From Phototrophicus methaneseepsis (lineage in GTDB: Bacteria; Chloroflexota; Anaerolineae; Aggregatilineales; Phototrophicaceae), in NCBI RefSeq assembly GCF_015500095.1, contig NZ_CP062983.1, positions 2,604,001 to 2,668,000 on the forward strand: DNA of 64,000 bases, in the 5' to 3' direction. Of the stretch, positions 1 to 64,000 are shown one piece after another. The position numbers and the translations under genes were made by a program. The notes under the pieces were generated by a model. The model was not told the DNA's origin, did no database searches, and saw only the letters and a list, made by a program, of their open reading frames with translations. Position 1 is the first letter of the stretch. Each line of letters opens with the position of its first letter.

Positions 1-307
1 TGACGAGCGATATGGAGATCGGGAAGAAGCCAACAATCATCAGGAAGAAGGGCACTGTGCGCTCACCGATCAGCGAAGCGCCATAGCCAGCCACAAACCC
101 TGAGACTTGTTGCGCGATGAATTGGGCAATAGCTGGGAAAACCAACGTCAGCACGATAATCGGCGTCAGGATGCGCCAATCTCGGAAGCTATCACGGACT
201 TCTCGGCGCGTGATGATGAGCGCATTTCGTAACGATGAACGCCGGGTCGAGCTAGTAGCATCCTGGGCCAGCATAGGTTCTGTAGGTTGGTAGGATAGAT
301 GCGTCAT
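1..307 (-). CDS. ABC-2 type transporter permease, 5' part only
   Basis: This gene runs off the left edge; only about the first 102 residues are visible. The protein starts with a cytoplasmic stretch of about 30 residues, then a segment ending in ITRREVRDSFRDWRI. That motif is typical of the cytoplasmic lead-in to the first helix of ABC-2/NatB-type export permeases. It is followed by a hydrophobic helix (TPIIVLTLVFPAIAQFI) and a second hydrophobic stretch. The start is the ATG whose complement is at 305-307, read from manual translation. The ATPase gene lies 22 bases upstream on the same strand, so ATPase then permease form one transcription unit. The substrate (ions, drugs or an envelope compound) cannot be told from this fragment. 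Confidence 0.8.
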   Translation of the reverse strand, partial: MTHLSYQPTEPMLAQDATSSTRRSSLRNALIITRREVRDSFRDWRILTPIIVLTLVFPAIAQFIAQQVSGFVAGYGASLIGERTVPFFLMIVGFFPISISLV

Positions 308-329
308 AGTGGCTGTGTGATCGTCTCTT

Positions 330-1283
330 TTATTCAGTCGCTGATGGGTCTGGTTGATGAAGCTGGGCTTCGTCTTCTGCGACGACTTGCAGATAAATAT
401 CTTCGAGCGTCTGGGTGAGGGGCGAGAGTGTGACGACTGCGACACCCAGGGCCGCACAGCGTGCCAATACCTGCGGATTCGCTGTGTAAGGGTCCGGGGT
501 ATGGTATTGCAGCCAGTTGGGGCCGCTGCTCGCAACATCAACCAGATCTGTGAGATCTGAGGCAAGGCCATTTAAGCTGCCGTTGATGCGCAGCTCCATG
601 CGTGGTTGACCGATGAAATGCTGGGCCAGCTCATCAATGGTGCCATTTGCGATGATGCGCCCACGTCGAATAATGGCGATACGATCTGCAAGGAGTTGTG
701 CTTCCGTCAGGTTATGTGTGGTAATGAGGAAGGTTCGCTCACCTTTTTGCAGGTCGATGATGGCATCTCGCACCTGTTTTGCGCTCTGGGGGTCCATTGC
801 GGAAGTCGGCTCGTCGAGTAAGAGAACGCGCGGGTCATGTATCATAGCGCGGACGAGGGCTAGCTTTTGTTTCATCCCCTTACTGTATTCACCAATGCGG
901 CGATCAAGCGCATCTTCCAGGCCAAAACGCGCCATCAGGTCAAGTGCGCGTCGCTGACGTAAATCGCGCGGCATATGGTACACCTGGCCGAAGAAGTCAA
1001 GATAATCTAGGCCCTTCATGCGTTCGTATAAGCCGTGCTGTTCTGTCAGTACGCCCACGTGCTCTCGCACGCGCTCCGGTTGTTTGACGACATCAAAGCC
1101 CGCGATCTGTGCACTGCCGGATGTCGGGGCCAGGATGGACGTCATCATGCGGACGGTGGTCGTTTTGCCTGCACCATTTGGCCCTAGCATCGCCAGGACT
1201 TCGCCCGGTTCCACATGCAGGGTTACGCGGTCGACCGCGCGGAAATCATCAAAATATTTGGTTAGCTGCTCTGTCTCGATCAA
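330..1283 (-). CDS. ABC transporter ATP-binding protein (NatA/CcmA type)
   Basis: Cytoplasmic ATPase of an ABC-2 exporter, paired with the permease that follows it. From the proposed start (317 residues) I see Walker A GPNGAGKT near residues 34-41, a signature variant YSKGMKQK, Walker B VLLLDEPTSAMDP and the switch histidine in LITTHNL. A C-terminal region of about 90 residues after the nucleotide-binding domain resembles the DUF4162-type tail of this family. The open frame extends 60 codons further upstream (to 1463), but that stretch is Arg/Ser-rich and unlike ABC proteins. I therefore place the start at TTG 1283, just before IETEQLTKYF, the usual beginning of the domain. No strong ribosome site supports it, so the start is the weak point. 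Confidence 0.88.
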   Translation of the reverse strand: MIETEQLTKYFDDFRAVDRVTLHVEPGEVLAMLGPNGAGKTTTVRMMTSILAPTSGSAQIAGFDVVKQPERVREHVGVLTEQHGLYERMKGLDYLDFFGQVYHMPRDLRQRRALDLMARFGLEDALDRRIGEYSKGMKQKLALVRAMIHDPRVLLLDEPTSAMDPQSAKQVRDAIIDLQKGERTFLITTHNLTEAQLLADRIAIIRRGRIIANGTIDELAQHFIGQPRMELRINGSLNGLASDLTDLVDVASSGPNWLQYHTPDPYTANPQVLARCAALGVAVVTLSPLTQTLEDIYLQVVAEDEAQLHQPDPSATE

Positions 1284-1323
1284 GTTTATACGCTTAAAAG
1301 CTATTCGCGGTCGGCTGATGATA

Positions 1324-1343
1324 CTATGCCCATTATGGCATAG
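1324..1343. promoter_or_regulatory. palindrome upstream of the ABC exporter operon
   Basis: A perfect inverted repeat CTATGCC-N6-GGCATAG lies about 40 bases upstream of the proposed ATPase start. It sits in the roughly 245-base interval between that start and the divergent response regulator gene. Twenty-base dyads like this are typical of dimeric repressor operators. The assignment is inference, since no regulator gene is adjacent. If the ATPase actually began at 1463 the palindrome would be coding. Confidence 0.3.
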
Positions 1344-1527
1344 CCTGGGGTTTGTGTTCCTAAATATTCGTGAAGTTTTCCACAACTTTTTAGGTCTCAG
1401 GAGCATACTGATTTGAGGCTGGATGAGTGTTAATACGGAACTTCGAGCGGACCAGAGTGCCATTAACGCTCAGGTCGAACGCTTATAAACTACAATTTGT
1501 GTATGAGTCTCATTCGGGAGCAGTATC

Positions 1528-1890
1528 ATGAATAAGCGCATTTTGATCGTTGATGATAACCCATGGAATACGCAGCTCGTGGCAGAGGTTCTGACTCGGC
1601 AAGATTTTGTTGTAGAGACGGCTTTGCGAGGGGATGTTGCGCTGGGTATGATCGCTGCAGATCGCCCGGACATGGTATTGCTGGATATTATGCTGCCCGA
1701 TGTGAACGGCATGGATATCGCGAAAGAACTGCGCGAGACTTATACGCCGGAGGAATTGCCCATCGTGGCGATGACGGCCCTTAACAACACGACCACAAAG
1801 CGGCAGTGTAAAGAGATCGGCTTTAATGAGATTATCGTCAAGCCTGTGACGAACCGTGAAGTCGTCGAATGTGTGAAACGTTACGTTTAA
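1528..1890 (+). CDS. single-domain response regulator (CheY/DivK-like)
   Basis: A stand-alone receiver domain of 120 residues, with no output domain. The acidic pair is D9-D10, the phosphoacceptor D53 (in MVLLDIMLPDVNG), the conserved Thr is in VAMTAL and the Lys in IIVKPV. It is likely to relay phosphate or act by protein contacts in the cytoplasm. A GGGAG ribosome site lies about 8 bases before ATG 1528. It is transcribed alone: the ABC operon upstream is divergent and a strong hairpin terminator follows immediately. No cognate kinase is adjacent, though three kinases occur elsewhere in the window. Confidence 0.92.
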   Translation: MNKRILIVDDNPWNTQLVAEVLTRQDFVVETALRGDVALGMIAADRPDMVLLDIMLPDVNGMDIAKELRETYTPEELPIVAMTALNNTTTKRQCKEIGFNEIIVKPVTNREVVECVKRYV

Positions 1891-1924
1891 CCCTGGCGCT
1901 ACTGGGAATTGGAAGTTAGAGAAT

Positions 1925-1956
1925 AAAAAAGCCTCTCACTGCTGAGAGGCTTTTTA
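1925..1956. terminator. bidirectional terminator between response regulator and lgt
   Basis: Perfect 8-base stem (GCCTCTCA / TGAGAGGC) with a four-base loop, preceded by six A and followed by five T. It can therefore end transcription of the response regulator on the plus strand and of lgt on the minus strand. Confidence 0.85.
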
Positions 1957-1998
1957 CTTTCTTAGGATGCAGCTCTGCCGAGTGGCTTCTGCTAGGCC

Positions 1999-3120
1999 TT
2001 AGTGAACAGGCTCCGCATGGGCGGAATCTCTGGATGGGCTCGGCTTAGATTGTTGAGGGACCTCTGCCGCTGCTGCACGGCGGCCACCACGCCCGCGCCA
2101 GATGTAGACGCCCAATGCCAGCAAGAATGTGACAACCGTCATAGCCTGTGAGCTGTTGATGGTCGTACCAGGGATATAAGCCACTTCGATACGCAGGAAT
2201 TCCAGCAAGAAGCGGATGACCGAGTACTGCATGACGTAAATCAAGAACAGGTCGCCATTCAGGAAGCGATTCTTATAGCGTGTGTACAGAATATACAGCA
2301 CGACGAAGGCAATGGCGCTCCAGATCGCTTCGTATAAGAAAATGGGGTGGAAGAGCGTGTCCGCCGGGTATTCAACGAGGCTGGCGTATTCACCCGTGCG
2401 CTTGCTAGCGTCAATGGTGATGCCCCAGAATGAAGACCCTGTCGGCAGGCCATACAGCTCTTGATTGACATAATTTGCCCAGCGCCCAATTGCTTGTGCT
2501 AATGGCAGTGCCACAGCAGCGATATCCAGCCAGGGCTTATAGTCGATACCTTCATCCGGGAACTCCGGCTCAAATTTGGGAATGCTATAAGGCTCGACTT
2601 CTTCGCCGCGAATACGCTGGTACAGCGCTTCAATCGCCCAGAAAATGAATGTTAGCGGGATGGCAATGGGCAGGAAGATGTAGTGGAAAACGCGCGAAAT
2701 AGAATTGTGGAAGCGGCTGGTATACAGCCATGCGCCCAGTGCGCCACCCAGGACTGCGCCAAAGATGCTCAGGCCACCATTCCAGATAGCGATTGCCCCA
2801 TTGGTCGTGTTAAAGAAGTTTTGCAGGAACCAGGCGGTATCCATACAGACTCTTGTGCTGTTTGGGTCGCCACAACCCGCCGTCAGGCTGATGGGTGGGA
2901 AGAGGACAAACCAAAGGCGCGCAGCGATAATGCCGGGGAAGATAGCCCATGTCAGGCCGCCCCATACATGATCCGGGTTGAGCTTCCGGCTGCTGGCAAG
3001 GCGTGCGGCGACATAAGCCGCAATGATCATCGCGGTGACGATGATGATGCCATAGTAGCGGATTTGCAGATCCCCCAGGAATGTGCCGCGCAGTAATATA
3101 TATTCTGCTTCAAATTCCAT
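1999..3120 (-). CDS. lgt: prolipoprotein diacylglyceryl transferase Lgt
   Basis: Transfers diacylglycerol from phosphatidylglycerol to the lipobox cysteine of prelipoproteins in the cytoplasmic membrane. At 373 residues it is polytopic and carries the Lgt signature as AIGRWANYVNQELYG (family form GR-GN--N-E--G), plus the HPIFLYEAIWS motif. It is longer than the usual 260-300 residues. The excess is a charged insertion of about 40 residues after LPIAIPLTFIFWAIEALYQ and a hydrophilic Ala/Pro/Ser-rich C-terminal tail of about 35 residues. It starts 3 bases after the stop of the CDP-alcohol phosphatidyltransferase gene, so the two are co-transcribed. The neighbour could supply the phospholipid from which Lgt takes its acyl donor. 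At least one lipoprotein with a lipobox is encoded in this window (25121-26308). Confidence 0.93.
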   Translation of the reverse strand: MEFEAEYILLRGTFLGDLQIRYYGIIIVTAMIIAAYVAARLASSRKLNPDHVWGGLTWAIFPGIIAARLWFVLFPPISLTAGCGDPNSTRVCMDTAWFLQNFFNTTNGAIAIWNGGLSIFGAVLGGALGAWLYTSRFHNSISRVFHYIFLPIAIPLTFIFWAIEALYQRIRGEEVEPYSIPKFEPEFPDEGIDYKPWLDIAAVALPLAQAIGRWANYVNQELYGLPTGSSFWGITIDASKRTGEYASLVEYPADTLFHPIFLYEAIWSAIAFVVLYILYTRYKNRFLNGDLFLIYVMQYSVIRFLLEFLRIEVAYIPGTTINSSQAMTVVTFLLALGVYIWRGRGGRRAAAAEVPQQSKPSPSRDSAHAEPVH

Positions 3121-3123
3121 CGT

Positions 3124-3747
3124 TTAACCGCCTCTGTTCTTGAGTGTTTTATAGACAAACCATAATCTTTGTAGTGCTGTAATATTCGTCCCCACTGCCA
3201 GGATCACCAGGCCGATTGTCAGCAAGCCGGGTATCAGCAGCATAATGAGGATCACCACGATGCGTTCTAACCGTGTAAACAGGCCAATCTTCGTCTCGAC
3301 ATGCACACCATCTGCACGCGCACGCACGTAACTGACGAGCAAACTGCCGAGTAGAGCGGCCACAGCGAGCAGCATCAGCTCGAACTGGTCCTGTACCGCA
3401 AAATAATAGCTCAAACCCGCAAAAATGAAACCGTCAGCATAGCGATCCAGCACAGAATCCAGCACAGCGCCGAACTTATCTGTGCGCTGCATGGCACGGG
3501 CGACGGCCCCATCAAGTGCGTCGAAGGGGAGGCCCAGCAGCAGGATGATGCCACCCGCGATAAATTCCCCCTGTGCGATGAAGACGCTAGCAATCGCCAC
3601 CATAACGAGGCCAGCAATCGTGATGGTATCCGGGTGGATGCCCAGACGATGCAAAAAGCGTCCTGTGGGGTCCAGTATATCGCGTGTAAGCCTGCGAACG
3701 CGATCCGTTAATACAACGGGTTTTTCTTGGGGTGTTTCCTCTGTCAT
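3124..3747 (-). CDS. CDP-alcohol phosphatidyltransferase family protein
   Basis: Integral membrane enzyme that condenses a CDP-diacylglycerol-type donor with an alcohol (glycerol phosphate, inositol phosphate or similar). The whole catalytic motif DX2DGX2ARX8GX3DX3D is present: DALDGAVAR, then GAVLDSVLD. The 207-residue form starts at ATG 3747 (MTEETPQEK), 27 codons inside the longest open frame. The upstream extension looks non-coding and lacks family similarity. Several hydrophobic helices follow the active site. Phosphatidylglycerophosphate or phosphatidylinositol-phosphate synthase are both possible, and the motif does not decide. It is the first gene of a two-gene unit with lgt. Confidence 0.9.
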   Translation of the reverse strand: MTEETPQEKPVVLTDRVRRLTRDILDPTGRFLHRLGIHPDTITIAGLVMVAIASVFIAQGEFIAGGIILLLGLPFDALDGAVARAMQRTDKFGAVLDSVLDRYADGFIFAGLSYYFAVQDQFELMLLAVAALLGSLLVSYVRARADGVHVETKIGLFTRLERIVVILIMLLIPGLLTIGLVILAVGTNITALQRLWFVYKTLKNRGG

Positions 3748-3889
3748 TCGTATCGCCAGTCGAGCAGCCGCGTAGGCTTTGTGTACAGCATCATGCGTCG
3801 AGCCAAAGCATAACGCAAACGCATGCAACTGACTAGCGTGGGTGTGGGGTGTGCCGGGTATTTTGAGCAGGTTGCCAAGAGGTTAACAC

Positions 3890-3918
3890 TTGCAAATGGC
3901 ATCTGATTCCTCTACACT
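3890..3918 (+). promoter_or_regulatory. sigma70-type promoter of tRNA-Pro
   Basis: TTGCAA (3890-3895), 17-base spacer, TACACT (3913-3918). The predicted transcript start near 3925 is about 8 bases before the mature tRNA 5' end. The position and spacing are what is expected for a monocistronic tRNA gene. Confidence 0.65.
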
Positions 3919-3932
3919 GTTGCAGTCAAGTT

Positions 3933-4007
3933 CGGGGCGTGGCGCAGCCCGGCTAGCGCGCACCGTTCGGGTCGGTGAGGTCGTGGGTTCGAATCCCGCC
4001 GCCCCGA
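3933..4007 (+). tRNA. tRNA-Pro (anticodon CGG)
   Basis: A 75-base cloverleaf read by hand. Acceptor CGGGGCG pairs with CGCCCCG, D stem GCGC/GCGC, anticodon stem CACCG/CGGTG around loop TTCGGGT, and T arm GTGGG-TTCGAAT-CCCGC. The discriminator is A. The CCA end is not encoded. It reads codon CCG. A hairpin terminator follows and a promoter precedes, so it is transcribed alone. Confidence 0.95.
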
Positions 4008-4016
4008 CAGACTTTA

Positions 4017-4047
4017 AAAAGCTCTGCTATTACAGCAGGGCTTTTTT
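4017..4047 (+). terminator. terminator after tRNA-Pro
   Basis: Stem AGCTCTGCT / AGCAGGGCT (one G-T pair) with loop ATTAC, then six T. It lies 13 bases after the tRNA. Confidence 0.8.
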
Positions 4048-4228
4048 GCTTCTAGGCCCCTGAGGCTGTTTATGAGCGCCATTGGACCGAATGGCCTTAT
4101 GCACCTCACCAGAGAGCACCCCGGCAATGTAACCAAAGTTATGCCCTTGTATCTATAGATCATCGCATTGACCGCCCTGGCGATGTATATTTTAAGCGTC
4201 GGTTAAATAGATCAATTAAGGACAGATG

Positions 4229-5407
4229 ATGCAAGTAGAGCAGTTGGGCGCGTGGGTCGATGCACGTGCATCTGAAATTGAAAACTGGCTGGAAACCCTG
4301 GTGAACATCAACACCTTTACCGCCAATACAGAAGGCGTTGATGCAGGCATGGATAAAATGTGTGAACTGACAGATGAGATGGGCTTTACTGTCGAGGCGA
4401 TTAATTCGCGGCATCGGCTGGTGAAGGCTGGCGAAGGCACACGCAAACCGCGTATTCTCCTCATTAGCCACATGGATACTGTGTTCCCGCCAGATGGCGA
4501 CTTCCTGGAATACAAGCGCATAGATGATGAACTGGTGACTGGGCCGGGTGTCGGTGATATTAAAGGCGGCTTGCTCATTGGTTTGTATGCGATGAAGGCT
4601 GTTGCCGAATTGCTGCCCGACTGCGATGTTCAGATGATTGTGAGCGCCAATGAAGAAATTGGCTCGCCAACGATTCGTGATTGGTTCATGGGAGAAAATA
4701 TCGACGCGGATTATGCCATTGGCCTTGAACCAGGCTTCCCACAGGGGCCGCTGACCGCAGATGTGCCGTTGGGTGTCGTCTATCAGCGTCGGGGTTACTC
4801 CGCGATGGAAGCGACCATCTATGGTAAAGAGGCGCACTCCGGCGTGCCCCACGAGGGCATCAGCGCGATTGTGGGCCTGGCAGAGCGCATTCTCAAGATT
4901 AATGCGTTGAATGCACCGGAGAAGGGTATTAGCACAAATGTTGGCGTCGTCAGCGGCGGCACGGCTGGCAATACCCTGGCCGCGACAGCGAAGGCGCTCG
5001 TCAGCTTCCGTTATGAGACGATGGCCGATGGCGAAGCGACCAAAGCGGCTGTCGAGGAAATCATCACAGCACCGACTGTCTATAATAAGCACCTTGATAT
5101 ATGGGACCGGGGTGAATTTGAGGTGCAAATTTTCACACCGCCGATGGAGCGTAATGAACGCAATCAGTATCTGGTTGATACTGTGCTGGCTGAGGCGGAA
5201 CGCCTGGGGCACAATGTCGTGCCGATAGCGCGAGGTGGCGGCAGCGATGCCAACTACATCAGCGCAGGCGGGACCCCTTCAATCTGTGGTATGGGCGCGC
5301 CATGTGTGGGCCTGCACAGCGCGAACGAAGTGATTCACCTGCCGATGATGATCCGCCGTGTGGAATTGTTGGCTGCGACACTTTACCGTCTGCTGACGGC
5401 TGAATAG
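4229..5407 (+). CDS. M20-family metallopeptidase (glutamate carboxypeptidase-like)
   Basis: Di-zinc aminoacylase/carboxypeptidase of about 392 residues, cytoplasmic (no signal peptide). Family landmarks are in order: first zinc His and catalytic-helper Asp in ISHMDTVFP, bridging Asp in GPGVGDIKGG, catalytic and ligand Glu pair in ANEEIGS, third ligand in GLEPG, and the last His in GLHSANEVIHL. The dimerisation lid domain lies between roughly residues 185 and 300. Two adjacent ATG codons exist (4226, 4229). AAGGA at about 4217 is better spaced for the second. It likely removes a terminal amino acid from peptides or acylated amino acids; the substrate cannot be read from sequence. It is transcribed alone and ends in a terminator. 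Confidence 0.9.
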   Translation: MQVEQLGAWVDARASEIENWLETLVNINTFTANTEGVDAGMDKMCELTDEMGFTVEAINSRHRLVKAGEGTRKPRILLISHMDTVFPPDGDFLEYKRIDDELVTGPGVGDIKGGLLIGLYAMKAVAELLPDCDVQMIVSANEEIGSPTIRDWFMGENIDADYAIGLEPGFPQGPLTADVPLGVVYQRRGYSAMEATIYGKEAHSGVPHEGISAIVGLAERILKINALNAPEKGISTNVGVVSGGTAGNTLAATAKALVSFRYETMADGEATKAAVEEIITAPTVYNKHLDIWDRGEFEVQIFTPPMERNERNQYLVDTVLAEAERLGHNVVPIARGGGSDANYISAGGTPSICGMGAPCVGLHSANEVIHLPMMIRRVELLAATLYRLLTAE

Positions 5408-5471
5408 GTGCCCAGGGCCTGAAACGGACTGCATTGGTCTATGGTCCATGTGGCACTTCTGTATAGGATAC

Positions 5472-5504
5472 AAACAGGGCGCACTTGCTGCGCCTTGTTT
5501 TTGT
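5472..5504 (+). terminator. terminator between M20 peptidase and EamA transporter
   Basis: Twelve-base stem AAACAGGGCGCA / TGCGCCTTGTTT with one G-T pair, loop of five, followed by further T. It ends about 22 bases before the EamA start, so it may reduce read-through between the two genes. Confidence 0.65.
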
Positions 5505-5525
5505 CATGAACCTGATGAAGGTACT

Positions 5526-6428
5526 ATGTTTGGTGAATTACTCGCTGTGGGATCCGCCTTTTGCCTGAGTGCGAATTCTATTTTAATGACGATTATCGGC
5601 AAGCGCTTTGGGTCTGTTGTCGCTGTGCGCGGTATGGTGACGATTGCGTTTTTTATTGCGACCTGCCTGCATCTTGTGCTGGTTGGCTTGCCGGACCTGA
5701 CGATTTTCCCTGTGGAGCAAGTCATCTATTTGATGCTGGCGGGTGTGCTGGCATTTAGCTTTGGCGCTGTGGCTTCTATGATGGCTTTTGTGCGCATCGG
5801 GCCGCGCCTGACCTCCTTAGTTGTGGCTTTAGGCCCTATATTTAGCTCAATTTTCGCGTTCTTCATCTTTGGGGAAGCACTGACATTGATGGAGATGGTT
5901 GGGATTGCCCTGACCCTGGGTGGCATCATGTTCGTCGTCACTGAGCCGGATAAGGACCTGGATGTGGGCACAGAGGCTATTGGCTCTCGTGATTATTGGC
6001 TGGGGGTATTCTTCGCCTTTTGTGCGGCGATCTTACAATCATTAATCCTCATCCTCAATCGCAAGGGGTTAGCCACGCCAATTGAGCCGATTACGGCGAT
6101 ATGGATACGGTTGATTGCGGGTTTTGCTGTGTTATGGGTCATGACGATTGCCCAGAAACAGGTTATCTTCTCGCTGAAGACCTTAGCGACCTCGCCCACG
6201 GGCCTGGGGTTTCTGTCACTCTCTTCTATCCTGGGGCCTAATATGAACGTCTTTTTGATCTTATCTGCGCTGCAATTGGCCCCGGTTGGTATTGTCTCCA
6301 CATTGTCGAATCTGAAGCCCATTATCCTCATTCCGCTAGGATACCTGATCTTCAATGAGCACATCACCAGACGCGCCACAGTCGGCACTTTTGTTGCTGT
6401 AACGGGCACGGTGATCATTTTCTTGTAG
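5526..6428 (+). CDS. EamA/DMT-superfamily transporter
   Basis: Polytopic inner membrane protein of 300 residues with about ten hydrophobic helices in two EamA-like halves. The first half ends around the EAxTxxEMVGIALTLGGIMFV stretch. The second ends with LGYLIFNEHITRRATVGTFVAVTG, the usual EamA closing helix pair. Such proteins export or exchange small metabolites such as amino acids or nucleosides; the substrate is unknown here. The start is ATG 5526 with GAAGG just upstream; the longer frame from 5448 crosses the terminator and was not used. It converges with the methyltransferase-like gene, with 9 bases between their stops. Confidence 0.88.
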   Translation: MFGELLAVGSAFCLSANSILMTIIGKRFGSVVAVRGMVTIAFFIATCLHLVLVGLPDLTIFPVEQVIYLMLAGVLAFSFGAVASMMAFVRIGPRLTSLVVALGPIFSSIFAFFIFGEALTLMEMVGIALTLGGIMFVVTEPDKDLDVGTEAIGSRDYWLGVFFAFCAAILQSLILILNRKGLATPIEPITAIWIRLIAGFAVLWVMTIAQKQVIFSLKTLATSPTGLGFLSLSSILGPNMNVFLILSALQLAPVGIVSTLSNLKPIILIPLGYLIFNEHITRRATVGTFVAVTGTVIIFL

Positions 6429-6437
6429 ATGGGGTGT

Positions 6438-7220
6438 TCAGGTGCCTTGTGCTGCTTTTTGTAAGATGACAGTACCCTTTTCTGTTTCCAACTCAGTTGT
6501 TTTGACCAGATCGTAAGCTTTGAGCCATCGTTTGATGGCGCGTTTTTCGTCTCTACGGTCGGCATCGTCTACCAGGATCGTCGCACCAAGTGACAGTCGA
6601 TCGTAAAAGACGGGTAGGGCCGGGTAGCGCACCATGGCTTGATCAATTCCCCATTGCGATGGCCCATCAATGGTTAGCATGTCGATATTTTGCAGGTCCA
6701 TATCTTCAACTGTGGCGGTGTTGTACCATGACCAGGTTTGCCCGTTGAGCATGAGCGGTGCCAGCGGCGCATGAATAACGGTCGCGATGTGGTCTAGCTT
6801 GTGCTCAATCAGCCGATCACGCGTGATCTGTGCGAAGTGCTCGTCTTGTTCCAGAGCTACCACACGACCTGACCCGTTTTGCTGGAGCGTATAGGCCGTT
6901 ACAATGGTGGATACACCGCAGCTTGCTTCTACGACGAGCTGTGGCTGTGTTTTACGGACTTGCTGCATGATGACCAGGGCGAAATCCGGTGAGATAGCCC
7001 AACGGCGCATGGGTGGCAATGGCGCAATAGGGTTAAGCTGTTGGTATAGGCCAATGACCGCCTCGAGCTGGCGATAATTCTGGAATGGCTCGTTCAGACG
7101 ATCATTGAGGATGTCCGTGACATCCACTGGGGTGAGGCTGGTAGCTGGTTCTTTGTGGGCCAGCATCCACCCGATGGCGATCCCCCCCGCCAAAAGCAGT
7201 GTGTCTTTCAGACTCGGCAT
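6438..7220 (-). CDS. membrane-anchored class I SAM-dependent methyltransferase-like protein
   Basis: About 260 residues. One N-terminal hydrophobic anchor (roughly residues 8-24, LLLAGGIAIGWMLA) is followed by a cytoplasmic or extracytoplasmic Rossmann-like domain. Motif I appears as VVEASCGVSTIV (family E-G-G-ST), followed by GRVVALEQDEHFAQITRDRL, where the acidic residue after the second strand would bind SAM ribose. Motif LTIDGPSQWG matches the post-II region of class-24-like O-methyltransferases. The start is ATG 7220 with AAGGGG upstream; the longer frame from 7283 overlaps the divergent gene. The anchor is unusual for this fold. The substrate is unknown. Confidence 0.75.
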   Translation of the reverse strand: MPSLKDTLLLAGGIAIGWMLAHKEPATSLTPVDVTDILNDRLNEPFQNYRQLEAVIGLYQQLNPIAPLPPMRRWAISPDFALVIMQQVRKTQPQLVVEASCGVSTIVTAYTLQQNGSGRVVALEQDEHFAQITRDRLIEHKLDHIATVIHAPLAPLMLNGQTWSWYNTATVEDMDLQNIDMLTIDGPSQWGIDQAMVRYPALPVFYDRLSLGATILVDDADRRDEKRAIKRWLKAYDLVKTTELETEKGTVILQKAAQGT

Positions 7221-7341
7221 GGTTTGCCCCTTCGCATGATCATTCCGATAGCCATTTGATGAGATCCCTGATTGTTTTGACATGCTGTGGCGTCATCACT
7301 TGCTACAGCGACTCTATAGCATACAGGTTAGATGGGTACGT

Positions 7342-7929
7342 ATGATAGCGCAGAAATCAACTTCTCACTTGTGGATAGCGATCCAACGATTCGTCAATGT
7401 GGTTGCTTTGCTTTGTTTGCTGCTGGCTGTGCTCGATTTTGTGGCCCAGGTGACGCCAGAGCAAGTGTTATCGGGGCGGCCTTTTTGGTACTGGGGCTAT
7501 GTCAATCATCATTTGCGGCCCCCATTCGCGCTTGTGATATTTGTGCTGCTGGTCGTCTGGGGCTTTTTGTGGTTTCTATGGCAGCCCCTACGGCTCATAA
7601 CCTGGCTTGCGGCGGCGTTATTCGCGCTGGCATGCGGTATTTTCACTTTATTGACGCCGGTGCGTGCATTCAATACCAGTGCTGTACATCTAGAGAGCGC
7701 CTCTTACGATGGGCGTGTTTTTCATCTGTTATACCAATCAGAGGGTATCTTCGATGAAACGTGTGTGCACGTGCTGGTCGTATGCGATGGCTTGGGGTTG
7801 ATCTGTGAGCATGTTGATCATTGGCAGTATGGGGCACTTTGTATGGGCCAGCACGCTTTGGTCAGCTTATCGGAGTTGGGCGTGGTGGTCGATGGTGATG
7901 TCGTGCTCAGGTGGGATCGTCTCCCATAG
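7342..7929 (+). CDS. hypothetical membrane protein
   Basis: I do not recognise a family. The 195-residue protein has three hydrophobic helices in its first half (around VVALLCLLLAVLDFV, ALVIFVLLVVWGFLWFLW, LAAALFALACGIFTLL). A soluble C-terminal domain of about 85 residues follows, rich in Val, His and Cys and predicted outside if the N-terminus is inside. The start ATG 7342 removes a 20-residue upstream extension that would overlap the divergent methyltransferase-like reading frame. The ribosome site is weak. It is flanked by divergent and convergent neighbours and so is probably monocistronic. Confidence 0.6.
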   Translation: MIAQKSTSHLWIAIQRFVNVVALLCLLLAVLDFVAQVTPEQVLSGRPFWYWGYVNHHLRPPFALVIFVLLVVWGFLWFLWQPLRLITWLAAALFALACGIFTLLTPVRAFNTSAVHLESASYDGRVFHLLYQSEGIFDETCVHVLVVCDGLGLICEHVDHWQYGALCMGQHALVSLSELGVVVDGDVVLRWDRLP

Positions 7930-7956
7930 GGCATGCTCATAAGCTGCATACCCTAT
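7926..7956. terminator. hairpin between convergent genes
   Basis: Eleven-base inverted repeat with one mismatch (ATAGGGCATGC / GCATACCCTAT) overlapping the stop codon at 7927-7929. There is no T run, so a role in termination is only suggested by its place between convergent genes. Confidence 0.35.
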
Positions 7957-7970
7957 AGGCGACGCATGGC

Positions 7971-8735
7971 TTAGAGCGCGTCGGCGCGCGCTATATGCGC
8001 ACCGAGCACTTCTTTGAAGGCTTCTGTTTGTTCATCATGGACCGGATGCGCACAGTCGAACATCACAAGCCGACCATCCTGGACGCCTTCCAGGAATTTT
8101 TCTGCAAAGCTGGCCGGGTTGAGATGATCTTCTTTGCCGAGCATCATTAGCACCGGACAGGTGATGTGCTCGGCTAGGCTGACGCTCACATCGCCGCCGC
8201 TGTCGATCATGTGAGTGGTCGCGCGTACCCAACCCTGCGCAAATGCATCTTTGTCAGGCAACTGGTGCAGGGCAACATCCTCATCACTGAGCCATGCCGA
8301 GCCGGGAATCATGCGTTGGGCAACCGGACGCATCTCCGGGCCAAAATAGCCAACTGCGCCCCAGGATGCGGCACTTGCGAAGCGCTGCGGTTGTTTGCCA
8401 GCACAGATGAGCGCAATTTCGCCACCATCGCTGTAGCCAATGATATGTGCTTTTTCAATATTCAGGGCATCCATAAAAGCCAGGACGTCATCTGCATCGC
8501 GGTCATAAAAGCGCAGTGGGAAGTCACGAGGCTTGGGCAGGGATTCACCATAACCGCGTAGTGTTGGGCCGATGACGCGGTAGCCTTCGCCAGTCAGCCA
8601 ATCGATGATATGTCCAAGGTGCTTTCTTGCTGTGCCGAGCATGCCATGCAGGGCGATGATGGGCGTTGTATGTACAGTTGGGTTGGTTTCTACATAGTGA
8701 AGATGTGCGCCAGTAGCGGTATCGACGAAGGGCAT
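7971..8735 (-). CDS. alpha/beta-fold hydrolase
   Basis: A 254-residue cytoplasmic hydrolase of the haloperoxidase/esterase-like branch. Visible features are the oxyanion-hole region ALHGMLG (29-34), the nucleophile elbow GYSDGG with S102, a strand-6 acid D203 in MMLGKEDHLNP and H230 in FDCAHPVHDE. The Ser-Asp-His triad is complete and in order. RGYGESLPKPR matches the conserved loop after strand 4. The substrate (ester, lactone or C-C hydrolase) cannot be assigned. It is divergent from the SDR gene, with a 200-base intergenic region that must hold both promoters. Confidence 0.88.
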   Translation of the reverse strand: MPFVDTATGAHLHYVETNPTVHTTPIIALHGMLGTARKHLGHIIDWLTGEGYRVIGPTLRGYGESLPKPRDFPLRFYDRDADDVLAFMDALNIEKAHIIGYSDGGEIALICAGKQPQRFASAASWGAVGYFGPEMRPVAQRMIPGSAWLSDEDVALHQLPDKDAFAQGWVRATTHMIDSGGDVSVSLAEHITCPVLMMLGKEDHLNPASFAEKFLEGVQDGRLVMFDCAHPVHDEQTEAFKEVLGAHIARADAL

Positions 8736-8935
8736 GGTTCATTCCTTAAATCCCATATCTAATGTGCGACATTATAACGAGATTGTGCTGTCTGGCTTCA
8801 GGTCCAATCTGCGATAGCGCGTTATATCAGCAGGTGAGCCGGATAGATCACAATGAAGCTCCTATGAGAGATTTCCTGTTTGTTCACATGCTGATGTTAA
8901 GCTGAGATAAACGAAGCAGACAAGGAAGCAATGAT

Positions 8936-9805
8936 ATGAGTATGGATGGAAAGACCGTGATGGTCACAGGGGCCACCAATGGCATTGGTGAAGTGACAGC
9001 GCTGGAACTGGCACGTATGGGGGCGCAGGTCATTGTCGTAAGCCGTTCAGAATCTCGCTGTCGCGACACAGTCGAGCGTATCAAACGTGAGACGGGTAAT
9101 GAGCAGGTCACGTATATGACGGCTAACTTAGCCGAGATGAACCAGGTGCGCCAGTTGGCGGCGGATTTCCAGGAACACTATGACAAGCTGCATGTGCTGG
9201 TCAATAATGCGGGCGCGTTTTTCTTAAGGCGTCAGCTTAGCCCAGATGGCTACGAGATGACATTTGCGCTCAATCACCTGAATTACTTTTTGCTGACCAC
9301 GCTGCTGCTTGATACGCTCAAGGCGACTGCTGTCGCTGATGGTGAAACGCGCATCGTCAATGTCTCTTCAGAAGCGCACCGTGGTGTGAGGATACACTTC
9401 AATGACTTAGAGCGTGGAACATATTATAGTTACCAAGTGTATGGTGAATCCAAGTTGATGAATATTATGTTCACTTATGAACTGGCGAAGCGGATGGAAG
9501 GCACAGATGTTACGGTCAATGCGCTGCATCCAGGCTTTGTTCGCTCTGGGTTTGGCAAGAGCAATAATGTTCTGATGAATGCGGCGATGACGGTCGCTCA
9601 GCTTTTCGCAATTTCCCCAGAAGAAGGTGCTCAAACGCCAATTTACCTGGCATCGTCGCCAGAAGTGAAGGGGGTTTCCGGTAAGTACTTCGTCAAAAAA
9701 GCGCCTAAGCGCTCCAGTGAAGCCTCTTATAATGAGCAGGCGTGGCAGCAGTTATGGGCAGTCAGTGAATCCTACGTTTGGCCCCAGGAAACAGTCCTCA
9801 GTTAA
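8936..9805 (+). CDS. short-chain dehydrogenase/reductase (retinol-dehydrogenase/WWOX-like SDR)
   Basis: NAD(P)-dependent oxidoreductase of 289 residues. The cofactor motif TGATNGIG spans 11-18, with SRS after the second strand (favouring NADP). NNAG is at 90-93, catalytic Ser in VNVSSEAH (about 144-145), and Tyr169/Lys173 in YGESK. ALHPGFVRSGFG is the usual SDR region after the active site. Length and motifs match the RDH11-14/WWOX-type SDRs that act on lipophilic aldehydes or alcohols, but the substrate is not determined. AAGGAAG precedes ATG 8936. Confidence 0.9.
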   Translation: MSMDGKTVMVTGATNGIGEVTALELARMGAQVIVVSRSESRCRDTVERIKRETGNEQVTYMTANLAEMNQVRQLAADFQEHYDKLHVLVNNAGAFFLRRQLSPDGYEMTFALNHLNYFLLTTLLLDTLKATAVADGETRIVNVSSEAHRGVRIHFNDLERGTYYSYQVYGESKLMNIMFTYELAKRMEGTDVTVNALHPGFVRSGFGKSNNVLMNAAMTVAQLFAISPEEGAQTPIYLASSPEVKGVSGKYFVKKAPKRSSEASYNEQAWQQLWAVSESYVWPQETVLS

Positions 9806-9864
9806 ATTAGCGTGAACGCGTGTTAAAAGATTGTATATTCTGCCTAGGATTAACCAGTTCTTTA

Positions 9865-9893
9865 TTGTATGCTGTGCCTAAACAGCTTATAAT
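9865..9893 (+). promoter_or_regulatory. near-consensus sigma70 promoter for the 50-residue protein gene
   Basis: TTGTAT (9865-9870), exactly 17 bases, TATAAT (9888-9893). The -10 box overlaps an ATG at 9892 that would otherwise be taken as the start of the next gene. Transcription would begin near 9900, so that ATG cannot be used and the GTG at 9931 becomes the likely start. Confidence 0.75.
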
Positions 9894-9930
9894 GTCAGTA
9901 TCAAACAAATCTGATCAACTGGAGATCACA

Positions 9931-10083
9931 GTGCAAGAATATCTGAATCCCTACAATGCGCTATTGATGCACAAAGTCCGTGAAAAGGAATTGATGGACC
10001 GTGCAAACGAGCATCGTCTGGCGACACTCAAAGCGCAGTTCGAGCGCCGTGCCCGTCGGATTGTTCGTATCAACAACAGCTAA
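9931..10083 (+). CDS. small basic protein of unknown function (50 aa)
   Basis: Unrecognised small protein. The likely start is GTG 9931, six bases after GGAG, within a transcript starting near 9900 from a near-consensus promoter. The sequence is amphipathic and helix-prone, ending in a cluster of arginines (RRARRIVRI). This suggests nucleic-acid, membrane or ribosome contact, but that is inference. It has its own promoter and its own strong terminator 30 bases after the stop, so it is an independent and probably well expressed transcript. Longer forms starting at 9820 or 9892 would lie upstream of the predicted transcript start. Confidence 0.7.
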   Translation: MQEYLNPYNALLMHKVREKELMDRANEHRLATLKAQFERRARRIVRINNS

Positions 10084-10110
10084 TCTTTAGCTCTCATAAC
10101 AATTAAATCT

Positions 10111-10140
10111 AAAAGCCCTGGCTCATGTCAGGGCTTTTTT
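10111..10140 (+). terminator. terminator after the 50-residue protein gene
   Basis: Stem AGCCCTG / CAGGGCT with an eight-base loop, four A before and six T after. Confidence 0.85.
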
Positions 10141-10177
10141 GATCTATAGTTGCGTGAGATCGCTTACCAGAGACAGC

Positions 10178-10648
10178 TTACCAGTTGTGGATCACGGATT
10201 CCAAATAGAGGCGATAATCTTCCGACTTTGGGTTATCTTCTGCAGGGGCCCATGGTGCGAACTGCTTATGAGTCGCTTGGTCATAGGGTCCCTGGATAAT
10301 TTCCATGAGGGCGCACGGTTCCAATGGAATGAGGGAATGATAGGTGCGCGGTGGAATCTCCACAATTTTAATCGGGCCGTTGGCACTGAGCTTGATGACT
10401 TCCGCGACTTCACCCCGATTATCGAAGTGCAGTACAGCACATTTGCCTATCAGGATATTAAATAGCTCAACTTTATCTGGGTTTTCATGTTTATGTGGCG
10501 TGACGTAGGTCCCTGGAATGAGGGCGTTGACCATCCGCTGAACGAGTTCTTCATGCTCATGAAGGCGCATAATAGCGCGTTTGCGGGGTGATTTTTGCGC
10601 TGTACGGAGGAGATTGTCGATGTCGTAGACTGTGATGGTGCGTAGCAT
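10178..10648 (-). CDS. WbuC-family cupin metalloprotein
   Basis: A 156-residue single-domain cupin. It shows the first cupin motif YVTPHKHENPDKVELFNIL (His, His, Glu ligands), then FDNRGEV, IPPRTYHSLIPLEP, and GPYDQATHKQFAPWAP. The closing THK-FAPWAP block is characteristic of WbuC-like proteins, which are found near O-antigen and surface-sugar genes. Their reaction is not well defined. GGAGA lies six bases before ATG 10648. The gene is apparently alone here and about 40 kb from the glycan operon in this window. Confidence 0.82.
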   Translation of the reverse strand: MLRTITVYDIDNLLRTAQKSPRKRAIMRLHEHEELVQRMVNALIPGTYVTPHKHENPDKVELFNILIGKCAVLHFDNRGEVAEVIKLSANGPIKIVEIPPRTYHSLIPLEPCALMEIIQGPYDQATHKQFAPWAPAEDNPKSEDYRLYLESVIHNW

Positions 10649-10804
10649 CTGCGTCTCCGCTGTGGATGTGGATAGATGGCGGGTGAATCACGATGATAAC
10701 ATGTAGATAGTACCAGATTTTAGGCAGTGATGGCACATGATTGGTACAGCGAGGCTGGGGATTTGCTGATGGGGATCGCTTCTAGTGTGTCGCGTGATGG
10801 CAAA

Positions 10805-10839
10805 ACAGGCTAAGCTGTTTTTTCTTCAGCTTAGCCTGT
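10805..10839 (-). terminator. long hairpin after the 92-residue protein gene
   Basis: Perfect 13-base inverted repeat (ACAGGCTAAGCTG / CAGCTTAGCCTGT), loop of nine. It lies 16 bases after the minus-strand stop at 10855 and is followed on that strand by four T. Confidence 0.7.
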
Positions 10840-10854
10840 GGCTTATCCGATCTG

Positions 10855-11133
10855 CTATTGAGCCTGGGAAGTATGCGTTTGTTGGACTGCGGTGAATTCA
10901 GCACCCCCACGCCGATACAGACTGCGAATGACGACAGGTGTTTCATCATCAACGATGAAGCTGTTGCCACTTTCGATAACCGTTTCTTGTTGCCCAGTGA
11001 AGACCCACAGATTGCCATGGAGTGCCTGAATGCACCAGCGCCCGGCGGGCAAGGTCGCGTGGGATGTATAGAACGTATAGCCCCATACTTTTTCCGGCTG
11101 ATCCTGTGTTTGTTGCTTGGTTTTCTCCAACAT
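10855..11133 (-). CDS. hypothetical small protein, possibly DUF2917-like cupin
   Basis: A 92-residue protein with no clear family assignment. Its middle reads as a short beta-barrel: LPAGRWCIQALHGNLWVFTG, then ETVIESGNSFIVDD. This pattern resembles DUF2917-type small cupin folds (aromatic VW-TG followed by an acidic-glycine turn). No metal ligands are obvious. A GAGGG ribosome site lies about ten bases before ATG 11133. It is transcribed alone and ended by a long hairpin. Confidence 0.6.
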   Translation of the reverse strand: MLEKTKQQTQDQPEKVWGYTFYTSHATLPAGRWCIQALHGNLWVFTGQQETVIESGNSFIVDDETPVVIRSLYRRGGAEFTAVQQTHTSQAQ

Positions 11134-11241
11134 GCTGCATAGCCCTCTCTTATATACTTGCCAGCATAGGGACAGTCTATTGCTTTGTTGGGGGCATTTC
11201 TTCCCGTTTCTTGCTTTCCTGTGCTTGGGGATTTTGGAAAT

Positions 11242-11265
11242 AAAAAGAGCGAGATTGACTCGCTC
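11242..11265 (-). terminator. terminator after the CBS-domain gene
   Basis: Seven-base stem GAGCGAG / CTCGCTC with loop of five, followed on the minus strand by five T. It sits about 60 bases after the CBS gene stop. Confidence 0.7.
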
Positions 11266-11288
11266 CTATATCCTTATGGCGGGATATG

Positions 11289-11327
11289 TTAGGTTGCAAA
11301 CTAGATTGCAAATTAAATTGCAAATTA
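11289..11327 (-). repeat. three 12-base repeats carrying successive in-frame stops
   Basis: TTGCAAA recurs at 11294, 11306 and 11318 with a 12-base period. Read in the frame of the CBS gene, each unit ends in a stop codon: TAA at 11325-11327, then TAA, TAG and TAA at 12-base steps, each preceded by Phe-Ala-(Ile/Thr)-type codons. The unit has evidently been copied over the end of the gene. Confidence 0.7.
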
Positions 11328-11735
11328 GACGGCGGGTTCGTTTGCCAGGACGCGCAGTAGGTCCGTGGATGTTACGATACCAACAACGCACTGATCGTGT
11401 ACGACGGGCAGGGCATTAATGCGTTTTTCCAGCATCAGGCTGACGGCATCATGTACGGAGAACTGCGGCTCAATGCAGTAAGGCCGCTGTGTCATGATCT
11501 GGCTGACGGTAATGTTGGCGAGCAGGTCTTCCTGTTTGCCGACTTCTGCGGCAAAGGGTGACTGTGTCGCTACGTGGATATCACGATCGCTGACGATGCC
11601 GGTTAAGGTACCATCGCAGGCCGTCACAACGAGGTGATGAATATGAGCGCTTGCCATTTTTTCTGTGGCGGTCTTAAGCGAATCATTTTCGTGCAGGATG
11701 ATGACATCACGGGTCATAACGTCGAAAATTTGCAT
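11325..11735 (-). CDS. tandem CBS-domain protein
   Basis: About 136 residues forming a single pair of CBS domains. Each half shows the domain's start (MTRDVIILHENDSLKTA; MTQRPYCIEPQFSVHDA) and end motif (GTLTGIVSDRDI; CVVGIVTSTDLLRVL). Such stand-alone pairs bind adenine nucleotides (AMP, ATP or SAM) and regulate a partner or sense energy state. GAGG upstream is better spaced for the second ATG (11735) than the first (11738). It is monocistronic with its own terminator. Confidence 0.9.
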   Translation of the reverse strand: MQIFDVMTRDVIILHENDSLKTATEKMASAHIHHLVVTACDGTLTGIVSDRDIHVATQSPFAAEVGKQEDLLANITVSQIMTQRPYCIEPQFSVHDAVSLMLEKRINALPVVHDQCVVGIVTSTDLLRVLANEPAV

Positions 11736-11990
11736 CATAGCCTCTTTCTATTCAAACTACCCTTCTCTTTGCCCAATAATATTTCAATGTCGAAAATCAT
11801 AGGTCATAAAGCTCAGGTGACAGATAACATGTGATTTTCTCTGTGCGATAGATGTTATAAGGGGAGATTTGCCCTGAAAGACGGTTAAAAGACGTGTTGA
11901 AGCGCTTGAAAAATTTAGCGTGCGATGAATGCAATGAATCATAAGGTACGTTAAAATAATTCACTGAGTCATTTAGAAAAGGAGATTGTT

Positions 11991-13013
11991 GTGGTGAGAC
12001 GCATAAGTGTGCTTGTTCTTGCACTCGTTTTTGTGCTGGGCGCGTCTGTAGTTGGCGCGCAAGACCTGGGAACTGAAGAAAATCCCATCCAAGTATTTTT
12101 TGTGCCATCCGCAGAAGCGCAAACGTTAATTACAGGTGGTGAAGTCCTGGCAGAAGCTTTGACAGAAGCAACTGGCCTGAGCTTCGAAGTTTCCGTCCCG
12201 ACAAGCTATGCCTCGACCATTGAGGCGATGTGCGCCGATCCAGAACGCAGCATGGGCTTTATCCCGGCGGCAGGGTATGTCATCGGTAACAACCGCTGTG
12301 ATCTGGAAGTCTATGCAGCCGCTGTCCGCTTCGGCTGGCCTGTTTACTGGGCTGAGTACATCGTCCGCCGTGACAGTGATATTTATACCTTTGCTGACTT
12401 AGAGGGCCGTAGCTGGGCATACCCGGATCGCGGTTCTACCTCTGGCTTCTTGTTCCCCTCAGTCGAGATGCAGGCTGCTGGCATTACGGCAGGTGAAGAA
12501 GTTGAAGCAGGTGGTCACGGTCAGGCTGTGCTAGCGGTATACAACGGTGAGGCCGACTTCGCGACTGTTTATTTCAGCGCCCCGCTAACGCCGGGTGGTG
12601 CCTGGGATTATGGTGACCTGCCGGAACCGTATGACCTGACTGTGGAAGATGCTTTCGTGGATGACGAAGGCGACCTGTATGTAGGCGAAACCCGCATCCT
12701 GGATGCGCGTTCTGCTGTTGCGGAACAGGCCCCTGATGTGGTTGATGAAGTGCGTATCCTGCGCCTGAGCAACCCGATTCCGAACGATACCATGAGCTTT
12801 GGCCCAGATTTCCCGCCGGAACTGCGTGACCAGATTTATGATGCGCTGGTGGCATTCTCCGAAACAGACGCCTGGGCGGAAACAGCCCTTGGCAGCTCTG
12901 AGGGCTATGACTGGACTGGGCTGGAAGTCGTCCCGGATAGCAACTATGACATCATTCGCCTGCAATTCGAAATCCTTGGTCTGACGGAAGAAGACATCTT
13001 CGCTGACGGCTAA
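11991..13013 (+). CDS. phosphonate/phosphite-type ABC transporter substrate-binding protein (PhnD-like)
   Basis: Secreted type-2 periplasmic-binding-fold protein of 340 residues. A Sec signal peptide covers about residues 1-23, ending SVVGA-QD. The core has family landmarks: PIQVFFVPSAEA near the N-terminus, VSVPTSYASTIEAM, and DLEGRSWAYPDRGSTSGFLFPSVEM, which matches the PhnD/PtxB ligand-binding loop. It starts at GTG 11991 or 11994 with AAAAGGAG upstream. It is the first gene of a binding protein, ATPase, permease operon, separated from the rest by a hairpin. The ligand could be phosphonate, phosphite, phosphate or a related oxyanion; residues alone do not decide. Confidence 0.87.
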   Translation: MVRRISVLVLALVFVLGASVVGAQDLGTEENPIQVFFVPSAEAQTLITGGEVLAEALTEATGLSFEVSVPTSYASTIEAMCADPERSMGFIPAAGYVIGNNRCDLEVYAAAVRFGWPVYWAEYIVRRDSDIYTFADLEGRSWAYPDRGSTSGFLFPSVEMQAAGITAGEEVEAGGHGQAVLAVYNGEADFATVYFSAPLTPGGAWDYGDLPEPYDLTVEDAFVDDEGDLYVGETRILDARSAVAEQAPDVVDEVRILRLSNPIPNDTMSFGPDFPPELRDQIYDALVAFSETDAWAETALGSSEGYDWTGLEVVPDSNYDIIRLQFEILGLTEEDIFADG

Positions 13014-13026
13014 TTCGTTATTGCCG

Positions 13027-13059
13027 AACGGGCAAGGTATCGACGCCTTGCCCGTTTTT
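13027..13059 (+). terminator. intra-operon hairpin after the binding-protein gene
   Basis: Perfect 11-base stem AACGGGCAAGG / CCTTGCCCGTT, loop of eight, then further T. It lies 14 bases after the binding-protein stop and about 104 bases before the ATPase start. It probably stabilises or partly terminates the message, so that more binding protein than transporter is made. Confidence 0.75.
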
Positions 13060-13162
13060 CTTATCTCTTGATCGTAATTCACAGTTATTTTCCTGGATGT
13101 GACCTTCCTGGGACACATCCTTCGATGACACATCTTTCGATGGCGCGTTCAAAGGCACCCAT

Positions 13163-13921
13163 ATGCTCATCATAGAAAACCTGACCCACGTTTATGAAAA
13201 TGGATTTAAAGCGCTTGATAACGTCAGCTTTGAAGTGCCAGACGGGCAGTTCGTCGCGCTGATTGGCTTGAGCGGCTCTGGTAAATCGACGCTGCTGCGC
13301 TGTATTAACCGCTTGCTAGAGCCAACGAGTGGCCGCATTATCTGGAATGGCTTGGATGTAACGGCTATCAGTGACGAAGAAATCCGGTATTTACGCCGCC
13401 GGATTGGCATGATCTTCCAGCAGTTCAACCTGGTGAAGCGCTCCAAAGTTATTACTAATGTGCTGACGGGACGCCTGGGGTATACCAGCCCGCTCTACAG
13501 CTTCATCAATTATTTCCCGAAGTCTGAGCGTGATAAAGCGTTGGCGAATTTGCAGCGTGTAGGGATCGGCAGTCAGGCATATAAACGAGCCAGTGAGCTT
13601 TCTGGTGGGCAGCAGCAGCGCGTCGCTATCGCAAGGGCTTTGATGCAGGACCCGGAACTGATGCTGGCAGATGAGCCTGTCGCCAGTTTGGACCCGGCGA
13701 CATCGCATAGTGTGATGAAATACCTGGATTTACTGAATACAGAAGATGGTTTGACGATTTTGTGTAGTTTACATTTTTTGAGCTTGGCCCGTACGTATGC
13801 GGACCGTGTCATTGCACTGAAAGATGGCCAATTGGCCTTTGATGGGACGCCCGAAGAAATCGATAACGCACGGTTTAAAGAAATTTACGGGGAAGATGCT
13901 GTTGAAGTGGGCATTTCTTAG
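13163..13921 (+). CDS. phosphonate-type ABC transporter ATP-binding protein (PhnC-like)
   Basis: A 252-residue importer ATPase. Walker A is GLSGSGKST, the Q-loop IGMIFQQFNLVKR, the signature ELSGGQQQRVAIARAL, Walker B LMLADEPVASLDP and the switch His in CSLHFLSLA. The NVLTGRLGYTSPLYSFIN segment after the Q-loop is characteristic of PhnC/PtxA proteins and distinguishes them from amino-acid importers. It lies 11 bases before the permease gene. Together with the preceding binding protein it forms a complete importer. Confidence 0.92.
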   Translation: MLIIENLTHVYENGFKALDNVSFEVPDGQFVALIGLSGSGKSTLLRCINRLLEPTSGRIIWNGLDVTAISDEEIRYLRRRIGMIFQQFNLVKRSKVITNVLTGRLGYTSPLYSFINYFPKSERDKALANLQRVGIGSQAYKRASELSGGQQQRVAIARALMQDPELMLADEPVASLDPATSHSVMKYLDLLNTEDGLTILCSLHFLSLARTYADRVIALKDGQLAFDGTPEEIDNARFKEIYGEDAVEVGIS

Positions 13922-13932
13922 GAGGCGACCCG

Positions 13933-16158
13933 ATGAGTATGAAGCCAGAATCAACGCCTGAATCTGATTCGCGGAGAGCGTTGCAGCGATTACTAATTGT
14001 GCTCGCCATTGTTGTGGGGGCTTTAATTTACTCTTACGGTTGGGCTGTGACGGAAATCGACCTCAGCTTACCGCAGGAGGAACGACGCCAGGAGAATGTG
14101 ACGCGTGCTTTGCGCGAGCTCTTGTCGCCGCATATTTTTGACCAAGAGCGCGAAGTTGAAAGCTTCTCTGCCTCGATCTTGATCGGCTGTGACACCGCGA
14201 CACCACCAGAAGAGCCGGAAAACATGGGTGAACCCATGTTGATTGTCGAGCCTACATGTGCGGAACCGGACGACGTGGTGACGGTGCGCGCTTTGAATAT
14301 GGAGCCGGGGTCTGATGCACGCTTGCGCTGGGTTCCGCCGCCAGATGAAGATGGTGAACCCGCCACAGAACGCCCGTTGGAAGTGCTCAGCCTGGAACGA
14401 GAAGAATTTGTTATTGATGGGGATGGCAACTTTACGGGGACGGTGGAAGTGCCTCGCATCCGGGGCGGCGAAGGGCAATTACACGATGTTCGCCTACTGA
14501 TTGCGGTGCCTGCTGGCCCCATCGAACTTAGCGAAACAGCAGAACTCGTCATTGACCGCATGGTGCAGACGATCTTCATGGCGCTGGTAGCGACGACAGT
14601 CGCAATCCCGATTGCTGCCTTGATCAGTTTCTTCGCGGCGCGCAATCTCATGCGCCGGGTGCGGCTTTCTGTCGGGACGATGCTGCTCTCTTTCATTATG
14701 CTGGTGCTTGGCTTCGTGCTTGGCAATCAGCTCGTCGTATTCATCGGCCAGGCAGGGTTGCAAATTGGTCAGGGGGATTTATTCCAGCCCATTGGGGCAC
14801 TGATGGCTTTTGTGATTCCGGCTGCTGTGTTGGCGATTGTGATTTTCGTCTTGGGTCGGCTGGATACGGCGTCGGCTGGCAAGGGGCCTGATGAGGCATC
14901 TCATCTTTTACAGGCTGTGAATATGGTCATTATCACGTTGACGGTGATCTTCATCGTGGGGGCGATTGGTGGGCTTGGCATCTTAGGCGGCGAGCAAATC
15001 ACGGCACTTGGCGATTCTTTACGACCTGATGCCGCCACAGACCTAGGGAGTTGGCTGGTGCAGGCGGCTGGTAATTTGATCTGGTCGCTAGGCAACATCT
15101 TGTTGATCCTGGGTACCCTGGTTGAGCTTTTCATTGGTCCAATTACGGGTGCAATTACGGCCTTTGCGCTATCTGGTCTGGCCGGATCCCTGTTTGGTAA
15201 CCGGCTGCGTCGTATTAAAGGCGTGCCGGGACATATCCTGGGCGGTATTCTGGGGGCGATCAGTGGCGCTATGCTGATGGCAATTGTCAGTATGCTGGGC
15301 CTCTGGGCGGCCTTATTCGGCCTGCTGCCGGTTTTCTTCGGTGGCTTGCTGGGGGGGCAGGTGCTGCTGCATGCTTATCGGTTTGTCCAGGCTTCTGTAC
15401 CGTCCTTGCCGGCTTTAAACCCAATGTCTCGGATGGGGCGTTTCCTCAGGCAGGTCATCTATTGGGTGGGCTTCGTGATTGTCGCGGTTTTCCTGTTCGA
15501 TCAACTGAACCTGACGCGCTCACTGGTTGATGGTACGCTGCCGCCCCAAACACAGGTGAACTTGCTGGGGACCTGGCTGCCTATCACACACTATACCTTT
15601 GTAAACGCAATGGTCGGCGCGGTGCTGGCAGGCATTATTGGCTTATCTTCCAGCGTGCAGGGTGTGTTCCCCTTAGGGAATATGCTCTATAACACCTCCC
15701 GCACCATCTTGAACATCGTTCGTTCAATTGAACCTTTGATTATGGGCCTCGTGTTCGTGATCTGGGTGGGTATTGGCCCATTTGCAGGTGTGTTGGCGCT
15801 GACGCTGCACAGTATTGCGGCTTTGGGCAAGCTCTACAGCGAGCAGATCGAAAATATCGATCCTGGGCCGTTGGAAGCCCTGCAATCGACCGGGGCGAAC
15901 CAACTCCAGACGATTATCTATTCTGTTGTGCCGCAGATCGTACCGCCTTATATCGCCTTCACAATGTACCGCTGGGATATCAACGTGCGTATGTCGACGA
16001 TCATCGGCTTCGTGGGCGGCGGTGGCATTGGCTTGTTGCTGCAACAGCAGATTAACCTGCTGCGTTATTCTGATGCAGGCGTGGCTGTGCTGGCGATTGC
16101 GCTGGTTGTCTCCATCCTGGATTACTTGAGTGCATCAATCCGCGAACGGCTGACATAA
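13933..16158 (+). CDS. PhnE-like ABC permease with ectodomain and large internal membrane insertion
   Basis: 741 residues against about 260-290 for ordinary PhnE permeases. Layout from the sequence: a first helix at about 19-36, an extracytoplasmic domain at about 45-205 (Glu/Pro-rich, beta-like), and the first PhnE core helix ending in SFFAARNLMRR (about 212-242). Then comes an extra block (about 243-575) with several hydrophobic helices and Gly-rich stretches. The PhnE core resumes with GNMLYNTSRTILNIVRSIEPLIMGLVFV, followed by GPFAGVLAL and the EAA-type coupling loop (about 645-670). The core is therefore split by roughly 330 residues. The reading frame is uninterrupted, so this is not a sequencing join. 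AGGAGG precedes ATG 13933. It forms the membrane channel of the importer with the PhnC-like ATPase. Confidence 0.85.
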   Translation: MSMKPESTPESDSRRALQRLLIVLAIVVGALIYSYGWAVTEIDLSLPQEERRQENVTRALRELLSPHIFDQEREVESFSASILIGCDTATPPEEPENMGEPMLIVEPTCAEPDDVVTVRALNMEPGSDARLRWVPPPDEDGEPATERPLEVLSLEREEFVIDGDGNFTGTVEVPRIRGGEGQLHDVRLLIAVPAGPIELSETAELVIDRMVQTIFMALVATTVAIPIAALISFFAARNLMRRVRLSVGTMLLSFIMLVLGFVLGNQLVVFIGQAGLQIGQGDLFQPIGALMAFVIPAAVLAIVIFVLGRLDTASAGKGPDEASHLLQAVNMVIITLTVIFIVGAIGGLGILGGEQITALGDSLRPDAATDLGSWLVQAAGNLIWSLGNILLILGTLVELFIGPITGAITAFALSGLAGSLFGNRLRRIKGVPGHILGGILGAISGAMLMAIVSMLGLWAALFGLLPVFFGGLLGGQVLLHAYRFVQASVPSLPALNPMSRMGRFLRQVIYWVGFVIVAVFLFDQLNLTRSLVDGTLPPQTQVNLLGTWLPITHYTFVNAMVGAVLAGIIGLSSSVQGVFPLGNMLYNTSRTILNIVRSIEPLIMGLVFVIWVGIGPFAGVLALTLHSIAALGKLYSEQIENIDPGPLEALQSTGANQLQTIIYSVVPQIVPPYIAFTMYRWDINVRMSTIIGFVGGGGIGLLLQQQINLLRYSDAGVAVLAIALVVSILDYLSASIRERLT

Positions 16159-16495
16159 CACGATTCTCGTAGTAGCAACTGTATCATCTTCGCTCATCAG
16201 GGCCAGCATTGTACATGTTGGCCTTTTTGAATGCCTTTTGATTGCACGGCACCTGATGATTGTCAGGTAATGTGGTCGTTGAAAATGGCACTATTTGAAA
16301 AGACGACGCTCAGGCTAAATGAGGCCATAAACAGACGCATTCTGACCAGCTTCTATTATCACGCTCGCGTATATCTGATCGCTGCAAGCGAAAGCCTATC
16401 CTGTGCTAGGACGAGATCATCGACGCGTGTTGTGCGATAGGCTCTACGAAAAGCCCGCTGCTTGACCTCGGAAACCCGCGATCAACGAGGAAGAC
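16159..16495. other. gene-free interval (337 bases)
   Basis: It holds the terminator of the importer operon at its start and must contain the promoter of the ABC exporter operon. A 69-codon open frame inside it (16231-16440) has no ribosome site and low-complexity, Ser/Arg-rich composition. I regard it as non-coding. No other structure was recognised. Confidence 0.5.
16201..16229 (+). terminator. terminator of the PhnDCE-like operon
   Basis: Eight-base stem GGCCAGCA / TGTTGGCC (one G-T pair), loop of seven, then five T. It lies 42 bases after the permease stop. Confidence 0.8.
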
Positions 16496-18226
16496 GTGAG
16501 ACAACTGCTTCGTTACTTAAAACCATACTGGAAATCAGCACTCATTGCCCCGCTGCTGATGATTCTGGAAGTATCTATGGATTTGCTCCAGCCGCGTATG
16601 ATGCAGCGCATCATTGACGAAGGCATTCGCCTGGGCGACCAGTCCCTTGTGCTGGAAACAGGTGCGCTGATGATCGTATTCGCGCTGTTGGGGGCTGTAG
16701 GTGGCATCGGCTGTACGATTTATGCTGTGCGGGCTGCAATCAACACAGGCACGGATCTGCGCAGCAGCGTGTATCGCAAAATCAGCACGCTGTCATTTGG
16801 CAACCTGGATCGCCTTGGGACGGGGCAGCTCGTCACGCGCCTGACCAATGACATCACGCAGGTACAGGATGTGATTTTGATCTCGTTGCGTGTCCTGGTG
16901 CGCGTGCCTTTGATCGGTATCGGTAGCCTGATGATGGCTTTCTTGACCAGTCCCCAGCTTGCATTGATTGCGCTTCCGCTCACTGTGCCCGTTTTGTTCA
17001 TGTTGTGGTACGTCATCAACCGGGCGCAGCCCTTATATACCCAAGTGCAGGCCAGCCTTGACCGCGTCAATACGGTGATTCAAGAAAACCTCTCAGGCGT
17101 GCATGTGATCAAAGCCTTCGTGCGAGAAAGACATGAGCGGGAGCGCTTTGGGGATGCCAATACGGCGCTGACGATGCATTCGATCCGTGCGATGAACCTG
17201 ACGGCGATCACCAGCCCAGTCATGTTGTTATTGATGAACGTTGGTACGGCGGCGGTGATCTGGTTTGGCGGGGTGAACGTTACCGAAGGGACACTGACCA
17301 CAGGCGAAATCATCGCGGTGATTACCTATCTGACGCAAATGCTCTCCACGCTTGTTTCTGCCAGTATGCTGCTGATGCGCATCGCGCGTGCCCAGGCTTC
17401 TGCGGAGCGCATCGTAGAAGTGTTGAATAGCGTGCCCGATTTGCAAGATCGCCCGAATGCCTTGCAAGATTTCCATCCGAAGGGCCGGGTGGCTTTTGAG
17501 AACGTCACATTTGGTTATGGCGAGCCAGTGCTCAAAGATGTGAGCTTTGTGGCTGAACCTGGACAGACAGTCGCTATCTTAGGGGCGACAGGGTCGGGTA
17601 AATCCAGCCTGGTACATCTCATCCCGCGTTTTTACGATGTAACGGGCGGGCGCGTGACCATTGATGGTGTTGATGTGCGCGATATTAGCCAGCAAGCATT
17701 ACGCGCACAGATTAGTGTGTCGCTGCAAGAGGCAATCTTATTTTCCGGCTCGGTGGCCTCAAATATTCAGCAGGGGAATGCCGCCGCCGATGATGAAGCT
17801 ATCCATGAAGCAGCACGTGCTGCCCAGGCGCAGGAATTCATCGAGCGCATGCCAGAAGGCTACGAGACGCATCTGGGGCAGCGCGGCGTCAATCTCTCCG
17901 GGGGGCAAAAACAGCGCCTCGCCATTGCGCGTGCTCTGGTGCGCCAGCCCGTCATCCTCATCCTGGATGACAGTACCAGCGCGGTTGATATGGAAACAGA
18001 GAGCCGCCTACAGCAGGAACTCAGCCGCATTATGCATCAGCGAACTTCGTTTGTGGTGGCACAACGCATCAGCACTGTGCTAGCCGCCGATAAAATCCTG
18101 GTGCTGGATAATGGCCAGCTTGTGGCCGAGGGCACGCACGACGAGCTCATTGTTGCCAGCCCAATCTACCGCCAGATTTACGAATCCCAATTAGGAGCGC
18201 CGGAAGATGTCTCAACGCAGGCCTGA
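16496..18226 (+). CDS. ABC exporter half-transporter with degenerate ATP site
   Basis: Fused membrane-plus-ATPase half-transporter of 576 residues: six-helix domain at about 15-310, nucleotide-binding domain at about 330-570. Walker A GATGSGKS is at 363-370 and the signature LSGGQ at 467-471. The catalytic glutamate after Walker B is replaced by aspartate (D492 in ILILDDSTS) and the switch histidine by glutamine (Q523 in VVAQRIS). This is the pattern of the non-hydrolysing half in heterodimeric exporters such as TM287/288. GTG start with GAGGAAG upstream. The stop overlaps the next gene by 20 bases, so the partner is made together. Likely exports a lipid, peptide or drug. Confidence 0.93.
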   Translation: MRQLLRYLKPYWKSALIAPLLMILEVSMDLLQPRMMQRIIDEGIRLGDQSLVLETGALMIVFALLGAVGGIGCTIYAVRAAINTGTDLRSSVYRKISTLSFGNLDRLGTGQLVTRLTNDITQVQDVILISLRVLVRVPLIGIGSLMMAFLTSPQLALIALPLTVPVLFMLWYVINRAQPLYTQVQASLDRVNTVIQENLSGVHVIKAFVRERHERERFGDANTALTMHSIRAMNLTAITSPVMLLLMNVGTAAVIWFGGVNVTEGTLTTGEIIAVITYLTQMLSTLVSASMLLMRIARAQASAERIVEVLNSVPDLQDRPNALQDFHPKGRVAFENVTFGYGEPVLKDVSFVAEPGQTVAILGATGSGKSSLVHLIPRFYDVTGGRVTIDGVDVRDISQQALRAQISVSLQEAILFSGSVASNIQQGNAAADDEAIHEAARAAQAQEFIERMPEGYETHLGQRGVNLSGGQKQRLAIARALVRQPVILILDDSTSAVDMETESRLQQELSRIMHQRTSFVVAQRISTVLAADKILVLDNGQLVAEGTHDELIVASPIYRQIYESQLGAPEDVSTQA

Positions 18227-20030
18227 AATTCGGCTTGGACCTCGGCGCGGCGTCCCTGGGGCCAGTACAGAGCGGATGAAAGATGCGCAGGGGACGCTAC
18301 GCCGCTTGGGCGGGTATCTATCGGGTCAGCGATGGTTGCTGGTGGGTGTGGTGGCTCTGGTGATTTTGGCGACGGCTTTCAGCCTGTCGGTGCCTTACCT
18401 GGTGGGTGTTGCCATTGATCAATATATCGCTGTGGCGGACGTCTCCGGCTTGATGCAGATTGTCATCCTCATCCTGGTGATTGCTGCTTGTTATAGCGCT
18501 GTGACGTGGGTTCATTTGCTGCTGATGAATCGCGTCTCACAATATACAGTGCGTGATCTGCGGTGCGAATTGTTTGACAAACTGCAAACGCTGCCGCTGC
18601 GCTTCTTCGACCAGCGACCGCATGGGGAGTTAATGAGCTATCTCACCAATGACGTTGAAAATATCAGCATTGTATTAGCTGAAAATGTCACGACCTTTCT
18701 TTCCAGCATATTAATCACTGTCGGCACGGTATGCTTGATCTTGCTGATTAACATTCCACTGTCGATTGTGACCTTCATCGTCATCCCGACAACGGCCTAT
18801 TTTACCCGTTATGTGGCTAAGCATACGCGTAAGGGCTTCCGCGATCAGCAAGAGGCGCTATCGCAGCTTAACGGCCAGATAGAGGAAACGATCACAGGTG
18901 GAAAGATCATTCGCGCTTATGGTCAGGAACAGGCCACTGTCGAGGATTTTATCGCTAAAAATGAACGACTGCGCGAAGCGGCCATCTACGCCCAGACCTA
19001 TGGTGGCTTTATGGGCCCTGGCAACAACATGATCTATAACTTCGGCTTTGTGTTGATCGCCAGCGCGGGCGGATGGCTGGCACTGCATGATCTCGCTTCT
19101 GTGGGCATTATTGCGACCTTCCTCACCTATACGCAGCAGTTACGCCGCCAAATGGGTGATATTACGAATATGTTCAATACAATTCAATCGGCATTAGCGG
19201 GTGCGGAACGCATCTTTACGATCCTGGATGAACAGGCAGAAATCGAAAATGTCTCCGATGCCGTGGTGTTGGAGACTGTCAAAGGCGCTGTGCGTTTTGA
19301 GGATGTCTCTTTTGGATATCGCCCGGATGTGCCGATTCTGAAGCATATTAACCTGGACGTTGCGCCGGGGAAGATGATTGCGCTGGTGGGGCCGACGGGT
19401 GCCGGTAAGACGACCATTATCAGCTTGCTCTCGCGCTTTTATGACATCACGTCTGGCACGATCCGGCTAGATGGATATGATATTCGCCGTATCGATAAAT
19501 ATGATTTGCGGCGTTTATTGGGCATTGTATTGCAAGATACATTTTTATTTTCTGAGACGGTGATGGAGAATATCCGTTATGGGCGGCTGGATGCGACGGA
19601 TGAAGAAGTTGTGGCAGCGGCGCAAATGGCGAACGCGGATCATTTTGTTTCTCGGTTGCCGCATGGCTATCAGGAGATGCTCTCAGAACGGGCCTCCAAC
19701 CTCAGCCAGGGGCAGCGCCAACTGCTGGCGATAGCGCGCGCTATCCTGGCAGACCCGGCGATTCTCATCCTGGATGAAGCCACAAGCAGCGTTGATACAC
19801 GTACAGAAATTCAGGTACAGCAAGCGATGAACCGACTCATGAAAGGGCGAACCAGCTTCGTCATTGCACACCGCCTGAGCACTATCCGCAAAGCGGATAT
19901 GATCCTTTTTATTCGTGATGGCGAAATTGCTGAGCGCGGTACGCATGAGGAATTGCTCGCCCTACAAGGCCACTATCACCAGCTCTATACAAGTCAGTTC
20001 AGAGCTAATTCAACCCCTGCTGGGGATTAA
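18207..20030 (+). CDS. ABC exporter half-transporter, catalytic partner
   Basis: A 607-residue half-transporter, with membrane domain at about 40-330 and nucleotide-binding domain at about 360-590. Walker A GPTGAGKT is at 395-402. The catalytic E524 (ILILDEATS) and switch H555 (VIAHRLS) are intact. The signature reads LSQGQ (499-503) instead of LSGGQ, and this motif would face the degenerate site of the partner. The N-terminal 25 residues are basic and extended. It overlaps the preceding gene by 20 bases. Partner residues and gene order fit a heterodimer with one working ATP site. Confidence 0.93.
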   Translation: MSQRRPEIRLGPRRGVPGASTERMKDAQGTLRRLGGYLSGQRWLLVGVVALVILATAFSLSVPYLVGVAIDQYIAVADVSGLMQIVILILVIAACYSAVTWVHLLLMNRVSQYTVRDLRCELFDKLQTLPLRFFDQRPHGELMSYLTNDVENISIVLAENVTTFLSSILITVGTVCLILLINIPLSIVTFIVIPTTAYFTRYVAKHTRKGFRDQQEALSQLNGQIEETITGGKIIRAYGQEQATVEDFIAKNERLREAAIYAQTYGGFMGPGNNMIYNFGFVLIASAGGWLALHDLASVGIIATFLTYTQQLRRQMGDITNMFNTIQSALAGAERIFTILDEQAEIENVSDAVVLETVKGAVRFEDVSFGYRPDVPILKHINLDVAPGKMIALVGPTGAGKTTIISLLSRFYDITSGTIRLDGYDIRRIDKYDLRRLLGIVLQDTFLFSETVMENIRYGRLDATDEEVVAAAQMANADHFVSRLPHGYQEMLSERASNLSQGQRQLLAIARAILADPAILILDEATSSVDTRTEIQVQQAMNRLMKGRTSFVIAHRLSTIRKADMILFIRDGEIAERGTHEELLALQGHYHQLYTSQFRANSTPAGD

Positions 20031-20119
20031 CCTCTACTTTATCCTTACGCTTTATACTGTGATCTGTTATTGCGTTGTTATATCTTGATATTGACCCTTT
20101 ATGAACTTTAGATACCGCT

Positions 20120-20125
20120 TATAAT
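20120..20125 (+). promoter_or_regulatory. consensus -10 box upstream of the DIP1984-family gene
   Basis: TATAAT about 35 bases before the start codon, with only a weak -35 candidate (TTTATG, 16 bases upstream). GGGGA ribosome site follows at about 20143. Confidence 0.45.
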
Positions 20126-20158
20126 AGGACTTATGAGCAGTAAGGGGAGAAGTGAGCG

Positions 20159-20623
20159 ATGAAACTAGCCGAAGCCTTGATTAACCGTGCTGATGCCCAG
20201 AAGCGGGTTCAGCAGTTAAGAGAACGCCTGAACCGGAGTGTCCTGGTGCAGGAAGGCGAGCAGCCGCCGGAAGACCCTCAAGAGCTCCTTGCAGAGATGG
20301 AGCGCGTTATCAGTGAATTGACGCATCTAATCAAGCGGATTAACCGCACAAACGCGAGTACACCCTTTGATGCAGCGCGCACGCTAACGGATGCCCTGGC
20401 AGACCGGGATGCGATCATGTTAGAACGCAGTCTGATTGAGAGTGCTGTCCAGTCTGCGACCGAGCAGAATAACATGCGCTACAGCCGCTCGGAGATCAAG
20501 CAAGTGATGACTATTGATGTGCGCGCATTGCAGGTCCGCATTGATGCGCTCTCGCGCGATTATCGTCAGTTAGATTCCGCTATTCAGCAGATGAATTGGC
20601 AGGTTGATCTGTTAGGCGCTTAA
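20159..20623 (+). CDS. DIP1984-family protein (DUF6847, septicolysin-like)
   Basis: A 154-residue, highly helical protein with coiled-coil character and no signal peptide. It begins MKLAEALINRADAQKRVQQLRERL and continues with HLIKRINRTNAST, LADRDAIMLERSLIESAV and RSEIKQVMTIDV. These blocks match the DIP1984/septicolysin family as I recall it. The molecular role of the family is not established; the septicolysin name does not show that it lyses membranes. It has its own -10 box and ribosome site and appears monocistronic. Confidence 0.8.
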   Translation: MKLAEALINRADAQKRVQQLRERLNRSVLVQEGEQPPEDPQELLAEMERVISELTHLIKRINRTNASTPFDAARTLTDALADRDAIMLERSLIESAVQSATEQNNMRYSRSEIKQVMTIDVRALQVRIDALSRDYRQLDSAIQQMNWQVDLLGA

Positions 20624-20973
20624 GTGTGTAAAGACGGTAACCGGGCAGTCAATAGAGGCGAACGTCAAGGCCCCACTCGCTTGTAGGGTTCTAAAATATA
20701 CGAGCGTTGCTGGCACTGGGGCAGGCCGATTTTATGACAAATCAGCCCATCAAAGTGACATGCGTACTGTGCATTGTTATTGTCATAACCAGACGTTGAT
20801 CTGTTGTGCTACCTGGTGAGGGTGGGAACGGGGTCTTTAACGTTGTGCTTTGCTAAGTTTTATGAATGTACTCAATTTTGTTGATGTACTAAATGTTGAT
20901 GTACTAAATGTTGATGTACTAAATAGAGAGTGGGTCTCGTTGGTGTCCTTTAATCGGGTCAGGAGGCCATAAG
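20624..20973. other. gene-free interval (350 bases) with tandem repeats
   Basis: No supported gene. It contains three 15-base tandem repeats next to the GNAT gene and otherwise no recognisable element. Confidence 0.5.
20880..20924 (+). repeat. three perfect 15-base tandem repeats upstream of the GNAT gene
   Basis: The unit GTTGATGTACTAAAT occurs three times without change at 20880, 20895 and 20910. A decayed copy (GAATGTACTCAATTTT) lies just before. The array ends about 50 bases before the GNAT start codon, where promoter or operator sequence would lie. The period is not a whole number of helical turns for every copy, and slippage could change copy number. Confidence 0.85.
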
Positions 20974-21564
20974 ATGACTGAATTATTTGATTTTTCGCAA
21001 TTCCCTATACTACAAACAGAACGTCTGGTGTTACGCAAGCTCACGCATGATGATGCGGAAGCGATGATAGCAATCTTCGGCTCGCCGGAGGTGCTGCGCT
21101 TCCTCAATGAAGACCCTGTCGATACGGTGGAGAAAGCCGTTGGCATGATCGATTGGCTAAACGGGCATTATGACGATCAACATGCTGTACAGTGGGGGAT
21201 CACGCTGCAGGGAGATGACCACGTGGTGGGTACCTGCGGCTTTTATCGTTGGGATCGCAGTGACCGCCATGTCGATATTGGCTACCATATCGTGCCATCT
21301 CTTTGGGGCCGGGGGTATGCAACAGAGGCTGCGCGGGCTGTAGTTGGCTGGTGCTTCCAAAATTTGGGTGTGCATCGTATTCAAGCAGATTGTACCGAGG
21401 GGCATACGGCCTCTGAACGAGTGATGATCAAGTGCGGCTTCAGGCTGGAAGGCACATGGCGAGAAAGCTGTTGGGAGCATGGCCGCTTTGTGAACATCCG
21501 CCAATATGGTTTGTTGCAACCAGAATTCGCAGCCTCTCAGAGTAACTTCTCTTCCTTAATATAG
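20974..21564 (+). CDS. GNAT-family N-acetyltransferase (RimJ/RimL-like)
   Basis: A 196-residue acetyl-CoA-dependent acetyltransferase. It begins with the family's TERLVLRKLTHDDAEAM strand. It continues with GTCGFYRWDRSDRHVDIGYHI, then the acetyl-CoA loop GRGYATEAARAVVGWCF, and ends with NVGHRIQADCTEGHTASERVMIKCGF-type sequence. RimJ/RimL-like members acetylate ribosomal-protein or other N-termini, aminoglycosides or small amines; the substrate is open here. AGGAGG ribosome site. Upstream tandem repeats may affect expression. Confidence 0.9.
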   Translation: MTELFDFSQFPILQTERLVLRKLTHDDAEAMIAIFGSPEVLRFLNEDPVDTVEKAVGMIDWLNGHYDDQHAVQWGITLQGDDHVVGTCGFYRWDRSDRHVDIGYHIVPSLWGRGYATEAARAVVGWCFQNLGVHRIQADCTEGHTASERVMIKCGFRLEGTWRESCWEHGRFVNIRQYGLLQPEFAASQSNFSSLI

Positions 21565-21592
21565 AGCATCCTAGCTAACCTTATTAGGCATA

Positions 21593-21621
21593 AAAAGAGC
21601 CTGCTTAAAACAGGCTCTTTT
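21593..21621. terminator. bidirectional terminator between GNAT and hydantoinase genes
   Basis: Eleven-base stem AAAAGAGCCTG / CAGGCTCTTTT, loop of seven. A and T runs flank it on both strands, between convergent genes. Confidence 0.9.
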
Positions 21622-21639
21622 AAGTTAGCCAACGGTGAT

Positions 21640-23028
21640 TTATAGGGCTTGCGTCTTACCACGGGCGATGAGTTCACCACTGCCCGGTTGGCTGAGGATT
21701 TCGCCATTCTGGAAGACGAGTTCACCACGGCGCAGGGTGGCAATGGGCCAGCCCGTCACTTTCCAACCTTCGAAGACAGAATGTGCCGCGTTGGATTTTA
21801 TCATTGAAGCTTCAACGGTTTGTTCCAACTCCGGGTCGAAGATGACGACATCCGCATCACTGCCAACCGCTATCGTCCCTTTATGGGGGAACAAGCCAAA
21901 GAGCTTAGCCACATTGGTTGACGTCACCTCAACGAGCTTACCCAAGGAAATACGGCCTTTCAGGACGCCTTCTGAATAGAGCATCGGGATCATTGTTTGG
22001 AGGTTGGCGACGCCAGGGCGCAGGTTGCGCAGGTCGTGGGTTGGGTCTAGCTTGGCTTCCAGCGACCAGGGGGCATGGTCTGTACAAACGGTGTGAATGT
22101 ATCCCTGGCGAATGCCTTCCCACAGGGCATCGACATCACTTTGTTCACGTAGCGGCGGCTGGCCGACGTACTTGGCCCCATCAGCATCCTCGAATCGCTC
22201 GCGCGTCAGATGCAGGTACAGCGGGCGCGTCTCCACATAGACGGGCAGGCCGCGCTCTTGTGCATCAATGCAGACGTCTAGCGCCCGTTTAGATGACAGA
22301 TGCACGATATAGACGGGCGCGCCTGTGGCTTCTGCAAAGCTAACGGCGCGCTGTGTGGCGATGACTTCAGAATTGACCGGGCGGCTCTCTGGATAGTAAC
22401 GCATCGACGTTTTACCTGCGTTGAGGAGCTGTTCGGTCGCTTCTTCAATCAGCATGTGATCTTCGCAGTGGATAAGCGTCAGCATACCGTGTTGGTGGGC
22501 GCGGCGGGCGGCTTCCATAAATGCGGGGATTTGCGCGTCAAAATCCGGGAAGACCGTGAACATCTTGATTGTATTACAGCCGGATTCAAAGAGCGTTGGG
22601 ATTTGATCCAGAACTTCGGGTATGGCTTGCCGCAGAACAGGATGAAAATACAGGTCGACCATCGTCTGGCCGCGTGCTACATCTGCATCCCGTTGGATGC
22701 AATCCATTGGCAGTTCGCCAGGGTCCGCGAAGGACATATTGCCCAGTGTGGTGATACCCCCTGCCAGCGCTGCGGCGGACCCACTGTAAAAATCATCGAC
22801 CCAGCGAGGCTCTCTCTGCTGCAAAGATGGCGGTGATGAGAGGTGAACATGGGTATCGATGCCGCCCGGCATGACAAGCTTGCCCGTGGCATCCAGTTCC
22901 AATTCTCCTTCTAGTTCGCCGCCAATCTGGACGATTTTGCCATCCAGGATACCGATGTCAGCTTGGCCGATGGCCCCGGCTGCGGTGACGATTTCACCAT
23001 TACGGATGACAACATCTAGCTTCGTCAC
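21640..23028 (-). CDS. dihydropyrimidinase/hydantoinase-like amidohydrolase
   Basis: A 462-residue cyclic amidohydrolase with a di-metal site. Ligands are in order: H60 and H62 (IDTHVHL), carbamylatable K155 (NTIKMF), H187 (TLIHCEDH), H243 (IVHLSS) and D317 (VCTDHAPW). The lysine motif and the final SDADVVIFDP barrel-to-sandwich return are typical of hydantoinase, dihydropyrimidinase and allantoinase. Dihydroorotase is less likely given length and lack of neighbours for pyrimidine synthesis. GTG start with AAGGAAA. It follows the S9 peptidase gene on the same strand. The same block holds a BMP-type binding lipoprotein of the kind that often binds nucleosides, which would suit a role in pyrimidine or hydantoin breakdown. 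Confidence 0.87.
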   Translation of the reverse strand: MTKLDVVIRNGEIVTAAGAIGQADIGILDGKIVQIGGELEGELELDATGKLVMPGGIDTHVHLSSPPSLQQREPRWVDDFYSGSAAALAGGITTLGNMSFADPGELPMDCIQRDADVARGQTMVDLYFHPVLRQAIPEVLDQIPTLFESGCNTIKMFTVFPDFDAQIPAFMEAARRAHQHGMLTLIHCEDHMLIEEATEQLLNAGKTSMRYYPESRPVNSEVIATQRAVSFAEATGAPVYIVHLSSKRALDVCIDAQERGLPVYVETRPLYLHLTRERFEDADGAKYVGQPPLREQSDVDALWEGIRQGYIHTVCTDHAPWSLEAKLDPTHDLRNLRPGVANLQTMIPMLYSEGVLKGRISLGKLVEVTSTNVAKLFGLFPHKGTIAVGSDADVVIFDPELEQTVEASMIKSNAAHSVFEGWKVTGWPIATLRRGELVFQNGEILSQPGSGELIARGKTQAL

Positions 23029-23082
23029 GACGTATTTCCTTCCGGTGTTTCTTTCCAGATGAAAGGTGTTGTTTTTAGGGAT

Positions 23083-23109
23083 GCCTGCGCATGGTGATCA
23101 TGCGCAGGC
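23083..23109. other. strong hairpin between S9 peptidase and hydantoinase genes
   Basis: Perfect 11-base stem GCCTGCGCATG / CATGCGCAGGC, loop of five, with no T run on either side. It lies just after the S9 stop on the minus strand. It may protect or separate messages. Confidence 0.6.
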
Positions 23110-23121
23110 GATCTGTAGTGC

Positions 23122-25080
23122 TTAAGATATACCCAGAATGTACTTATTCAGCCAGTTGAGTGTGGCTTCATTCTGCGCCTTCTGGACCTTCACCGGGCCA
23201 CTGATGGATGCGACGTGGGACATACCCGGTAAGCGGACCATCTCAGTGGGGCAGCCATTGGCCTTTAGATGCGCGTAGAATTGCTCACCCTGGCCGATGG
23301 GGCAGCGATAATCATCTTCGCCCTGGACGAGCAGGGTCGGCGTGGTGCAGAGGTGCGCATAGGTAATGGGCGAACTCTGTTTATATACTTCCGGGATTTC
23401 GTGCGGTTTGCCACCCAGTTCACTCAGTGATCCCCATGGTCCCATATCCGCAGTGCCATAGCGGCTGACGAGATCCGTAATCGGGTTCTCTGCGACGGCA
23501 GCTTTAAAGCGCCGTGTTTGGCCGACTGTGAAGGTGGTCATAAAGCCGCCATAAGAGAGGCCGCAGACGCCCAGTTTATCTGGATCAGCCAGCCCCTGTT
23601 CAATCGCATAATCGACGCCAGCCATCAGGTCTTTATAATCCATCACACCCCAATGGCCTGAAAGGGCCGATGCGTAGTCATCGCCATAACCTGTGGAGCC
23701 ACGCGGATTCACGAAGAGTACGGCATAACCAGCCCCTGCTAACATCTGGAAGTCGCTGGTGTATTTATGCCCATACCAGCCATGCGGGCCGCCATGGATA
23801 TAGAGGACTGTCGGGTAAGGGGCTTCGCCACCGGGTGGCAGCAGCATCCAACCTTCTACCTGATCGCCATCTTCATTGGTATAGAGCAGATGCTCAACTT
23901 CCGGGAAGATAATCCCGGCCATATGGGCTTCGTTCACATGGGTGATGGGCTTTTCATCGGTGCCATCCAGGTTCGCAATGTGTAATTCCCCCGGGTTTTC
24001 CAATGTGCTGGAAAGGAACAGCATATGGGTGTCATTGGCATCTAACAGCGAGAGCGTTCGCTCACCACCAAGGAGTTGCTGCGGGTCCGGTTCACCGGTC
24101 AACGAAATAGCGTAAATGCCTTTCTTGCCGGATTCCGCCACACAGACGCGGGCGCTATCTCCAAAGTAGAGCATCTTATCGGCATTGTGGGCGGGGTGCC
24201 ATGCCATTTCGACGCCATTTTCCATCGTGCTGGTGAGGTTAACCGGGGTGCCGCCGCTGCGAGCGACCTCCCATAGATCGTCTTTGGTCGCCATGGGGTG
24301 GTCGCTTACGGCACTGGCGAAGATGATCTTTTTACCATCTTCTGACCAATCTGCATTTTTGATGAAGCCCCAATCCAGGCCGAGGATTTCCTCTATATCG
24401 CCATCCATCGTCACAACGCGGATCTTCGAATAGAAGAGCTTCGGGCTATCTGGGTCATGAGAGGCGAGGTAGAGAATTTCATCGCCAGATGGGGACCATC
24501 GTAACGTACGATTCATCTGTGCATCATCTGTGAGCTGCTTGACGCTGCCATCTGCCAGGGTGAGCACGAAGATATTACGAACATGATCATCCAGATAGCC
24601 GATGCCATCAAAGCGATAGATGAAGCGGGTGACTGTGTAAGGATCGCTGGGGTCGCGTGGCTCAACGGCAGGCCCTGCCGTAAAGGCAAGTGATTTGCCA
24701 TCCGGTGACCATGTTGGGCCGCCTGCAATCCCCTGCATAAAATCTGTGATCTGGCGGGCTTCACCACCATCTGTAGGCAGCAGGTAAATCTGTGGCTTGC
24801 CGCTCCGGCCAGAGAGGAATGCAATAGACTTGCCATCCGGCGACCATTCTGGCGCGCTGCTGCTGTCGTCGTAGGTTAGCTGGCGCGATTCACCCGTTGC
24901 CAGATTGATTCGCCATAAGTTGCGCGATGTTTTTTCTGTCTCGGCGTCTGGCTGTGTGCGTTCGTACACCACCCATTTCCCATCCGGCGAAAGGCGCGCA
25001 CTACCAATGCGTGCATAGTGCAAATCATCTAAGAGGCCAAAGTGCCGTTTTTCCTGCGTTGCTTCTTGCGTGACTGTCAT
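23122..25080 (-). CDS. S9-family serine peptidase (acylaminoacyl-peptidase/prolyl-oligopeptidase type)
   Basis: A 652-residue two-domain peptidase. The N-terminal beta-propeller (about 15-390) shows repeated W-SPDGK blades (for example at 79-84, 124-129, 195-200, 245-250). The C-terminal alpha/beta hydrolase domain has oxyanion region HGGPHGWYG, nucleophile S509 in GLSYGG, D590 in GEDDYRCP and H622 in GMSHVAS. No signal peptide, so it is probably cytoplasmic, trimming short imported peptides. AGGAGAATAAA precedes the ATG. It lies 40 bases after the BMP-type lipoprotein gene, in the peptide-transport block. Confidence 0.93.
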   Translation of the reverse strand: MTVTQEATQEKRHFGLLDDLHYARIGSARLSPDGKWVVYERTQPDAETEKTSRNLWRINLATGESRQLTYDDSSSAPEWSPDGKSIAFLSGRSGKPQIYLLPTDGGEARQITDFMQGIAGGPTWSPDGKSLAFTAGPAVEPRDPSDPYTVTRFIYRFDGIGYLDDHVRNIFVLTLADGSVKQLTDDAQMNRTLRWSPSGDEILYLASHDPDSPKLFYSKIRVVTMDGDIEEILGLDWGFIKNADWSEDGKKIIFASAVSDHPMATKDDLWEVARSGGTPVNLTSTMENGVEMAWHPAHNADKMLYFGDSARVCVAESGKKGIYAISLTGEPDPQQLLGGERTLSLLDANDTHMLFLSSTLENPGELHIANLDGTDEKPITHVNEAHMAGIIFPEVEHLLYTNEDGDQVEGWMLLPPGGEAPYPTVLYIHGGPHGWYGHKYTSDFQMLAGAGYAVLFVNPRGSTGYGDDYASALSGHWGVMDYKDLMAGVDYAIEQGLADPDKLGVCGLSYGGFMTTFTVGQTRRFKAAVAENPITDLVSRYGTADMGPWGSLSELGGKPHEIPEVYKQSSPITYAHLCTTPTLLVQGEDDYRCPIGQGEQFYAHLKANGCPTEMVRLPGMSHVASISGPVKVQKAQNEATLNWLNKYILGIS

Positions 25081-25120
25081 TTTATTCTCCTAAAGCGTTT
25101 GCTCGCTTTAAGCGTATGTG

Positions 25121-26308
25121 CTAGCTACAAGCGATACTTGCACCCGTACCTTCGACGGCTTCCGGCGGTGTGCCCGGTGCATCGCCAACGACACCTTGTA
25201 CAAACCAATCCATGCCGTTGAAGATGTAATCATCTTCGAACTGTTCCCGGTTCGCCAGGACAAGGTCGCCATTCTGGGCATAGATGGGGCCATCCATGGC
25301 ATCCTTATTGGTTTCGTTATAGCTAACGCGCCATTTCATGGGGGGCGCTTCCAAAATTTGCGGGATTTGATCGTAGGTGTAGGGTGCGAGGTCAATAATG
25401 CCCCTGCCGAAGTTCTGGGTCGAGACACTGCCCATGTAGGCTTCGCTTTCCCATTCACCGTCTAAATAATCCTGAACACGGCGTGTGTAATACCAACCCC
25501 ACTGCCAGACGACGCTTGTCAGGTTGGCTGTTGGTGCGAATTCGCGCATATCAAAGCCATAGCCAACGGAACGGACGCCATTTTCTTCTGCGACTTCCTG
25601 AACTGCCGGGCTATATGTATGCTGAATGAGCACATCCGCGCCTTCGTCGACAAGTTCCTGAGCAGCGGCACTGTCGGCTTCTGAGTCTGTCCAGGAATTG
25701 GTCCATTTCACGTGAACGGTGATGTCTTCACATGTGCGGATGAGGCGGCTGGAGAGCGTCAGGGCGTTAATGTGGCTGATCACTTCCGGCGTGGGTTCCG
25801 GCGCGATAAAACCAATAATGCCGGATTCCGTCATTTCGCCGGTATAGCCACCCATCAAATAGAAAGCCTGATACATACGACCATCGTAGGTTGCGACGTT
25901 ATCGGCTGTTTCTGTGCCCTGGGCGACTTCAAAGTAAGTTTCGGGATAATCTGGCGCGACGGCGAGGACAGCATCGCTGAATATGGGGGAGGTGGCAAAG
26001 ATGAGCTTTGCGCCTTCATCAGCCAGATCCCGCAGCGTTTGCTCGGCATCTTCGGCTGTGACTTCTTCGACATAGGTTGTGCTGACATCCGGCAGTTGTT
26101 CTGCCAGATATTGCCGCCCAATTTCGTGTAGATAGCTCCAGTTGTAGTCTTCGATGTTATCCGCGTAGACAAAAGCCACTGTACTGCCTGAACCCGATTG
26201 TGCCTCACCGCCGCCAGTGTTTTCTGCGGGGGCCTGGTCGCAGCCTGCCAGGGCCATAGGGACCATGATTAAGAAAATGAACACGGTTACATATCTTCGA
26301 ATTTTCAT
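25121..26308 (-). CDS. BMP-family (PnrA-like) substrate-binding lipoprotein
   Basis: A 395-residue membrane-anchored solute-binding protein. The signal peptide ends in the lipobox LAGC (Cys about residue 23), so it is a substrate of Lgt. Family features are VAFVYADNIEDYNWSYLHEIGRQY, LIFATSPIFSDAVLAVAPDYP, YTGEMTESGIIGFIAP and QEVAEENGVRSVGYGFD. Members bind nucleosides or related compounds for ABC import. No BMP-type permease or ATPase is nearby, so it is an orphan or works with distant parts. GAGGTGA precedes the ATG. It sits between the oligopeptide binding protein (after a terminator) and the S9 peptidase. Confidence 0.9.
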   Translation of the reverse strand: MKIRRYVTVFIFLIMVPMALAGCDQAPAENTGGGEAQSGSGSTVAFVYADNIEDYNWSYLHEIGRQYLAEQLPDVSTTYVEEVTAEDAEQTLRDLADEGAKLIFATSPIFSDAVLAVAPDYPETYFEVAQGTETADNVATYDGRMYQAFYLMGGYTGEMTESGIIGFIAPEPTPEVISHINALTLSSRLIRTCEDITVHVKWTNSWTDSEADSAAAQELVDEGADVLIQHTYSPAVQEVAEENGVRSVGYGFDMREFAPTANLTSVVWQWGWYYTRRVQDYLDGEWESEAYMGSVSTQNFGRGIIDLAPYTYDQIPQILEAPPMKWRVSYNETNKDAMDGPIYAQNGDLVLANREQFEDDYIFNGMDWFVQGVVGDAPGTPPEAVEGTGASIACS

Positions 26309-26446
26309 CAGTCACCTCTCGATGTCATCTGTTCAGTTTTTCTCACTGATGCGTCCCTGCTCAAGCCAATCGGATTGTGTAGATGGGTGACCGCCTGTTG
26401 AGACGTTGTTATGTGCTTATTGGGCTAGATTGTGGAAAAAGAGGGC

Positions 26447-26480
26447 GCATCCGGTCAGGCCATAAGACCTGACCGGATGC
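26447..26480 (-). terminator. terminator after the oligopeptide-binding protein gene
   Basis: Perfect 13-base stem GCATCCGGTCAGG / CCTGACCGGATGC, loop of eight. On the minus strand it is followed by CCCTCTTTTT. It separates the peptide-importer operon from the BMP lipoprotein gene. Confidence 0.85.
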
Positions 26481-26508
26481 ACATACAGCGTTCGCAAGGC
26501 TGCAGGGT

Positions 26509-28113
26509 TTAGCGTTCGTCTTCAGCAATCCAGACGTTGTGATCGTCAGTGACGAGGTTCAGCGTCCATTCACCACCGAAGAAGTCCTTCACGTAATTGT
26601 TCTTGACCGTGAAGATGTTGAAGAAGCCGTAGGACGGTGCCCAGTATAGTTCTGCAACGCGGCGCGTCACGGCCTGCAACTGCTCGTTGCGTTCTTCTTC
26701 ATTCAGGTTGGTTGCTGCAGCGCCAAGAAGTTCGAAGATTTCTTCGTCTTCGTAACCCAACGGGGAAGCGAAGCCACCACGGCCCCACAGAGAGTTGGTA
26801 CCACCCTCACCACACCAGCCGGAGGAGAAGTAAATGCCTGCTTCGCCTGCATTGTAGGTGGAGTTGTACGTACCTGTGTCCGTGATGACGGGTTCGATTG
26901 TCAGGCCAATCTGTGAGCCTGCATCAACTGTCGCAGCGACGTAATCCGGTGCTGGATCAGCGTTGGTGGCGTACATCGGGATGACCAGTGTTTCGCCTTC
27001 CCAATCGCGCAGACCATCGCCATTTTCGTCTACGATGCCCATTTCATCCAGCAGGGATGCAGCCAGTTCAGGATCGTACTGGTAGTAGGTATCGTAGAGG
27101 TCTTCGACGTAGCCAGCGACGCCTGGGCCAGCGGTACCACCACCATGCACGTGGGTGCTGCCACGCAGGGCCTGGTTGATCGCATCACCATCGCGCATGA
27201 CGGCGACAGCCTGACGGAAACGTACATCGCTGTACGGTGCTTCTGCTACAGAGAAGTAGTTGCGGCTTTCGACCGGGCAGCCAAAGTTGATGACGGTCAT
27301 GTCTTCGTTGCTCTGGAACTGCTCAACGTATTCACCAGGTGTAACGGAACCCCACCAATCGATGTCGCCAGCTTCCAGGGCGATCATAGCAGCAGGTGTA
27401 TCTGGCAGCACCTTGAAGATCACTTCGTCCACACAGGGTGTAATGTAGTAATCTTCATTGGCACGCAGCACAACCTCTTCATCCGGGCTGTAGGAGACAA
27501 ATTCGAACGGACCAGAGCCAACCGGGTGCAGGCCGTATTCATCACCCCAATACTCAATGGCTTCTTCAGCGACAATCGCTGTGAAGGTCAGGCCACGAGC
27601 TTTATCGTAGATGATGGCGTCCGGTGCGCTCAGCGTCAGGACGACGGTGTAATCATCAACGGCTTCGATGGAGACGAAGATGTTGCGGATGTCTGATGGC
27701 AGCATGGAGCTTTCGTCGTCATACTGCCGCATAAAGGAGTAAACCACATCATCAGCGACCACTTCGCGGCTTTCGCCTTCCGGGAAGACTTCATTGCCAT
27801 CCTGCCACATCATGCCCTGACGCAGGTGCCAGGTATAGATGGTGCCGTCTTCGCTGATTTCCCAGGATTCTGCTAGGTCTGGTACCGGCTGGCCGGATTC
27901 GATGCGGAACAACATGCTGTTGATGTTGGTCATGACGTAGTAAGTCCAGTCAGACCCTGCTGTATTCGGATCCATTGGCAGCATGCTCTGAACGCCGATG
28001 GTAAAGGTCCCGCCAGTCTGAGGGCAGTCTGCTTCATCTTGTGCTGCAACAGGAGCGACCAAGCTGGCCCCTAACAGCAGCATGCACAAATAGATTATGC
28101 TAAAGCGTTTCAC
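26509..28113 (-). CDS. oligopeptide/dipeptide-type ABC transporter substrate-binding protein (SBP_bac_5)
   Basis: A 534-residue secreted binding protein with a Sec signal (about 1-24, ending PVAAQ) and no lipobox. The family shape is clear: DPNTAGSDWTYYVMTNI near the N-terminus, LAESWEISEDGTIYTWHLRQGMMWQDG, GSGPFEFVSYSPDEEVVLRANEDYY, and VRFRQAVAVMRDGDAI. Ligands of the family range from peptides to nickel and sugars. GTG start after GAGGAG. It is third in the operon after both permeases. The usual two ATPases are absent. Confidence 0.92.
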   Translation of the reverse strand: MKRFSIIYLCMLLLGASLVAPVAAQDEADCPQTGGTFTIGVQSMLPMDPNTAGSDWTYYVMTNINSMLFRIESGQPVPDLAESWEISEDGTIYTWHLRQGMMWQDGNEVFPEGESREVVADDVVYSFMRQYDDESSMLPSDIRNIFVSIEAVDDYTVVLTLSAPDAIIYDKARGLTFTAIVAEEAIEYWGDEYGLHPVGSGPFEFVSYSPDEEVVLRANEDYYITPCVDEVIFKVLPDTPAAMIALEAGDIDWWGSVTPGEYVEQFQSNEDMTVINFGCPVESRNYFSVAEAPYSDVRFRQAVAVMRDGDAINQALRGSTHVHGGGTAGPGVAGYVEDLYDTYYQYDPELAASLLDEMGIVDENGDGLRDWEGETLVIPMYATNADPAPDYVAATVDAGSQIGLTIEPVITDTGTYNSTYNAGEAGIYFSSGWCGEGGTNSLWGRGGFASPLGYEDEEIFELLGAAATNLNEEERNEQLQAVTRRVAELYWAPSYGFFNIFTVKNNYVKDFFGGEWTLNLVTDDHNVWIAEDER

Positions 28114-28234
28114 TTTATGATTCTCCTCGTGTTTTATGGATGACGAATAGGAACTACGAAAACATGAGTATTGCGCAATGCCTCTCTTATCAGGTGACCT
28201 CCTTACAGCCTGAATTTGACGTTTTAACCATCAA

Positions 28235-29146
28235 TTACTGGCGCAATGTGGGGTCCAACGCATCACGCAAGGCATCCCCAATAAAGTTGATTGCGAGGAC
28301 AGTAATCATAATGGCGACTCCTGGCGCGATGGATAGAACTGGGAGTATCCGCATATATTCTTTTGCGTTACTCAGCATCGCGCCCCATTCTGCAGTTGGG
28401 GGTTGGGCACCCAGGCCCAGGTAACTGAGCGAAGCAGCGGCGAGGATCGCTTCTGCAACGCTGAAAGATGCTTGTACGATGACAACTGCCAGGACATTCG
28501 GGAGTAGGTGACGGAAGATAATGGTCAGGCTGGAGGCACCCAATGCGCGCGCTGCCAGGACATAATCTTCTTCTCGCTGTGCCAGTACCATGCCTCGTAC
28601 CAGGCGTGTGTACCAGATCCAGGAGACGCCGCCTAATACGAGCATCATATTGCCCAGGCTTGGCCCGGCTATGGCGACCATTGCGATCGCCAGCACGATA
28701 AATGGGAATGCCATCAGGATGTCGACGATACGCATGATGATGAGATCGACTGTGCCGCCATAGTATCCGGCGATTGCGCCCAGTGGTACGCCAATACCCA
28801 TTGCGATGACCGCCACGGCGACGCCAATTGTCAGCGAGATGCGGGTGCCATAGATTAGACGGCTCAGGACATCACGTCCCAGTTCATCTGTACCCAACAG
28901 GTGTTGTGCACTGGGGGGTTCCTTATATGCTGAGTAATCCGTCTTGTAGGGGTCATAAGGTGCGATGACTTGCGCGAAGAGCGCGACCAGCACCAGGAAA
29001 AGGATGATCGCTACGCCTAGCATGGCTTGCTTGTTTTTGAGCATCTTGCGTATCGCGACGCTCGTCATGGATTGTGAACGGATCGGTGCTGTTGGGGCCT
29101 CTTCCGCAAGGCTTTTGATATTGGTTTGAACGTTGCTTGCAGCCAT
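28235..29146 (-). CDS. oligopeptide-type ABC permease (DppC/OppC-like)
   Basis: A 303-residue permease with a cytoplasmic N-terminal region, one helix, then the conserved PYDPYKTDYSAYKEPPSAQHLLGTDELGRDVLSRLIYGTR-type block of DppC proteins, and five more helices. The coupling loop reads YVLAARALGASSLTIIFRHLLPNVL. The longer frame opens with TTG at 29188 inside the upstream gene. ATG 29146 leaves a 16-base gap with GGAAGG upstream and is preferred. It pairs with the DppB-like permease. Confidence 0.93.
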   Translation of the reverse strand: MAASNVQTNIKSLAEEAPTAPIRSQSMTSVAIRKMLKNKQAMLGVAIILFLVLVALFAQVIAPYDPYKTDYSAYKEPPSAQHLLGTDELGRDVLSRLIYGTRISLTIGVAVAVIAMGIGVPLGAIAGYYGGTVDLIIMRIVDILMAFPFIVLAIAMVAIAGPSLGNMMLVLGGVSWIWYTRLVRGMVLAQREEDYVLAARALGASSLTIIFRHLLPNVLAVVIVQASFSVAEAILAAASLSYLGLGAQPPTAEWGAMLSNAKEYMRILPVLSIAPGVAIMITVLAINFIGDALRDALDPTLRQ

Positions 29147-29162
29147 TGGGATTTGTGCCTTC

Positions 29163-30104
29163 CTATCCAAGCCGTACGCGTGGGTCAATGAGAGAGTAGA
29201 AAATATCGTTCAGCAGATTGACAAGGATGACGATGACCGCAAAGACCAATACGCCACCTGTTACCACCTGATAATCTCGCCGGAAGACAGCATTCACCGT
29301 GAGGCGGCCAAGCCCAGGCCAGCCGAAAACTGTTTCGATCACCACAGCGCCGCCAAGCAGGTTGGCAAACTGGCCTGAAAGCACAGTCAATACTGGGATC
29401 AGCGCGTTTGGCAGGGCATGCCTGAAATAAACGAACCGATTTGCAAGGCCTTTGGCATAAGCTGTGCGCACATAATCGCGCTTGAGGACTTCTAACATGC
29501 TGGAGCGGACCATACGTGTTACCAAGCCGAGCAAGATCATGCTGAGGGTGATAGAGGGCAGGATCAGCGACTGGATAAATTCAACGGTTGTTTTGCCCTG
29601 ACCAACGGTCGGGAGCCAACCCAGGTACAGGCCGAAGACCAGCATGAGCATAATGCCGAACCAGAATGCAGGCATCGATACCCCAAGCAGGGCAAAGGTC
29701 ATCGCGACCTTATCGACCCAGGTATCATGTTTAAGGGCAGAGATCATGCCTAGTGGGAAAGCGATGATGATGACAATCAACATCGATGAAATGGTCAGGA
29801 TAAATGTATCCGGGAAGCGCTCCGCAATTTCATAACTGACTGCTGAGCGGCTGGCTATTGAGATGCCCATATCGCCATGCAGCAAGCCTGTCATGTAACG
29901 TACATATTGGACGGGCAGAGGATCATTCAGGCCCAGAGATTCCGCAATGCGCTCACGCTCAGCAGGGGTAAGGTCCCTCATTTCACCAGCCATGATCTGG
30001 ATGGGATCACCCGGAATTGCATGGATCATAATGAAGGTTAAGGTGGCTACACCAAAAACCACTGGGATGAGTAAGATGAGACGACGAAAGATAAACTGCT
30101 TCAC
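29163..30104 (-). CDS. oligopeptide-type ABC permease (DppB/OppB-like)
   Basis: A 313-residue permease and the first gene of the importer operon. It shows the family start (FRRLILLIPVVFGVATLTFIMIHAIPGDP), six helices, coupling loop YVRTAYAKGLANRFVYFRHALPNALIPV, and the closing YSLIDPRVRLG. GTG start with AAGGA seven bases upstream. The gap to the DppC-like gene is 16 bases. Any promoter must lie in the long gene-free region upstream. Confidence 0.94.
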   Translation of the reverse strand: MKQFIFRRLILLIPVVFGVATLTFIMIHAIPGDPIQIMAGEMRDLTPAERERIAESLGLNDPLPVQYVRYMTGLLHGDMGISIASRSAVSYEIAERFPDTFILTISSMLIVIIIAFPLGMISALKHDTWVDKVAMTFALLGVSMPAFWFGIMLMLVFGLYLGWLPTVGQGKTTVEFIQSLILPSITLSMILLGLVTRMVRSSMLEVLKRDYVRTAYAKGLANRFVYFRHALPNALIPVLTVLSGQFANLLGGAVVIETVFGWPGLGRLTVNAVFRRDYQVVTGGVLVFAVIVILVNLLNDIFYSLIDPRVRLG

Positions 30105-30191
30105 TTGTTAATCCTTGCGTTATAGACGTTTTATGCGTGCATTGTTAGCCATGCGTTGTTAAGGGACATAAACACAAGTCAGACAATATTT

Positions 30192-30208
30192 TTTGCAGGC
30201 AGCGCAAA
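30192..30208. promoter_or_regulatory. dyad upstream of the oligopeptide permease operon
   Basis: TTTGC-N7-GCAAA, about 88-104 bases upstream of the DppB-like start codon, with a further TTTGCAA next to it at 30211. A repressor or activator site is possible, but the regulator is not known. Confidence 0.25.
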
Positions 30209-30564
30209 CATTTGCAAGAAATTTGTCATAATTATTGATTAAATGCCGTGAATTTTAGTTAGATGTACTCATCAGACTTGTAATTAGTGTTTGATGAGGG
30301 GGGCTTTGTGTAAAAATGAAGGCTCGAATTGCCATTTATAGGAATGGCTCTATGCATTGAGGCAAATACGTCACGATTCAGCGGCAATCACAGGCGCTAT
30401 TTTTGACTTTTTACCCGGAAATTCGGTTTATCAGTTAGTGCTGGTTCGTACGTAATTAGTATCAATTTGCTTATGATCAACGAAGCGTTGTGTTCCATTG
30501 TCTAAGATCAATAGTGCGAATGTTTCAGCGGTGAATTTCTTAAAACCTGCGTTACAAAAATGGG

Positions 30565-30592
30565 TTGAGGTCGAATGTCGACATTATACAAT
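30565..30592 (+). promoter_or_regulatory. orphan plus-strand promoter
   Basis: TTGAGG (30565-30570), 16 bases, TACAAT (30587-30592), giving a start near 30599. No protein gene follows on this strand before the hairpin at 30799. Confidence 0.4.
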
Positions 30593-30598
30593 TTATAC

Positions 30599-30836
30599 AA
30601 AAGCTCTTGTGGTTATGAAGATGGTTATAGGAAAAATAGCTAAACCAGGCTGATAGAGTCATTGATAACGCAACAAGCTCGATGTGCTATATGGTGATTT
30701 TTACGGTAATAGGGCTTCGTGTAATGTCGATATTGCGGGCCTGATGGGGCCGTTGACGGCTGAATTTTCGTTCTGGATTGTGTCATCGAAAGTGTGTCAA
30801 AGACCGGCCTTCAGTTACGAAGCCGGTCTTTTTGGT
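30599..30836 (+). ncRNA. candidate small RNA between an orphan promoter and terminator
   Basis: A transcript from the promoter at 30565-30592 to the hairpin and T run at 30799-30835 would be about 235 bases and contains no credible open frame (the longest ATG frame I noticed is 12 codons). This is inference from two signals only. I do not recognise an RNA family, and the hairpin may simply serve the M14 gene on the other strand. Confidence 0.25.
30799..30835. terminator. hairpin terminator next to the M14 peptidase gene
   Basis: Perfect 10-base stem AAAGACCGGC / GCCGGTCTTT, loop of 13. The T run is longer on the plus strand (five T) than on the minus strand (three), although the adjacent gene is on the minus strand. 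It may act in both directions. Confidence 0.7.
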
Positions 30837-30861
30837 CAGAAAATTGCCTCTTGAGACGGGT

Positions 30862-32235
30862 TTACTGCTTTTCGGCTGCAAGGTCACGCAGGTAAGCGGC
30901 GGTGGCTAGCCCTGCGCATACCTGGACGCCGACGAGGCTGCGAATGGGCAGCGCGCGGTAATCGAGGTCATTTTCCAGGGCGGTCGCCTGTTCCTCGAAG
31001 CGCTGGCGAGCAGCCTTCTGGCTGTTGAGGATGATTTCCGATGTGTTGCCATTAGCGACTTCATCATCCATCACACGTGCATACATCCCCAGGGTGAGCA
31101 AACGGTAGAAGCGAGAAATCAGCAGGTTACTGAAAACCTCTGCCTGGGTAGCCGGGCGATTGGTTTCTTCTGCGGTCTTTGCCCATTGGCGGCTTGCCTC
31201 GCGCGATGTTTTGCCCCGTTTGATGAAGGCGAATACGGCGCGAGAGATGAGCGTTTCCTGGCTGAGTTCGCTTTCGGTCGTATCAAGTTGATCTTCAACC
31301 CACTTATCGAAGGCATCCTGGTCATCAAGGCCCTGCAAGATGGCATCGCGCCGGAGCATATCCGTTTCGGTCTGGTCGTTCACACGCGGATCATCGTAGT
31401 AAGGGAGTTCAACCACCAGCACATGTGATCCGTACTTCTCTGAATATTCTGCGCTGGAACCACCACTTGTAATCTCTTTGGCGGGGTCTTCGATGCCGTT
31501 CTCGGCCATGTAATCGTAGCCCTCGCGCACAGTGAGCATTTTGTAGATTGCTGGGGCCAATTGCACAGCATAATTCACTTCTGGTTCGCCCAGGTCCAGA
31601 TTGAGGTTGAACCAGGATGGAATCTCGTGGAACAACTTGAACAGTTCATCGCTGCCGCCGGATGTGTAGTAGTAAACGCCGCCGAAACCCGCATTATGGA
31701 GCGAGTAGAGCAGTGTCGGCTGCAGCTCATCAATGACGGACATCAAGGCCTGTGTTTCTGGGATGGGGCTGTGGAAATGCAGGGTTTTATAGTCGATGGG
31801 GAAGGTCCATTCGACTTGATCGTGTGAAGCAGGCCGGAAGAAGTTACGGGCGTAGTTGGCCGGGGTAAAAGGCCCTTTGAACCAACCTTCATTGAGGCGC
31901 ATGCCATCGCTGTCTATGGATTTGATGATGTGCCATGTAAAGCCCAGTTCATTGCGCAGTTCATCATCTTCGCACAGGCGCTTGGTCAGATATTCAAGCG
32001 TCATACAGCCGATGGGTTCGTTCGGGTGGGGGCCACCAAAGGCCAGCGCCTGGAGCGGGCCGCCCTGGATGGTGAGCATTTCGATTGGGTCACCCCGGCG
32101 TGTTTCACCAATTGTGCGGATGCTGACCAGATCAGGATAGGCCTCAGCGAGACGGTGATTTGATTCTGTCATCTCATCGACCGTCAAGAAGTGATCATAC
32201 TCAGGGATCGAAGCTGCAATGTCTGTAAGGTTCAC
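30862..32235 (-). CDS. M14-family zinc carboxypeptidase-like protein
   Basis: A 457-residue protein whose first 290 residues carry the M14 zinc site: H70 and E73 in GGPHPNEPIG, third ligand H180 in LYSLHNAGF, and the catalytic glutamate E276 in LVVELPYYDD. The last 170 residues are helical and hydrophilic and lie outside the normal catalytic domain. There is no signal peptide, so it probably acts on peptides inside the cell. GTG start after AAGGA. It lies upstream of, and on the same strand as, the oligopeptide importer and S9 peptidase, suggesting peptide use. Confidence 0.85.
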   Translation of the reverse strand: MNLTDIAASIPEYDHFLTVDEMTESNHRLAEAYPDLVSIRTIGETRRGDPIEMLTIQGGPLQALAFGGPHPNEPIGCMTLEYLTKRLCEDDELRNELGFTWHIIKSIDSDGMRLNEGWFKGPFTPANYARNFFRPASHDQVEWTFPIDYKTLHFHSPIPETQALMSVIDELQPTLLYSLHNAGFGGVYYYTSGGSDELFKLFHEIPSWFNLNLDLGEPEVNYAVQLAPAIYKMLTVREGYDYMAENGIEDPAKEITSGGSSAEYSEKYGSHVLVVELPYYDDPRVNDQTETDMLRRDAILQGLDDQDAFDKWVEDQLDTTESELSQETLISRAVFAFIKRGKTSREASRQWAKTAEETNRPATQAEVFSNLLISRFYRLLTLGMYARVMDDEVANGNTSEIILNSQKAARQRFEEQATALENDLDYRALPIRSLVGVQVCAGLATAAYLRDLAAEKQ

Positions 32236-32250
32236 AATATATTCCTTGTC

Positions 32251-32278
32251 ATAGTTGACTTACGTACCGGACAACTAT
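32251..32278. promoter_or_regulatory. inverted repeat upstream of the M14 gene
   Basis: ATAGTTG-N14-CAACTAT, 16-43 bases before the M14 start codon, with the palindromic ACGT near its centre. Possible operator or messenger hairpin. Confidence 0.25.
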
Positions 32279-32579
32279 TGTTGCTCAGGGGTTATCATGT
32301 GGCATTGTCCAAACATGAGCAATTCACCCTGAAAAGGTTGTGAACAATAGCCCAATCCATTCCAGTAAGTCAGCATGCAATAGATCGTTCATGCAAAATT
32401 TGCCCGTGCACTAACTGTTGCATGTGATCTTCCGTCCGCCTAGTAGAAGACTTGAAAATCGGTGATGTGCTGTCAGTGACAGAGGCCCTTGTGCTTTACC
32501 GCTGATATTCAGAATTTGCTCAGTAACCGCTTGCTGCTTACGCAGGCTTGTTTGTTTTTATGCTGAAAAAACATAGCTT

Positions 32580-32597
32580 CTGAACACTTTCTGAACA
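32580..32597 (+). promoter_or_regulatory. CTGAACA direct repeat upstream of the OmpR-type regulator
   Basis: CTGAACA at 32580 and again at 32591, a period of 11 bases, preceded by T in both cases. OmpR/PhoB-family regulators bind such same-orientation repeats one helical turn apart. The same element, on the other strand, lies upstream of the YceI gene at 36657-36674. It is about 115 bases before the regulator's start codon, so autoregulation is possible. Confidence 0.5.
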
Positions 32598-32712
32598 GGG
32601 AGCCTTTAGACTAACCTCATGGCTGAAAGTAAGCTGAGCTTGTGGCTGCCTTTATGCCAGGTAGCGATGCTCTCAGTTATGCTTTGAAGAAAAGTGAGAA
32701 AGGATAATCGAC

Positions 32713-33408
32713 GTGAAAACGATCCTCATTGTCGATGACAAGCTCAATACGCTGCGCCTACTGACAGATTACCTGAGCGAAAATGGATTCCGAACTGTAA
32801 CAGCACCCAATGGGCGCGAAGCTCTGTACGTCGCCCGGCATGAAAAGCCGGATCTCGTGCTGCTGGATATTATGATGCCGGAGATGGATGGCATGGAATT
32901 TATGCGGCACTTTCGTAAAGAGCGGCAAACGCCCGTGATCATGCTGACGGCTCGTGTTGATGAGACGGATAAGGTCGTGGGGCTGGAGTTGGGCGCAGAC
33001 GATTATGTGACCAAGCCCTTTGGTATGGCTGAGCTGGTCGCGCGTATTCGGGCAGTATTGCGGCGGGCAGCGGAACCTGTTGAAACAGAAAAAATCCTGC
33101 GTGCTGCTGATGTAACGCTTGACAAGGGAACCCATGTGGTCCGGGTCGGCAACCAGAAAATTGACCTGACGCCATCGGAATTTGATTTGCTCACGGTACT
33201 GATGAACGCACCGGGGCAGGTCTTCACACGGGCGCAACTGCTCGAACGGTTGAAAGGTGATTTGTTCGAAAACGTGGAGCGGACGATGGATGTGCACGTT
33301 CGTAATTTGCGTGCCAAGCTGGAGCCAGACCCGGCAAATCCACGTTATATCCTGACGGTGTTCGGTGTTGGGTATCGCTTCACCGATGAAGAGACTGTGG
33401 GCGACTGA
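32713..33408 (+). CDS. OmpR-family response regulator
   Basis: A 231-residue transcription factor. The receiver domain (1-120) has acidic pair D8-D9, phosphoacceptor D52 (LVLLDIMMPEMDG), Thr in MLTAR and Lys in VTKPFG. The winged-helix domain (about 130-228) has DLTPSEFDLLTVLM, the recognition helix around TMDVHVRNLRAKLE, and closing RYILTVFGVGYRF. GTG start with AAAGGAT. It overlaps the histidine kinase gene by one base (TGATG), so the two are translationally coupled. The CTGAACA repeat in its own upstream region and before the YceI gene is its best candidate target. Confidence 0.95.
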   Translation: MKTILIVDDKLNTLRLLTDYLSENGFRTVTAPNGREALYVARHEKPDLVLLDIMMPEMDGMEFMRHFRKERQTPVIMLTARVDETDKVVGLELGADDYVTKPFGMAELVARIRAVLRRAAEPVETEKILRAADVTLDKGTHVVRVGNQKIDLTPSEFDLLTVLMNAPGQVFTRAQLLERLKGDLFENVERTMDVHVRNLRAKLEPDPANPRYILTVFGVGYRFTDEETVGD

Positions 33409-34781
33409 TGTTACGTTCATTCACGTTGATGCGGTCACTCACATTTAAATGGACTGTCACTCTGCTCCTGACGAGCTTGATCGGTGTTATCCTGGTGGGC
33501 ATATTCGCCTATCGGACGACGGTGACTCAGTTTGACCGCTTACGGAGCGAGCAAGCTGAAGCGATCTTCATGGAGAACGTCACCCATTACTATGAAGAAA
33601 ATGGCACCTGGGATGGGTTGGAAACCTGGCTGAAGGGCGAACCGGATTCGGTTGGTCCCCATGACTATTTTCGGTCGCCAGATCAATTTGCCCTGGTTGA
33701 TGCGGATGGCGTGGTAGTGGTTGATCACGGGCCTTTCCACAAGGGTGACAGCTTACCTGAAGATATTCTTACAGAAGGGACTCCCATTTCTTTAGATGGC
33801 GAAACGATCGGTATTGTGCTGACGGCCATGCCACCGCCGGAGTTAGACCCGACTGAACAACGTTATGTCGATGGTACGACGCAGGCGCTCATCATCGGTG
33901 CACTTGGGGCCGGGTCGACTGCGCTCGTAATTGGCCTGCTGCTCTCGCGGCAGTTTTTGCGCCCATTGACGGAATTGACCGCTGCCATCACAGCTATGCG
34001 CGCTGGTAACCTGGATCAAAAAGTGAACATCCGCACCCAGGATGAATTAGGCTTGCTGGCACAGGCCTTTAACGAGATGAGCGCGAACTTGCATCAGGCG
34101 AATCAACTACGCAAACAGATGACTGCTGATATTGCACATGATTTACGCACACCGCTGACGATCATCTCAGGTTATCTCGAAGCCATGACCGATGGCACGC
34201 TCAAGCCCACGCAGGAGCGCTTTAAGACCATGAGCGAAGAGGTATTGCTGTTACAGCGCTTGGTCGAAGATCTGCGGACACTTTCACTGGCAGATGCAGG
34301 TGAACTGAAATTGATGTGTGCGGCTGTTGCCCCCAGAGAAATTCTGGATCGTGTGGCGGCGTCCTTCCAGGAAGCGGCCTCTTCTGCTGGTGTGATGTTG
34401 GCGGTTGAAGCCGATGCTGCTCTGCCATCTTTGTGGATTGATAGCGAACGCATGGTGCAGGTGCTGGGGAACTTAGTCGCCAATGCCTTGCGTCATACGC
34501 CTTCTGGCAGCAGCATCACACTGATGGCACAGGAAAAATCAGAGCAGGTTGAGCTGAGAGTTCAAGATACGGGAGCGGGTATTGTGCCGGAAGACTTGCC
34601 CAAGATATTCGACCGCTTCTATCGCAGCGACCCATCCCGGCAGACGGAGAGCGGCGAATCTGGCTTGGGGTTGGCGATTGCGCGCTCAATTGTTGAGGCA
34701 CACCGCGGTACGATTACAGCGGAGAGTACGTTGGGGCAGGGCACGACCATGATTATCAGGCTGCCAGCCTACAAAGCCTGA
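33408..34781 (+). CDS. sensor histidine kinase (two-helix, HAMP)
   Basis: A 457-residue membrane kinase: first helix at about 14-36, extracytoplasmic sensor at about 37-155 of no recognised family, second helix at about 158-180, HAMP at about 180-235, phosphoacceptor H244 in DIAHDLRTPLT, and the ATP domain with N box LGNLVANALRHTP, DTGAGI and GLGLAIA. It is the cognate kinase of the OmpR regulator just upstream. The next two genes downstream face the other way and encode exported proteins. The signal may therefore be an envelope condition, but this is inference. Confidence 0.94.
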   Translation: MLRSFTLMRSLTFKWTVTLLLTSLIGVILVGIFAYRTTVTQFDRLRSEQAEAIFMENVTHYYEENGTWDGLETWLKGEPDSVGPHDYFRSPDQFALVDADGVVVVDHGPFHKGDSLPEDILTEGTPISLDGETIGIVLTAMPPPELDPTEQRYVDGTTQALIIGALGAGSTALVIGLLLSRQFLRPLTELTAAITAMRAGNLDQKVNIRTQDELGLLAQAFNEMSANLHQANQLRKQMTADIAHDLRTPLTIISGYLEAMTDGTLKPTQERFKTMSEEVLLLQRLVEDLRTLSLADAGELKLMCAAVAPREILDRVAASFQEAASSAGVMLAVEADAALPSLWIDSERMVQVLGNLVANALRHTPSGSSITLMAQEKSEQVELRVQDTGAGIVPEDLPKIFDRFYRSDPSRQTESGESGLGLAIARSIVEAHRGTITAESTLGQGTTMIIRLPAYKA

Positions 34782-34833
34782 TTTGTTCAGCTTGCTAAAT
34801 ACGGCATGATAAAAAATAGTAACCTAGAAATAA

Positions 34834-34861
34834 AACAGGGCAAACATCTGCTTGCCCTGTT
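34834..34861. terminator. terminator between histidine kinase and dioxygenase genes
   Basis: Ten-base stem AACAGGGCAA / TTGCCCTGTT, loop of eight. The T run is on the minus-strand side (TTTTATTT), so it best ends the dioxygenase transcript, with a weaker effect on the kinase transcript. Confidence 0.75.
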
Positions 34862-34886
34862 GCTTTACAAATAGGGAATGTGTGAT

Positions 34887-35813
34887 TTAGTCACCTGTAC
34901 GATCTGGCGGGGTACCTTCAGGAGGCGTGCCGCCTTGACCACCGGGGCGACCATTACCAGGGCCGTTGTTCCCACCGGGCGCACCGCCACCCGCGCTGGC
35001 ACTATCGCTTGCGCCGACTTTTAAGTCGCTCAGATCAAGGCCGACATCGAAGGTGGCCGTGTAACCAGCTTCTAACTCATATGCTTCCAATTCCTCGTCG
35101 GTCATCGGATTCAACGTCAGTGTGAGCAAGCCCTCACTTTGCTGGTAGATGTTATCCACGTCGTTGGATGTATCCGGCAGGCCATTATCGACATAAGGCT
35201 CCTGAGAATAAATTTCCCCAATCAGGTCCGGGTCGAAGAAGAACTGCGATGTGAACTCATAACTCTCGCCTGTGGTGGATTCTGTGCGTATTTTGAAGTG
35301 AATATGCACTGCGCGGCCACTATACCAGCCTGGGATGATCGTCAGGAATTCTGCAACGCCTTTGTCATCGGTGACCTGATAACCACGCAGCCACATCTCG
35401 CCGCTGTTATCGAAGCTCATATCCTGCACGCCAGAGTATTCACCATCAGCGTCACAGTGCCATACATCGACTTGTGCGCCTGCCAATGGGCCACAAACAC
35501 CCCCTGTGACATCGGACACGCGGTAGATTAAGTGCAGCGGTGTCCCTTCTTTGATAGATTCGTCACTCGGATCAATGCGCAGATCGAAGCGGTTGAGTTG
35601 ATCATCGACGAAGTAGGGGCCTTCTGTCAGCTCTGGGCGGACGACACAGGCGGGCAATTCAGTTGCTGAGGCCGAAGGCGTCGCGGTGCCCTGGGCAGCA
35701 GCGAGGCTGGGTAAGCTCAGCCCGGCGAATAGGGCTGCGCTACCCCCACCCAGGAGAGCGAGGGCTTCACGTCGAGTCAGTAACCGGCCTACAGGTTTAT
35801 CATCGTTGTCCAT
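34887..35813 (-). CDS. Tat-exported intradiol ring-cleavage dioxygenase-like protein
   Basis: A 308-residue protein. The N-terminal twin-arginine signal (LTRREALALLGGG, then a hydrophobic run to SLAAA at 36-40) predicts export in folded, metal-loaded form. The non-haem iron ligands of protocatechuate 3,4-dioxygenase-like enzymes are present: Y126 (DADGEYSG), Y164 (PGWYSGRAVHIHF), H170 and H172. The last 40 residues are a Gly/Pro/Asn-rich tail, probably disordered. Family members open catechol rings; exported ones are poorly characterised and the substrate is unknown. A single TCTGAACA half-site lies upstream. It is downstream of the YceI gene on the same strand. Confidence 0.88.
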   Translation of the reverse strand: MDNDDKPVGRLLTRREALALLGGGSAALFAGLSLPSLAAAQGTATPSASATELPACVVRPELTEGPYFVDDQLNRFDLRIDPSDESIKEGTPLHLIYRVSDVTGGVCGPLAGAQVDVWHCDADGEYSGVQDMSFDNSGEMWLRGYQVTDDKGVAEFLTIIPGWYSGRAVHIHFKIRTESTTGESYEFTSQFFFDPDLIGEIYSQEPYVDNGLPDTSNDVDNIYQQSEGLLTLTLNPMTDEELEAYELEAGYTATFDVGLDLSDLKVGASDSASAGGGAPGGNNGPGNGRPGGQGGTPPEGTPPDRTGD

Positions 35814-35901
35814 GGAATACCTCCTATCTTATTTGTTGAACGCATCTTATCGATGAGTTGTTCAGATGGTGATTAGATTATGTAAATTTACCGAAGGTGA
35901 T

Positions 35902-36591
35902 TTAGCTGGCTGCTGTGAAGTCGAGCTTGAGCGTCACTTCGTCACCGACGTTGGCAACGGAAGGCACTTCAGGGATGCTCAGGTTAAAGGCTTCGCGCGA
36001 GATAATCGTCTGTGCATGGCCTGATAGCGTCGTTTCACTTTCCAGCGTAGCGGTCACATCAAATATGATGCTCTGGGTGACACCTGCGACCGTCAGATTG
36101 CCCGTGACCTGGAATGTGATGCTATCTCCCACGCTGGCACTGCCTTCTAGGCCGCTTATTTCAGTCGGCTGGAAGATGATGAACTCGTTAACATCATCTT
36201 CTGACTGTAGGATGAACCGAGCAACCGCATTGTCGCGGCGGTCGCTATCTGTGGCGAAGGTACGGGCATTGATGTGGATTTCACCAATCTGCGACTGTGA
36301 TAGATCACTCAAGTTAAGGGCGATTTCCCCGGCAACCTGGTTCGTCGTGCCAATGACGGTCTTATCTTCACCATTTAGCAGTTCATAGATATTGTACTCG
36401 GCGGTGGTACCATCCTGTTCGATCTGGAAGACGATTTCCTCGCCTTCGCCATCAACAGTAAGGGATTGAACACTTTCGTTAATATTGATACTGGGGGCGG
36501 CGATTTCTCGCGTGAGATAGAGAAATGCACTCACGCTGATAATGGCGACAGTAGCGACCAGTATCATGACTGTGGACAGCGTACGATTCAT
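35902..36591 (-). CDS. YceI-family protein, membrane-anchored
   Basis: About 229 residues. One N-terminal hydrophobic segment (about 5-27) serves as signal or anchor, followed by the YceI lipocalin-like barrel. Visible features are SQIGEIHINARTFATDSDRRDNA, FIIFQPTEISG, ITFQVTGNLTVAGVTQSIIFDVTA and the closing VTLKLDFTA. YceI proteins bind isoprenoid or amide lipids and often appear in stress responses. The start is ATG 36591, eight codons into the longer frame, with AGGAGGA upstream. The CTGAAC repeat 66-83 bases before it matches that of the OmpR regulator. Confidence 0.9.
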   Translation of the reverse strand: MNRTLSTVMILVATVAIISVSAFLYLTREIAAPSININESVQSLTVDGEGEEIVFQIEQDGTTAEYNIYELLNGEDKTVIGTTNQVAGEIALNLSDLSQSQIGEIHINARTFATDSDRRDNAVARFILQSEDDVNEFIIFQPTEISGLEGSASVGDSITFQVTGNLTVAGVTQSIIFDVTATLESETTLSGHAQTIISREAFNLSIPEVPSVANVGDEVTLKLDFTAAS

Positions 36592-36656
36592 TGCTTCCTC
36601 CTGCAATAATACCATTCTGGCGAACAGATTTACTGTGAACCAGATTAGCGAGCAGA

Positions 36657-36674
36657 TGTTCAGGACACGTTCAG
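36657..36674 (-). promoter_or_regulatory. CTGAAC direct repeat upstream of the YceI gene
   Basis: On the minus strand CTGAACG-N4-CTGAACA, 11-base period, the same layout as at 32580-32597. It ends 66 bases before the ATG. Predicted binding site for the OmpR-type regulator encoded 3.2 kb away. Confidence 0.5.
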
Positions 36675-36809
36675 ATGATGATTATTTTTGAAGAAATTGG
36701 GGGGATTGTGTGTTGGCCCATCAGGTTTTGTGCAGCGCATGGCCCGTTCTAGATACGATGACAGCGTGATACCAATTTGATGAACGGGCTATGATGGCTG
36801 CGTTTAAGG

Positions 36810-37358
36810 TTAGCTGGTAGCGGCTTTTGGGTGCCACCATCGCTGTACGATGCCGGATTGCTTCGCATAGTAATAGAGGGCGATCAGCGTGGGCAGGACA
36901 ACGAGCATGTTATAGATAAAGTGCAGTTCGATCCTTGGCAGGAAGGCTTCTAATAGGCTCATCTGTTTTTCAGCCCCATAAAGATAGGCCTTGGTAATGT
37001 ACTGGGTTTGTAGGAGCACATGCTCGAAGAAGTGCCATGCCTGGGCCGCAATCGCGATCTTCCACCAGAAGCGTGCTCGTCCTGTAAAACCACCGAGCAG
37101 TACCAGCAACCCAAAGAGCTGGAATGCATTATAGGTGAAATGCAGGACTTCCGACGAAGCCAGGTCTGGCCGCCAGAGGCCTATGAGTCCGCCAGAATCT
37201 GCGCGGGCCCATTGTAGCACAAAGGCCTGGTACACTTGCAGCATATGCTCCGAAAAGTGGCACAGCACCAGCACCATATAAAGCGCAATCATGGGCTTGT
37301 GCCATTCTCCATGGACCATAAATAGGGGATAAACTTGTTTGTTACGCTTGTAAGACAT
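36810..37358 (-). CDS. His-rich polytopic membrane protein of unknown function
   Basis: About 182 residues and four to five hydrophobic helices; I do not recognise a family. Two halves resemble each other. Each has a helix with HFxEHxLQ (LCHFSEHMLQVYQ and AWHFFEHVLLQTQ), followed by a helix starting LHFxYN (LHFTYNAFQLFGLL and LHFIYNMLVVLPTL). His and Glu repeated on membrane helices could bind a metal or haem, but this is inference. Two nearby ATG codons exist (37364 and 37358). GAGGAGC favours the second. It is monocistronic between the YceI gene and the divergent PIG-L gene. Confidence 0.7.
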   Translation of the reverse strand: MSYKRNKQVYPLFMVHGEWHKPMIALYMVLVLCHFSEHMLQVYQAFVLQWARADSGGLIGLWRPDLASSEVLHFTYNAFQLFGLLVLLGGFTGRARFWWKIAIAAQAWHFFEHVLLQTQYITKAYLYGAEKQMSLLEAFLPRIELHFIYNMLVVLPTLIALYYYAKQSGIVQRWWHPKAATS

Positions 37359-37547
37359 CCGCATGCTCCTCTATGTGAATGCAATGGTTCATTGCGAGCC
37401 CATCGTACGGTATTCATATGCGGTTGTCCTCTAACTTTCGTTGATTTTTGGGTTTAGATTCAAACGGGATAGGGCCAAAGTTTTTGGCTTTTGAATATCA
37501 GTTGTTATATTATGTCCCGATCCGTCGTTCCCCTAAAGCCTATAACG

Positions 37548-38432
37548 ATGTCTGAGTATCGGTTACTGATTGCTTACGCTCATCCTGATGATGAAAGTTT
37601 TGGTAGTGGTGGCCTCATCGCGAAGTACGTCTCTGAAAATGCACAGGTTTCTTATATCTGTGCGACCAACGGAGACATGGGTACGATCCCCGCATCCATG
37701 AGAGATCAATATAGCAGCGTCTCTGAAATCCGTTTGGCAGAGCTGGAATGTGCTACACAGGTCCTTGGTTTTCATAAGGTCTTCAAGTTTGGCTACAAAG
37801 ATAGCGGCATGATGGGCAGTGAATCCACCAGAGACCCGCAATGCCTGTGGTATCAATGGCAGGCGCATCCTGACACGATCATCAGGCGCGTTGTGGAAGT
37901 CATCCGGGAGACAAAGCCGCAGGTTATCGTGACGTTTAACCGCTACGGTGGGTATGGTCATCCCGATCATATTGCGATCCAGCAGGCGACGACAGCCGCT
38001 TTTTCGTTAGCAGGGGACCCTCATTACATCACGGATGGGCTGGAAGCCTACACCCCACAGAAGTTATATTATGCGTCGACGCCAGGGCGGATGCTCAAGC
38101 TTTATCTCCGTTGGATGCGGCTGCGCGGCCATGATGTGCGGCGAATGGGCGTGAATAAGGACCTCGACTATCAGGCTGTGGTGGATAACCTGGAGCCGAT
38201 CCATACTGTGATTGACGTCAGTAAATATCTGGATATCTGGGATAAAGCCGCAGAATGTCATGTCAGCCAGGGCCAGGGGCGCGGAAGTGGGACCCGTGGG
38301 CTTGTGGCGAGCCTGCCGCCGTGGCTCAGGCGGCGCGTCTCCGGGAAGTATGGCCTGACGCGTGTGCATCCTGAACCCAGGTCGCACCGTGTTGATGAGC
38401 ATGATATTTTCCAGGGAGTGCAAGCATCTTAG
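37548..38432 (+). CDS. PIG-L family deacetylase (LmbE-like)
   Basis: A 294-residue zinc-dependent N-deacetylase. The signature AHPDDESFGSGG lies at residues 11-22 and supplies His and Asp ligands. The third ligand is in the later YGHPDHIAIQ motif. Relatives remove acetyl groups from GlcNAc-type conjugates (GlcNAc-PI, mycothiol or bacillithiol precursors) or from surface sugars; the substrate is unknown. The start is ATG 37548, removing an upstream extension that begins with TTG and lacks family sequence. It precedes the glycosidase gene on the same strand by 90 bases. Confidence 0.88.
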   Translation: MSEYRLLIAYAHPDDESFGSGGLIAKYVSENAQVSYICATNGDMGTIPASMRDQYSSVSEIRLAELECATQVLGFHKVFKFGYKDSGMMGSESTRDPQCLWYQWQAHPDTIIRRVVEVIRETKPQVIVTFNRYGGYGHPDHIAIQQATTAAFSLAGDPHYITDGLEAYTPQKLYYASTPGRMLKLYLRWMRLRGHDVRRMGVNKDLDYQAVVDNLEPIHTVIDVSKYLDIWDKAAECHVSQGQGRGSGTRGLVASLPPWLRRRVSGKYGLTRVHPEPRSHRVDEHDIFQGVQAS

Positions 38433-38522
38433 CGTTTGGTATCTAATGTGCTTTTGCTGGTTTTGTCGTACATGGTATGGTTGTAACTAGAAAGTAACTT
38501 AATTCTCTGTGGATACGTTGTT

Positions 38523-39860
38523 ATGAAGACTGAAAAACGACTCGCCCACGCTCATGATCGCGCTGTTGAAGTTTTGCAAAGATGTGTCACGCCAGATGGC
38601 TTCAGAGCTTCAGGTTTGGTAGCTGGTTACCCACAAATCTGGACGCGAGACAGTGCGATTACGGCACTGGGGGCTATTTCTACAGGCGACCAGGTCTTGA
38701 TTGATTGTGTCCGTGCCAGCCTGCAAACGGTTGGTGCTCATCAATCTGAGCGAGGCCTCATCCCATTGAATGTCAACCCAGATACAGGCTACATCAGCAC
38801 GGAGAACGCTGGTGCTGCGGATGCGAACCTGTGGTACATCATCGCGCATTATCTATATTATTTGACGGCGCATGATGATGCTTTTTTGATGGCGAATTGG
38901 GAGCGCATCACCAAAGCGCTCATCTGGCTGGAATACCAGGATATGAATGAATGCGGCTTACTGGAAATCCCAGAAGCTGCTAACTGGATGGACCTTGTTT
39001 CAGTCCGCTACAACACGCTCTACGACAATGTGCTGTATTATGCGGCGACATTGGCTTATAGCGAAATGTATAAGGCTTTGGCGCCACACTTAACGACACA
39101 TCATGCCGCCTCTAATACAGCAGCAGATATCCACGAGCGGATTAATCTGTTGATGTGGATTGATCGCTGCTGGGTTGCTGATCACTTTGCTGAACATCTG
39201 GAGCGCTTGAAATCATTCCGGCTGGAATGGTTTATGCTATACCACAACATCGGGACGATCTCTAGCAGACCGTATTATCTGCCATGGGTGGCATTCCGTG
39301 AATATGGCGATTGGTGTGATACTTTAGGGAACTGTCTGGCAATCCTGACAGGGGTTGCTGATGGACATCGTACAGAGCATATCCTACGCTATATGTATCA
39401 GGTTGGCATCAGCGAGCCTTACCCGGCGAAAGCGATTCACCCGCCCATTTACCCCGGCGAAAGTAGCTGGCGCGATTATTATCGCAGTCGCAATCTGAAT
39501 CTGCCGCATCAATATCATAACGGTGGTATCTGGTTGATGGTGGGCGGCTTCCATGTGGCGGCGCTTGTACGCCATAAATGGTTGAACGAAGCGGAGCGCT
39601 TACTTTTGTCTATGGCTGAGGCTAGCAAACTCGGCGCAGACCAGAAGTGGGGCTTTAACGAGTGGATGCATGGCGAGACAGGGCACCCTATGGGCTATGA
39701 CAAGCAAGCATGGTCCGCGGCGATGTACCTCTATGCCGAAAATGCCGTCCAATCAGGCTCCCTTTTACTTTTTGATGAACTGCTGCAAAGTAAGCCAGAA
39801 GCCGCAGTGGCGACGGAAAACAACAGTTTTGCGATGCATGCAGGTGGTGGCCCAATCTAG
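38523..39860 (+). CDS. six-hairpin glycosidase (amylo-alpha-1,6-glucosidase/GH63/GH100-like)
   Basis: A 445-residue cytoplasmic protein of (alpha/alpha)6 type. Recognisable blocks are YPQIWTRDSAITALGA (the WxRD substrate loop), SERGLIPLNVNPDTG, the central EAANWMDLVSVRYNTLYDNVLYY, and GFNEWMHGETGHPMGYDKQAWSAAMY near the end. These resemble debranching-enzyme C-terminal domains and neutral invertase-like or glucosylglycerate hydrolase-like proteins. The exact bond cleaved is not determined. It is followed 92 bases later by a sugar importer binding protein and, further on, by GlgX. Intracellular breakdown of an imported oligosaccharide fits. Confidence 0.78.
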   Translation: MKTEKRLAHAHDRAVEVLQRCVTPDGFRASGLVAGYPQIWTRDSAITALGAISTGDQVLIDCVRASLQTVGAHQSERGLIPLNVNPDTGYISTENAGAADANLWYIIAHYLYYLTAHDDAFLMANWERITKALIWLEYQDMNECGLLEIPEAANWMDLVSVRYNTLYDNVLYYAATLAYSEMYKALAPHLTTHHAASNTAADIHERINLLMWIDRCWVADHFAEHLERLKSFRLEWFMLYHNIGTISSRPYYLPWVAFREYGDWCDTLGNCLAILTGVADGHRTEHILRYMYQVGISEPYPAKAIHPPIYPGESSWRDYYRSRNLNLPHQYHNGGIWLMVGGFHVAALVRHKWLNEAERLLLSMAEASKLGADQKWGFNEWMHGETGHPMGYDKQAWSAAMYLYAENAVQSGSLLLFDELLQSKPEAAVATENNSFAMHAGGGPI

Positions 39861-39958
39861 CAGTTTCATGACAATCTGCTATTTGGCGTTAATATAGTAA
39901 GTCCGAGCTATTTAATTGTACACGTTTCACTTGTATTGAGAGGGTAGAGGAGATGGAG

Positions 39959-41254
39959 ATGCGACGTTTTGCACCCCTATTTCTGGTTAGTTTACTGATT
40001 GCACTTATTAGTGGGTCCGCCTTGGCCCAGGAAGAAACAACCGTCACATGGGCCTTCTGGGGCAGTCCTGAAGAGTTGGCGACCCATGAACAGGTTGCAG
40101 CCGCTTTTATGGAAGAATACCCGGACATCAACATTGAAATCTGGCATGCTCCCTGGTCAGATTACTTCACAAACATTCAGACGCTGTGGGCCTCTGGCGA
40201 TTCTTCGCAGATCCCGGATGTTGCATTCCTGACGCCGATCACCACCTATGCGTCGGATGGCGTTCTGGAGCCGCTGGATCCGTTCATTGAAGAAACTGGC
40301 TTTGACCGCGAAGATTTCTGGCCGGGTCTGCTGGAATATGCCATGTATGATGGCACCGTTTACGGCTTCCCGCGTGATATCAGCACAGAAGTCCTGTACT
40401 ACAACAAAGACATCTTCGACGAAGTCGGGCTTGAGTATCCCAATGAAGATTGGACGTGGGACGACCTGCTCGCTGCTGCTGAGCAATTGACGATTGCCGC
40501 GCCGAATGGCCGCGTCAGCCGTTACGCTCTGGGTATGGAAGGTGGTAAGTATCAGTTGTGGGTGGCCCAGAATAATGGTGGCATCCTCGATGATATGGTC
40601 AACCCGACGCGCTGCACCCTGACGGAACCGGAATCTGTGGAAGCTGTTCAATTCTTCGCGGATATGATGGCGAATAACTACGCGATGCCAGATGCGAACC
40701 TGAGCCAAGCTGGTGGTGATTCCGCTGTGTTCCAGAGTGGGCAGGCTGCAATGATCATCCAGAATGCAAGCCGCGTACCCGCTTTTAACAGCGCTGGCTT
40801 GAACTATGATATTGCTGTCGTCCCGATCCCAGAAGATGGTCATCGTGCGGCTTCCGCAGCAGGCGCTGCCTGGACGATGAGTGCCTTCAGCGATAACAAA
40901 GATGCTGCCTGGACCTTCCTGAGCTGGCTGCAAAGCACAGAGGGCGGTCAGGCAATTTACACGCAATCCGGCGAAATTGTCCCGGCTCTACGTTCAACAG
41001 CGAATTCTGACGTCTTCCTGGGCAGCGAAGAACCGCCCGTGAATCGTCAGGCTTTCATCACTGAAAGTGAAAGTGCGCAGGTTGGCCGTATTGGCTTGTT
41101 CCCGGAATGGAACGAACTGAACAGCACAATCATCAGCCCAGGGATGCAGACCATCTGGTCTGGCGAAGCTTCAGTTGAAGATGCTCTGGCGAGCATTTGT
41201 GAATCGACCGATGCCTTCCTGGCTGAACACGGTTACGGTGCTGAAACAGAGTAA
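39959..41254 (+). CDS. sugar ABC transporter substrate-binding protein (family 1)
   Basis: A 431-residue secreted binding protein. A Sec signal spans about 1-23 (ending ALAQ), with no lipobox. Family pattern: VTWAFWGSPEELATHEQVAAAFMEEYPDI at the N-terminus, LEPLDPFIEETG, VYGFPRDISTEVLYYNKDIFDEVG, FQSGQAAMIIQNASRVP and the lid region AASAAGAAWTMSAFSDNKDAAWTFL. It probably binds an oligosaccharide. ATG 39959 is preferred over 39953 because GAGGAG abuts the first ATG. It leads the importer genes. Confidence 0.93.
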   Translation: MRRFAPLFLVSLLIALISGSALAQEETTVTWAFWGSPEELATHEQVAAAFMEEYPDINIEIWHAPWSDYFTNIQTLWASGDSSQIPDVAFLTPITTYASDGVLEPLDPFIEETGFDREDFWPGLLEYAMYDGTVYGFPRDISTEVLYYNKDIFDEVGLEYPNEDWTWDDLLAAAEQLTIAAPNGRVSRYALGMEGGKYQLWVAQNNGGILDDMVNPTRCTLTEPESVEAVQFFADMMANNYAMPDANLSQAGGDSAVFQSGQAAMIIQNASRVPAFNSAGLNYDIAVVPIPEDGHRAASAAGAAWTMSAFSDNKDAAWTFLSWLQSTEGGQAIYTQSGEIVPALRSTANSDVFLGSEEPPVNRQAFITESESAQVGRIGLFPEWNELNSTIISPGMQTIWSGEASVEDALASICESTDAFLAEHGYGAETE

Positions 41255-41280
41255 GTACTCTGTTTTGCCATTGTCGTCTG

Positions 41281-41304
41281 ATGGGGCAGAGTTTTCTGCC
41301 CCAT
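41281..41304 (+). other. intercistronic hairpin after the sugar-binding protein gene
   Basis: Perfect 10-base stem ATGGGGCAGA / TCTGCCCCAT with loop GTTT and no T run. It is placed to protect the binding-protein message and favour its expression over the permeases. Confidence 0.65.
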
Positions 41305-41388
41305 ATCCTTATATGGTCACGAACATACGGCCATGCCTTCTCAATTTTAAAATGTAATGGCCGTGTAGTGTGTCGATGAGCGCAGCTT

Positions 41389-42399
41389 ATGAATACCCAA
41401 TCGCAGCAATCCCCTGCCTTTGCATCCGGTAAGACGCAACAATCCTGGAGGACATCCGCCCTGGGCCGTTTTTTGGGCCTGGACCGATGGAATCCACAGC
41501 AGCAGTCCGTAGGCTATTTGTTCCTGCTGCCGAGCTTGTTGGGCTTTACTGCCTTTGTCTTGCTCCCGGCGATTGGTTCTCTGGGGCTGAGCTTCTTCGA
41601 ATGGAAGCTTACAAACACGCCCACTTTTGTTGGCTTTGATAATTATGTAGAACTTTTTACGAGAGATGCTGTCTTCCCGATTGTGTTGGGGAACACGGTT
41701 TTTTATGTCTTCGCAATTGTGCCCTTGCAGCTCATCATCGGGTTGTTGATGGCGGTCGCTTTGAATACGGGCTTAAAAGGCCTGGGTATTTACCGTCTGA
41801 TTTATTTTATGCCTGTCGTGACGAATGTCGTCGCGGCGGCGATGGTCTTCCAATGGTTGTTCAACCAGGATTTTGGGTTAATTAGCTCCTGGATATGGCA
41901 GCTTGCGGATGCAACAGGATGGAACATCCAGCCTCCAAACTGGCTGACAGATCCATTCTGGGCGAAGCCGACAGTTGCGGCGCTCACAATCTGGAAAAAC
42001 GTTGGCTTTACGATGGTGATTTACCTCTCCGGCTTGCAGAATATCCCGGAAGTACTTTATGAGGCCGCTGAGGTTGATGGGGCAAGTGCCTGGCAAAAGT
42101 TCCGACGAATCACGGTGCCGCTCGTCAGCCCGACGACATTTTTCCTGCTCATTATGCAGATGATTGGTGCCTTCCAGCTCTTCGCGGAGCCATTCGTTAT
42201 GACGCGCGTGGGTGGTGGCGAGCCGCTCCAGGCGACATTATCAATTGTGTACTACATCTATCAGAATGCATTCAGCTACCAGAAGATGGGATCTGCGGCG
42301 GCGATTTCTTGGGTCTTATTCGGGGTGATATTCGTGATTACAGTCTTCCAACTGCGCTTCCAACGGCGTTGGGTCCATTATGAGGTGGATGAATCATGA
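41389..42399 (+). CDS. sugar ABC transporter permease (MalF-like)
   Basis: A 336-residue permease. After a hydrophilic stretch of about 45 residues come six helices, starting SVGYLFLLPSLLGFTAFVLLP. The coupling loop is YEAAEVDGASAWQKFRRITVPLVSPT (EAA motif with the conserved Gly). It overlaps the MalG-like gene by four bases (ATGA). No ATPase gene is present in the locus. Confidence 0.94.
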   Translation: MNTQSQQSPAFASGKTQQSWRTSALGRFLGLDRWNPQQQSVGYLFLLPSLLGFTAFVLLPAIGSLGLSFFEWKLTNTPTFVGFDNYVELFTRDAVFPIVLGNTVFYVFAIVPLQLIIGLLMAVALNTGLKGLGIYRLIYFMPVVTNVVAAAMVFQWLFNQDFGLISSWIWQLADATGWNIQPPNWLTDPFWAKPTVAALTIWKNVGFTMVIYLSGLQNIPEVLYEAAEVDGASAWQKFRRITVPLVSPTTFFLLIMQMIGAFQLFAEPFVMTRVGGGEPLQATLSIVYYIYQNAFSYQKMGSAAAISWVLFGVIFVITVFQLRFQRRWVHYEVDES

Positions 42400-43247
42400 C
42401 AGCAGGTTATACCCCGCCCCAAAAACCTTTTAACTGGAAGCACATTCTGCTCCATCTTGTGCTGATCCTTGGCAGCCTCGTGATGCTGCTGCCCTTTTTC
42501 TGGATGTTGAGCACCTCCTTGAAAGAGCCGCGAGAAATTTTTACGTATCCGCCAACGTGGATACCGAATACCTTTGCATGGCATAACTACCAGGATGCCC
42601 TGACGGCTATGCCGTTCGACCGCTTTTACTTCAATAGCCTGTTTGTGGCGACATCAGTCACGATCATCCAGGTGTTGACGTCTTCATTGGCGGCCTTTGC
42701 TTTTGCACGACTGCGCTTTAAAGGGCGCGATACGATTTTCTTGATTTACCTGGCCGCCTTGATGATCCCGTTCCCGGTGCTGCTTATCCCGAATTTTATC
42801 ATTACCGTTAACCTGGATTGGTATAACACTTACTGGGCGTTGATCATCCCCCCAGCGTTCTCCGCTTTCAGCACATTTTTGATGCGCCAGCACTTTCGCT
42901 CGTTACCGATGGACCTTGATGAAGCTGCCCGTATGGATGGTGCCTCGACCTTCCGCATCTGGTGGAGCATTATCATGCCCATGAGCAAGACGGCTATCGC
43001 GGCGGTCAGTATCTTTGTCTTCCTGGGTACGTGGAATGACTTCCTGTGGCCTTTGGTTGTCACCAATTCGGAAGAGATGCGCACGATCCCGGTCGGGTTG
43101 AATTCTTTCCAGGGCCAGTACAGCGTACGGTGGAACCTCTTAATGGCTGCGGCTGTTGTCGCCATGCTGCCCGTGTTAATCGTTTATGCCTTCGCCCAGA
43201 AGTGGTTCATTCAGGGTATCGCGATGACAGGTATGAACGGGCGATAG
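42396..43247 (+). CDS. sugar ABC transporter permease (MalG-like)
   Basis: A 283-residue permease with six helices. It starts with a cytoplasmic segment and LVLILGSLVMLLPFFWMLSTSLKEP, and has coupling loop LDEAARMDGASTFRIWWSIIMPMSKT. It ends FAQKWFIQGIAMTGMNGR, the usual MalG finish. It forms the importer channel with the preceding permease; translation is coupled by the ATGA overlap. A terminator follows. Confidence 0.94.
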   Translation: MTAGYTPPQKPFNWKHILLHLVLILGSLVMLLPFFWMLSTSLKEPREIFTYPPTWIPNTFAWHNYQDALTAMPFDRFYFNSLFVATSVTIIQVLTSSLAAFAFARLRFKGRDTIFLIYLAALMIPFPVLLIPNFIITVNLDWYNTYWALIIPPAFSAFSTFLMRQHFRSLPMDLDEAARMDGASTFRIWWSIIMPMSKTAIAAVSIFVFLGTWNDFLWPLVVTNSEEMRTIPVGLNSFQGQYSVRWNLLMAAAVVAMLPVLIVYAFAQKWFIQGIAMTGMNGR

Positions 43248-43606
43248 TTATCTGCGGCTGAAATGAGGTAATGAGGAAATATAAAAAGGCCAACATGATT
43301 GTTGGCCTTTTCTAATCCTGGAGCGCAATGGGAATGCTCATTGCTTTTTGATGTTCGACTATGGGGATTTTAACGAGATTGTGAAAAATAGGTCAGATTG
43401 ATGGTGTTTATTGATGGGCATTAACATATACTTCGTGGTGGCAGCAACCTGTAAGCGATGAGATGCCTCAGCATGGCACGCTTAGTGATGATAAAATGAA
43501 GTGCCACAAGTTACGCACGGGCAAAGATTGCCCATCTTCTCATAGTTACTTTTCATAGATGCTCTCTCACTCTTCCATAGTTTGGCGCTTGCCGAGAAAT
43601 GTGAAT
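43248..43606. other. gene-free interval (359 bases) before glgX
   Basis: It contains the terminator of the sugar importer. The glgX promoter must be here unless there is read-through. A longer frame of glgX enters at 43559. No other element was recognised. Confidence 0.5.
43285..43313 (+). terminator. terminator of the sugar importer operon
   Basis: Perfect 10-base stem AAAGGCCAAC / GTTGGCCTTT, loop of six, then T-rich sequence. It lies 38 bases after the MalG-like stop. Confidence 0.85.
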
Positions 43607-45694
43607 ATGACGCAGCAAACCGTAACCTTTGACATTTATCCGGGGGATGCGCTGCCGTTTGGAGCAACTCCGAAGTATGGTGGTGTTAATTTTTCGATTT
43701 ATTCTCGTTATGCGACGAGTTGTACCCTGGTTCTATTCCGCCAGGGTGAAATAACCCCCTTTGCAGAGATCCCGATTCCGAAAAGCTATCGTGTTGGTGA
43801 TGTATTTGCCATCGGCGTGCGTGGGCTGGATTACCGACAAATTGAATATGGGTATCGCATGGATGGGCCTAATATCCCCATACAGGGCCTGGTTTTCGAT
43901 CCGTCGGCGATTGTGATGGACCCTTATTCAAAGGCGGCAGGGGGCCGCATTGTGTGGGGCAAGCAGTTCGATGTGAATAATAAGTTCCAACATCGGTCAC
44001 GCATCATTGATGATGTTTTTGACTGGGGTGATGACCGTCCACTGCGAACGCCCATCGAAGACTTGATCATATATGAAATGCATGTCCGTGGTTTTACGCA
44101 GCACCCCTCGGCTGGCGCGACTTTCCCTGGTACATACCATGCGATCCAGGAGAAGATTCATTATCTGAAGGAGCTCGGTATCAACTGTGTGGAGTTGATG
44201 CCTGTTTTCGAGTTCGATGAATTTGAGAATTATCGTATTCGGCCAGATACAGGCGAAATGCTGCTCAATTATTGGGGCTATGCGCCTGTAACGTTCTTCG
44301 CACCAAAAGCTGGTTATGCTGCCGGGATGGCCCCTGGTAGTGAGGTCAATGAGTTAAAATCGCTGATTAAAGCGCTTCACGCGAATGGTATTGAAGTCAT
44401 CCTGGATGTGGTCTTTAACCACACGGCAGAGGGGAATGAGAAAGGCCCGATTATTTCCTTTAAGGGCATCGATAATTCGATCTACTACATCCTGACGCCG
44501 GATGGCTACTATTACAACTTCAGCGGGACAGGGAACACTTTTAATTGTAATCACCCGCGTGTGCGCAACTTGATTCTGGATTGTTTGCGTTATTGGGTTG
44601 CAGAATATCATGTGGATGGCTTCCGCTTCGATCTCGCTTCTGTCATGACGCGCGATGTTAATGGTATGCCGCTGCCGGATCCGCCGCTGCTGCGTGATAT
44701 GGTTGATGATCCGATCCTGAGCGGGACCAAGTTGATTGCAGAGCCATGGGATGCGGATGGATTGTATCATCTGGGGCGCTTCCCTGCGTATGGGCGCTGG
44801 GCGGAGTGGAACGGACAGTATCGCGATACGATCCGGCGATTTTTGAAAGGCGACCTGGGGCAGGCACAGGCGATGTCGCAGGCGATGACGGGGTCGCCAA
44901 CTTTGTACGCTGGTCGTGGCCCGATAGCGACGATCAACTTCATCACAGCGCATGATGGCTTTACGTTGATGGACCTTGTGAGCTATAACCAGAAGGTCAA
45001 CAAAGATAACTACGAAAATGGGGATAGCGGCGCAAACAACAATTATAGTTGGAACTGCGGTGTTGAAGGGCCAACGAATGATGCCAAGATCAACACGCTG
45101 CGCCATCGTCAGATCAAAAATGCGCTGATTATGCTGCTGACGAGCCAAGGGGTTCCGATGGTGCTGATGGGCGATGAAATGGGACGAACCCAACGTGGCA
45201 ATAACAATGCTTACTGCCAGGATAATCCAATCAGTTGGATGGATTGGGATTTTATCCAGAAGAACATCGACATCTTCGAGTTTTATAAAGCATGCATTGC
45301 CTTCAGACGGCGGCACCCGGTGCTGCGGAATGGCTATTTTTTACGCGGCGAAGATTATGCAGATAAAGGTCGCCCTGATTTAACCTGGCATGGCGTTAAA
45401 CTCAATAAGCCCGATTTTACGGGCACAAGCCGTACTCTGGCCTTCATGCTCAATGGCGATTATGGCAAAGGTGGGCTCGCCCCGGATAACCACATTTACA
45501 TTGCCATCAATATGTATTGGAAGGGCTATCGCTTTGATCTGCCACACTTGTCCAAACGACAAAACTGGCATGTCTTCGCTAATACAGGGCGCGCCAATGG
45601 AGAAATCCATCAACCAGATACAGAACCCCGTCTCGATAACCAGAAATCGATTCTTGTCCGAGGTCGTTCCATTGTGGTTCTCGTTGGCAAGTAA
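43607..45694 (+). CDS. glgX: glycogen debranching enzyme GlgX (isoamylase-type GH13)
   Basis: About 695 residues. An N-terminal CBM48-like domain (PFGATPKYGGVNFSIYSRYAT onwards) is followed by a GH13 barrel. The four conserved regions are ILDVVFNHT, GFRFDLASV (nucleophile Asp), AEPWD (acid Glu) and TAHDGFT. NNNYSWNCGVEGPT and DEMGRTQRGNNNAYCQDN are typical of GlgX/TreX. It hydrolyses alpha-1,6 branches of glycogen or imported branched glucans. ATG 43607 (MTQQTVTF) is the likely start; the frame from 43559 adds 16 unsupported residues. Ribosome site is weak for both. It lies downstream of the sugar importer but behind a terminator. Confidence 0.93.
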   Translation: MTQQTVTFDIYPGDALPFGATPKYGGVNFSIYSRYATSCTLVLFRQGEITPFAEIPIPKSYRVGDVFAIGVRGLDYRQIEYGYRMDGPNIPIQGLVFDPSAIVMDPYSKAAGGRIVWGKQFDVNNKFQHRSRIIDDVFDWGDDRPLRTPIEDLIIYEMHVRGFTQHPSAGATFPGTYHAIQEKIHYLKELGINCVELMPVFEFDEFENYRIRPDTGEMLLNYWGYAPVTFFAPKAGYAAGMAPGSEVNELKSLIKALHANGIEVILDVVFNHTAEGNEKGPIISFKGIDNSIYYILTPDGYYYNFSGTGNTFNCNHPRVRNLILDCLRYWVAEYHVDGFRFDLASVMTRDVNGMPLPDPPLLRDMVDDPILSGTKLIAEPWDADGLYHLGRFPAYGRWAEWNGQYRDTIRRFLKGDLGQAQAMSQAMTGSPTLYAGRGPIATINFITAHDGFTLMDLVSYNQKVNKDNYENGDSGANNNYSWNCGVEGPTNDAKINTLRHRQIKNALIMLLTSQGVPMVLMGDEMGRTQRGNNNAYCQDNPISWMDWDFIQKNIDIFEFYKACIAFRRRHPVLRNGYFLRGEDYADKGRPDLTWHGVKLNKPDFTGTSRTLAFMLNGDYGKGGLAPDNHIYIAINMYWKGYRFDLPHLSKRQNWHVFANTGRANGEIHQPDTEPRLDNQKSILVRGRSIVVLVGK

Positions 45695-46043
45695 GCGGCC
45701 TCCGCGCAGATATACCTCAAAGGCTAGCTATCATGCTGCCAGTATCGGCATGATAGCTATTGCCTGACTTCAGGTTTATGAACTGAGCATAACGCAGAAG
45801 GAGACACCGCTCCTTTTGCTGCTTCCTCCGCTGATTCCGTTACAATCAGACTATTTTATGAAATATGCTGATGACGTCTCTGATCGCGTATGGTTACTTC
45901 TGGATAGACCCTGCTGCTGATTGCGAATGAGCATACAGGTGGAATGCAAATTTGACATCTTCACACTTATGGATGCCGCAATCGTTTATACTACTAACTA
46001 TGAGTTGTCAAATGGGCTTAGGTTGCTTTACGCATAGAAGATT
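45695..46043. other. gene-free interval (349 bases) between glgX and rsbU-like gene
   Basis: It holds a long hairpin near its start and presumably the promoter of the phosphatase operon. TTGACA at 45952 and TATACT at 45987 are 29 bases apart, so they are not a normal promoter pair. Confidence 0.5.
45725..45759 (+). terminator. hairpin after glgX
   Basis: Perfect 12-base stem TAGCTATCATGC / GCATGATAGCTA, loop of 11. There is no T run, so it may be a protective 3' hairpin or a factor-dependent end. Confidence 0.5.
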
Positions 46044-47324
46044 ATGACTGATAAAGCCTATTACGAGGGGCAAATAAAAAAATTAGAGCATGAGCTTGGG
46101 GAAATGACTGTTGCGTTATCCCAAGCATGGGACCAGTTGGTGCCTTTTTTACAGGAAGTCCCTTTTGAAGCAAAAACAGCACAGGATATTCAACCCCTTC
46201 TGGAAGCAGTCACTGTCGCCGCAGATAGCGAGTTGGCAGGTATTTACTTATTCAAAACGGATGAATGGTACACGATCCCTGATCAGATATGCCTGACAGA
46301 TGACGCCATCCAGCAGTTGAAGGCTCTGTCGAATCATGAAACGATTGAGATGTTCATGAAAATAGGCGTGAGCAGCCATTGGGCGTTTGCGCCTATTATC
46401 TCAGAAGGTAAAAGAATTGGTGTGCTGGGGATTGGTACTTACGATGAGGCACGTCTGTTTACAGCAGTTGAACTCCGCATCATCATGCGTATGGCACAGC
46501 GTATCGCAGGCCAGATTGAGGCCGCTCAGTTGGCAACCTTCCGTGAGCGGGAAGCGATACAGGCGCGCGAGATGCAAATTGCCCACGATATTCAAAATTC
46601 AATCCAGCCAAAAGATGTACCCCAAAATAGACTGTACAAAATAGATTCCTATTGGAAGCCTGCCCGGCACGTCGGCGGTGATGCGTGGGGCTGGATGCAT
46701 CAGGTAGAAGGTCAACTGGAGTGGTTCATCCTGGATGTTGCAGGGAAGGGCTTGCCGGCTGCTCTGGCGGCTATTGGGCTGCATACAGCGATCTCTATGG
46801 CGCTGCGCCTCAATCGCTCACCAGAAGAAGCTTTGCGCATCGTCAATGAAACGCTCTACGATGCTTATACCCGTACGGATTTAATGGCAACTGCGGCCAT
46901 CCTCTCGTTAGATCTCGAAACCGGACGGCTGCAAGTTGCAAATGCAGGTCATCCACCGATCCTTGTGCAGCAGAATGGCGCATGGTTGCAGTTGGAAGCA
47001 ACGGCACCGCCCATTGGCGTGCTGCCTGACCTGGATATCGAAATGCAGGAGCTTATGCTCGGTGCAGATGATCTGATCATCACATACAGTGACGGCTTCA
47101 GTGAGATTGAAACCGGAACAGAGCTGTGGGGGCAGATGGGCCTTATACAGGCTGTTCCATCAGATACAAGCGACATTGATAGACTGACAAAGGAAATCGT
47201 CATGGCTTCGCAACAAGCCGGTGAAGCTCGTGATGACCAAACTCTCGTCACGGTGATTTATACAAAGGAAAAACACCATGCAAGAGCCAATCATACTCCC
47301 AGCCAGCCTAGAGGCCGTGTCTAA
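46044..47324 (+). CDS. RsbU-like PP2C serine phosphatase with GAF-type sensor
   Basis: A 426-residue cytoplasmic phosphatase. It has a short N-terminal coiled segment (about 1-35), a GAF-like domain (about 40-170), and a linker helix with AREMQIAHDIQNSIQP, the usual lead into SpoIIE phosphatases. The phosphatase domain spans about 195-410 with HVGGDAWG, ILDVAGKGLPAAL, NAGHPP, YSDGF and DDQTLV metal motifs. It would dephosphorylate a STAS anti-anti-sigma protein, two of which are encoded on the other strand nearby. Its last 47 bases overlap the RsbW-like gene, an unusually long overlap that encodes a basic tail. Confidence 0.92.
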   Translation: MTDKAYYEGQIKKLEHELGEMTVALSQAWDQLVPFLQEVPFEAKTAQDIQPLLEAVTVAADSELAGIYLFKTDEWYTIPDQICLTDDAIQQLKALSNHETIEMFMKIGVSSHWAFAPIISEGKRIGVLGIGTYDEARLFTAVELRIIMRMAQRIAGQIEAAQLATFREREAIQAREMQIAHDIQNSIQPKDVPQNRLYKIDSYWKPARHVGGDAWGWMHQVEGQLEWFILDVAGKGLPAALAAIGLHTAISMALRLNRSPEEALRIVNETLYDAYTRTDLMATAAILSLDLETGRLQVANAGHPPILVQQNGAWLQLEATAPPIGVLPDLDIEMQELMLGADDLIITYSDGFSEIETGTELWGQMGLIQAVPSDTSDIDRLTKEIVMASQQAGEARDDQTLVTVIYTKEKHHARANHTPSQPRGRV

Positions 47325-47676
47325 ATTTACCCAGGGCCTGGAAAAAGATTTGCAGATCTTGCCTATTGAAGTACGTACGACGTTCGTGTTGGCCGTACAG
47401 GAGCTACTGGTTAATATCGTTCAACATGCCTATGATGGCATGCCCGGACGTATTGAATTTTTAATGAAACAATCCGCTTCGGAAATCGTTCTGACCGTCA
47501 AAGATTACGCGAACAATGCTTTTAATGTCCCCGATACTATAGAAGCTCCAGATCCTTTATCACTCCCGGAGAATGGTATGGGTATGTTTATCATCTATCA
47601 ATCGTTTGATGAGGTAATCTATCAGCATGTTGAGGATGGTAATTACTGGCAACTCACCAAATCATTAGGAGCATAA
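47278..47676 (+). CDS. RsbW-like anti-sigma serine kinase (GHKL ATPase)
   Basis: A 132-residue single-domain kinase with N box VQELLVNIVQHAYDG and the last box ENGMGMFIIYQSF. The middle ATP box reads KDYANNAFNVP instead of a glycine-containing D-G-x-F, so nucleotide binding may be altered. Relatives phosphorylate a STAS protein on Ser and hold a sigma factor or other partner. No sigma factor is in the window, so the controlled partner may be something else. It starts inside the phosphatase gene and ends one base before the next. Confidence 0.88.
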   Translation: MQEPIILPASLEAVSKFTQGLEKDLQILPIEVRTTFVLAVQELLVNIVQHAYDGMPGRIEFLMKQSASEIVLTVKDYANNAFNVPDTIEAPDPLSLPENGMGMFIIYQSFDEVIYQHVEDGNYWQLTKSLGA

Positions 47677-47677
47677 A

Positions 47678-48055
47678 TTGAACGCAAAGGTATTGGTTGT
47701 CGATGATGAAAGCACGACGCGCCGCCTGGTGTCATATGCATTGCAGACGATTCATGTCGAAGTTGTTGGGGCGGAGGATGGGACCCAGGCATTAGAAATT
47801 GCCCAGGAAGAGGGTCATAACTGGGGCATGGCTTTACTCGATATAAATTTGCCAGATATGGATGGGTTCCAGGTGTTGGCGCATTTTAAAGCCATGCCCC
47901 AGATGCAGGAAGTCCCTATCATCATCTTTACAGCTCGTAATCATCCAGGGGATGAAAACGCAGCCCTAGAAGCAGGCGCAGCAGGCTTTTTGTATAAGCC
48001 ATTTAGCACCCAGGAGCTGCGCGCGCTGGTTACACGGCATCTCGGTCGTGAGTAG
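47678..48055 (+). CDS. single-domain response regulator
   Basis: A 125-residue receiver domain. Acidic pair D9-D10, phosphoacceptor D55 (ALLDINLPDMDG), Thr in IFTAR and Lys in LYKPFS. TTG start, six bases after AGGAG. It is third in the phosphatase/kinase operon and could link phosphorelay to partner switching. Its 3' end overlaps the convergent hybrid kinase gene by 26 bases. Confidence 0.92.
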   Translation: MNAKVLVVDDESTTRRLVSYALQTIHVEVVGAEDGTQALEIAQEEGHNWGMALLDINLPDMDGFQVLAHFKAMPQMQEVPIIIFTARNHPGDENAALEAGAAGFLYKPFSTQELRALVTRHLGRE

Positions 48056-50537
48056 GCTCAGTTTTTTCTAACCATTGCAGTACCGTTTCTCGTAACTCAC
48101 GGATGGAAAACGGTTTACTGATAATTTGGTTGATGCCCATTTCCAGATAGCGCTTTTGCTCATCAAGCATCACGCTGGCAGTCAGGGCAATGATCGGTAC
48201 GTGTCGATAGGGCTTCGATGAATTACGGATTTGTTTCGTAGCCTCGATGCCATCCAGAACGGGCATTTGTATATCCATGAGCACAAGGTCGTAGGTCTCT
48301 TTTTCTAGCTGTTCCAGGGCTTTTTGACCATTATCGACGGAATCGACTTGTATCTGGATGCCGGAGAGCCCCCGTTTCACGAGATCAACATTCATGTCAT
48401 AGTCATCCGCAATGAGCACACGCCCCTTAACCGTATTTGATTTGGTAGACTTTTGCGAAGTTTGTTCTCTCTTAGAAACTCGTTGTTGGATTTTTACGGC
48501 TTGGACGAGCAGGTTATACAGGCTGGATTGATCGAACGGCCACTGCCAACAGACGATATCATCTGAGTGAAGCGCAGGATCTCGCTCTGTGATGAGCACG
48601 ATTTGATGACCTAATTTTGCGACCTGATTGATGATTTCTTCGTCTTTCTCCCATGCCATATATCGCTTGAAAACGACATTGAACTTTGTATATCTCTGTG
48701 CATTCTGGTCATAGTCTTTAAGTTGCGACACTTGCTTGACTTGGACGCCCCAGTTTTCTAACTGTTGGGTCAGGACGTAACGAGCGGTACGATTATCATC
48801 TATAATGAGTATATTCAATTTGGCGAAGTCTGCCGCTGTCGAATTAGCGTGCCCATCTAACCGAGCAATGGGTAAGCCCAGTACAAAACTGAAGGTACTG
48901 CCTTCATCCACTTCACTTTCTACGAAGATATGCCCCCCCATCAATTCAACGAGTTGTTTGCTGATGGAGAGCCCAAGTCCACTACCGCCGAATTTGCGCG
49001 TGGTGCTACCATCTGCCTGGATGAAGCTATCAAAAATGCGATTGATTTTATCTTCTGCGATGCCCATCCCCGTATCTTGAACAGAGAACCGCAGGTAGAC
49101 GACATCGTCAATGGCCCGCGTGACCTCTACCCGGATAAAGACTTGGCCTTTCTGAGTGAACTTGACCGCATTGCCTGCCAGGTTCATCAATACCTGCCGG
49201 ATGCGCGTTGCATCACCAAAGACACGATAGGGCAGTGACGGATCAATGACAGTTTCCAGCTCAACGGGCTTGTCTTTAAGCTGCGGCAGCAGGGTCACTT
49301 TCACTTCATTAACGATGGCTTTGACATCGAGCGATTCAATGCCCAGGACGACCTGGCCTGTTTCTAGTTTGGAATAGTCCAGGATGTCATTGATGATATT
49401 GAGTAGACGTGACGAACTGTTGAACGCCTCTAAAGCAAATTCACGTTGAATTTCATCGAGTTGCGTCTCAAGGAGAAGTTCGAGCATACCCAGGGTGCCT
49501 GTCATAGGCGTGCGGATTTCGTGGCTCATATTGGCGACGAATTGAGCGCGCATCTGGGCTGTGCGTACCGCTTCATCACGGGCTTTAATCAGCATATGTT
49601 CGGCTTGTTGGCGCTCCAGGGCACGCGCATAGCTCTCCGCAATCGTGCGTACCATGGTGATTTCTTCGGGTAGCCATTCTCGTGCGTGGCGCGTTTCATC
49701 GTAGCCGACCATGCCCTCCAACCGCTTATTCAGGCGTAGAGGAATCCATAGAATCGACTGAATATCCTGAGGTTCCAGGATGCCATGCAAGTCATCGGGG
49801 AGTTCGCTGATGTGCGTGGGCGCGATGAGGTCGTGCTCTGCCATGAGCGGGAAAAATGACGGAAATAGTTCGTCGGCTGGCAGGCCCTGTAAGTTTTCAA
49901 TTTCTGGCTTAACGCCATGGGCACACCACTCGTGGGTGTTATCCAAAACATGGTCATTCTCACGAAAGCGAAATACATATACGCGAGAAACATCGAGCAA
50001 CTGGCCCGTCGTTGCGAGGGCCTGATTGACAGCATCGTCTATATCGTCGAGTTGCAAAAAAACGCGTGTAATCTCTCGGTTGACGAGCTCGAACTTCAAC
50101 AGGCGTTCCCAACGTCTATGAGAGTGAAATTCCTCCGTGATATCACGGTAATGCCAGAGATGCCCAATATACTCCTGGGAGTTATCCTCTACATCAAAGA
50201 AAACGGGTATGTAATCTCTGGATAAGACCCTGCCATCTGCCAGAGCGAGCGTTTCATTGAGGACAGGCTGCTTATCTTGTAGCACGGTGTTGACGCGTGT
50301 GACGAAGTCCTCTGGTTCCCTGAACATGCCTTTGGAAGTTTCCGCACTATTGGAGCAATCAGCCCCAATGAGGGATTCCGGCAATGCGGGAATCTTAAAA
50401 ATGTCGCAGAATGCCTGGTTCACCAACGTAATATGACGCGTCTCATCTTCTACAAGGACGCCGCCCTGAAGATTGGTCATAAGTTGTGATAAACGTGCAT
50501 TTGTGCGCTGAACTTCGCGTATTTCTGGTGGAATCAC
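48030..50537 (-). CDS. hybrid histidine kinase (PAS-GAF-HisKA-HATPase-REC-like-REC)
   Basis: An 835-residue cytoplasmic sensor. PAS domain at about 12-135 (ending HLWHYRDITEE), GAF at about 150-310, phosphoacceptor H339 in NMSHEIRTPMTG. The ATPase domain has LMNLAGNAVKFT, DTGMGI and GSGLGLSI. A receiver-like domain at about 573-690 keeps IIDDNRTAR but lacks an Asp at the phosphorylation strand (NVVFKRYMAW). A complete receiver follows at about 704-825 (DLVLMDIQMPVLDG). GTG 50537 is the only standard start; the frame stays open about 90 bases further up without a standard start codon, coding a Lys/Glu/Ser-rich linker-like sequence. It is the last gene of the surface-glycan/STAS run. Confidence 0.92.
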   Translation of the reverse strand: MIPPEIREVQRTNARLSQLMTNLQGGVLVEDETRHITLVNQAFCDIFKIPALPESLIGADCSNSAETSKGMFREPEDFVTRVNTVLQDKQPVLNETLALADGRVLSRDYIPVFFDVEDNSQEYIGHLWHYRDITEEFHSHRRWERLLKFELVNREITRVFLQLDDIDDAVNQALATTGQLLDVSRVYVFRFRENDHVLDNTHEWCAHGVKPEIENLQGLPADELFPSFFPLMAEHDLIAPTHISELPDDLHGILEPQDIQSILWIPLRLNKRLEGMVGYDETRHAREWLPEEITMVRTIAESYARALERQQAEHMLIKARDEAVRTAQMRAQFVANMSHEIRTPMTGTLGMLELLLETQLDEIQREFALEAFNSSSRLLNIINDILDYSKLETGQVVLGIESLDVKAIVNEVKVTLLPQLKDKPVELETVIDPSLPYRVFGDATRIRQVLMNLAGNAVKFTQKGQVFIRVEVTRAIDDVVYLRFSVQDTGMGIAEDKINRIFDSFIQADGSTTRKFGGSGLGLSISKQLVELMGGHIFVESEVDEGSTFSFVLGLPIARLDGHANSTAADFAKLNILIIDDNRTARYVLTQQLENWGVQVKQVSQLKDYDQNAQRYTKFNVVFKRYMAWEKDEEIINQVAKLGHQIVLITERDPALHSDDIVCWQWPFDQSSLYNLLVQAVKIQQRVSKREQTSQKSTKSNTVKGRVLIADDYDMNVDLVKRGLSGIQIQVDSVDNGQKALEQLEKETYDLVLMDIQMPVLDGIEATKQIRNSSKPYRHVPIIALTASVMLDEQKRYLEMGINQIISKPFSIRELRETVLQWLEKTEPTHDRDAV

Positions 50538-50610
50538 GGGACTCGTTGCCTCGCTCGCTTCTTTGTCTGGCTTATTCTCGGTTTGTTTCTTTGGATTGGT
50601 GTGGGAATCT

Positions 50611-50952
50611 TCAGAATTGTCTGATGGCTTCTTGTAAGGTATCGGCCATCACAAAAACCTGATCAAAACGCGTCAGCGTTAAAATGCGGTAGGCTGCTGG
50701 GTCCGTCGGTTTGACGAGCACGACATCACCTTCTGCATTTCTGGCTTGTTTGAGCAGGGAGACCAGGGCGGACATCCCCGCGCTGTCTATAAAGGCTGTC
50801 TGGCTGAGATCGACGATGAAATTGCGTTCGCCAGATGCTAGTAGGCGCGTTTGCTCTTCGCGCAGTGAACCAACTGTGAATGCTTCTAAGCGTCCTACAA
50901 TTTCCAGAATGTGGATGCGGACGACATACTCACGAATATGAACTTCCATCAT
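50611..50952 (-). CDS. STAS-domain protein (anti-anti-sigma-like), second copy
   Basis: A 113-residue single STAS domain. IVDLSQTAFIDSAGMSALVSL carries the predicted phosphoacceptor S57 directly after Asp, as in RsbV/SpoIIAA. The N-terminal strand EYVVRIHILEIVGRLEAFTV is typical. GAGG lies six bases before ATG 50952. It lies 8 bases after its paralogue. Likely a substrate of the RsbW-like kinase and RsbU-like phosphatase encoded convergently. Confidence 0.92.
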   Translation of the reverse strand: MMEVHIREYVVRIHILEIVGRLEAFTVGSLREEQTRLLASGERNFIVDLSQTAFIDSAGMSALVSLLKQARNAEGDVVLVKPTDPAAYRILTLTRFDQVFVMADTLQEAIRQF

Positions 50953-50960
50953 GCCTATCC

Positions 50961-51293
50961 TCAGCTCTTAAAGGCAGCTATAGCAGCGGCCTCATCCTCA
51001 TAAATGTTGAAAGCCTTATCCAGGCGAGTCAGCTCGAAGATGATGAGGACGGCTTGTTGTAACTCACTGAGGTAGAGATCGCCATTGTTCTGCCGGCAGC
51101 GCTTTAGCCCTTTGACAAGTGTCGAAAGGCCGGAGGAATCAATAAAGCCAACGCCGCTCAGGTTGACGACAACCTGGCTCGCCCTGGGGTTTTCATCGAA
51201 CCATTTGACAACATGAGGGACTTCATACGCATCGAAGCGTCCGCTAAGCTCAATGATATCCACCCCGGTGGCTGTGCGATGGTTAATTTCCAT
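50961..51293 (-). CDS. STAS-domain protein (anti-anti-sigma-like), first copy
   Basis: A 110-residue STAS domain with GVDIIELSGRFDAYEVPHV and VVVNLSGVGFIDSSGLSTLV; the phosphoacceptor would be S53. Its ribosome site (TAGGAG) overlaps the stop codon of the GT4 gene upstream, so translation is coupled to glycan biosynthesis genes. It is distinct from the second copy (roughly a third identical by eye), so the pair is not a recent duplication. Confidence 0.92.
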   Translation of the reverse strand: MEINHRTATGVDIIELSGRFDAYEVPHVVKWFDENPRASQVVVNLSGVGFIDSSGLSTLVKGLKRCRQNNGDLYLSELQQAVLIIFELTRLDKAFNIYEDEAAAIAAFKS

Positions 51294-51304
51294 ATGTTTA
51301 ACTC

Positions 51305-52516
51305 CTATGTTGCAGCAATCGGCATGGATTGGCGATTGCGTAGTAAGCGTTCAAAGTGCAGTAAATACCAATCCACAACTTCGCTCATCGGTAAGCCAGA
51401 AGCTGCGGTGTAATTGCGAAAAGCAACTTGTTTTCGGTATCGGGGGTCATCCAGGAAGCGCGCAATAGATTGTGCCATGCTCTCCGGTTCATCCGGCTGG
51501 AAGAACTCGCCAGTGTAGCCTTCTTCTTGCACGAGTTCCGCCAGATCACCCAGGTTCGGCAGCGCGACGGCTTTGCCATAGCTGCCAGCTTGATGCAATA
51601 CGCCGGAACTGCCCGTTGTGCTGTTATATGGGAAGACGACCACGGCTGCTTCTTTGAAGATACGAGGCACGTCTTCTTCGGCCACATAGCCTGTAAAACG
51701 TACGTTTCCTACATGGGCATATTGTTGCTGGACGTCTTTGAGGTAGCCCCGCGTATTGGGGCTGTCCGTCCCTGCAATGACAAGCTCAAGGGGCTGCTCA
51801 TGTGTTTTCTGTAAGATTTCAAAGGCCTCAATCAGCGCTTCGACCTTTTTATACGTGCCGAACTTGCCGAAGGTCATGATCTGGAGCGGCCCATCTGGCA
51901 GGTCATAATCCGGCGTCGGAATATCCTCAAACGAGCCATGCGGGGCCAGGACCACGTGATTGACATGATATTTATTCGTCAGAATATCGACGTATTTGGG
52001 TATCGTGACAGCGACTAGGTCGGCTTTGAGCATCATCCTTGTGAAGAGATTACCTGCCAAGCGCGTGACGCGTTCAATAATGGGATTGCCACCAAAGCCC
52101 GCTTTATTCAGGTCGACGGTCTCCATGATGTTGTGGAGCAAGATCGCAGTGAGCGGCCCGGTTGATTTCACCAGCCAGGGCGTGAGCAACCCTAATGCTC
52201 CAGGTATGCGCTTATCCGCAAATGTCGCGAATTGCAGGTTCATGAGGACGACATCTGGACGATAGGCCTTGCAGGCTTGCTGGATGCGCAGCGCATTATT
52301 CCATGCGCCGAACCGCCAGCAAGGGCGTATTCTCAGGGTAGCCTGATTTTTGCTTTCATCATCGGCGGGGTATACCTGTCCATCCGGTAGTTCATCTGCC
52401 AGGATGATGACTTCGCTGACTTCCGGCTTTTGACGCAGATGATTGACGAAGTGAAAGGCATATTCGTTGAGGGACCCCTTGCTAGGCGGGTACGTTGATA
52501 CGAGTGCGATTCGCAT
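51305..52516 (-). CDS. GT4/GT1-type glycosyltransferase
   Basis: A 403-residue GT-B retaining-type glycosyltransferase. It starts IALVSTYPPSKGSLNEYAFHF, has a second domain with MTFGKFGTYKKVEALIEAF, and the donor-binding stretch VRFTGYVAEEDVPRIFKEAAVVVFPYNSTTGSSGVLHQAGSYGKAVALPN. Members use nucleotide-sugar donors at the cytoplasmic face. It begins 35 bases inside the GT2 gene, so the two are coupled, and it leads into the STAS genes. Confidence 0.9.
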   Translation of the reverse strand: MRIALVSTYPPSKGSLNEYAFHFVNHLRQKPEVSEVIILADELPDGQVYPADDESKNQATLRIRPCWRFGAWNNALRIQQACKAYRPDVVLMNLQFATFADKRIPGALGLLTPWLVKSTGPLTAILLHNIMETVDLNKAGFGGNPIIERVTRLAGNLFTRMMLKADLVAVTIPKYVDILTNKYHVNHVVLAPHGSFEDIPTPDYDLPDGPLQIMTFGKFGTYKKVEALIEAFEILQKTHEQPLELVIAGTDSPNTRGYLKDVQQQYAHVGNVRFTGYVAEEDVPRIFKEAAVVVFPYNSTTGSSGVLHQAGSYGKAVALPNLGDLAELVQEEGYTGEFFQPDEPESMAQSIARFLDDPRYRKQVAFRNYTAASGLPMSEVVDWYLLHFERLLRNRQSMPIAAT

Positions 52517-53294
52517 AATCGTTCAATCTCCTGCTATATATCCTTTTCAGATCATTGGTCTTGATTTTGAAAATATCGCGTACAAAACGCTGCACTTCTT
52601 TACGCGTATCGACCTTAGAACCTGGGGCATCCACCCATGAGACGGGAATTTCTGTGACTTTGTAGCCAACCTTAGAGGCGAGGTACAAAATCTCCAGGTC
52701 GAAGGAAAAACCCATAATAGTCTGTGCACTGTGGAGTTGGTGTGCTGCCTCACGCGTATACATCTTGAAGCCGCATTGTGTATCGCTTACGCCGAAGTTG
52801 AGGCCATAACGGACAATCATGCGCAGCCCACGGCTGAGGATATGGCGAAAGAGTGACTTATTGGTCACTTCGGCACCTTCTGCCGCGCGAGACCCTACCG
52901 CAACATCATAATCACCCTGGTCAAGGGCCTTGATGAATTTGCCGATTTCTTCAATGGGTGTGGAATTATCTGCATCGGAGAAGAGGACATATTTGCCACG
53001 AGCGGCGAGCATGCCCCGCCTGACGGCACAACCTTTGCCACCATTCTCTGGGGTCTTCAACACGCGCAGGTTGGCAAATCCCAATTCTTCGACCAATTTG
53101 ACGGTATCATCTTTTGAGCAGTCATCCGCGATGATTAGCTCCCATGGAAAGCCCAGGTCGGAGACATAAGACGCGATAGCGCCAATCGTCGGGATAATGC
53201 GGATTTCTTCGTTATACGCTGGAATCACGATTGACAAGAAGGGTTCGCCTTCAAGGGGTGTGTTCTTCCAGCGTTCATAGTTGTTATATGGCAT
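52482..53294 (-). CDS. GT2 glycosyltransferase (polyprenyl-phosphate sugar synthase-like)
   Basis: About 270 residues, GT-A fold. FLSIVIPAYNEEIRIIPTIGAI at the N-terminus, WELIIADDCSKDDTVKLV, the metal motif FSDADNSTPIEEIG, and FRHILSRGLRMIVRYGLNFGVSDTQCGFKMY closely follow the dolichyl/polyprenyl-phosphate mannose or glucose synthase pattern. It would make the lipid-linked sugar used by the GT-C-type enzymes upstream. ATG 53294 with AGGAG is the start; the 40-residue extension to 53414 overlaps the PIG-V gene. No C-terminal membrane helices are present. Confidence 0.92.
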   Translation of the reverse strand: MPYNNYERWKNTPLEGEPFLSIVIPAYNEEIRIIPTIGAIASYVSDLGFPWELIIADDCSKDDTVKLVEELGFANLRVLKTPENGGKGCAVRRGMLAARGKYVLFSDADNSTPIEEIGKFIKALDQGDYDVAVGSRAAEGAEVTNKSLFRHILSRGLRMIVRYGLNFGVSDTQCGFKMYTREAAHQLHSAQTIMGFSFDLEILYLASKVGYKVTEIPVSWVDAPGSKVDTRKEVQRFVRDIFKIKTNDLKRIYSRRLNDYANRTRINVPA

Positions 53295-53311
53295 AGAAAT
53301 TGCTCCTGCTA

Positions 53312-54550
53312 CTAAGCAACAAATATCCAGTTCACGAACATGGTCGTCAGGATGCCCAACAACACGCTGAATACCACCATGAGCGTGCGGTCTAGCCATT
53401 GCCATCGTCCCCAATAGCCCAACATCATAAAGAAGGGGAAGATCACCAATGCATAACGTGATAGGCTGCCTGTGCCGCTGGTCGATGGAATCACGATAGA
53501 AATGATGGCATAGAGCGCATAGCTGGCTCCTAAGCGCCGCCAGATGGCAATCGATACGAACAAGACAGCAAAGTAAGCGCCGAGGTCAATCACAACGTGC
53601 CACCAGATATCCCCCCGGAAGAAATCCCCACCGAAGAGACCCGCCAAATCACGCATGATGATCGCCCAGGGGCCGAGCATTTCTCGCCCCCAGGCGCTTT
53701 GTGTGGTGGAAAAAGCAACTGGATCACTGAATTCATGATTGAGAAAGAGCATATAACTGAGTAAGCCCAAGGGGATTAAACAGATAATGCCGAGGTTGAA
53801 CCAATCCGTGCGCAGCGCTTTGAGGAGATTCTTCCAGGCTTGGGGCTTATGAATGGTGCCAAGCGTCCAACCATGGAATCGCAGCCATTCCAAACCCGTG
53901 ACGCCCCAGACGACCACGCCCACAATACGCGACGACGCGCATAACATCCCGAAAAGCGCCGCCCACGCCCACATATGGTTACGCGCGTAATACACGGTGG
54001 CGATAGTAAAGAACAGGAACGTGCTCTCCGTATAGACTGCTGTGAAGAAGAAAGACGTCGGGAAGGCGGCAATGTAGAATACGGTCCGGCTAGCTGTGGC
54101 GGCGTCGAACTCCAATTCAGTGAGTTTGTAGAGATAGACCAACGCACCGAATAGGAAGCTGTTGCTGACGAAGACCCCTGCTGCCAGGGTGCCCATGATA
54201 GGGGCCAGAAAGCTAACGATTAGCGGGTACAGGGGGAAGAAGGCGACCGAGCTTTGCTGCCCTGGGATAAACCAGTAGCCTGTTTCCACAATGCGGATAT
54301 AGAAGGCGCTATCCCACCGCGCCCAGACATCCAGAAAGACGTTATTCGGGTTAACATGATAAAGTCCCTCACCTGTGACGCCTGGAATGGCAATTTCCGC
54401 GAGATACGCGCCCAGGAAGACAATCAGGCGTGTGACGAGGAATGCCAATAGGGGGCGCGTCAGCCAGTAGTATTCTGGCCGGTTGATGCGCTCAGCAAGA
54501 TGCTGCAATCTATCCGCAATGGGGGTGATGCGCGTCTGGATTGATTGCAT
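53312..54550 (-). CDS. PIG-V-like mannosyltransferase (GT-C)
   Basis: A 412-residue polytopic protein with about ten helices. The GT-C motif sits in the first outside loop as FLDVWARWDSAFYIRIVETGYW, followed by SVAFFPLYPLIV and AAFPTSFFFTAVYTESTFLFFTIAT, all typical of the PIG-V/GPI mannosyltransferase II-like family. It probably transfers mannose from a polyprenyl-phosphate donor on the outer face. The donor synthase is a good match to the GT2 gene 17 bases downstream. It follows the repeat protein gene with only one base between. Confidence 0.9.
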   Translation of the reverse strand: MQSIQTRITPIADRLQHLAERINRPEYYWLTRPLLAFLVTRLIVFLGAYLAEIAIPGVTGEGLYHVNPNNVFLDVWARWDSAFYIRIVETGYWFIPGQQSSVAFFPLYPLIVSFLAPIMGTLAAGVFVSNSFLFGALVYLYKLTELEFDAATASRTVFYIAAFPTSFFFTAVYTESTFLFFTIATVYYARNHMWAWAALFGMLCASSRIVGVVVWGVTGLEWLRFHGWTLGTIHKPQAWKNLLKALRTDWFNLGIICLIPLGLLSYMLFLNHEFSDPVAFSTTQSAWGREMLGPWAIIMRDLAGLFGGDFFRGDIWWHVVIDLGAYFAVLFVSIAIWRRLGASYALYAIISIVIPSTSGTGSLSRYALVIFPFFMMLGYWGRWQWLDRTLMVVFSVLLGILTTMFVNWIFVA

Positions 54551-54551
54551 G

Positions 54552-56405
54552 TTATTGACCTAACTGCATATTGACGTTCGAGAAGACAACAGGCCCGCTA
54601 AAGCTCACCAGCCCGATCCAACCACTGGAGCGCTGAATGGGAATGGCTTCTACGAGTGTTTCGCCGTTAACCTGAATGTCGAAGTTATCTGTATGGACGG
54701 ATAACAGCAGGTTGTATGTTTCGCCGGGGGCGAGTTCCAGGGGGATGCCCCCTTCGCCTGTGAAGATGCCATCAGCATCATACCGTCCCCAGAATAGTTC
54801 CTGACCATTGCTGCCAAAGCGCACCATGTGTGCCAGACCGCGATCATCGCGGCCCTGCATATGGAAGATAATGCCCGCACCCGCATCCGGGTTATCTACT
54901 GGCAGAGAAATATCTGCGCTGATGTTGAACTGTTCGCCACCCAGCCCGGTGCCCGCTACATAATCTGTGGCTTCGACATCAGATTGAGTAATCGTGCTGC
55001 CTTCGACAGTCCAGTTGCCGCTGGCTGCTTCAGCATCAATGTTAGCTGTAGGGACGGATTCAGTCGCATCTATGCTGGGGGAGGGCGCATTTGTGAAGAC
55101 ATCCACCTGCTCAAAAGCGACAACGCTCTGAGAACTCGTCAAACCAATGTAGCTGGGAGATGTCGGGTTATTGACGGGTATCCCCGTGGCTAGCTGAGCA
55201 TTATCAAGATAGACATCGTAAGTTTCGCCCTGGGTCCTGATTTCGAGCGTGTGGGGTGCTTGGCCCGGTAAGTTCACTTGCGCGCTCCCCTGACCATTGA
55301 AGACGCCACTTTCATCGAAGTAACCCCAGGCGATGACATCACCTGTATCGATATAGCGGATCATATGGCCGCCGTTCTTGTTATCTGGCGCGGGTATATT
55401 GAATAAGACCCCGCCCCCAACACCATCACGATGCTGGAAAGTGGCTCTCATGGTCATAGGGTACGTGACTGGACGCTGATAAATCGCGCTCAGGTCGAAG
55501 CCATCCGTCTGGCTCTGGACGAAAGTGCCATCCTGATAGGCCCAATTGCCTGTGATAGGCAGCCACAACGATTCGCCACCGGCTGGGCCTTCAAATGAAT
55601 CCCCAAAAAGGCGTTGCTGTTCTATATCAATGGGGTCTGGCGCGCTGGTGACGAGCGTTGGCTCGCTCCCTGGCTCGTCTGTTGGCTCTACGACGGGTTC
55701 TGTAACTTGTTCGATGGGCTGTTCCGCCACATCGCTGGATTGCGAAATCTCATTAATTGCGATGTTATCGAAGGCGACCTGGGATGAGGCGGTAATAAAG
55801 CCCACGGCGCCGCCTTTGTAGTTCAACGGAATATCGCCAGCGACGACGGCATCATCAATCAGTAGGTCATAGTCGTTTTCATTGACTTCGACGCGCAGCT
55901 TATGCGGATCGGCATTATCTGGTGCCATCGAGAGCGGCACACTCCCCTGGCCGATAAAGTCGCTGTCGTCGCCAAAATACCCATAAATGAGCCAGAGCTG
56001 CCCATTGTCTACATTGAAGCGCACCATGTGGCTTTTCTGGCGGCTGGTTGTCTGCTGGGCGTTGAAGTAGATGCCGCCCCCCATAGACCCACCCAGGTAA
56101 CGTAAGGTCGCCTCAGCGCCATAGGGCTGCTCGGCTGTGACAGCTATCGGCACAAAGGCGCTTAAATCAAAGCCATCTGTGCTGAGCTGCACCAGCATTT
56201 GATCACGAATTTCCCAATCGCCGCCAAATTCTTCATAAGGTACTTCACTCAGAGTGTCGAAGGTTTCATAATATGGGAAGCTAAAGCGGGGCTCAATGGG
56301 TTGTGCAGCTAGCCGTGTATACAGGCCAATGTTGAGTATAGCTAAGGCAACCACAAATAGGCCCAGCGGTAGCCAAGTTGAACGAAATGATGTTCTTTGC
56401 AGCAC
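54552..56405 (-). CDS. exported protein with three concanavalin-like (LamG/DUF1080-type) repeats
   Basis: A 617-residue protein anchored by one N-terminal helix (about 11-30). Three homologous domains of about 150-160 residues follow at about 60-218, 287-437 and 463-615, joined by Pro/Glu/Thr-rich linkers. Each has a W, a TDGFDLSA-like or related strand, a G-GG--FN motif, HMVRF or HMIRY (126-130, 347-351, 526-530), GYFxxxGxFxGQG-like turns and a Gly-Leu/Phe-rich closing strand. The fold resembles concanavalin-like jelly rolls that bind or act on sugars; no catalytic residues are evident. It sits inside the glycan operon, so glycan binding at the cell surface is likely but inferred. Confidence 0.82.
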   Translation of the reverse strand: MLQRTSFRSTWLPLGLFVVALAILNIGLYTRLAAQPIEPRFSFPYYETFDTLSEVPYEEFGGDWEIRDQMLVQLSTDGFDLSAFVPIAVTAEQPYGAEATLRYLGGSMGGGIYFNAQQTTSRQKSHMVRFNVDNGQLWLIYGYFGDDSDFIGQGSVPLSMAPDNADPHKLRVEVNENDYDLLIDDAVVAGDIPLNYKGGAVGFITASSQVAFDNIAINEISQSSDVAEQPIEQVTEPVVEPTDEPGSEPTLVTSAPDPIDIEQQRLFGDSFEGPAGGESLWLPITGNWAYQDGTFVQSQTDGFDLSAIYQRPVTYPMTMRATFQHRDGVGGGVLFNIPAPDNKNGGHMIRYIDTGDVIAWGYFDESGVFNGQGSAQVNLPGQAPHTLEIRTQGETYDVYLDNAQLATGIPVNNPTSPSYIGLTSSQSVVAFEQVDVFTNAPSPSIDATESVPTANIDAEAASGNWTVEGSTITQSDVEATDYVAGTGLGGEQFNISADISLPVDNPDAGAGIIFHMQGRDDRGLAHMVRFGSNGQELFWGRYDADGIFTGEGGIPLELAPGETYNLLLSVHTDNFDIQVNGETLVEAIPIQRSSGWIGLVSFSGPVVFSNVNMQLGQ

Positions 56406-56491
56406 TCTGTTTATGCTCCCTTGTCTATAAATGATTATATGGGCGAGGAATCAATGTTTTGAATTAAGGATTTATAGAAAAGTATTAACGA

Positions 56492-57088
56492 TTAACTGTA
56501 ACGAAGTGTGATCTGGCGTATGCGCCAGAACCCCTGGTCAAGCGTCATGACGACAGAGGCGGAGGTTTTGAGCCTGAATGTTGAGCTATGAACAACACGC
56601 GTAATGAAGAAGCCTTCGTCTTCAAAGGCAACGACGCTGCCATCCTCGCTAAAGAAGGTCAGCCGTAGAACGTGGCCGCTTGTCTGGAGGGATTCACTCT
56701 GTTCTGGGGATATGTCGGCCATCGCCTGAGCATAAGCTGCACCTGCCCAGTAGGTCGCCATATCGCTGGTATCCCCTGTCAGATGGGCGCGACCCAGGGC
56801 ATCCCAGGCCAGCCAGTAAGCGGAGATCATCTCCTCGTATTCTGAGCGCTTGGGTAATATCTCGTTGGTACCGATGGCTGCACTTGTACGTGTGGAACGC
56901 CAATAAGCTTCTTCTCGCTCTGGGATGGCGAGCGTATGCCCCCGGAAGATCGATGCTGGATCCGCGCCTTGCTGAAACGCCGCGATGAAGCGAGAGAGTA
57001 GCGAGATCCCTACGACGACGAGAACCGCCGTAACCGCCATCCCCACGACGAAGATGCCAAACTTTACCTGAGTCTTATTGAGCGACAT
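56492..57088 (-). CDS. membrane-anchored protein of unknown function, possibly NTF2/IMS-like
   Basis: 198 residues. An N-terminal helix (about 10-34) is followed by a domain with EEMISAYWLAWDALGRAHLTGDTSDMATYW and, later, a strand-rich half ending in FWRIRQITLRYS. Helices followed by a curved sheet resemble NTF2-like or IMS (ARC6-type) domains, and the same pattern appears in the C-terminal half of the neighbouring PTPS-related protein. This is a resemblance, not an identification. ATG 57088 with GGAG is preferred to the GTG one codon upstream. It overlaps the preceding gene by 14 bases and leads into the triple-repeat protein gene after 86 bases. Confidence 0.7.
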   Translation of the reverse strand: MSLNKTQVKFGIFVVGMAVTAVLVVVGISLLSRFIAAFQQGADPASIFRGHTLAIPEREEAYWRSTRTSAAIGTNEILPKRSEYEEMISAYWLAWDALGRAHLTGDTSDMATYWAGAAYAQAMADISPEQSESLQTSGHVLRLTFFSEDGSVVAFEDEGFFITRVVHSSTFRLKTSASVVMTLDQGFWRIRQITLRYS

Positions 57089-58028
57089 CACACCGCTCCG
57101 CCGTTACTTCTAGCATGGCAGGCTCGGCATGGGCCTGGCCGGAACTGGCCCCGTAGACAAAGTGGCCTGTTTGCAGCGGTGCGGGCAGGCGCAGCATGGC
57201 TGTGCCATCAATGGTACGGCCATATCCCTGGCCGTCATCCCAGGTGAAGGTGACCAGTGTGCCATCAACCACGTTATATGCGTTGGAATCAAGGATAGTA
57301 GCCTCTAAGGTGACCATATCCCGGCCATCATTTAGGACGCAATCTGGCACCAGCTCCAGTTCTACTTTGGATGGCACCCCCGATGTTTGGACGAGCTCTA
57401 GAGACGCGGCAAGCTGGTCCTGTGCAATAGAGAGCCGTAAGCGCCCTGGTCCGCCTTGGCTTACCAGTTGGAGATACCCCAGGCCTTCTCGATATTCAAA
57501 GGGATACATGAGCGATTCACCAGTAGGGTATTGAACATGAAGCGAGAAATGGCTGTCGTTAGGCGGCGCATTGCCCCATAGGTCACGCGGGAGGATCATC
57601 ACCGTTGTTTCGCCTTCGCCATAAGATGGCAGGCTGTTCATGGTGCTGAATAAATCTACCTGGGCGGGTTCTGCTGGCAGCACGGCGAGATTTTGCTCAA
57701 CGGTATCATTGCCGTATGTGATGATAAGCAGGCTTTCCCCGGCCTGGGTGATGGTCCCTTCAGGGATGTGCCACAATGCAATGCTGCCTGTGCCGAGTGT
57801 CAACGTTTCGTGCAGGACCTGTAAGCCATTGATAATGGAAGCCTCTAAGGTATCCCCAACGCTGCCATTGTCTATCGTAATGTTGAGGGCCCATGCCTCA
57901 CCTGCTGTGAGGGTTATGGGGCCTTCCAGTGTGATTTTGCCTGTTTCTGAGAAGGCATAGACGAGTCGGAACGCAATCCCCAGAAGAACAGCCGTCAGCA
58001 GGATATATTTTCTGTGATGTTTTGTCAT
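57075..58028 (-). CDS. exported Ig-like/invasin-type domain protein
   Basis: 317 residues. A signal peptide or anchor (about 8-25) is followed by beta-rich repeats. Strands such as GPITLTAGEAWALNITIDNG and PSKVELELVPDCVLNDGRDMVTLEATILDSNAYNVVDGTLVTFTWDDGQG follow the pattern of invasin/bacterial Ig-like (Big_1-type) domains. At least two such domains are visible. It overlaps the PTPS-related gene by four bases (ATGA) and the next gene by 14, which implies tight co-expression. Its role in the surface machine is unknown; it could be structural or bind the product. Confidence 0.75.
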   Translation of the reverse strand: MTKHHRKYILLTAVLLGIAFRLVYAFSETGKITLEGPITLTAGEAWALNITIDNGSVGDTLEASIINGLQVLHETLTLGTGSIALWHIPEGTITQAGESLLIITYGNDTVEQNLAVLPAEPAQVDLFSTMNSLPSYGEGETTVMILPRDLWGNAPPNDSHFSLHVQYPTGESLMYPFEYREGLGYLQLVSQGGPGRLRLSIAQDQLAASLELVQTSGVPSKVELELVPDCVLNDGRDMVTLEATILDSNAYNVVDGTLVTFTWDDGQGYGRTIDGTAMLRLPAPLQTGHFVYGASSGQAHAEPAMLEVTAERCDVAQ

Positions 58029-61000
58029 CGGCTGTACCCATAGACGACAACATCGGGCACTGTACTATCCCAATCGACCAGACGCGGCCCTGTAATCGTC
58101 ACAGGGAGGTCCATTAGCTGCAAATCATCGGGTACGGTGGGCAAAGAATAAGCCAGCGTTTTACCAGGGGCAATCGCTTGTTCCAGATAGGTACCATCAA
58201 CCCAATAAGGATTACCATCTATATCGGTAAAAGTCGTGAGCAAACGCGGAATATCGACCATCTGTAAGCCGGCATTGTAAAGCGTATGGTCGTTGAGCAT
58301 GACGAGTGAGCGACCCAGATTATGAGATGTGGGTACCCCGCGCACGATCAACTCCACCGAATCAACGACGCCAATATCCAGGATGTCTGTCGCGGAAGCC
58401 CCCGTAAAATCTACGCGGAAAGGTGTAATTTCCTGGGGCCAGAGCTGGTGCATCATGCCATCCATGACGTTTGTTTCCGCCAGACGGTTGAGATTTTTGT
58501 CGCGCAGGATAGCTGTAATGGTCAGATGAGCCGGGGCGGAGGCATGATTTTTGACAGCACCGATCACGCTAATCAGGCCCTCAAAACGGCCTTCAATGCG
58601 GCCCGCGTCATAGGACTCTGGCGCGAATCCAATCGGCACATCAGGCACATAGACCACCTGCACCGGGCTGACGCTGAGGATGGATCGGTCCAGCACGCCG
58701 CGATTGAGTGCTGTTTCGTCCAGCGTTGTCAGGGGTAAGTCCAGGTAGAAATCGACATTAGACGTCGCAACAAAGGTCTCGCGAGGCACCTCAGGGGGTT
58801 CGATGTCCAGGACGAGTTGCCATGTGCCGCCTTGTGGGATGAGCTGCCATGTTTCTTCAACGGGATAGGTGCCAAGTGAGGTCAACCATTCCGCCGTTAC
58901 ATAGGCCGTCACGGAGCCATCCGCATTGGGTTCGACGTCTGTATAAAGGTTTTCGAGCTTGGCAAATGACGCCAGAATACCACCCTGGAGCGATAGCCAG
59001 CGCAGATATTCTTCCTGGGTGAGGTCCGTTGCCAGATAGGTATAGCTATCCGTAAAGCGCTTGAAGTCCAATGCATCGTAATAATTGAGAATGACGGCTT
59101 CTGGCGAGACGGTCTTCTGGCGGAAGACGCGCCATGCGACGACGACACCGCCGGCCAGCACAATAAGCAGTAAAACACCATAGAGCACACGGCGCGGCCT
59201 GGGATTGAGTTTAAGCTCCGGGAAGAGACGGCGCGTGATGCGCTTCCATAGCTGCCAGTCTTCACTTGGGAACTGGACTTCATGCGTGTCATCATCGATC
59301 AGCCAGAAGCGGATTATACGCAGCCGGACGATACGTTTAATGATGGGTGTGCGCTGCAAGCTGAGGTTGAAGCGTGGCACGATCGCCGTTGTGAAGAAAA
59401 AGACCACCGTTGCAACGAATAAGCTGCCTACGGGGAGCGTGCCCCACATCAAGCGCTGCCATGCCGGGTATACTGTAACGGGGATTTGTGCGGGCAGTGG
59501 CGGTACATCGGCACGCTCCCATACCTGGACGTCATTTTCCAATACGCCCAGTTTATGCCATCCTGAAAAGTAGAGGATTGGCTCGTAAAAGGCATCATTG
59601 GCAAACGTGTACTTCAGATTATAGCGCTGCGGATTGGTCAGGAATGCTTGTAAGCTGCCCAGGCCGGGGATGCTGGTGAACTTCGCTCCATCAAGGCGCT
59701 CAATAGGGGTACTGGTGAGTTCTGGTAGGCGGCGGGCACTATGGTAATTGCCTTCTACATTAAGTGCGGTCGTTTGTGCGCTGAGCCATGCAAGCTGATC
59801 GCCAAAGCCGAGTGTGAGGTAACGCCAGTTGTCATGGTTATCCTTGGCTAAAAATTCCACGATCGGCGTCATATCTACGCTGCCGGGTTGGAACTTACGA
59901 TACTGCGTGAGGTTGGCTGTAAACAGGGCAAAGCCGACCAGAGATAGCAGTAGGCCGACAGCTAACCCAATCCGCCAAAATGAGCCAAATCGAGCAGTGA
60001 TCCAGCGGCCTAATCGCCCATGGAGTAAGCTTTCAAGGAATTGACCCGCAAAGGGCAGAATGATAATCGAAGCCCAGAAGGTGAAACGGTCCAACGTGAG
60101 GATATAGAATGCCCCTTTCAGCATGAAGGCCGGTATGGGGGTTGTTCCCCCTGTTCCGAGTAGGGCCATCAAAGCCAGTGAAGAGGCTAGAATCCAGTTG
60201 GTCGTGCCAAAGCCCTTATAGAGTGCATACGGCAAAATGAAGAGCATGACGCCCCAGGGTATCAGGAAGAACATCAGCCCTGCTGCTGTATTTTCCAGAA
60301 AGCTATCGCGGCTGGCATGAGGGATTGTGATTTGCGTGATGGGGTCGCTGCGGCTCCAGAGCCAGTATGGCAGCACCGTGACGACAAGGATGATAATCAA
60401 CCCAACACCGAAGACCCCACATCTGAAAAAAGCAGGTGCCACCCGGGCGACACGTTGGCGGATCAGGGGCCAGATCTGCCGGGGGGTGAACTTTTCGCCT
60501 TCGAAGTGATTTTCGTCCTTGTGCGGAGAGCGGAACTTGCGCAATAGGAGGGTCGCCAGGATGGGGCCACTGAAGAAAACCATGCCGAACAGCGTCGTCA
60601 CATGGTGCCCAGCGGCAGCGATCATCAGTAAGGCCCAACCCCTGAATAGATCACTGATGTTACCATCTTCAACCCAGCGCCAGACGAAGGGCAGCGCATT
60701 CAGCATCACACCAATGACGAACATCGTCGGTAATTGACCGAAGACGTGCACAGTTTCTGCAACGCTGCTGCTGAAGACGACCAGTAAAGCCGCATAAAGG
60801 GCTGGGCGCTCATCGACCCAGAGGCGGCTAAAGCGGTAAACACCAAGTGTCGTCACCAATGTAGAGACGAGCATGACGATGATAAAGCCGACAGGCAGGC
60901 TGAACATCTTGGAGAGTAAAGCCGTTAGTTGGTGCGTCAGCGGAGGGTAGCTGACCATTGTAAAGCCAGTATACCAGCGCGGCTCCCATGGGTTCCACCA

Positions 61001-61162
61001 GGAACGCGCATAGTGATCTGCAAAGAAGATATGTACGAAGGCATCATAAGTGCCGCGATAGGTCCCTGAGAGCAACAGCCCACTATGGAACGTCAGCGAC
61101 CCAAGGATCGCCAATACCAGCAGCCGATAGCGTGTAAACCAGGCATCGAATCGGGTCATCAT
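58025..61162 (-). CDS. large GT-C-like membrane protein (PTPS-related family)
   Basis: 1045 residues. About the first 620 form many membrane helices with the first outer loop GTYRGTYDAFVHIFFADHYARSWWNPWEPRWYTGF, matching the 6-pyruvoyl-tetrahydropterin-synthase-related (GT-C-like) membrane family. Asp and His in YDAFVH may be catalytic. An outer domain follows (about 440-570). After a last helix near 700 the C-terminal part (about 720-1045) is extracytoplasmic: an NTF2/IMS-like segment, then beta domains. Polyprenyl-linked sugar transfer or polymerisation is likely by family. It follows the flippase gene by 8 bases. Confidence 0.82.
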   Translation of the reverse strand: MMTRFDAWFTRYRLLVLAILGSLTFHSGLLLSGTYRGTYDAFVHIFFADHYARSWWNPWEPRWYTGFTMVSYPPLTHQLTALLSKMFSLPVGFIIVMLVSTLVTTLGVYRFSRLWVDERPALYAALLVVFSSSVAETVHVFGQLPTMFVIGVMLNALPFVWRWVEDGNISDLFRGWALLMIAAAGHHVTTLFGMVFFSGPILATLLLRKFRSPHKDENHFEGEKFTPRQIWPLIRQRVARVAPAFFRCGVFGVGLIIILVVTVLPYWLWSRSDPITQITIPHASRDSFLENTAAGLMFFLIPWGVMLFILPYALYKGFGTTNWILASSLALMALLGTGGTTPIPAFMLKGAFYILTLDRFTFWASIIILPFAGQFLESLLHGRLGRWITARFGSFWRIGLAVGLLLSLVGFALFTANLTQYRKFQPGSVDMTPIVEFLAKDNHDNWRYLTLGFGDQLAWLSAQTTALNVEGNYHSARRLPELTSTPIERLDGAKFTSIPGLGSLQAFLTNPQRYNLKYTFANDAFYEPILYFSGWHKLGVLENDVQVWERADVPPLPAQIPVTVYPAWQRLMWGTLPVGSLFVATVVFFFTTAIVPRFNLSLQRTPIIKRIVRLRIIRFWLIDDDTHEVQFPSEDWQLWKRITRRLFPELKLNPRPRRVLYGVLLLIVLAGGVVVAWRVFRQKTVSPEAVILNYYDALDFKRFTDSYTYLATDLTQEEYLRWLSLQGGILASFAKLENLYTDVEPNADGSVTAYVTAEWLTSLGTYPVEETWQLIPQGGTWQLVLDIEPPEVPRETFVATSNVDFYLDLPLTTLDETALNRGVLDRSILSVSPVQVVYVPDVPIGFAPESYDAGRIEGRFEGLISVIGAVKNHASAPAHLTITAILRDKNLNRLAETNVMDGMMHQLWPQEITPFRVDFTGASATDILDIGVVDSVELIVRGVPTSHNLGRSLVMLNDHTLYNAGLQMVDIPRLLTTFTDIDGNPYWVDGTYLEQAIAPGKTLAYSLPTVPDDLQLMDLPVTITGPRLVDWDSTVPDVVVYGYSR

Positions 61163-61170
61163 GGGCGTAC

Positions 61171-62994
61171 TTAGCCTGCTGCTGGGATGATATGGTCGCG
61201 TTCTTCAACAGGCTGTGGACGAAGCACACGCCATAGTACGACGCCGAATAAGCCGCCCATCAATAGAATTTGAATCGTGATGACCTGTGCGAGAGATTCA
61301 TGGAATAGCAGCACAAGGACAACCTGTGCTGTGCCTGCCAGGATGGGCAGCCATGTTTCGCCACCGCTGCCGAGCGCAATCTGGTAAGTGATGACGAGAT
61401 TTGTCAGTGTGTAGAGTGAAGCCGCCAGCGCGTAAACGGGTAGTAAAGAGGCCGCGGCGATGTAATCCTCGCCGTAAAGCAGCCCTAATAAGTTGGGGGC
61501 GAAGATAGCGGCGACCAGGATGAGCAGGCTGCATACAGCGACACCACCACCGATCAACAGCATCAAAATAGGGCGTGTAGGCTGGCCGAGTGCCTGCCGT
61601 CGTGCGATCAAGGGCACGAGTAGGATCGTCAGAGGGAGTGCACCGAAGTATACAATCCGGCCTAGTACGCTCACAGCGGCATATAAACCGGCCTCTTGTG
61701 GCGAAAAGAAGTTTTTGACGAGCAAGAAGTCGCTATTTGTGATGAGTGCCTGTCCGATCAGCACAAGGCCCGTCATCCAGGCAAGCTGCTGCCATTCTTT
61801 GCGCTCTAGAGATAGTTCAACATTTGCTGCGGGCTGGCTTTGCTTCTGGAAGTGGCGCATAGCGAGCCAGCTAATAAACCACGTCACCAACATGGCTTCT
61901 GCGACGCCCCAGACAGCGCCTTCCAGGCTGCGGCCCGCTGCCAGCAGTGCATAACCGAGGATGACGCCAATCCCCAGGCGAATGACGCCTTCCATGACAT
62001 AGGCCACGCTCAGCCAATAATAGCTGCTGATGCCTTGTAACAGCCCACGGTCCGGTCCCATGCGCACAAAGAAGGGAATGGCGACAACGACAGGCAGTAA
62101 GATATTGAGGCCATCGAGTTGAAAAAGCTGAATCATGAGGGGCGACAGAATGAGCATGATCACACCCACCACAAGGCCAATGATCCAGCTAAAGCGCCCG
62201 ATTTGATGGTATAGAACGGTGAGCAACGACTCTTCATTGTGGGCCTGGTATCGTGCTGTGAAGCGTGCAGCGACAGTTTGGAGCGCTGTTGGCAGTAAAC
62301 CAATCAGTAATTGCAGTGTGATGATAAAAGTCAGTTGACTGTAATCTGCCGGAGAGAGCAGGCGTCCCATCAGTACATTGTGAATCAGGTTCAGCCCACT
62401 GACGCCTGTACTCGCCACCAGGAAAACGAGGCTCCCCTGACGCAACAGCCCCAGGATACGCTGAGGTAAGGGGACATTGGCCGCGAGCGTTTGTTCAACG
62501 AGCCAGTCGGCGGCGCTTTGTAACGTATGCTGCGCCTGCTGTGCGATTTCAGATGTTTCGCCAATTTCAAGGCGCTCAGAGATGGAAAAGGGAAATGTGA
62601 AGCGCAGTGGCAAAATAGGAATATCCGTACTACCTGTGGTCTCTAACGTGAGTTGTAACTCTTCGTCGGTAATCCAGATGGCACCTGCTAAACGCCGGTG
62701 GGCTTCGTCAATGAGGGGTTCGACTGCGCGCACAGCTTCCAGGATGCGTTCATTAGAAAGGGCGGTTTCGCTTTCATAAAGCGCGGCGAGTGCATCACGT
62801 GTGTATGACGAGAGCGGGAATGTATGGTTATCAGTCGTCCGGAGCCAACCGCTATCTAGATCAACTTGTGCTTGAGCTAAATCTTCAATTTGATAGATTT
62901 GCAGGCCATTTAACAGCAGTAGCGCCATGACAGCATAATGATACGGGTCTGATTGGGCCTGTTGCCATCGTTGTCGCCAGGTTTTTTCACTCAT
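61171..62994 (-). CDS. polysaccharide flippase (Wzx/MATE-like) with N-terminal extra domain
   Basis: 607 residues. The last 420 residues form about 12 helices of the oligosaccharide flippase type, beginning GLLRQGSLVFLVASTGVSGLNLIHNVLMGRLLSPADYSQL, and would move lipid-linked glycans across the membrane. The first 185 residues are extra: one weak hydrophobic segment (HYAVMALLLLNGLQIYQI), then a mostly helical hydrophilic domain of no recognised family. It is the first gene of the eleven-gene run; no clear promoter was found upstream. Confidence 0.88.
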   Translation of the reverse strand: MSEKTWRQRWQQAQSDPYHYAVMALLLLNGLQIYQIEDLAQAQVDLDSGWLRTTDNHTFPLSSYTRDALAALYESETALSNERILEAVRAVEPLIDEAHRRLAGAIWITDEELQLTLETTGSTDIPILPLRFTFPFSISERLEIGETSEIAQQAQHTLQSAADWLVEQTLAANVPLPQRILGLLRQGSLVFLVASTGVSGLNLIHNVLMGRLLSPADYSQLTFIITLQLLIGLLPTALQTVAARFTARYQAHNEESLLTVLYHQIGRFSWIIGLVVGVIMLILSPLMIQLFQLDGLNILLPVVVAIPFFVRMGPDRGLLQGISSYYWLSVAYVMEGVIRLGIGVILGYALLAAGRSLEGAVWGVAEAMLVTWFISWLAMRHFQKQSQPAANVELSLERKEWQQLAWMTGLVLIGQALITNSDFLLVKNFFSPQEAGLYAAVSVLGRIVYFGALPLTILLVPLIARRQALGQPTRPILMLLIGGGVAVCSLLILVAAIFAPNLLGLLYGEDYIAAASLLPVYALAASLYTLTNLVITYQIALGSGGETWLPILAGTAQVVLVLLFHESLAQVITIQILLMGGLFGVVLWRVLRPQPVEERDHIIPAAG

Positions 62995-63226
62995 TGTGCG
63001 CCAGTTCGTAACAGGTCATGTCCTCATCCCATCCATTGTAAGGTGTATTCAGCATTCTAAAAGCAGTTACATCTCAATCTTTCTGTTTTTTATAACGATT
63101 GTTCATATTACTTGCTGCTCATGTCTTGCTGGCGGCTGGCTTGTGGCGGTGCATCATATGCGCCTACGAATGGCTTAGTGGCGGTGGCATAGGATGTTAT
63201 AGGGGCTGCGATGGATAGCCTACAAG

Positions 63227-64000
63227 CTAGTTGCCAGTTAGGATGGATGAGTCTGGCTCAAGCGTGAAATAGAATGTCGCTCCTTTGTTGACCTCAGCAT
63301 CTGCCCACACTCGGCCTCCATGGCGGTGGATAATCCGCGCCACAATAGAGAGGCCCACACCAGTGCCTTCGAACTGGCTTTCAGAATGCATGCGTTGAAA
63401 GACGCCGAACAGCTTCTTCGCATAATCCATATTGAAGCCAACTCCATTGTCTTTCACGAAATAGATAGTTTCTGAAGGGGACTTGTCGTAGCCTACCTCG
63501 ATGATGGTATGCGAATTATTGCGCGTATATTTCAGGGCATTGGAGATCAAGTTAGTGAGGACTTGGTGTAAGAGGGCTTCATCAGCGTTTGCTGAGGGGA
63601 GATCACCAACGATAAATTCGATATCGCGTCCGGATTGTTCGTCGTGCAGCTCATTGAGCACGTCGGCGACGAGTGCATTCATATCGACGGTCGCTTTGTT
63701 CAAGGGTACCTGGTTGAAGCGAGAGAAGATTAAGAGCTTTTCGATCATATTCTCAAGGCGGTTCACTTCTTTGCTTATAATATCAAGGCTTTCACGACCT
63801 TCTTGGGGTAACAGGTCCTCATAGTCTTCAGCAATAATCTGAAAGAAGCCGCTAATGGCCCGTAGCGGTGCCCGCAAATCATGTGATATCGAATAGCTAA
63901 ATGCTTCCAGCTCTTTATTGGCGTGTTCTAGTTGTGCGGTCCGCTCAATAACGCGCTGTTCCAGTTCACTATGGGATTGTTGAAGAGCGGCTTCCACATT
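63227..64000 (-). CDS. sensor histidine kinase, 3' part only
   Basis: The frame is open to the right edge, so the N-terminal part is missing. Visible are a coiled lead (ERTAQLEHANKELEAFSYSISHDLRAPL, with the phosphoacceptor His), the dimer helix pair, and the ATP domain with LTNLISNALKYT, VKDNGVGFN and GTGVGLSIVARIIHRHGG. This is the phytochrome-like/PAS-linked kinase class, so sensory PAS or GAF domains probably precede it. It ends 232 bases before the flippase gene on the same strand. Confidence 0.93.
   Translation of the reverse strand, partial: NVEAALQQSHSELEQRVIERTAQLEHANKELEAFSYSISHDLRAPLRAISGFFQIIAEDYEDLLPQEGRESLDIISKEVNRLENMIEKLLIFSRFNQVPLNKATVDMNALVADVLNELHDEQSGRDIEFIVGDLPSANADEALLHQVLTNLISNALKYTRNNSHTIIEVGYDKSPSETIYFVKDNGVGFNMDYAKKLFGVFQRMHSESQFEGTGVGLSIVARIIHRHGGRVWADAEVNKGATFYFTLEPDSSILTGN

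What the first reader, a model, noticed from the sequence alone, without database searches (positions are those of the whole stretch)
13933..16158. PhnE-like permease whose core is split by about 330 residues of extra membrane protein
The first core helix ends at about residue 242 (AARNLM) and the core resumes at about 580 (GNMLYNTSRTILNIVR). The block between contains several extra helices and Gly-rich turns. An additional 160-residue outer domain precedes the core. The reading frame is continuous. Ordinary PhnE proteins are about 260-290 residues and lack both.
Basis: partly seen in the sequence, partly recalled or inferred. Interest (0 to 1): 0.65.

Follow-up and report, generated by a model that had tools for sequence, protein, structure and literature searches.

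The report
Phosphonate-type permease with inserted membrane domain
A nutrient-import channel of the phosphonate family in a Chloroflexota bacterium carries an extra bundle of about eight membrane helices spliced into its core; the inserted part has no relative that we could find outside such channels, and its task is unknown.

Summary
Frame 13933-16158 is intact (741 aa) in a phnD-phnC-phnE operon: TM1, outer Ig-like domain (41-200), TM2 with AARNLM (201-242), insert (243-578), PhnE core TM3-TM6 (579-741). In 42 of 53 insert-free PhnE cores the AARN motif was found, 10-15 aa before the core; here it lies 348 aa before TM3. Profiles find PhnE TM2 and TM3-6 on the two sides and nothing PhnE-like in the insert, so a tandem copy is not detectable. 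The insert alone is predicted confidently (pLDDT 92) as about eight helices; PDB and viral-model searches give no trusted match. It occurs in 57 of 396 genomes of the window's class (two marginal), in all 48 inspected frames together with a PhnE core, and a core tree fits one origin. The outer domain is separate: insert-free relatives have it, and some insert-bearing genes lack it. Most likely a working homodimeric type I importer with a fast-evolving peripheral membrane module, probably scaffold or regulator. A new variant of a known kind, not found in the papers searched.

The parts
11991..13013 (+). phnD-like substrate-binding protein, 340 aa, signal peptide without lipobox
   Evidence: PF12974 E 1.7e-39; TIGR01098 149.3 bits, cut-off 112.05; N-terminus and STSG motif seen (role of the motif recalled)
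13163..13921 (+). phnC ATPase, 252 aa
   Evidence: TIGR02315 330.1 bits, cut-off 266.1
13933..16158 (+). PhnE-type permease, 741 aa, split by an insert
13966..14052 (+). TM1 (residues 12-40)
   Evidence: AlphaFold2 helix, hydrophobic
14053..14532 (+). outer Ig-like beta domain between TM1 and TM2 (residues 41-200), invariant C86 and C109
   Evidence: pLDDT 88-97 in blocks from 61 to 200; C86/C109 invariant in 75 rows; neocarzinostatin-type Ig-like folds Z 7.9, rmsd 2.5, 86 aa; related to the N-terminal domain of insert-free PhnEs, prob 99.5%, E 3.4e-23
14533..14658 (+). canonical PhnE TM2 ending in AARNLM (residues 201-242)
   Evidence: hhalign of residues 200-242 to insert-free PhnE prob 98.9%, E 3.5e-17
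14659..15666 (+). inserted membrane domain, about eight predicted helices (residues 243-578)
   Evidence: no PhnE relation; no NCBIfam match; window insert: only sub-threshold Pfam hits; pLDDT 92.1 alone; no trusted fold match
15313..15504 (+). helix pair i6-i7 (residues 461-524), present in the long type and missing in the short type
   Evidence: alignments, loop lengths
15667..16155 (+). PhnE core TM3-TM6 (residues 579-741)
   Evidence: PF00528 574-737 E 9.9e-14; hhalign of 582-741 to insert-free PhnE prob 100%
15832..15918 (+). EAA-type cytoplasmic coupling loop (residues 634-662)
   Evidence: 15 of its 29 residues invariant in 75 rows; name of the motif recalled

Best explanation
A functional type I ABC importer of the PhnDCE kind (substrate phosphate, phosphite or a phosphonate; not decided). 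SHOWN by sequence: TM2 and TM3-TM6 are ordinary PhnE; a 336-aa hydrophobic domain lies between them; in the frames inspected it always occurs together with a PhnE core, and a core tree fits one origin. INFERRED: two identical PhnE chains pair, since one PhnE gene with one coupling loop is present, and bind two PhnC. TM1, TM2 and TM3-6 rebuild the normal permease core. Each insert enters and leaves on the cytoplasmic side through an even number of helices (about eight here, six in the short type) and forms a lateral helix bundle beside the core. GUESSED: the bundle is a structural or regulatory skirt (dimer stability, lipid contact or damping of gating) rather than a second transport path, because its sequence drifts fast and its invariant and nearly invariant residues are glycines and one proline. 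The outer Ig-like domain, probably closed by a C86-C109 disulfide, sits where PhnD docks and probably helps docking.
For: PhnE, PhnC and PhnD assignments. In the 81 loci examined a PhnD recurs in 65 and an ABC ATPase (cluster not limited to PhnC) in 70; the next largest clusters hold 15 and 12 loci. TM2 and core are PhnE, insert is not. Spacing. Insert alone pLDDT 92.1, pTM 0.82. Positive-inside pattern: mean K+R in proposed inner loops 2.1, 1.8, 1.9, 3.5, 0.8, outer loops 0.4, 0.3, 0.1, 1.9, in 53 rows over 660 aa (L056, short type by spacing, among them). Tree: 50 insert rows on one side of a branch, SH-aLRT 99. Constraint lower in the insert than in the core but dN/dS below 1: against the same-genus relative 34% and 85% identity, dN/dS 0.49 and 0.08, dS near saturation. 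Invariant in 243-578: G260, G264, G562; nearly invariant P258, G394, G445, G566. One PhnE-level match in the genome. MetI is the top structural row for the whole model (Z 8.0, rmsd 10.3, 140 aa), weak, and only the end points 199..741 of the match are given.
Against: The whole-chain model is poor where it matters: 219-238 under 50, blocks of 581-700 between 41 and 73. Packing of the insert against the core and the rejoining of TM2 with TM3 are therefore not shown, and no complex was modelled. Three alignments carry the core back into the last insert helix: TIGR01097 520-740 to 31-251, MetI 544-732 to 10-202, and residues 490-741 to PhnE starting about 20 residues before the core. The i7-i8 outer loop has K+R 1.9, as high as some inner loops. 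The long helix 371-427 is counted as one pass; if it is two, the parity fails. Residues 281-320 are predicted at 63-69. No function of any member was found in print.
Confidence: 0.6

Rival explanations
1. Decayed tandem fusion: two PhnE copies in one frame, the first of which lost its core, so that 243-500 is worn-out TM3-6 of copy 1 and 505-741 is a complete copy 2.
For: Fused tandem PhnEs exist in the phylum (L117 874 aa, L118 903 aa, L119 713 aa). The helix count of the short type fits (TM1, TM2, four, two, four). TIGR01097 aligns 520-740 to positions 31-251, MetI aligns from 544, and the 490-741 profile aligns to PhnE from about 20 residues before the core.
Against: Insert against PhnE profiles: probability 0.1-0.4% for the whole and for 243-500 and 490-582. 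The back-extension is not constant: the second stretch starts at model position 31 in the window, 39 in L072, 65 in L047, 95 in L056. TM2 at 200-242 is the part that matches at 97-99%. The fused pairs seen keep both cores. The insert-bearing cores group apart from both copies of the fused pairs.
Confidence: 0.12
2. The insert is a former independent membrane protein (transporter, channel or sensor) captured whole that still does its own work, for example coupling import to an ion or sensing lipid or phosphate.
For: Confident prediction on its own, conserved topology, entry and exit on the same side, one origin fits.
Against: No stand-alone relative found: all 48 insert-bearing frames inspected also have the PhnE core; one match in the own genome; none in plasmids. 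Other phyla were not searched with the insert profile. No invariant or nearly invariant charged or polar residue. Fast drift.
Confidence: 0.2
3. The insert is a nearly neutral accretion of helix pairs in a loop that tolerates them, without a task.
For: Low conservation (mean column identity 29%), spacing from 231 to 388 aa, a two-helix size difference between groups, and shorter insert matches in one gene of three duplicated pairs (L183, L184, L186).
Against: No insert-free core falls inside the insert clade, the prediction is confident, dN/dS below 1 though near saturation, and both genes of the duplicated pairs keep it.
Confidence: 0.15
4. Assembly or frame artefact.
For: None beyond the odd size.
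Against: 75 aligned frames and 57 of 396 class genomes, two of them marginal, including the named strains Anaerolinea thermolimosa IMO-1 (L072) and Leptolinea tardivitalis YMTK-2 (L077).
Confidence: 0.01

Closest known systems
PhnE, phosphonate ABC transporter permease (NCBIfam TIGR01097)
   Same: TM2 with AARN motif, TM3-6 core, EAA loop, gene order with phnD and phnC; whole-protein score over the curated cut-off
   Different: 741 aa instead of a 252-position model; 336-aa membrane insert between TM2 and TM3; outer Ig-like domain between TM1 and TM2
Insert-free Chloroflexota PhnE with outer domain (such as L099-L111, L117, L118, L130; often gene pairs)
   Same: Related outer domain (prob 99.5%); the insert clade lies in one group (99) with 24 insert-free cores
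   Different: No insert: core starts 10-15 aa after AARN where that motif was matched; often two genes, so perhaps heterodimers
Short-type insert PhnE, about 605 aa, e.g. Anaerolinea thermolimosa (L072)
   Same: Same architecture and insert family
   Different: Six instead of eight insert helices by alignment; PhnD has a lipobox there
MetI and other type I ABC importer permeases with solved structures
   Same: Related core; phmmer E 2e-4 over 544-732
   Different: Much shorter (217 aa); no PDB chain matches the insert profile

Membership tests
PhnE (TIGR01097) | Score over the curated whole-protein cut-off | tested here: met
   234.2 against 216.7 bits, in two stretches; the C-terminal 242 residues alone 225.5
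PhnE (TIGR01097) | Conserved TM3-6 with EAA coupling loop | tested here: met
   hhalign prob 100%; 15 of 29 loop residues invariant
PhnE (TIGR01097) | Operon with PhnC ATPase and PhnD binding protein | tested here: met
PhnE (TIGR01097) | Transport of phosphonate, phosphite or phosphate | not testable with these tools
   PhnJ of C-P lyase not found in the genome (E. coli control positive), PstC present; substrate open
Type I ABC importer permease (BPD_transp_1, PF00528) | PF00528 domain over cut-off | tested here: met
   51.9 against 26.4 bits, 574-737. The usual short TM2-TM3 loop, typical but not part of the score rule, is absent: 348 aa spacing
Tandem-fused PhnE pair | Two PhnE cores in one frame | tested here: not met
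   One core only
Known membrane-domain families of Pfam (for the insert) | Match over a curated cut-off | tested here: not met
   0 families for the window insert at E 0.1; 16 families hit by 1 to 12 of 67 members, the most DUF1129 (12, best E 2.7e-4); its hit in L047 has 18.9 bits against a cut-off of 29.1
Known folds (for the insert) | Structural match in the PDB | tested here: inconclusive
   Foldseek best E 0.93; VIA best Z 7.7, inside the noise range given for helical models

The most novel reading that the evidence does not exclude
The insert is a membrane domain of a fold not yet solved, captured once between TM2 and TM3 of an ABC permease in one bacterial class, and it acts as a built-in regulatory or lipid-binding module that makes a homodimeric importer of about 28 helices: a way of enlarging ABC importer cores not described before.
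Probability: 0.3. Interest if true: 0.6.

Novelty: new variant of a known kind. Interest (0 to 1): 0.45.

Why it matters
From general knowledge, ABC importer permeases are usually enlarged at their ends or in outer loops. Here a whole helix bundle sits inside the conserved core, and the protein is kept under purifying selection with its operon, so it evidently still works. It offers a natural test of how far the permease core tolerates insertion, supplies a candidate new membrane fold, and warns that annotation as plain PhnE hides more than 400 residues of unexplained protein in this clade.

Tried and rejected
Tandem PhnE origin of the insert: not supported by profile comparison, see rivals for the results that lean the other way. 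A weak self-match inside the insert (second alignment E 0.0074, probability 5.3%) could be an internal repeat; not pursued.

Idea that the outer domain or the longer insert makes up for a missing lipid anchor of PhnD: of 57 PhnD proteins found by motif, no lipobox pattern was seen in 40 long-type rows including the window (one of them, L031, starts too early for the test), and one was seen in 17 short-type rows counting L056 (15 by pattern, L074 and L078 by eye). Rejected as a specific link: 20 of 20 SBP_bac_8 binding proteins inspected in the window's genome (of 32 matches) also lack a lipobox although LGT and LspA are present, and lipidated short-type systems have the outer domain as well. 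It looks like a lineage trait.

Fold of the insert: no match in the PDB or in viral models that I would trust; the colicin Ia and acetylcholine-receptor rows look like long-helix noise. Whether the fold is new stays open. DUF1129 hits were not taken as membership. Outer domain against PDB sequences: CD276 at E 0.0019, an Ig-type protein, and weaker rows judged chance; TIG in 1 of 32 members at E 0.11.

Class hits G451 and G538 (E 3-4e-4) dropped: their fetched stretches L188 and L187 showed neither insert nor core. Direction of the two-helix difference between long and short type cannot be told from sister groups.

Rows left out: 6 of 80 loci; 8 of 75 inserts, mostly near-copies, in alignment A2; 43 of 75 outer domains in A3; 73 of 166 cores by identity before the tree.

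Papers: searches (PhnE with Chloroflexi or Anaerolineae) gave 0 papers, 73 (PhnE with insertion and fusion) gave 1 (PMC3610870, title and start of abstract seen, judged unrelated); two gave 16 and 7, listings only. No paper was opened.

Full report
What is in the sequence. The frame 13933-16158 (+) is a single 741-residue protein. It starts 11 bases after a phnC ATPase gene (13163-13921), which follows a phnD-like binding-protein gene (11991-13013). Among 81 loci (80 relatives plus the window; simple gene calling, some loci cut) the permease cluster covers 78, an ABC ATPase cluster 70 (it also takes in other ABC ATPases) and PhnD 65; the next clusters hold 15 loci (minus-strand frames, probably spurious) and 12. 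The genome (G000, 5.63 Mb, one contig) gives one match to this protein and one PhnE match at this level, the others being much weaker.

The core is split. NCBIfam's PhnE model matches in two stretches. Fragment scans place positions 54-123 at residues 203-271 (1-500 alone, E 2e-6) and 31-251 at 520-740 (500-741 alone, E 7.2e-67), while 243-500 and 243-575 alone match no NCBIfam family. Profile alignment against insert-free PhnEs of the phylum (53 cores, or 15 proteins of 240-330 aa) gives: residues 200-242, 98.9% and 97.3%; residues 582-741, 100% twice; residues 243-578, 243-500 and 490-582, all between 0.1 and 0.4%. Three alignments run back from the core into the last insert helix; since 490-582 alone shows nothing, I take this as over-extension, but it is the best support for a decayed tandem copy.

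Comparison. In 42 of 53 insert-free cores the AARN pattern matched and lies 10-15 aa before the core start; 11 did not match the pattern, and for several of these the short junction was read by eye. In the 75 aligned insert-bearing proteins the N238-Y586 spacing is 231-237 aa (23 rows, short type) or 305-388 aa (52 rows, long type, window 348). Six of the 80 loci were left out.

Spread. The genome scan gave 192 pattern matches, 178 relatives, of which the best 80 were returned; 77 of 80 titles name Chloroflexota groups. Of the other three, 'Pleurocapsa minor' (L044) sits on a contig of 372,862 bases, the length of G441:C15, with the gene at the same place, and G441 is in the window's own family, so the label is almost certainly wrong; 'Bacteroidetes' (L012) and 'bacterium' (L056) were not resolved. 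That scan starts from peptides of the window protein and favours close relatives. The insert profile matched 12 of 400 phylum genomes at E 1e-5, all in the window's class, and 57 of 396 class genomes at E 1e-3. Stretches from 41 of the 57 were inspected: two marginal ones (L187, L188) showed nothing; in the rest 48 frames have insert and core, one (L185, at a contig start) a core and a cut front, none an insert without a core. The other 16 genomes were judged by their open frames only. Plasmids: no match. Other phyla were not surveyed with the insert profile.

History. On a quick tree of 93 cores (from 166, thinned by identity; insert columns not used; midpoint root, several long branches flagged) the 50 insert-bearing rows form one side of a branch, SH-aLRT 99, one change of label, against a mean of 31.3 in shuffles (0 of 500 as low). 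They lie in a larger group (99) with 24 insert-free cores. The N-terminal stretches of 30 insert-free proteins, most of them from that group, align with the window's outer domain at 99.5%, E 3.4e-23. The simplest reading is that the outer domain came first and the insert later, once. In ten genomes (nine of family f8, one of f122) two insert-bearing matches or neighbouring genes occur, and one gene of the pair lacks the outer domain (L177 and L181 read in full; others by the AARN position of 115-131). Long and short types are sister groups, so whether the helix pair i6-i7 was gained or lost cannot be said.

Structure. AlphaFold2 of the whole protein with 75 rows: mean pLDDT 81.7; outer domain 88-97; insert mostly 85-97 but 63-69 at 281-320; 219-238 and 669-685 under 50; blocks of 581-700 between 41 and 73. 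The insert alone with 67 rows: 92.1, pTM 0.82, helices at window residues 247-279, 286-313, 321-363, 371-426, 431-456, 461-488, 500-524 and 553-573 (shifted by 242). The helix 371-426 is long and is counted as one pass. Loop charges alternate as the positive-inside rule asks, with one ambiguous outer loop (i7-i8). The insert thus appears to start and end in the cytoplasm with eight helices, six in the short type, a parity that leaves TM3 in its normal orientation. Foldseek gives no PDB match to the insert (best E 0.93), the VIA rows (best Z 7.7) are in the range stated for unrelated helical models, viral models give nothing, and no PDB sequence matches its profile. The outer domain resembles neocarzinostatin-type Ig-like folds (Z 7.9, rmsd 2.5, 86 aa), which says fold, not function.

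Constraint. Against the same-genus protein of G618 the insert is 34% identical (dN/dS 0.49), the core 85% (0.08), TM2 72% (0.11); dS is near saturation, so ratios are rough. Invariant residues in the insert are G260, G264 and G562, with P258, G394, G445 and G566 nearly so. Conserved topology with drifting sequence and GxxxG in the first and last helix suggests a packed bundle whose ends lie together, a structural rather than a catalytic reading; this is inference.

How it probably works. A homodimer of PhnE with two PhnC and a secreted PhnD. The canonical helices make the pathway; the two inserts flank it in the membrane; the outer domains stand where PhnD docks. Substrate is open: PhnJ of C-P lyase was not found and the Pst system is present. 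A paper title in the listing (PMC10284923) describes a phnDCE binding protein as likely part of a phosphate transporter, which cautions against the name.

Verdict. It is a real, clade-specific variant of PhnE, not found in the papers searched, with a candidate new membrane domain. The task of that domain is not known and the whole-chain model is too weak to show its contacts, so interest is moderate.

Noticed in passing
L197:64-2250 (+), G000:C1 about 938257-940443 (outside the window): PstC of the same genome lies in a 729-aa frame with a PstS-like PBP_like_2 domain (128-369, E 4.6e-30) ahead of its core (520-726); the neighbouring PstA-like frame (L198, 565 aa) has its core only at 353-559. 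A phosphate permease with a built-in binding-protein domain.
   Followed up: partly
L136-L155 (G000), one of them in the window at about 40091-41011: 20 of 20 SBP_bac_8 binding proteins inspected (of 32 matches) lack a lipobox although LGT and LspA genes are present; binding proteins seem to be secreted without lipid anchor in this lineage.
   Followed up: partly
window 2098-3078 (-): Prolipoprotein diacylglyceryl transferase (LGT) gene in the window, matched in two pieces in one 374-aa frame; another LGT match lies elsewhere in the genome.
   Followed up: no
L117, L118, L119: Tandem PhnE pairs fused in one frame (874, 903, 713 aa) with both cores kept; in L117 and L118 both copies carry an outer domain.
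   Followed up: partly
L177-L186 (families f8 and f122): Adjacent PhnE genes that carry the insert, one of each pair without the outer domain; perhaps a heterodimer made by later duplication.
   Followed up: partly
L112-L114, L116, L124, L125, L128: Insert-free long PhnEs have a further N-terminal hydrophobic stretch with a PGLGQ motif before TM1.
   Followed up: no
   Followed up: partly
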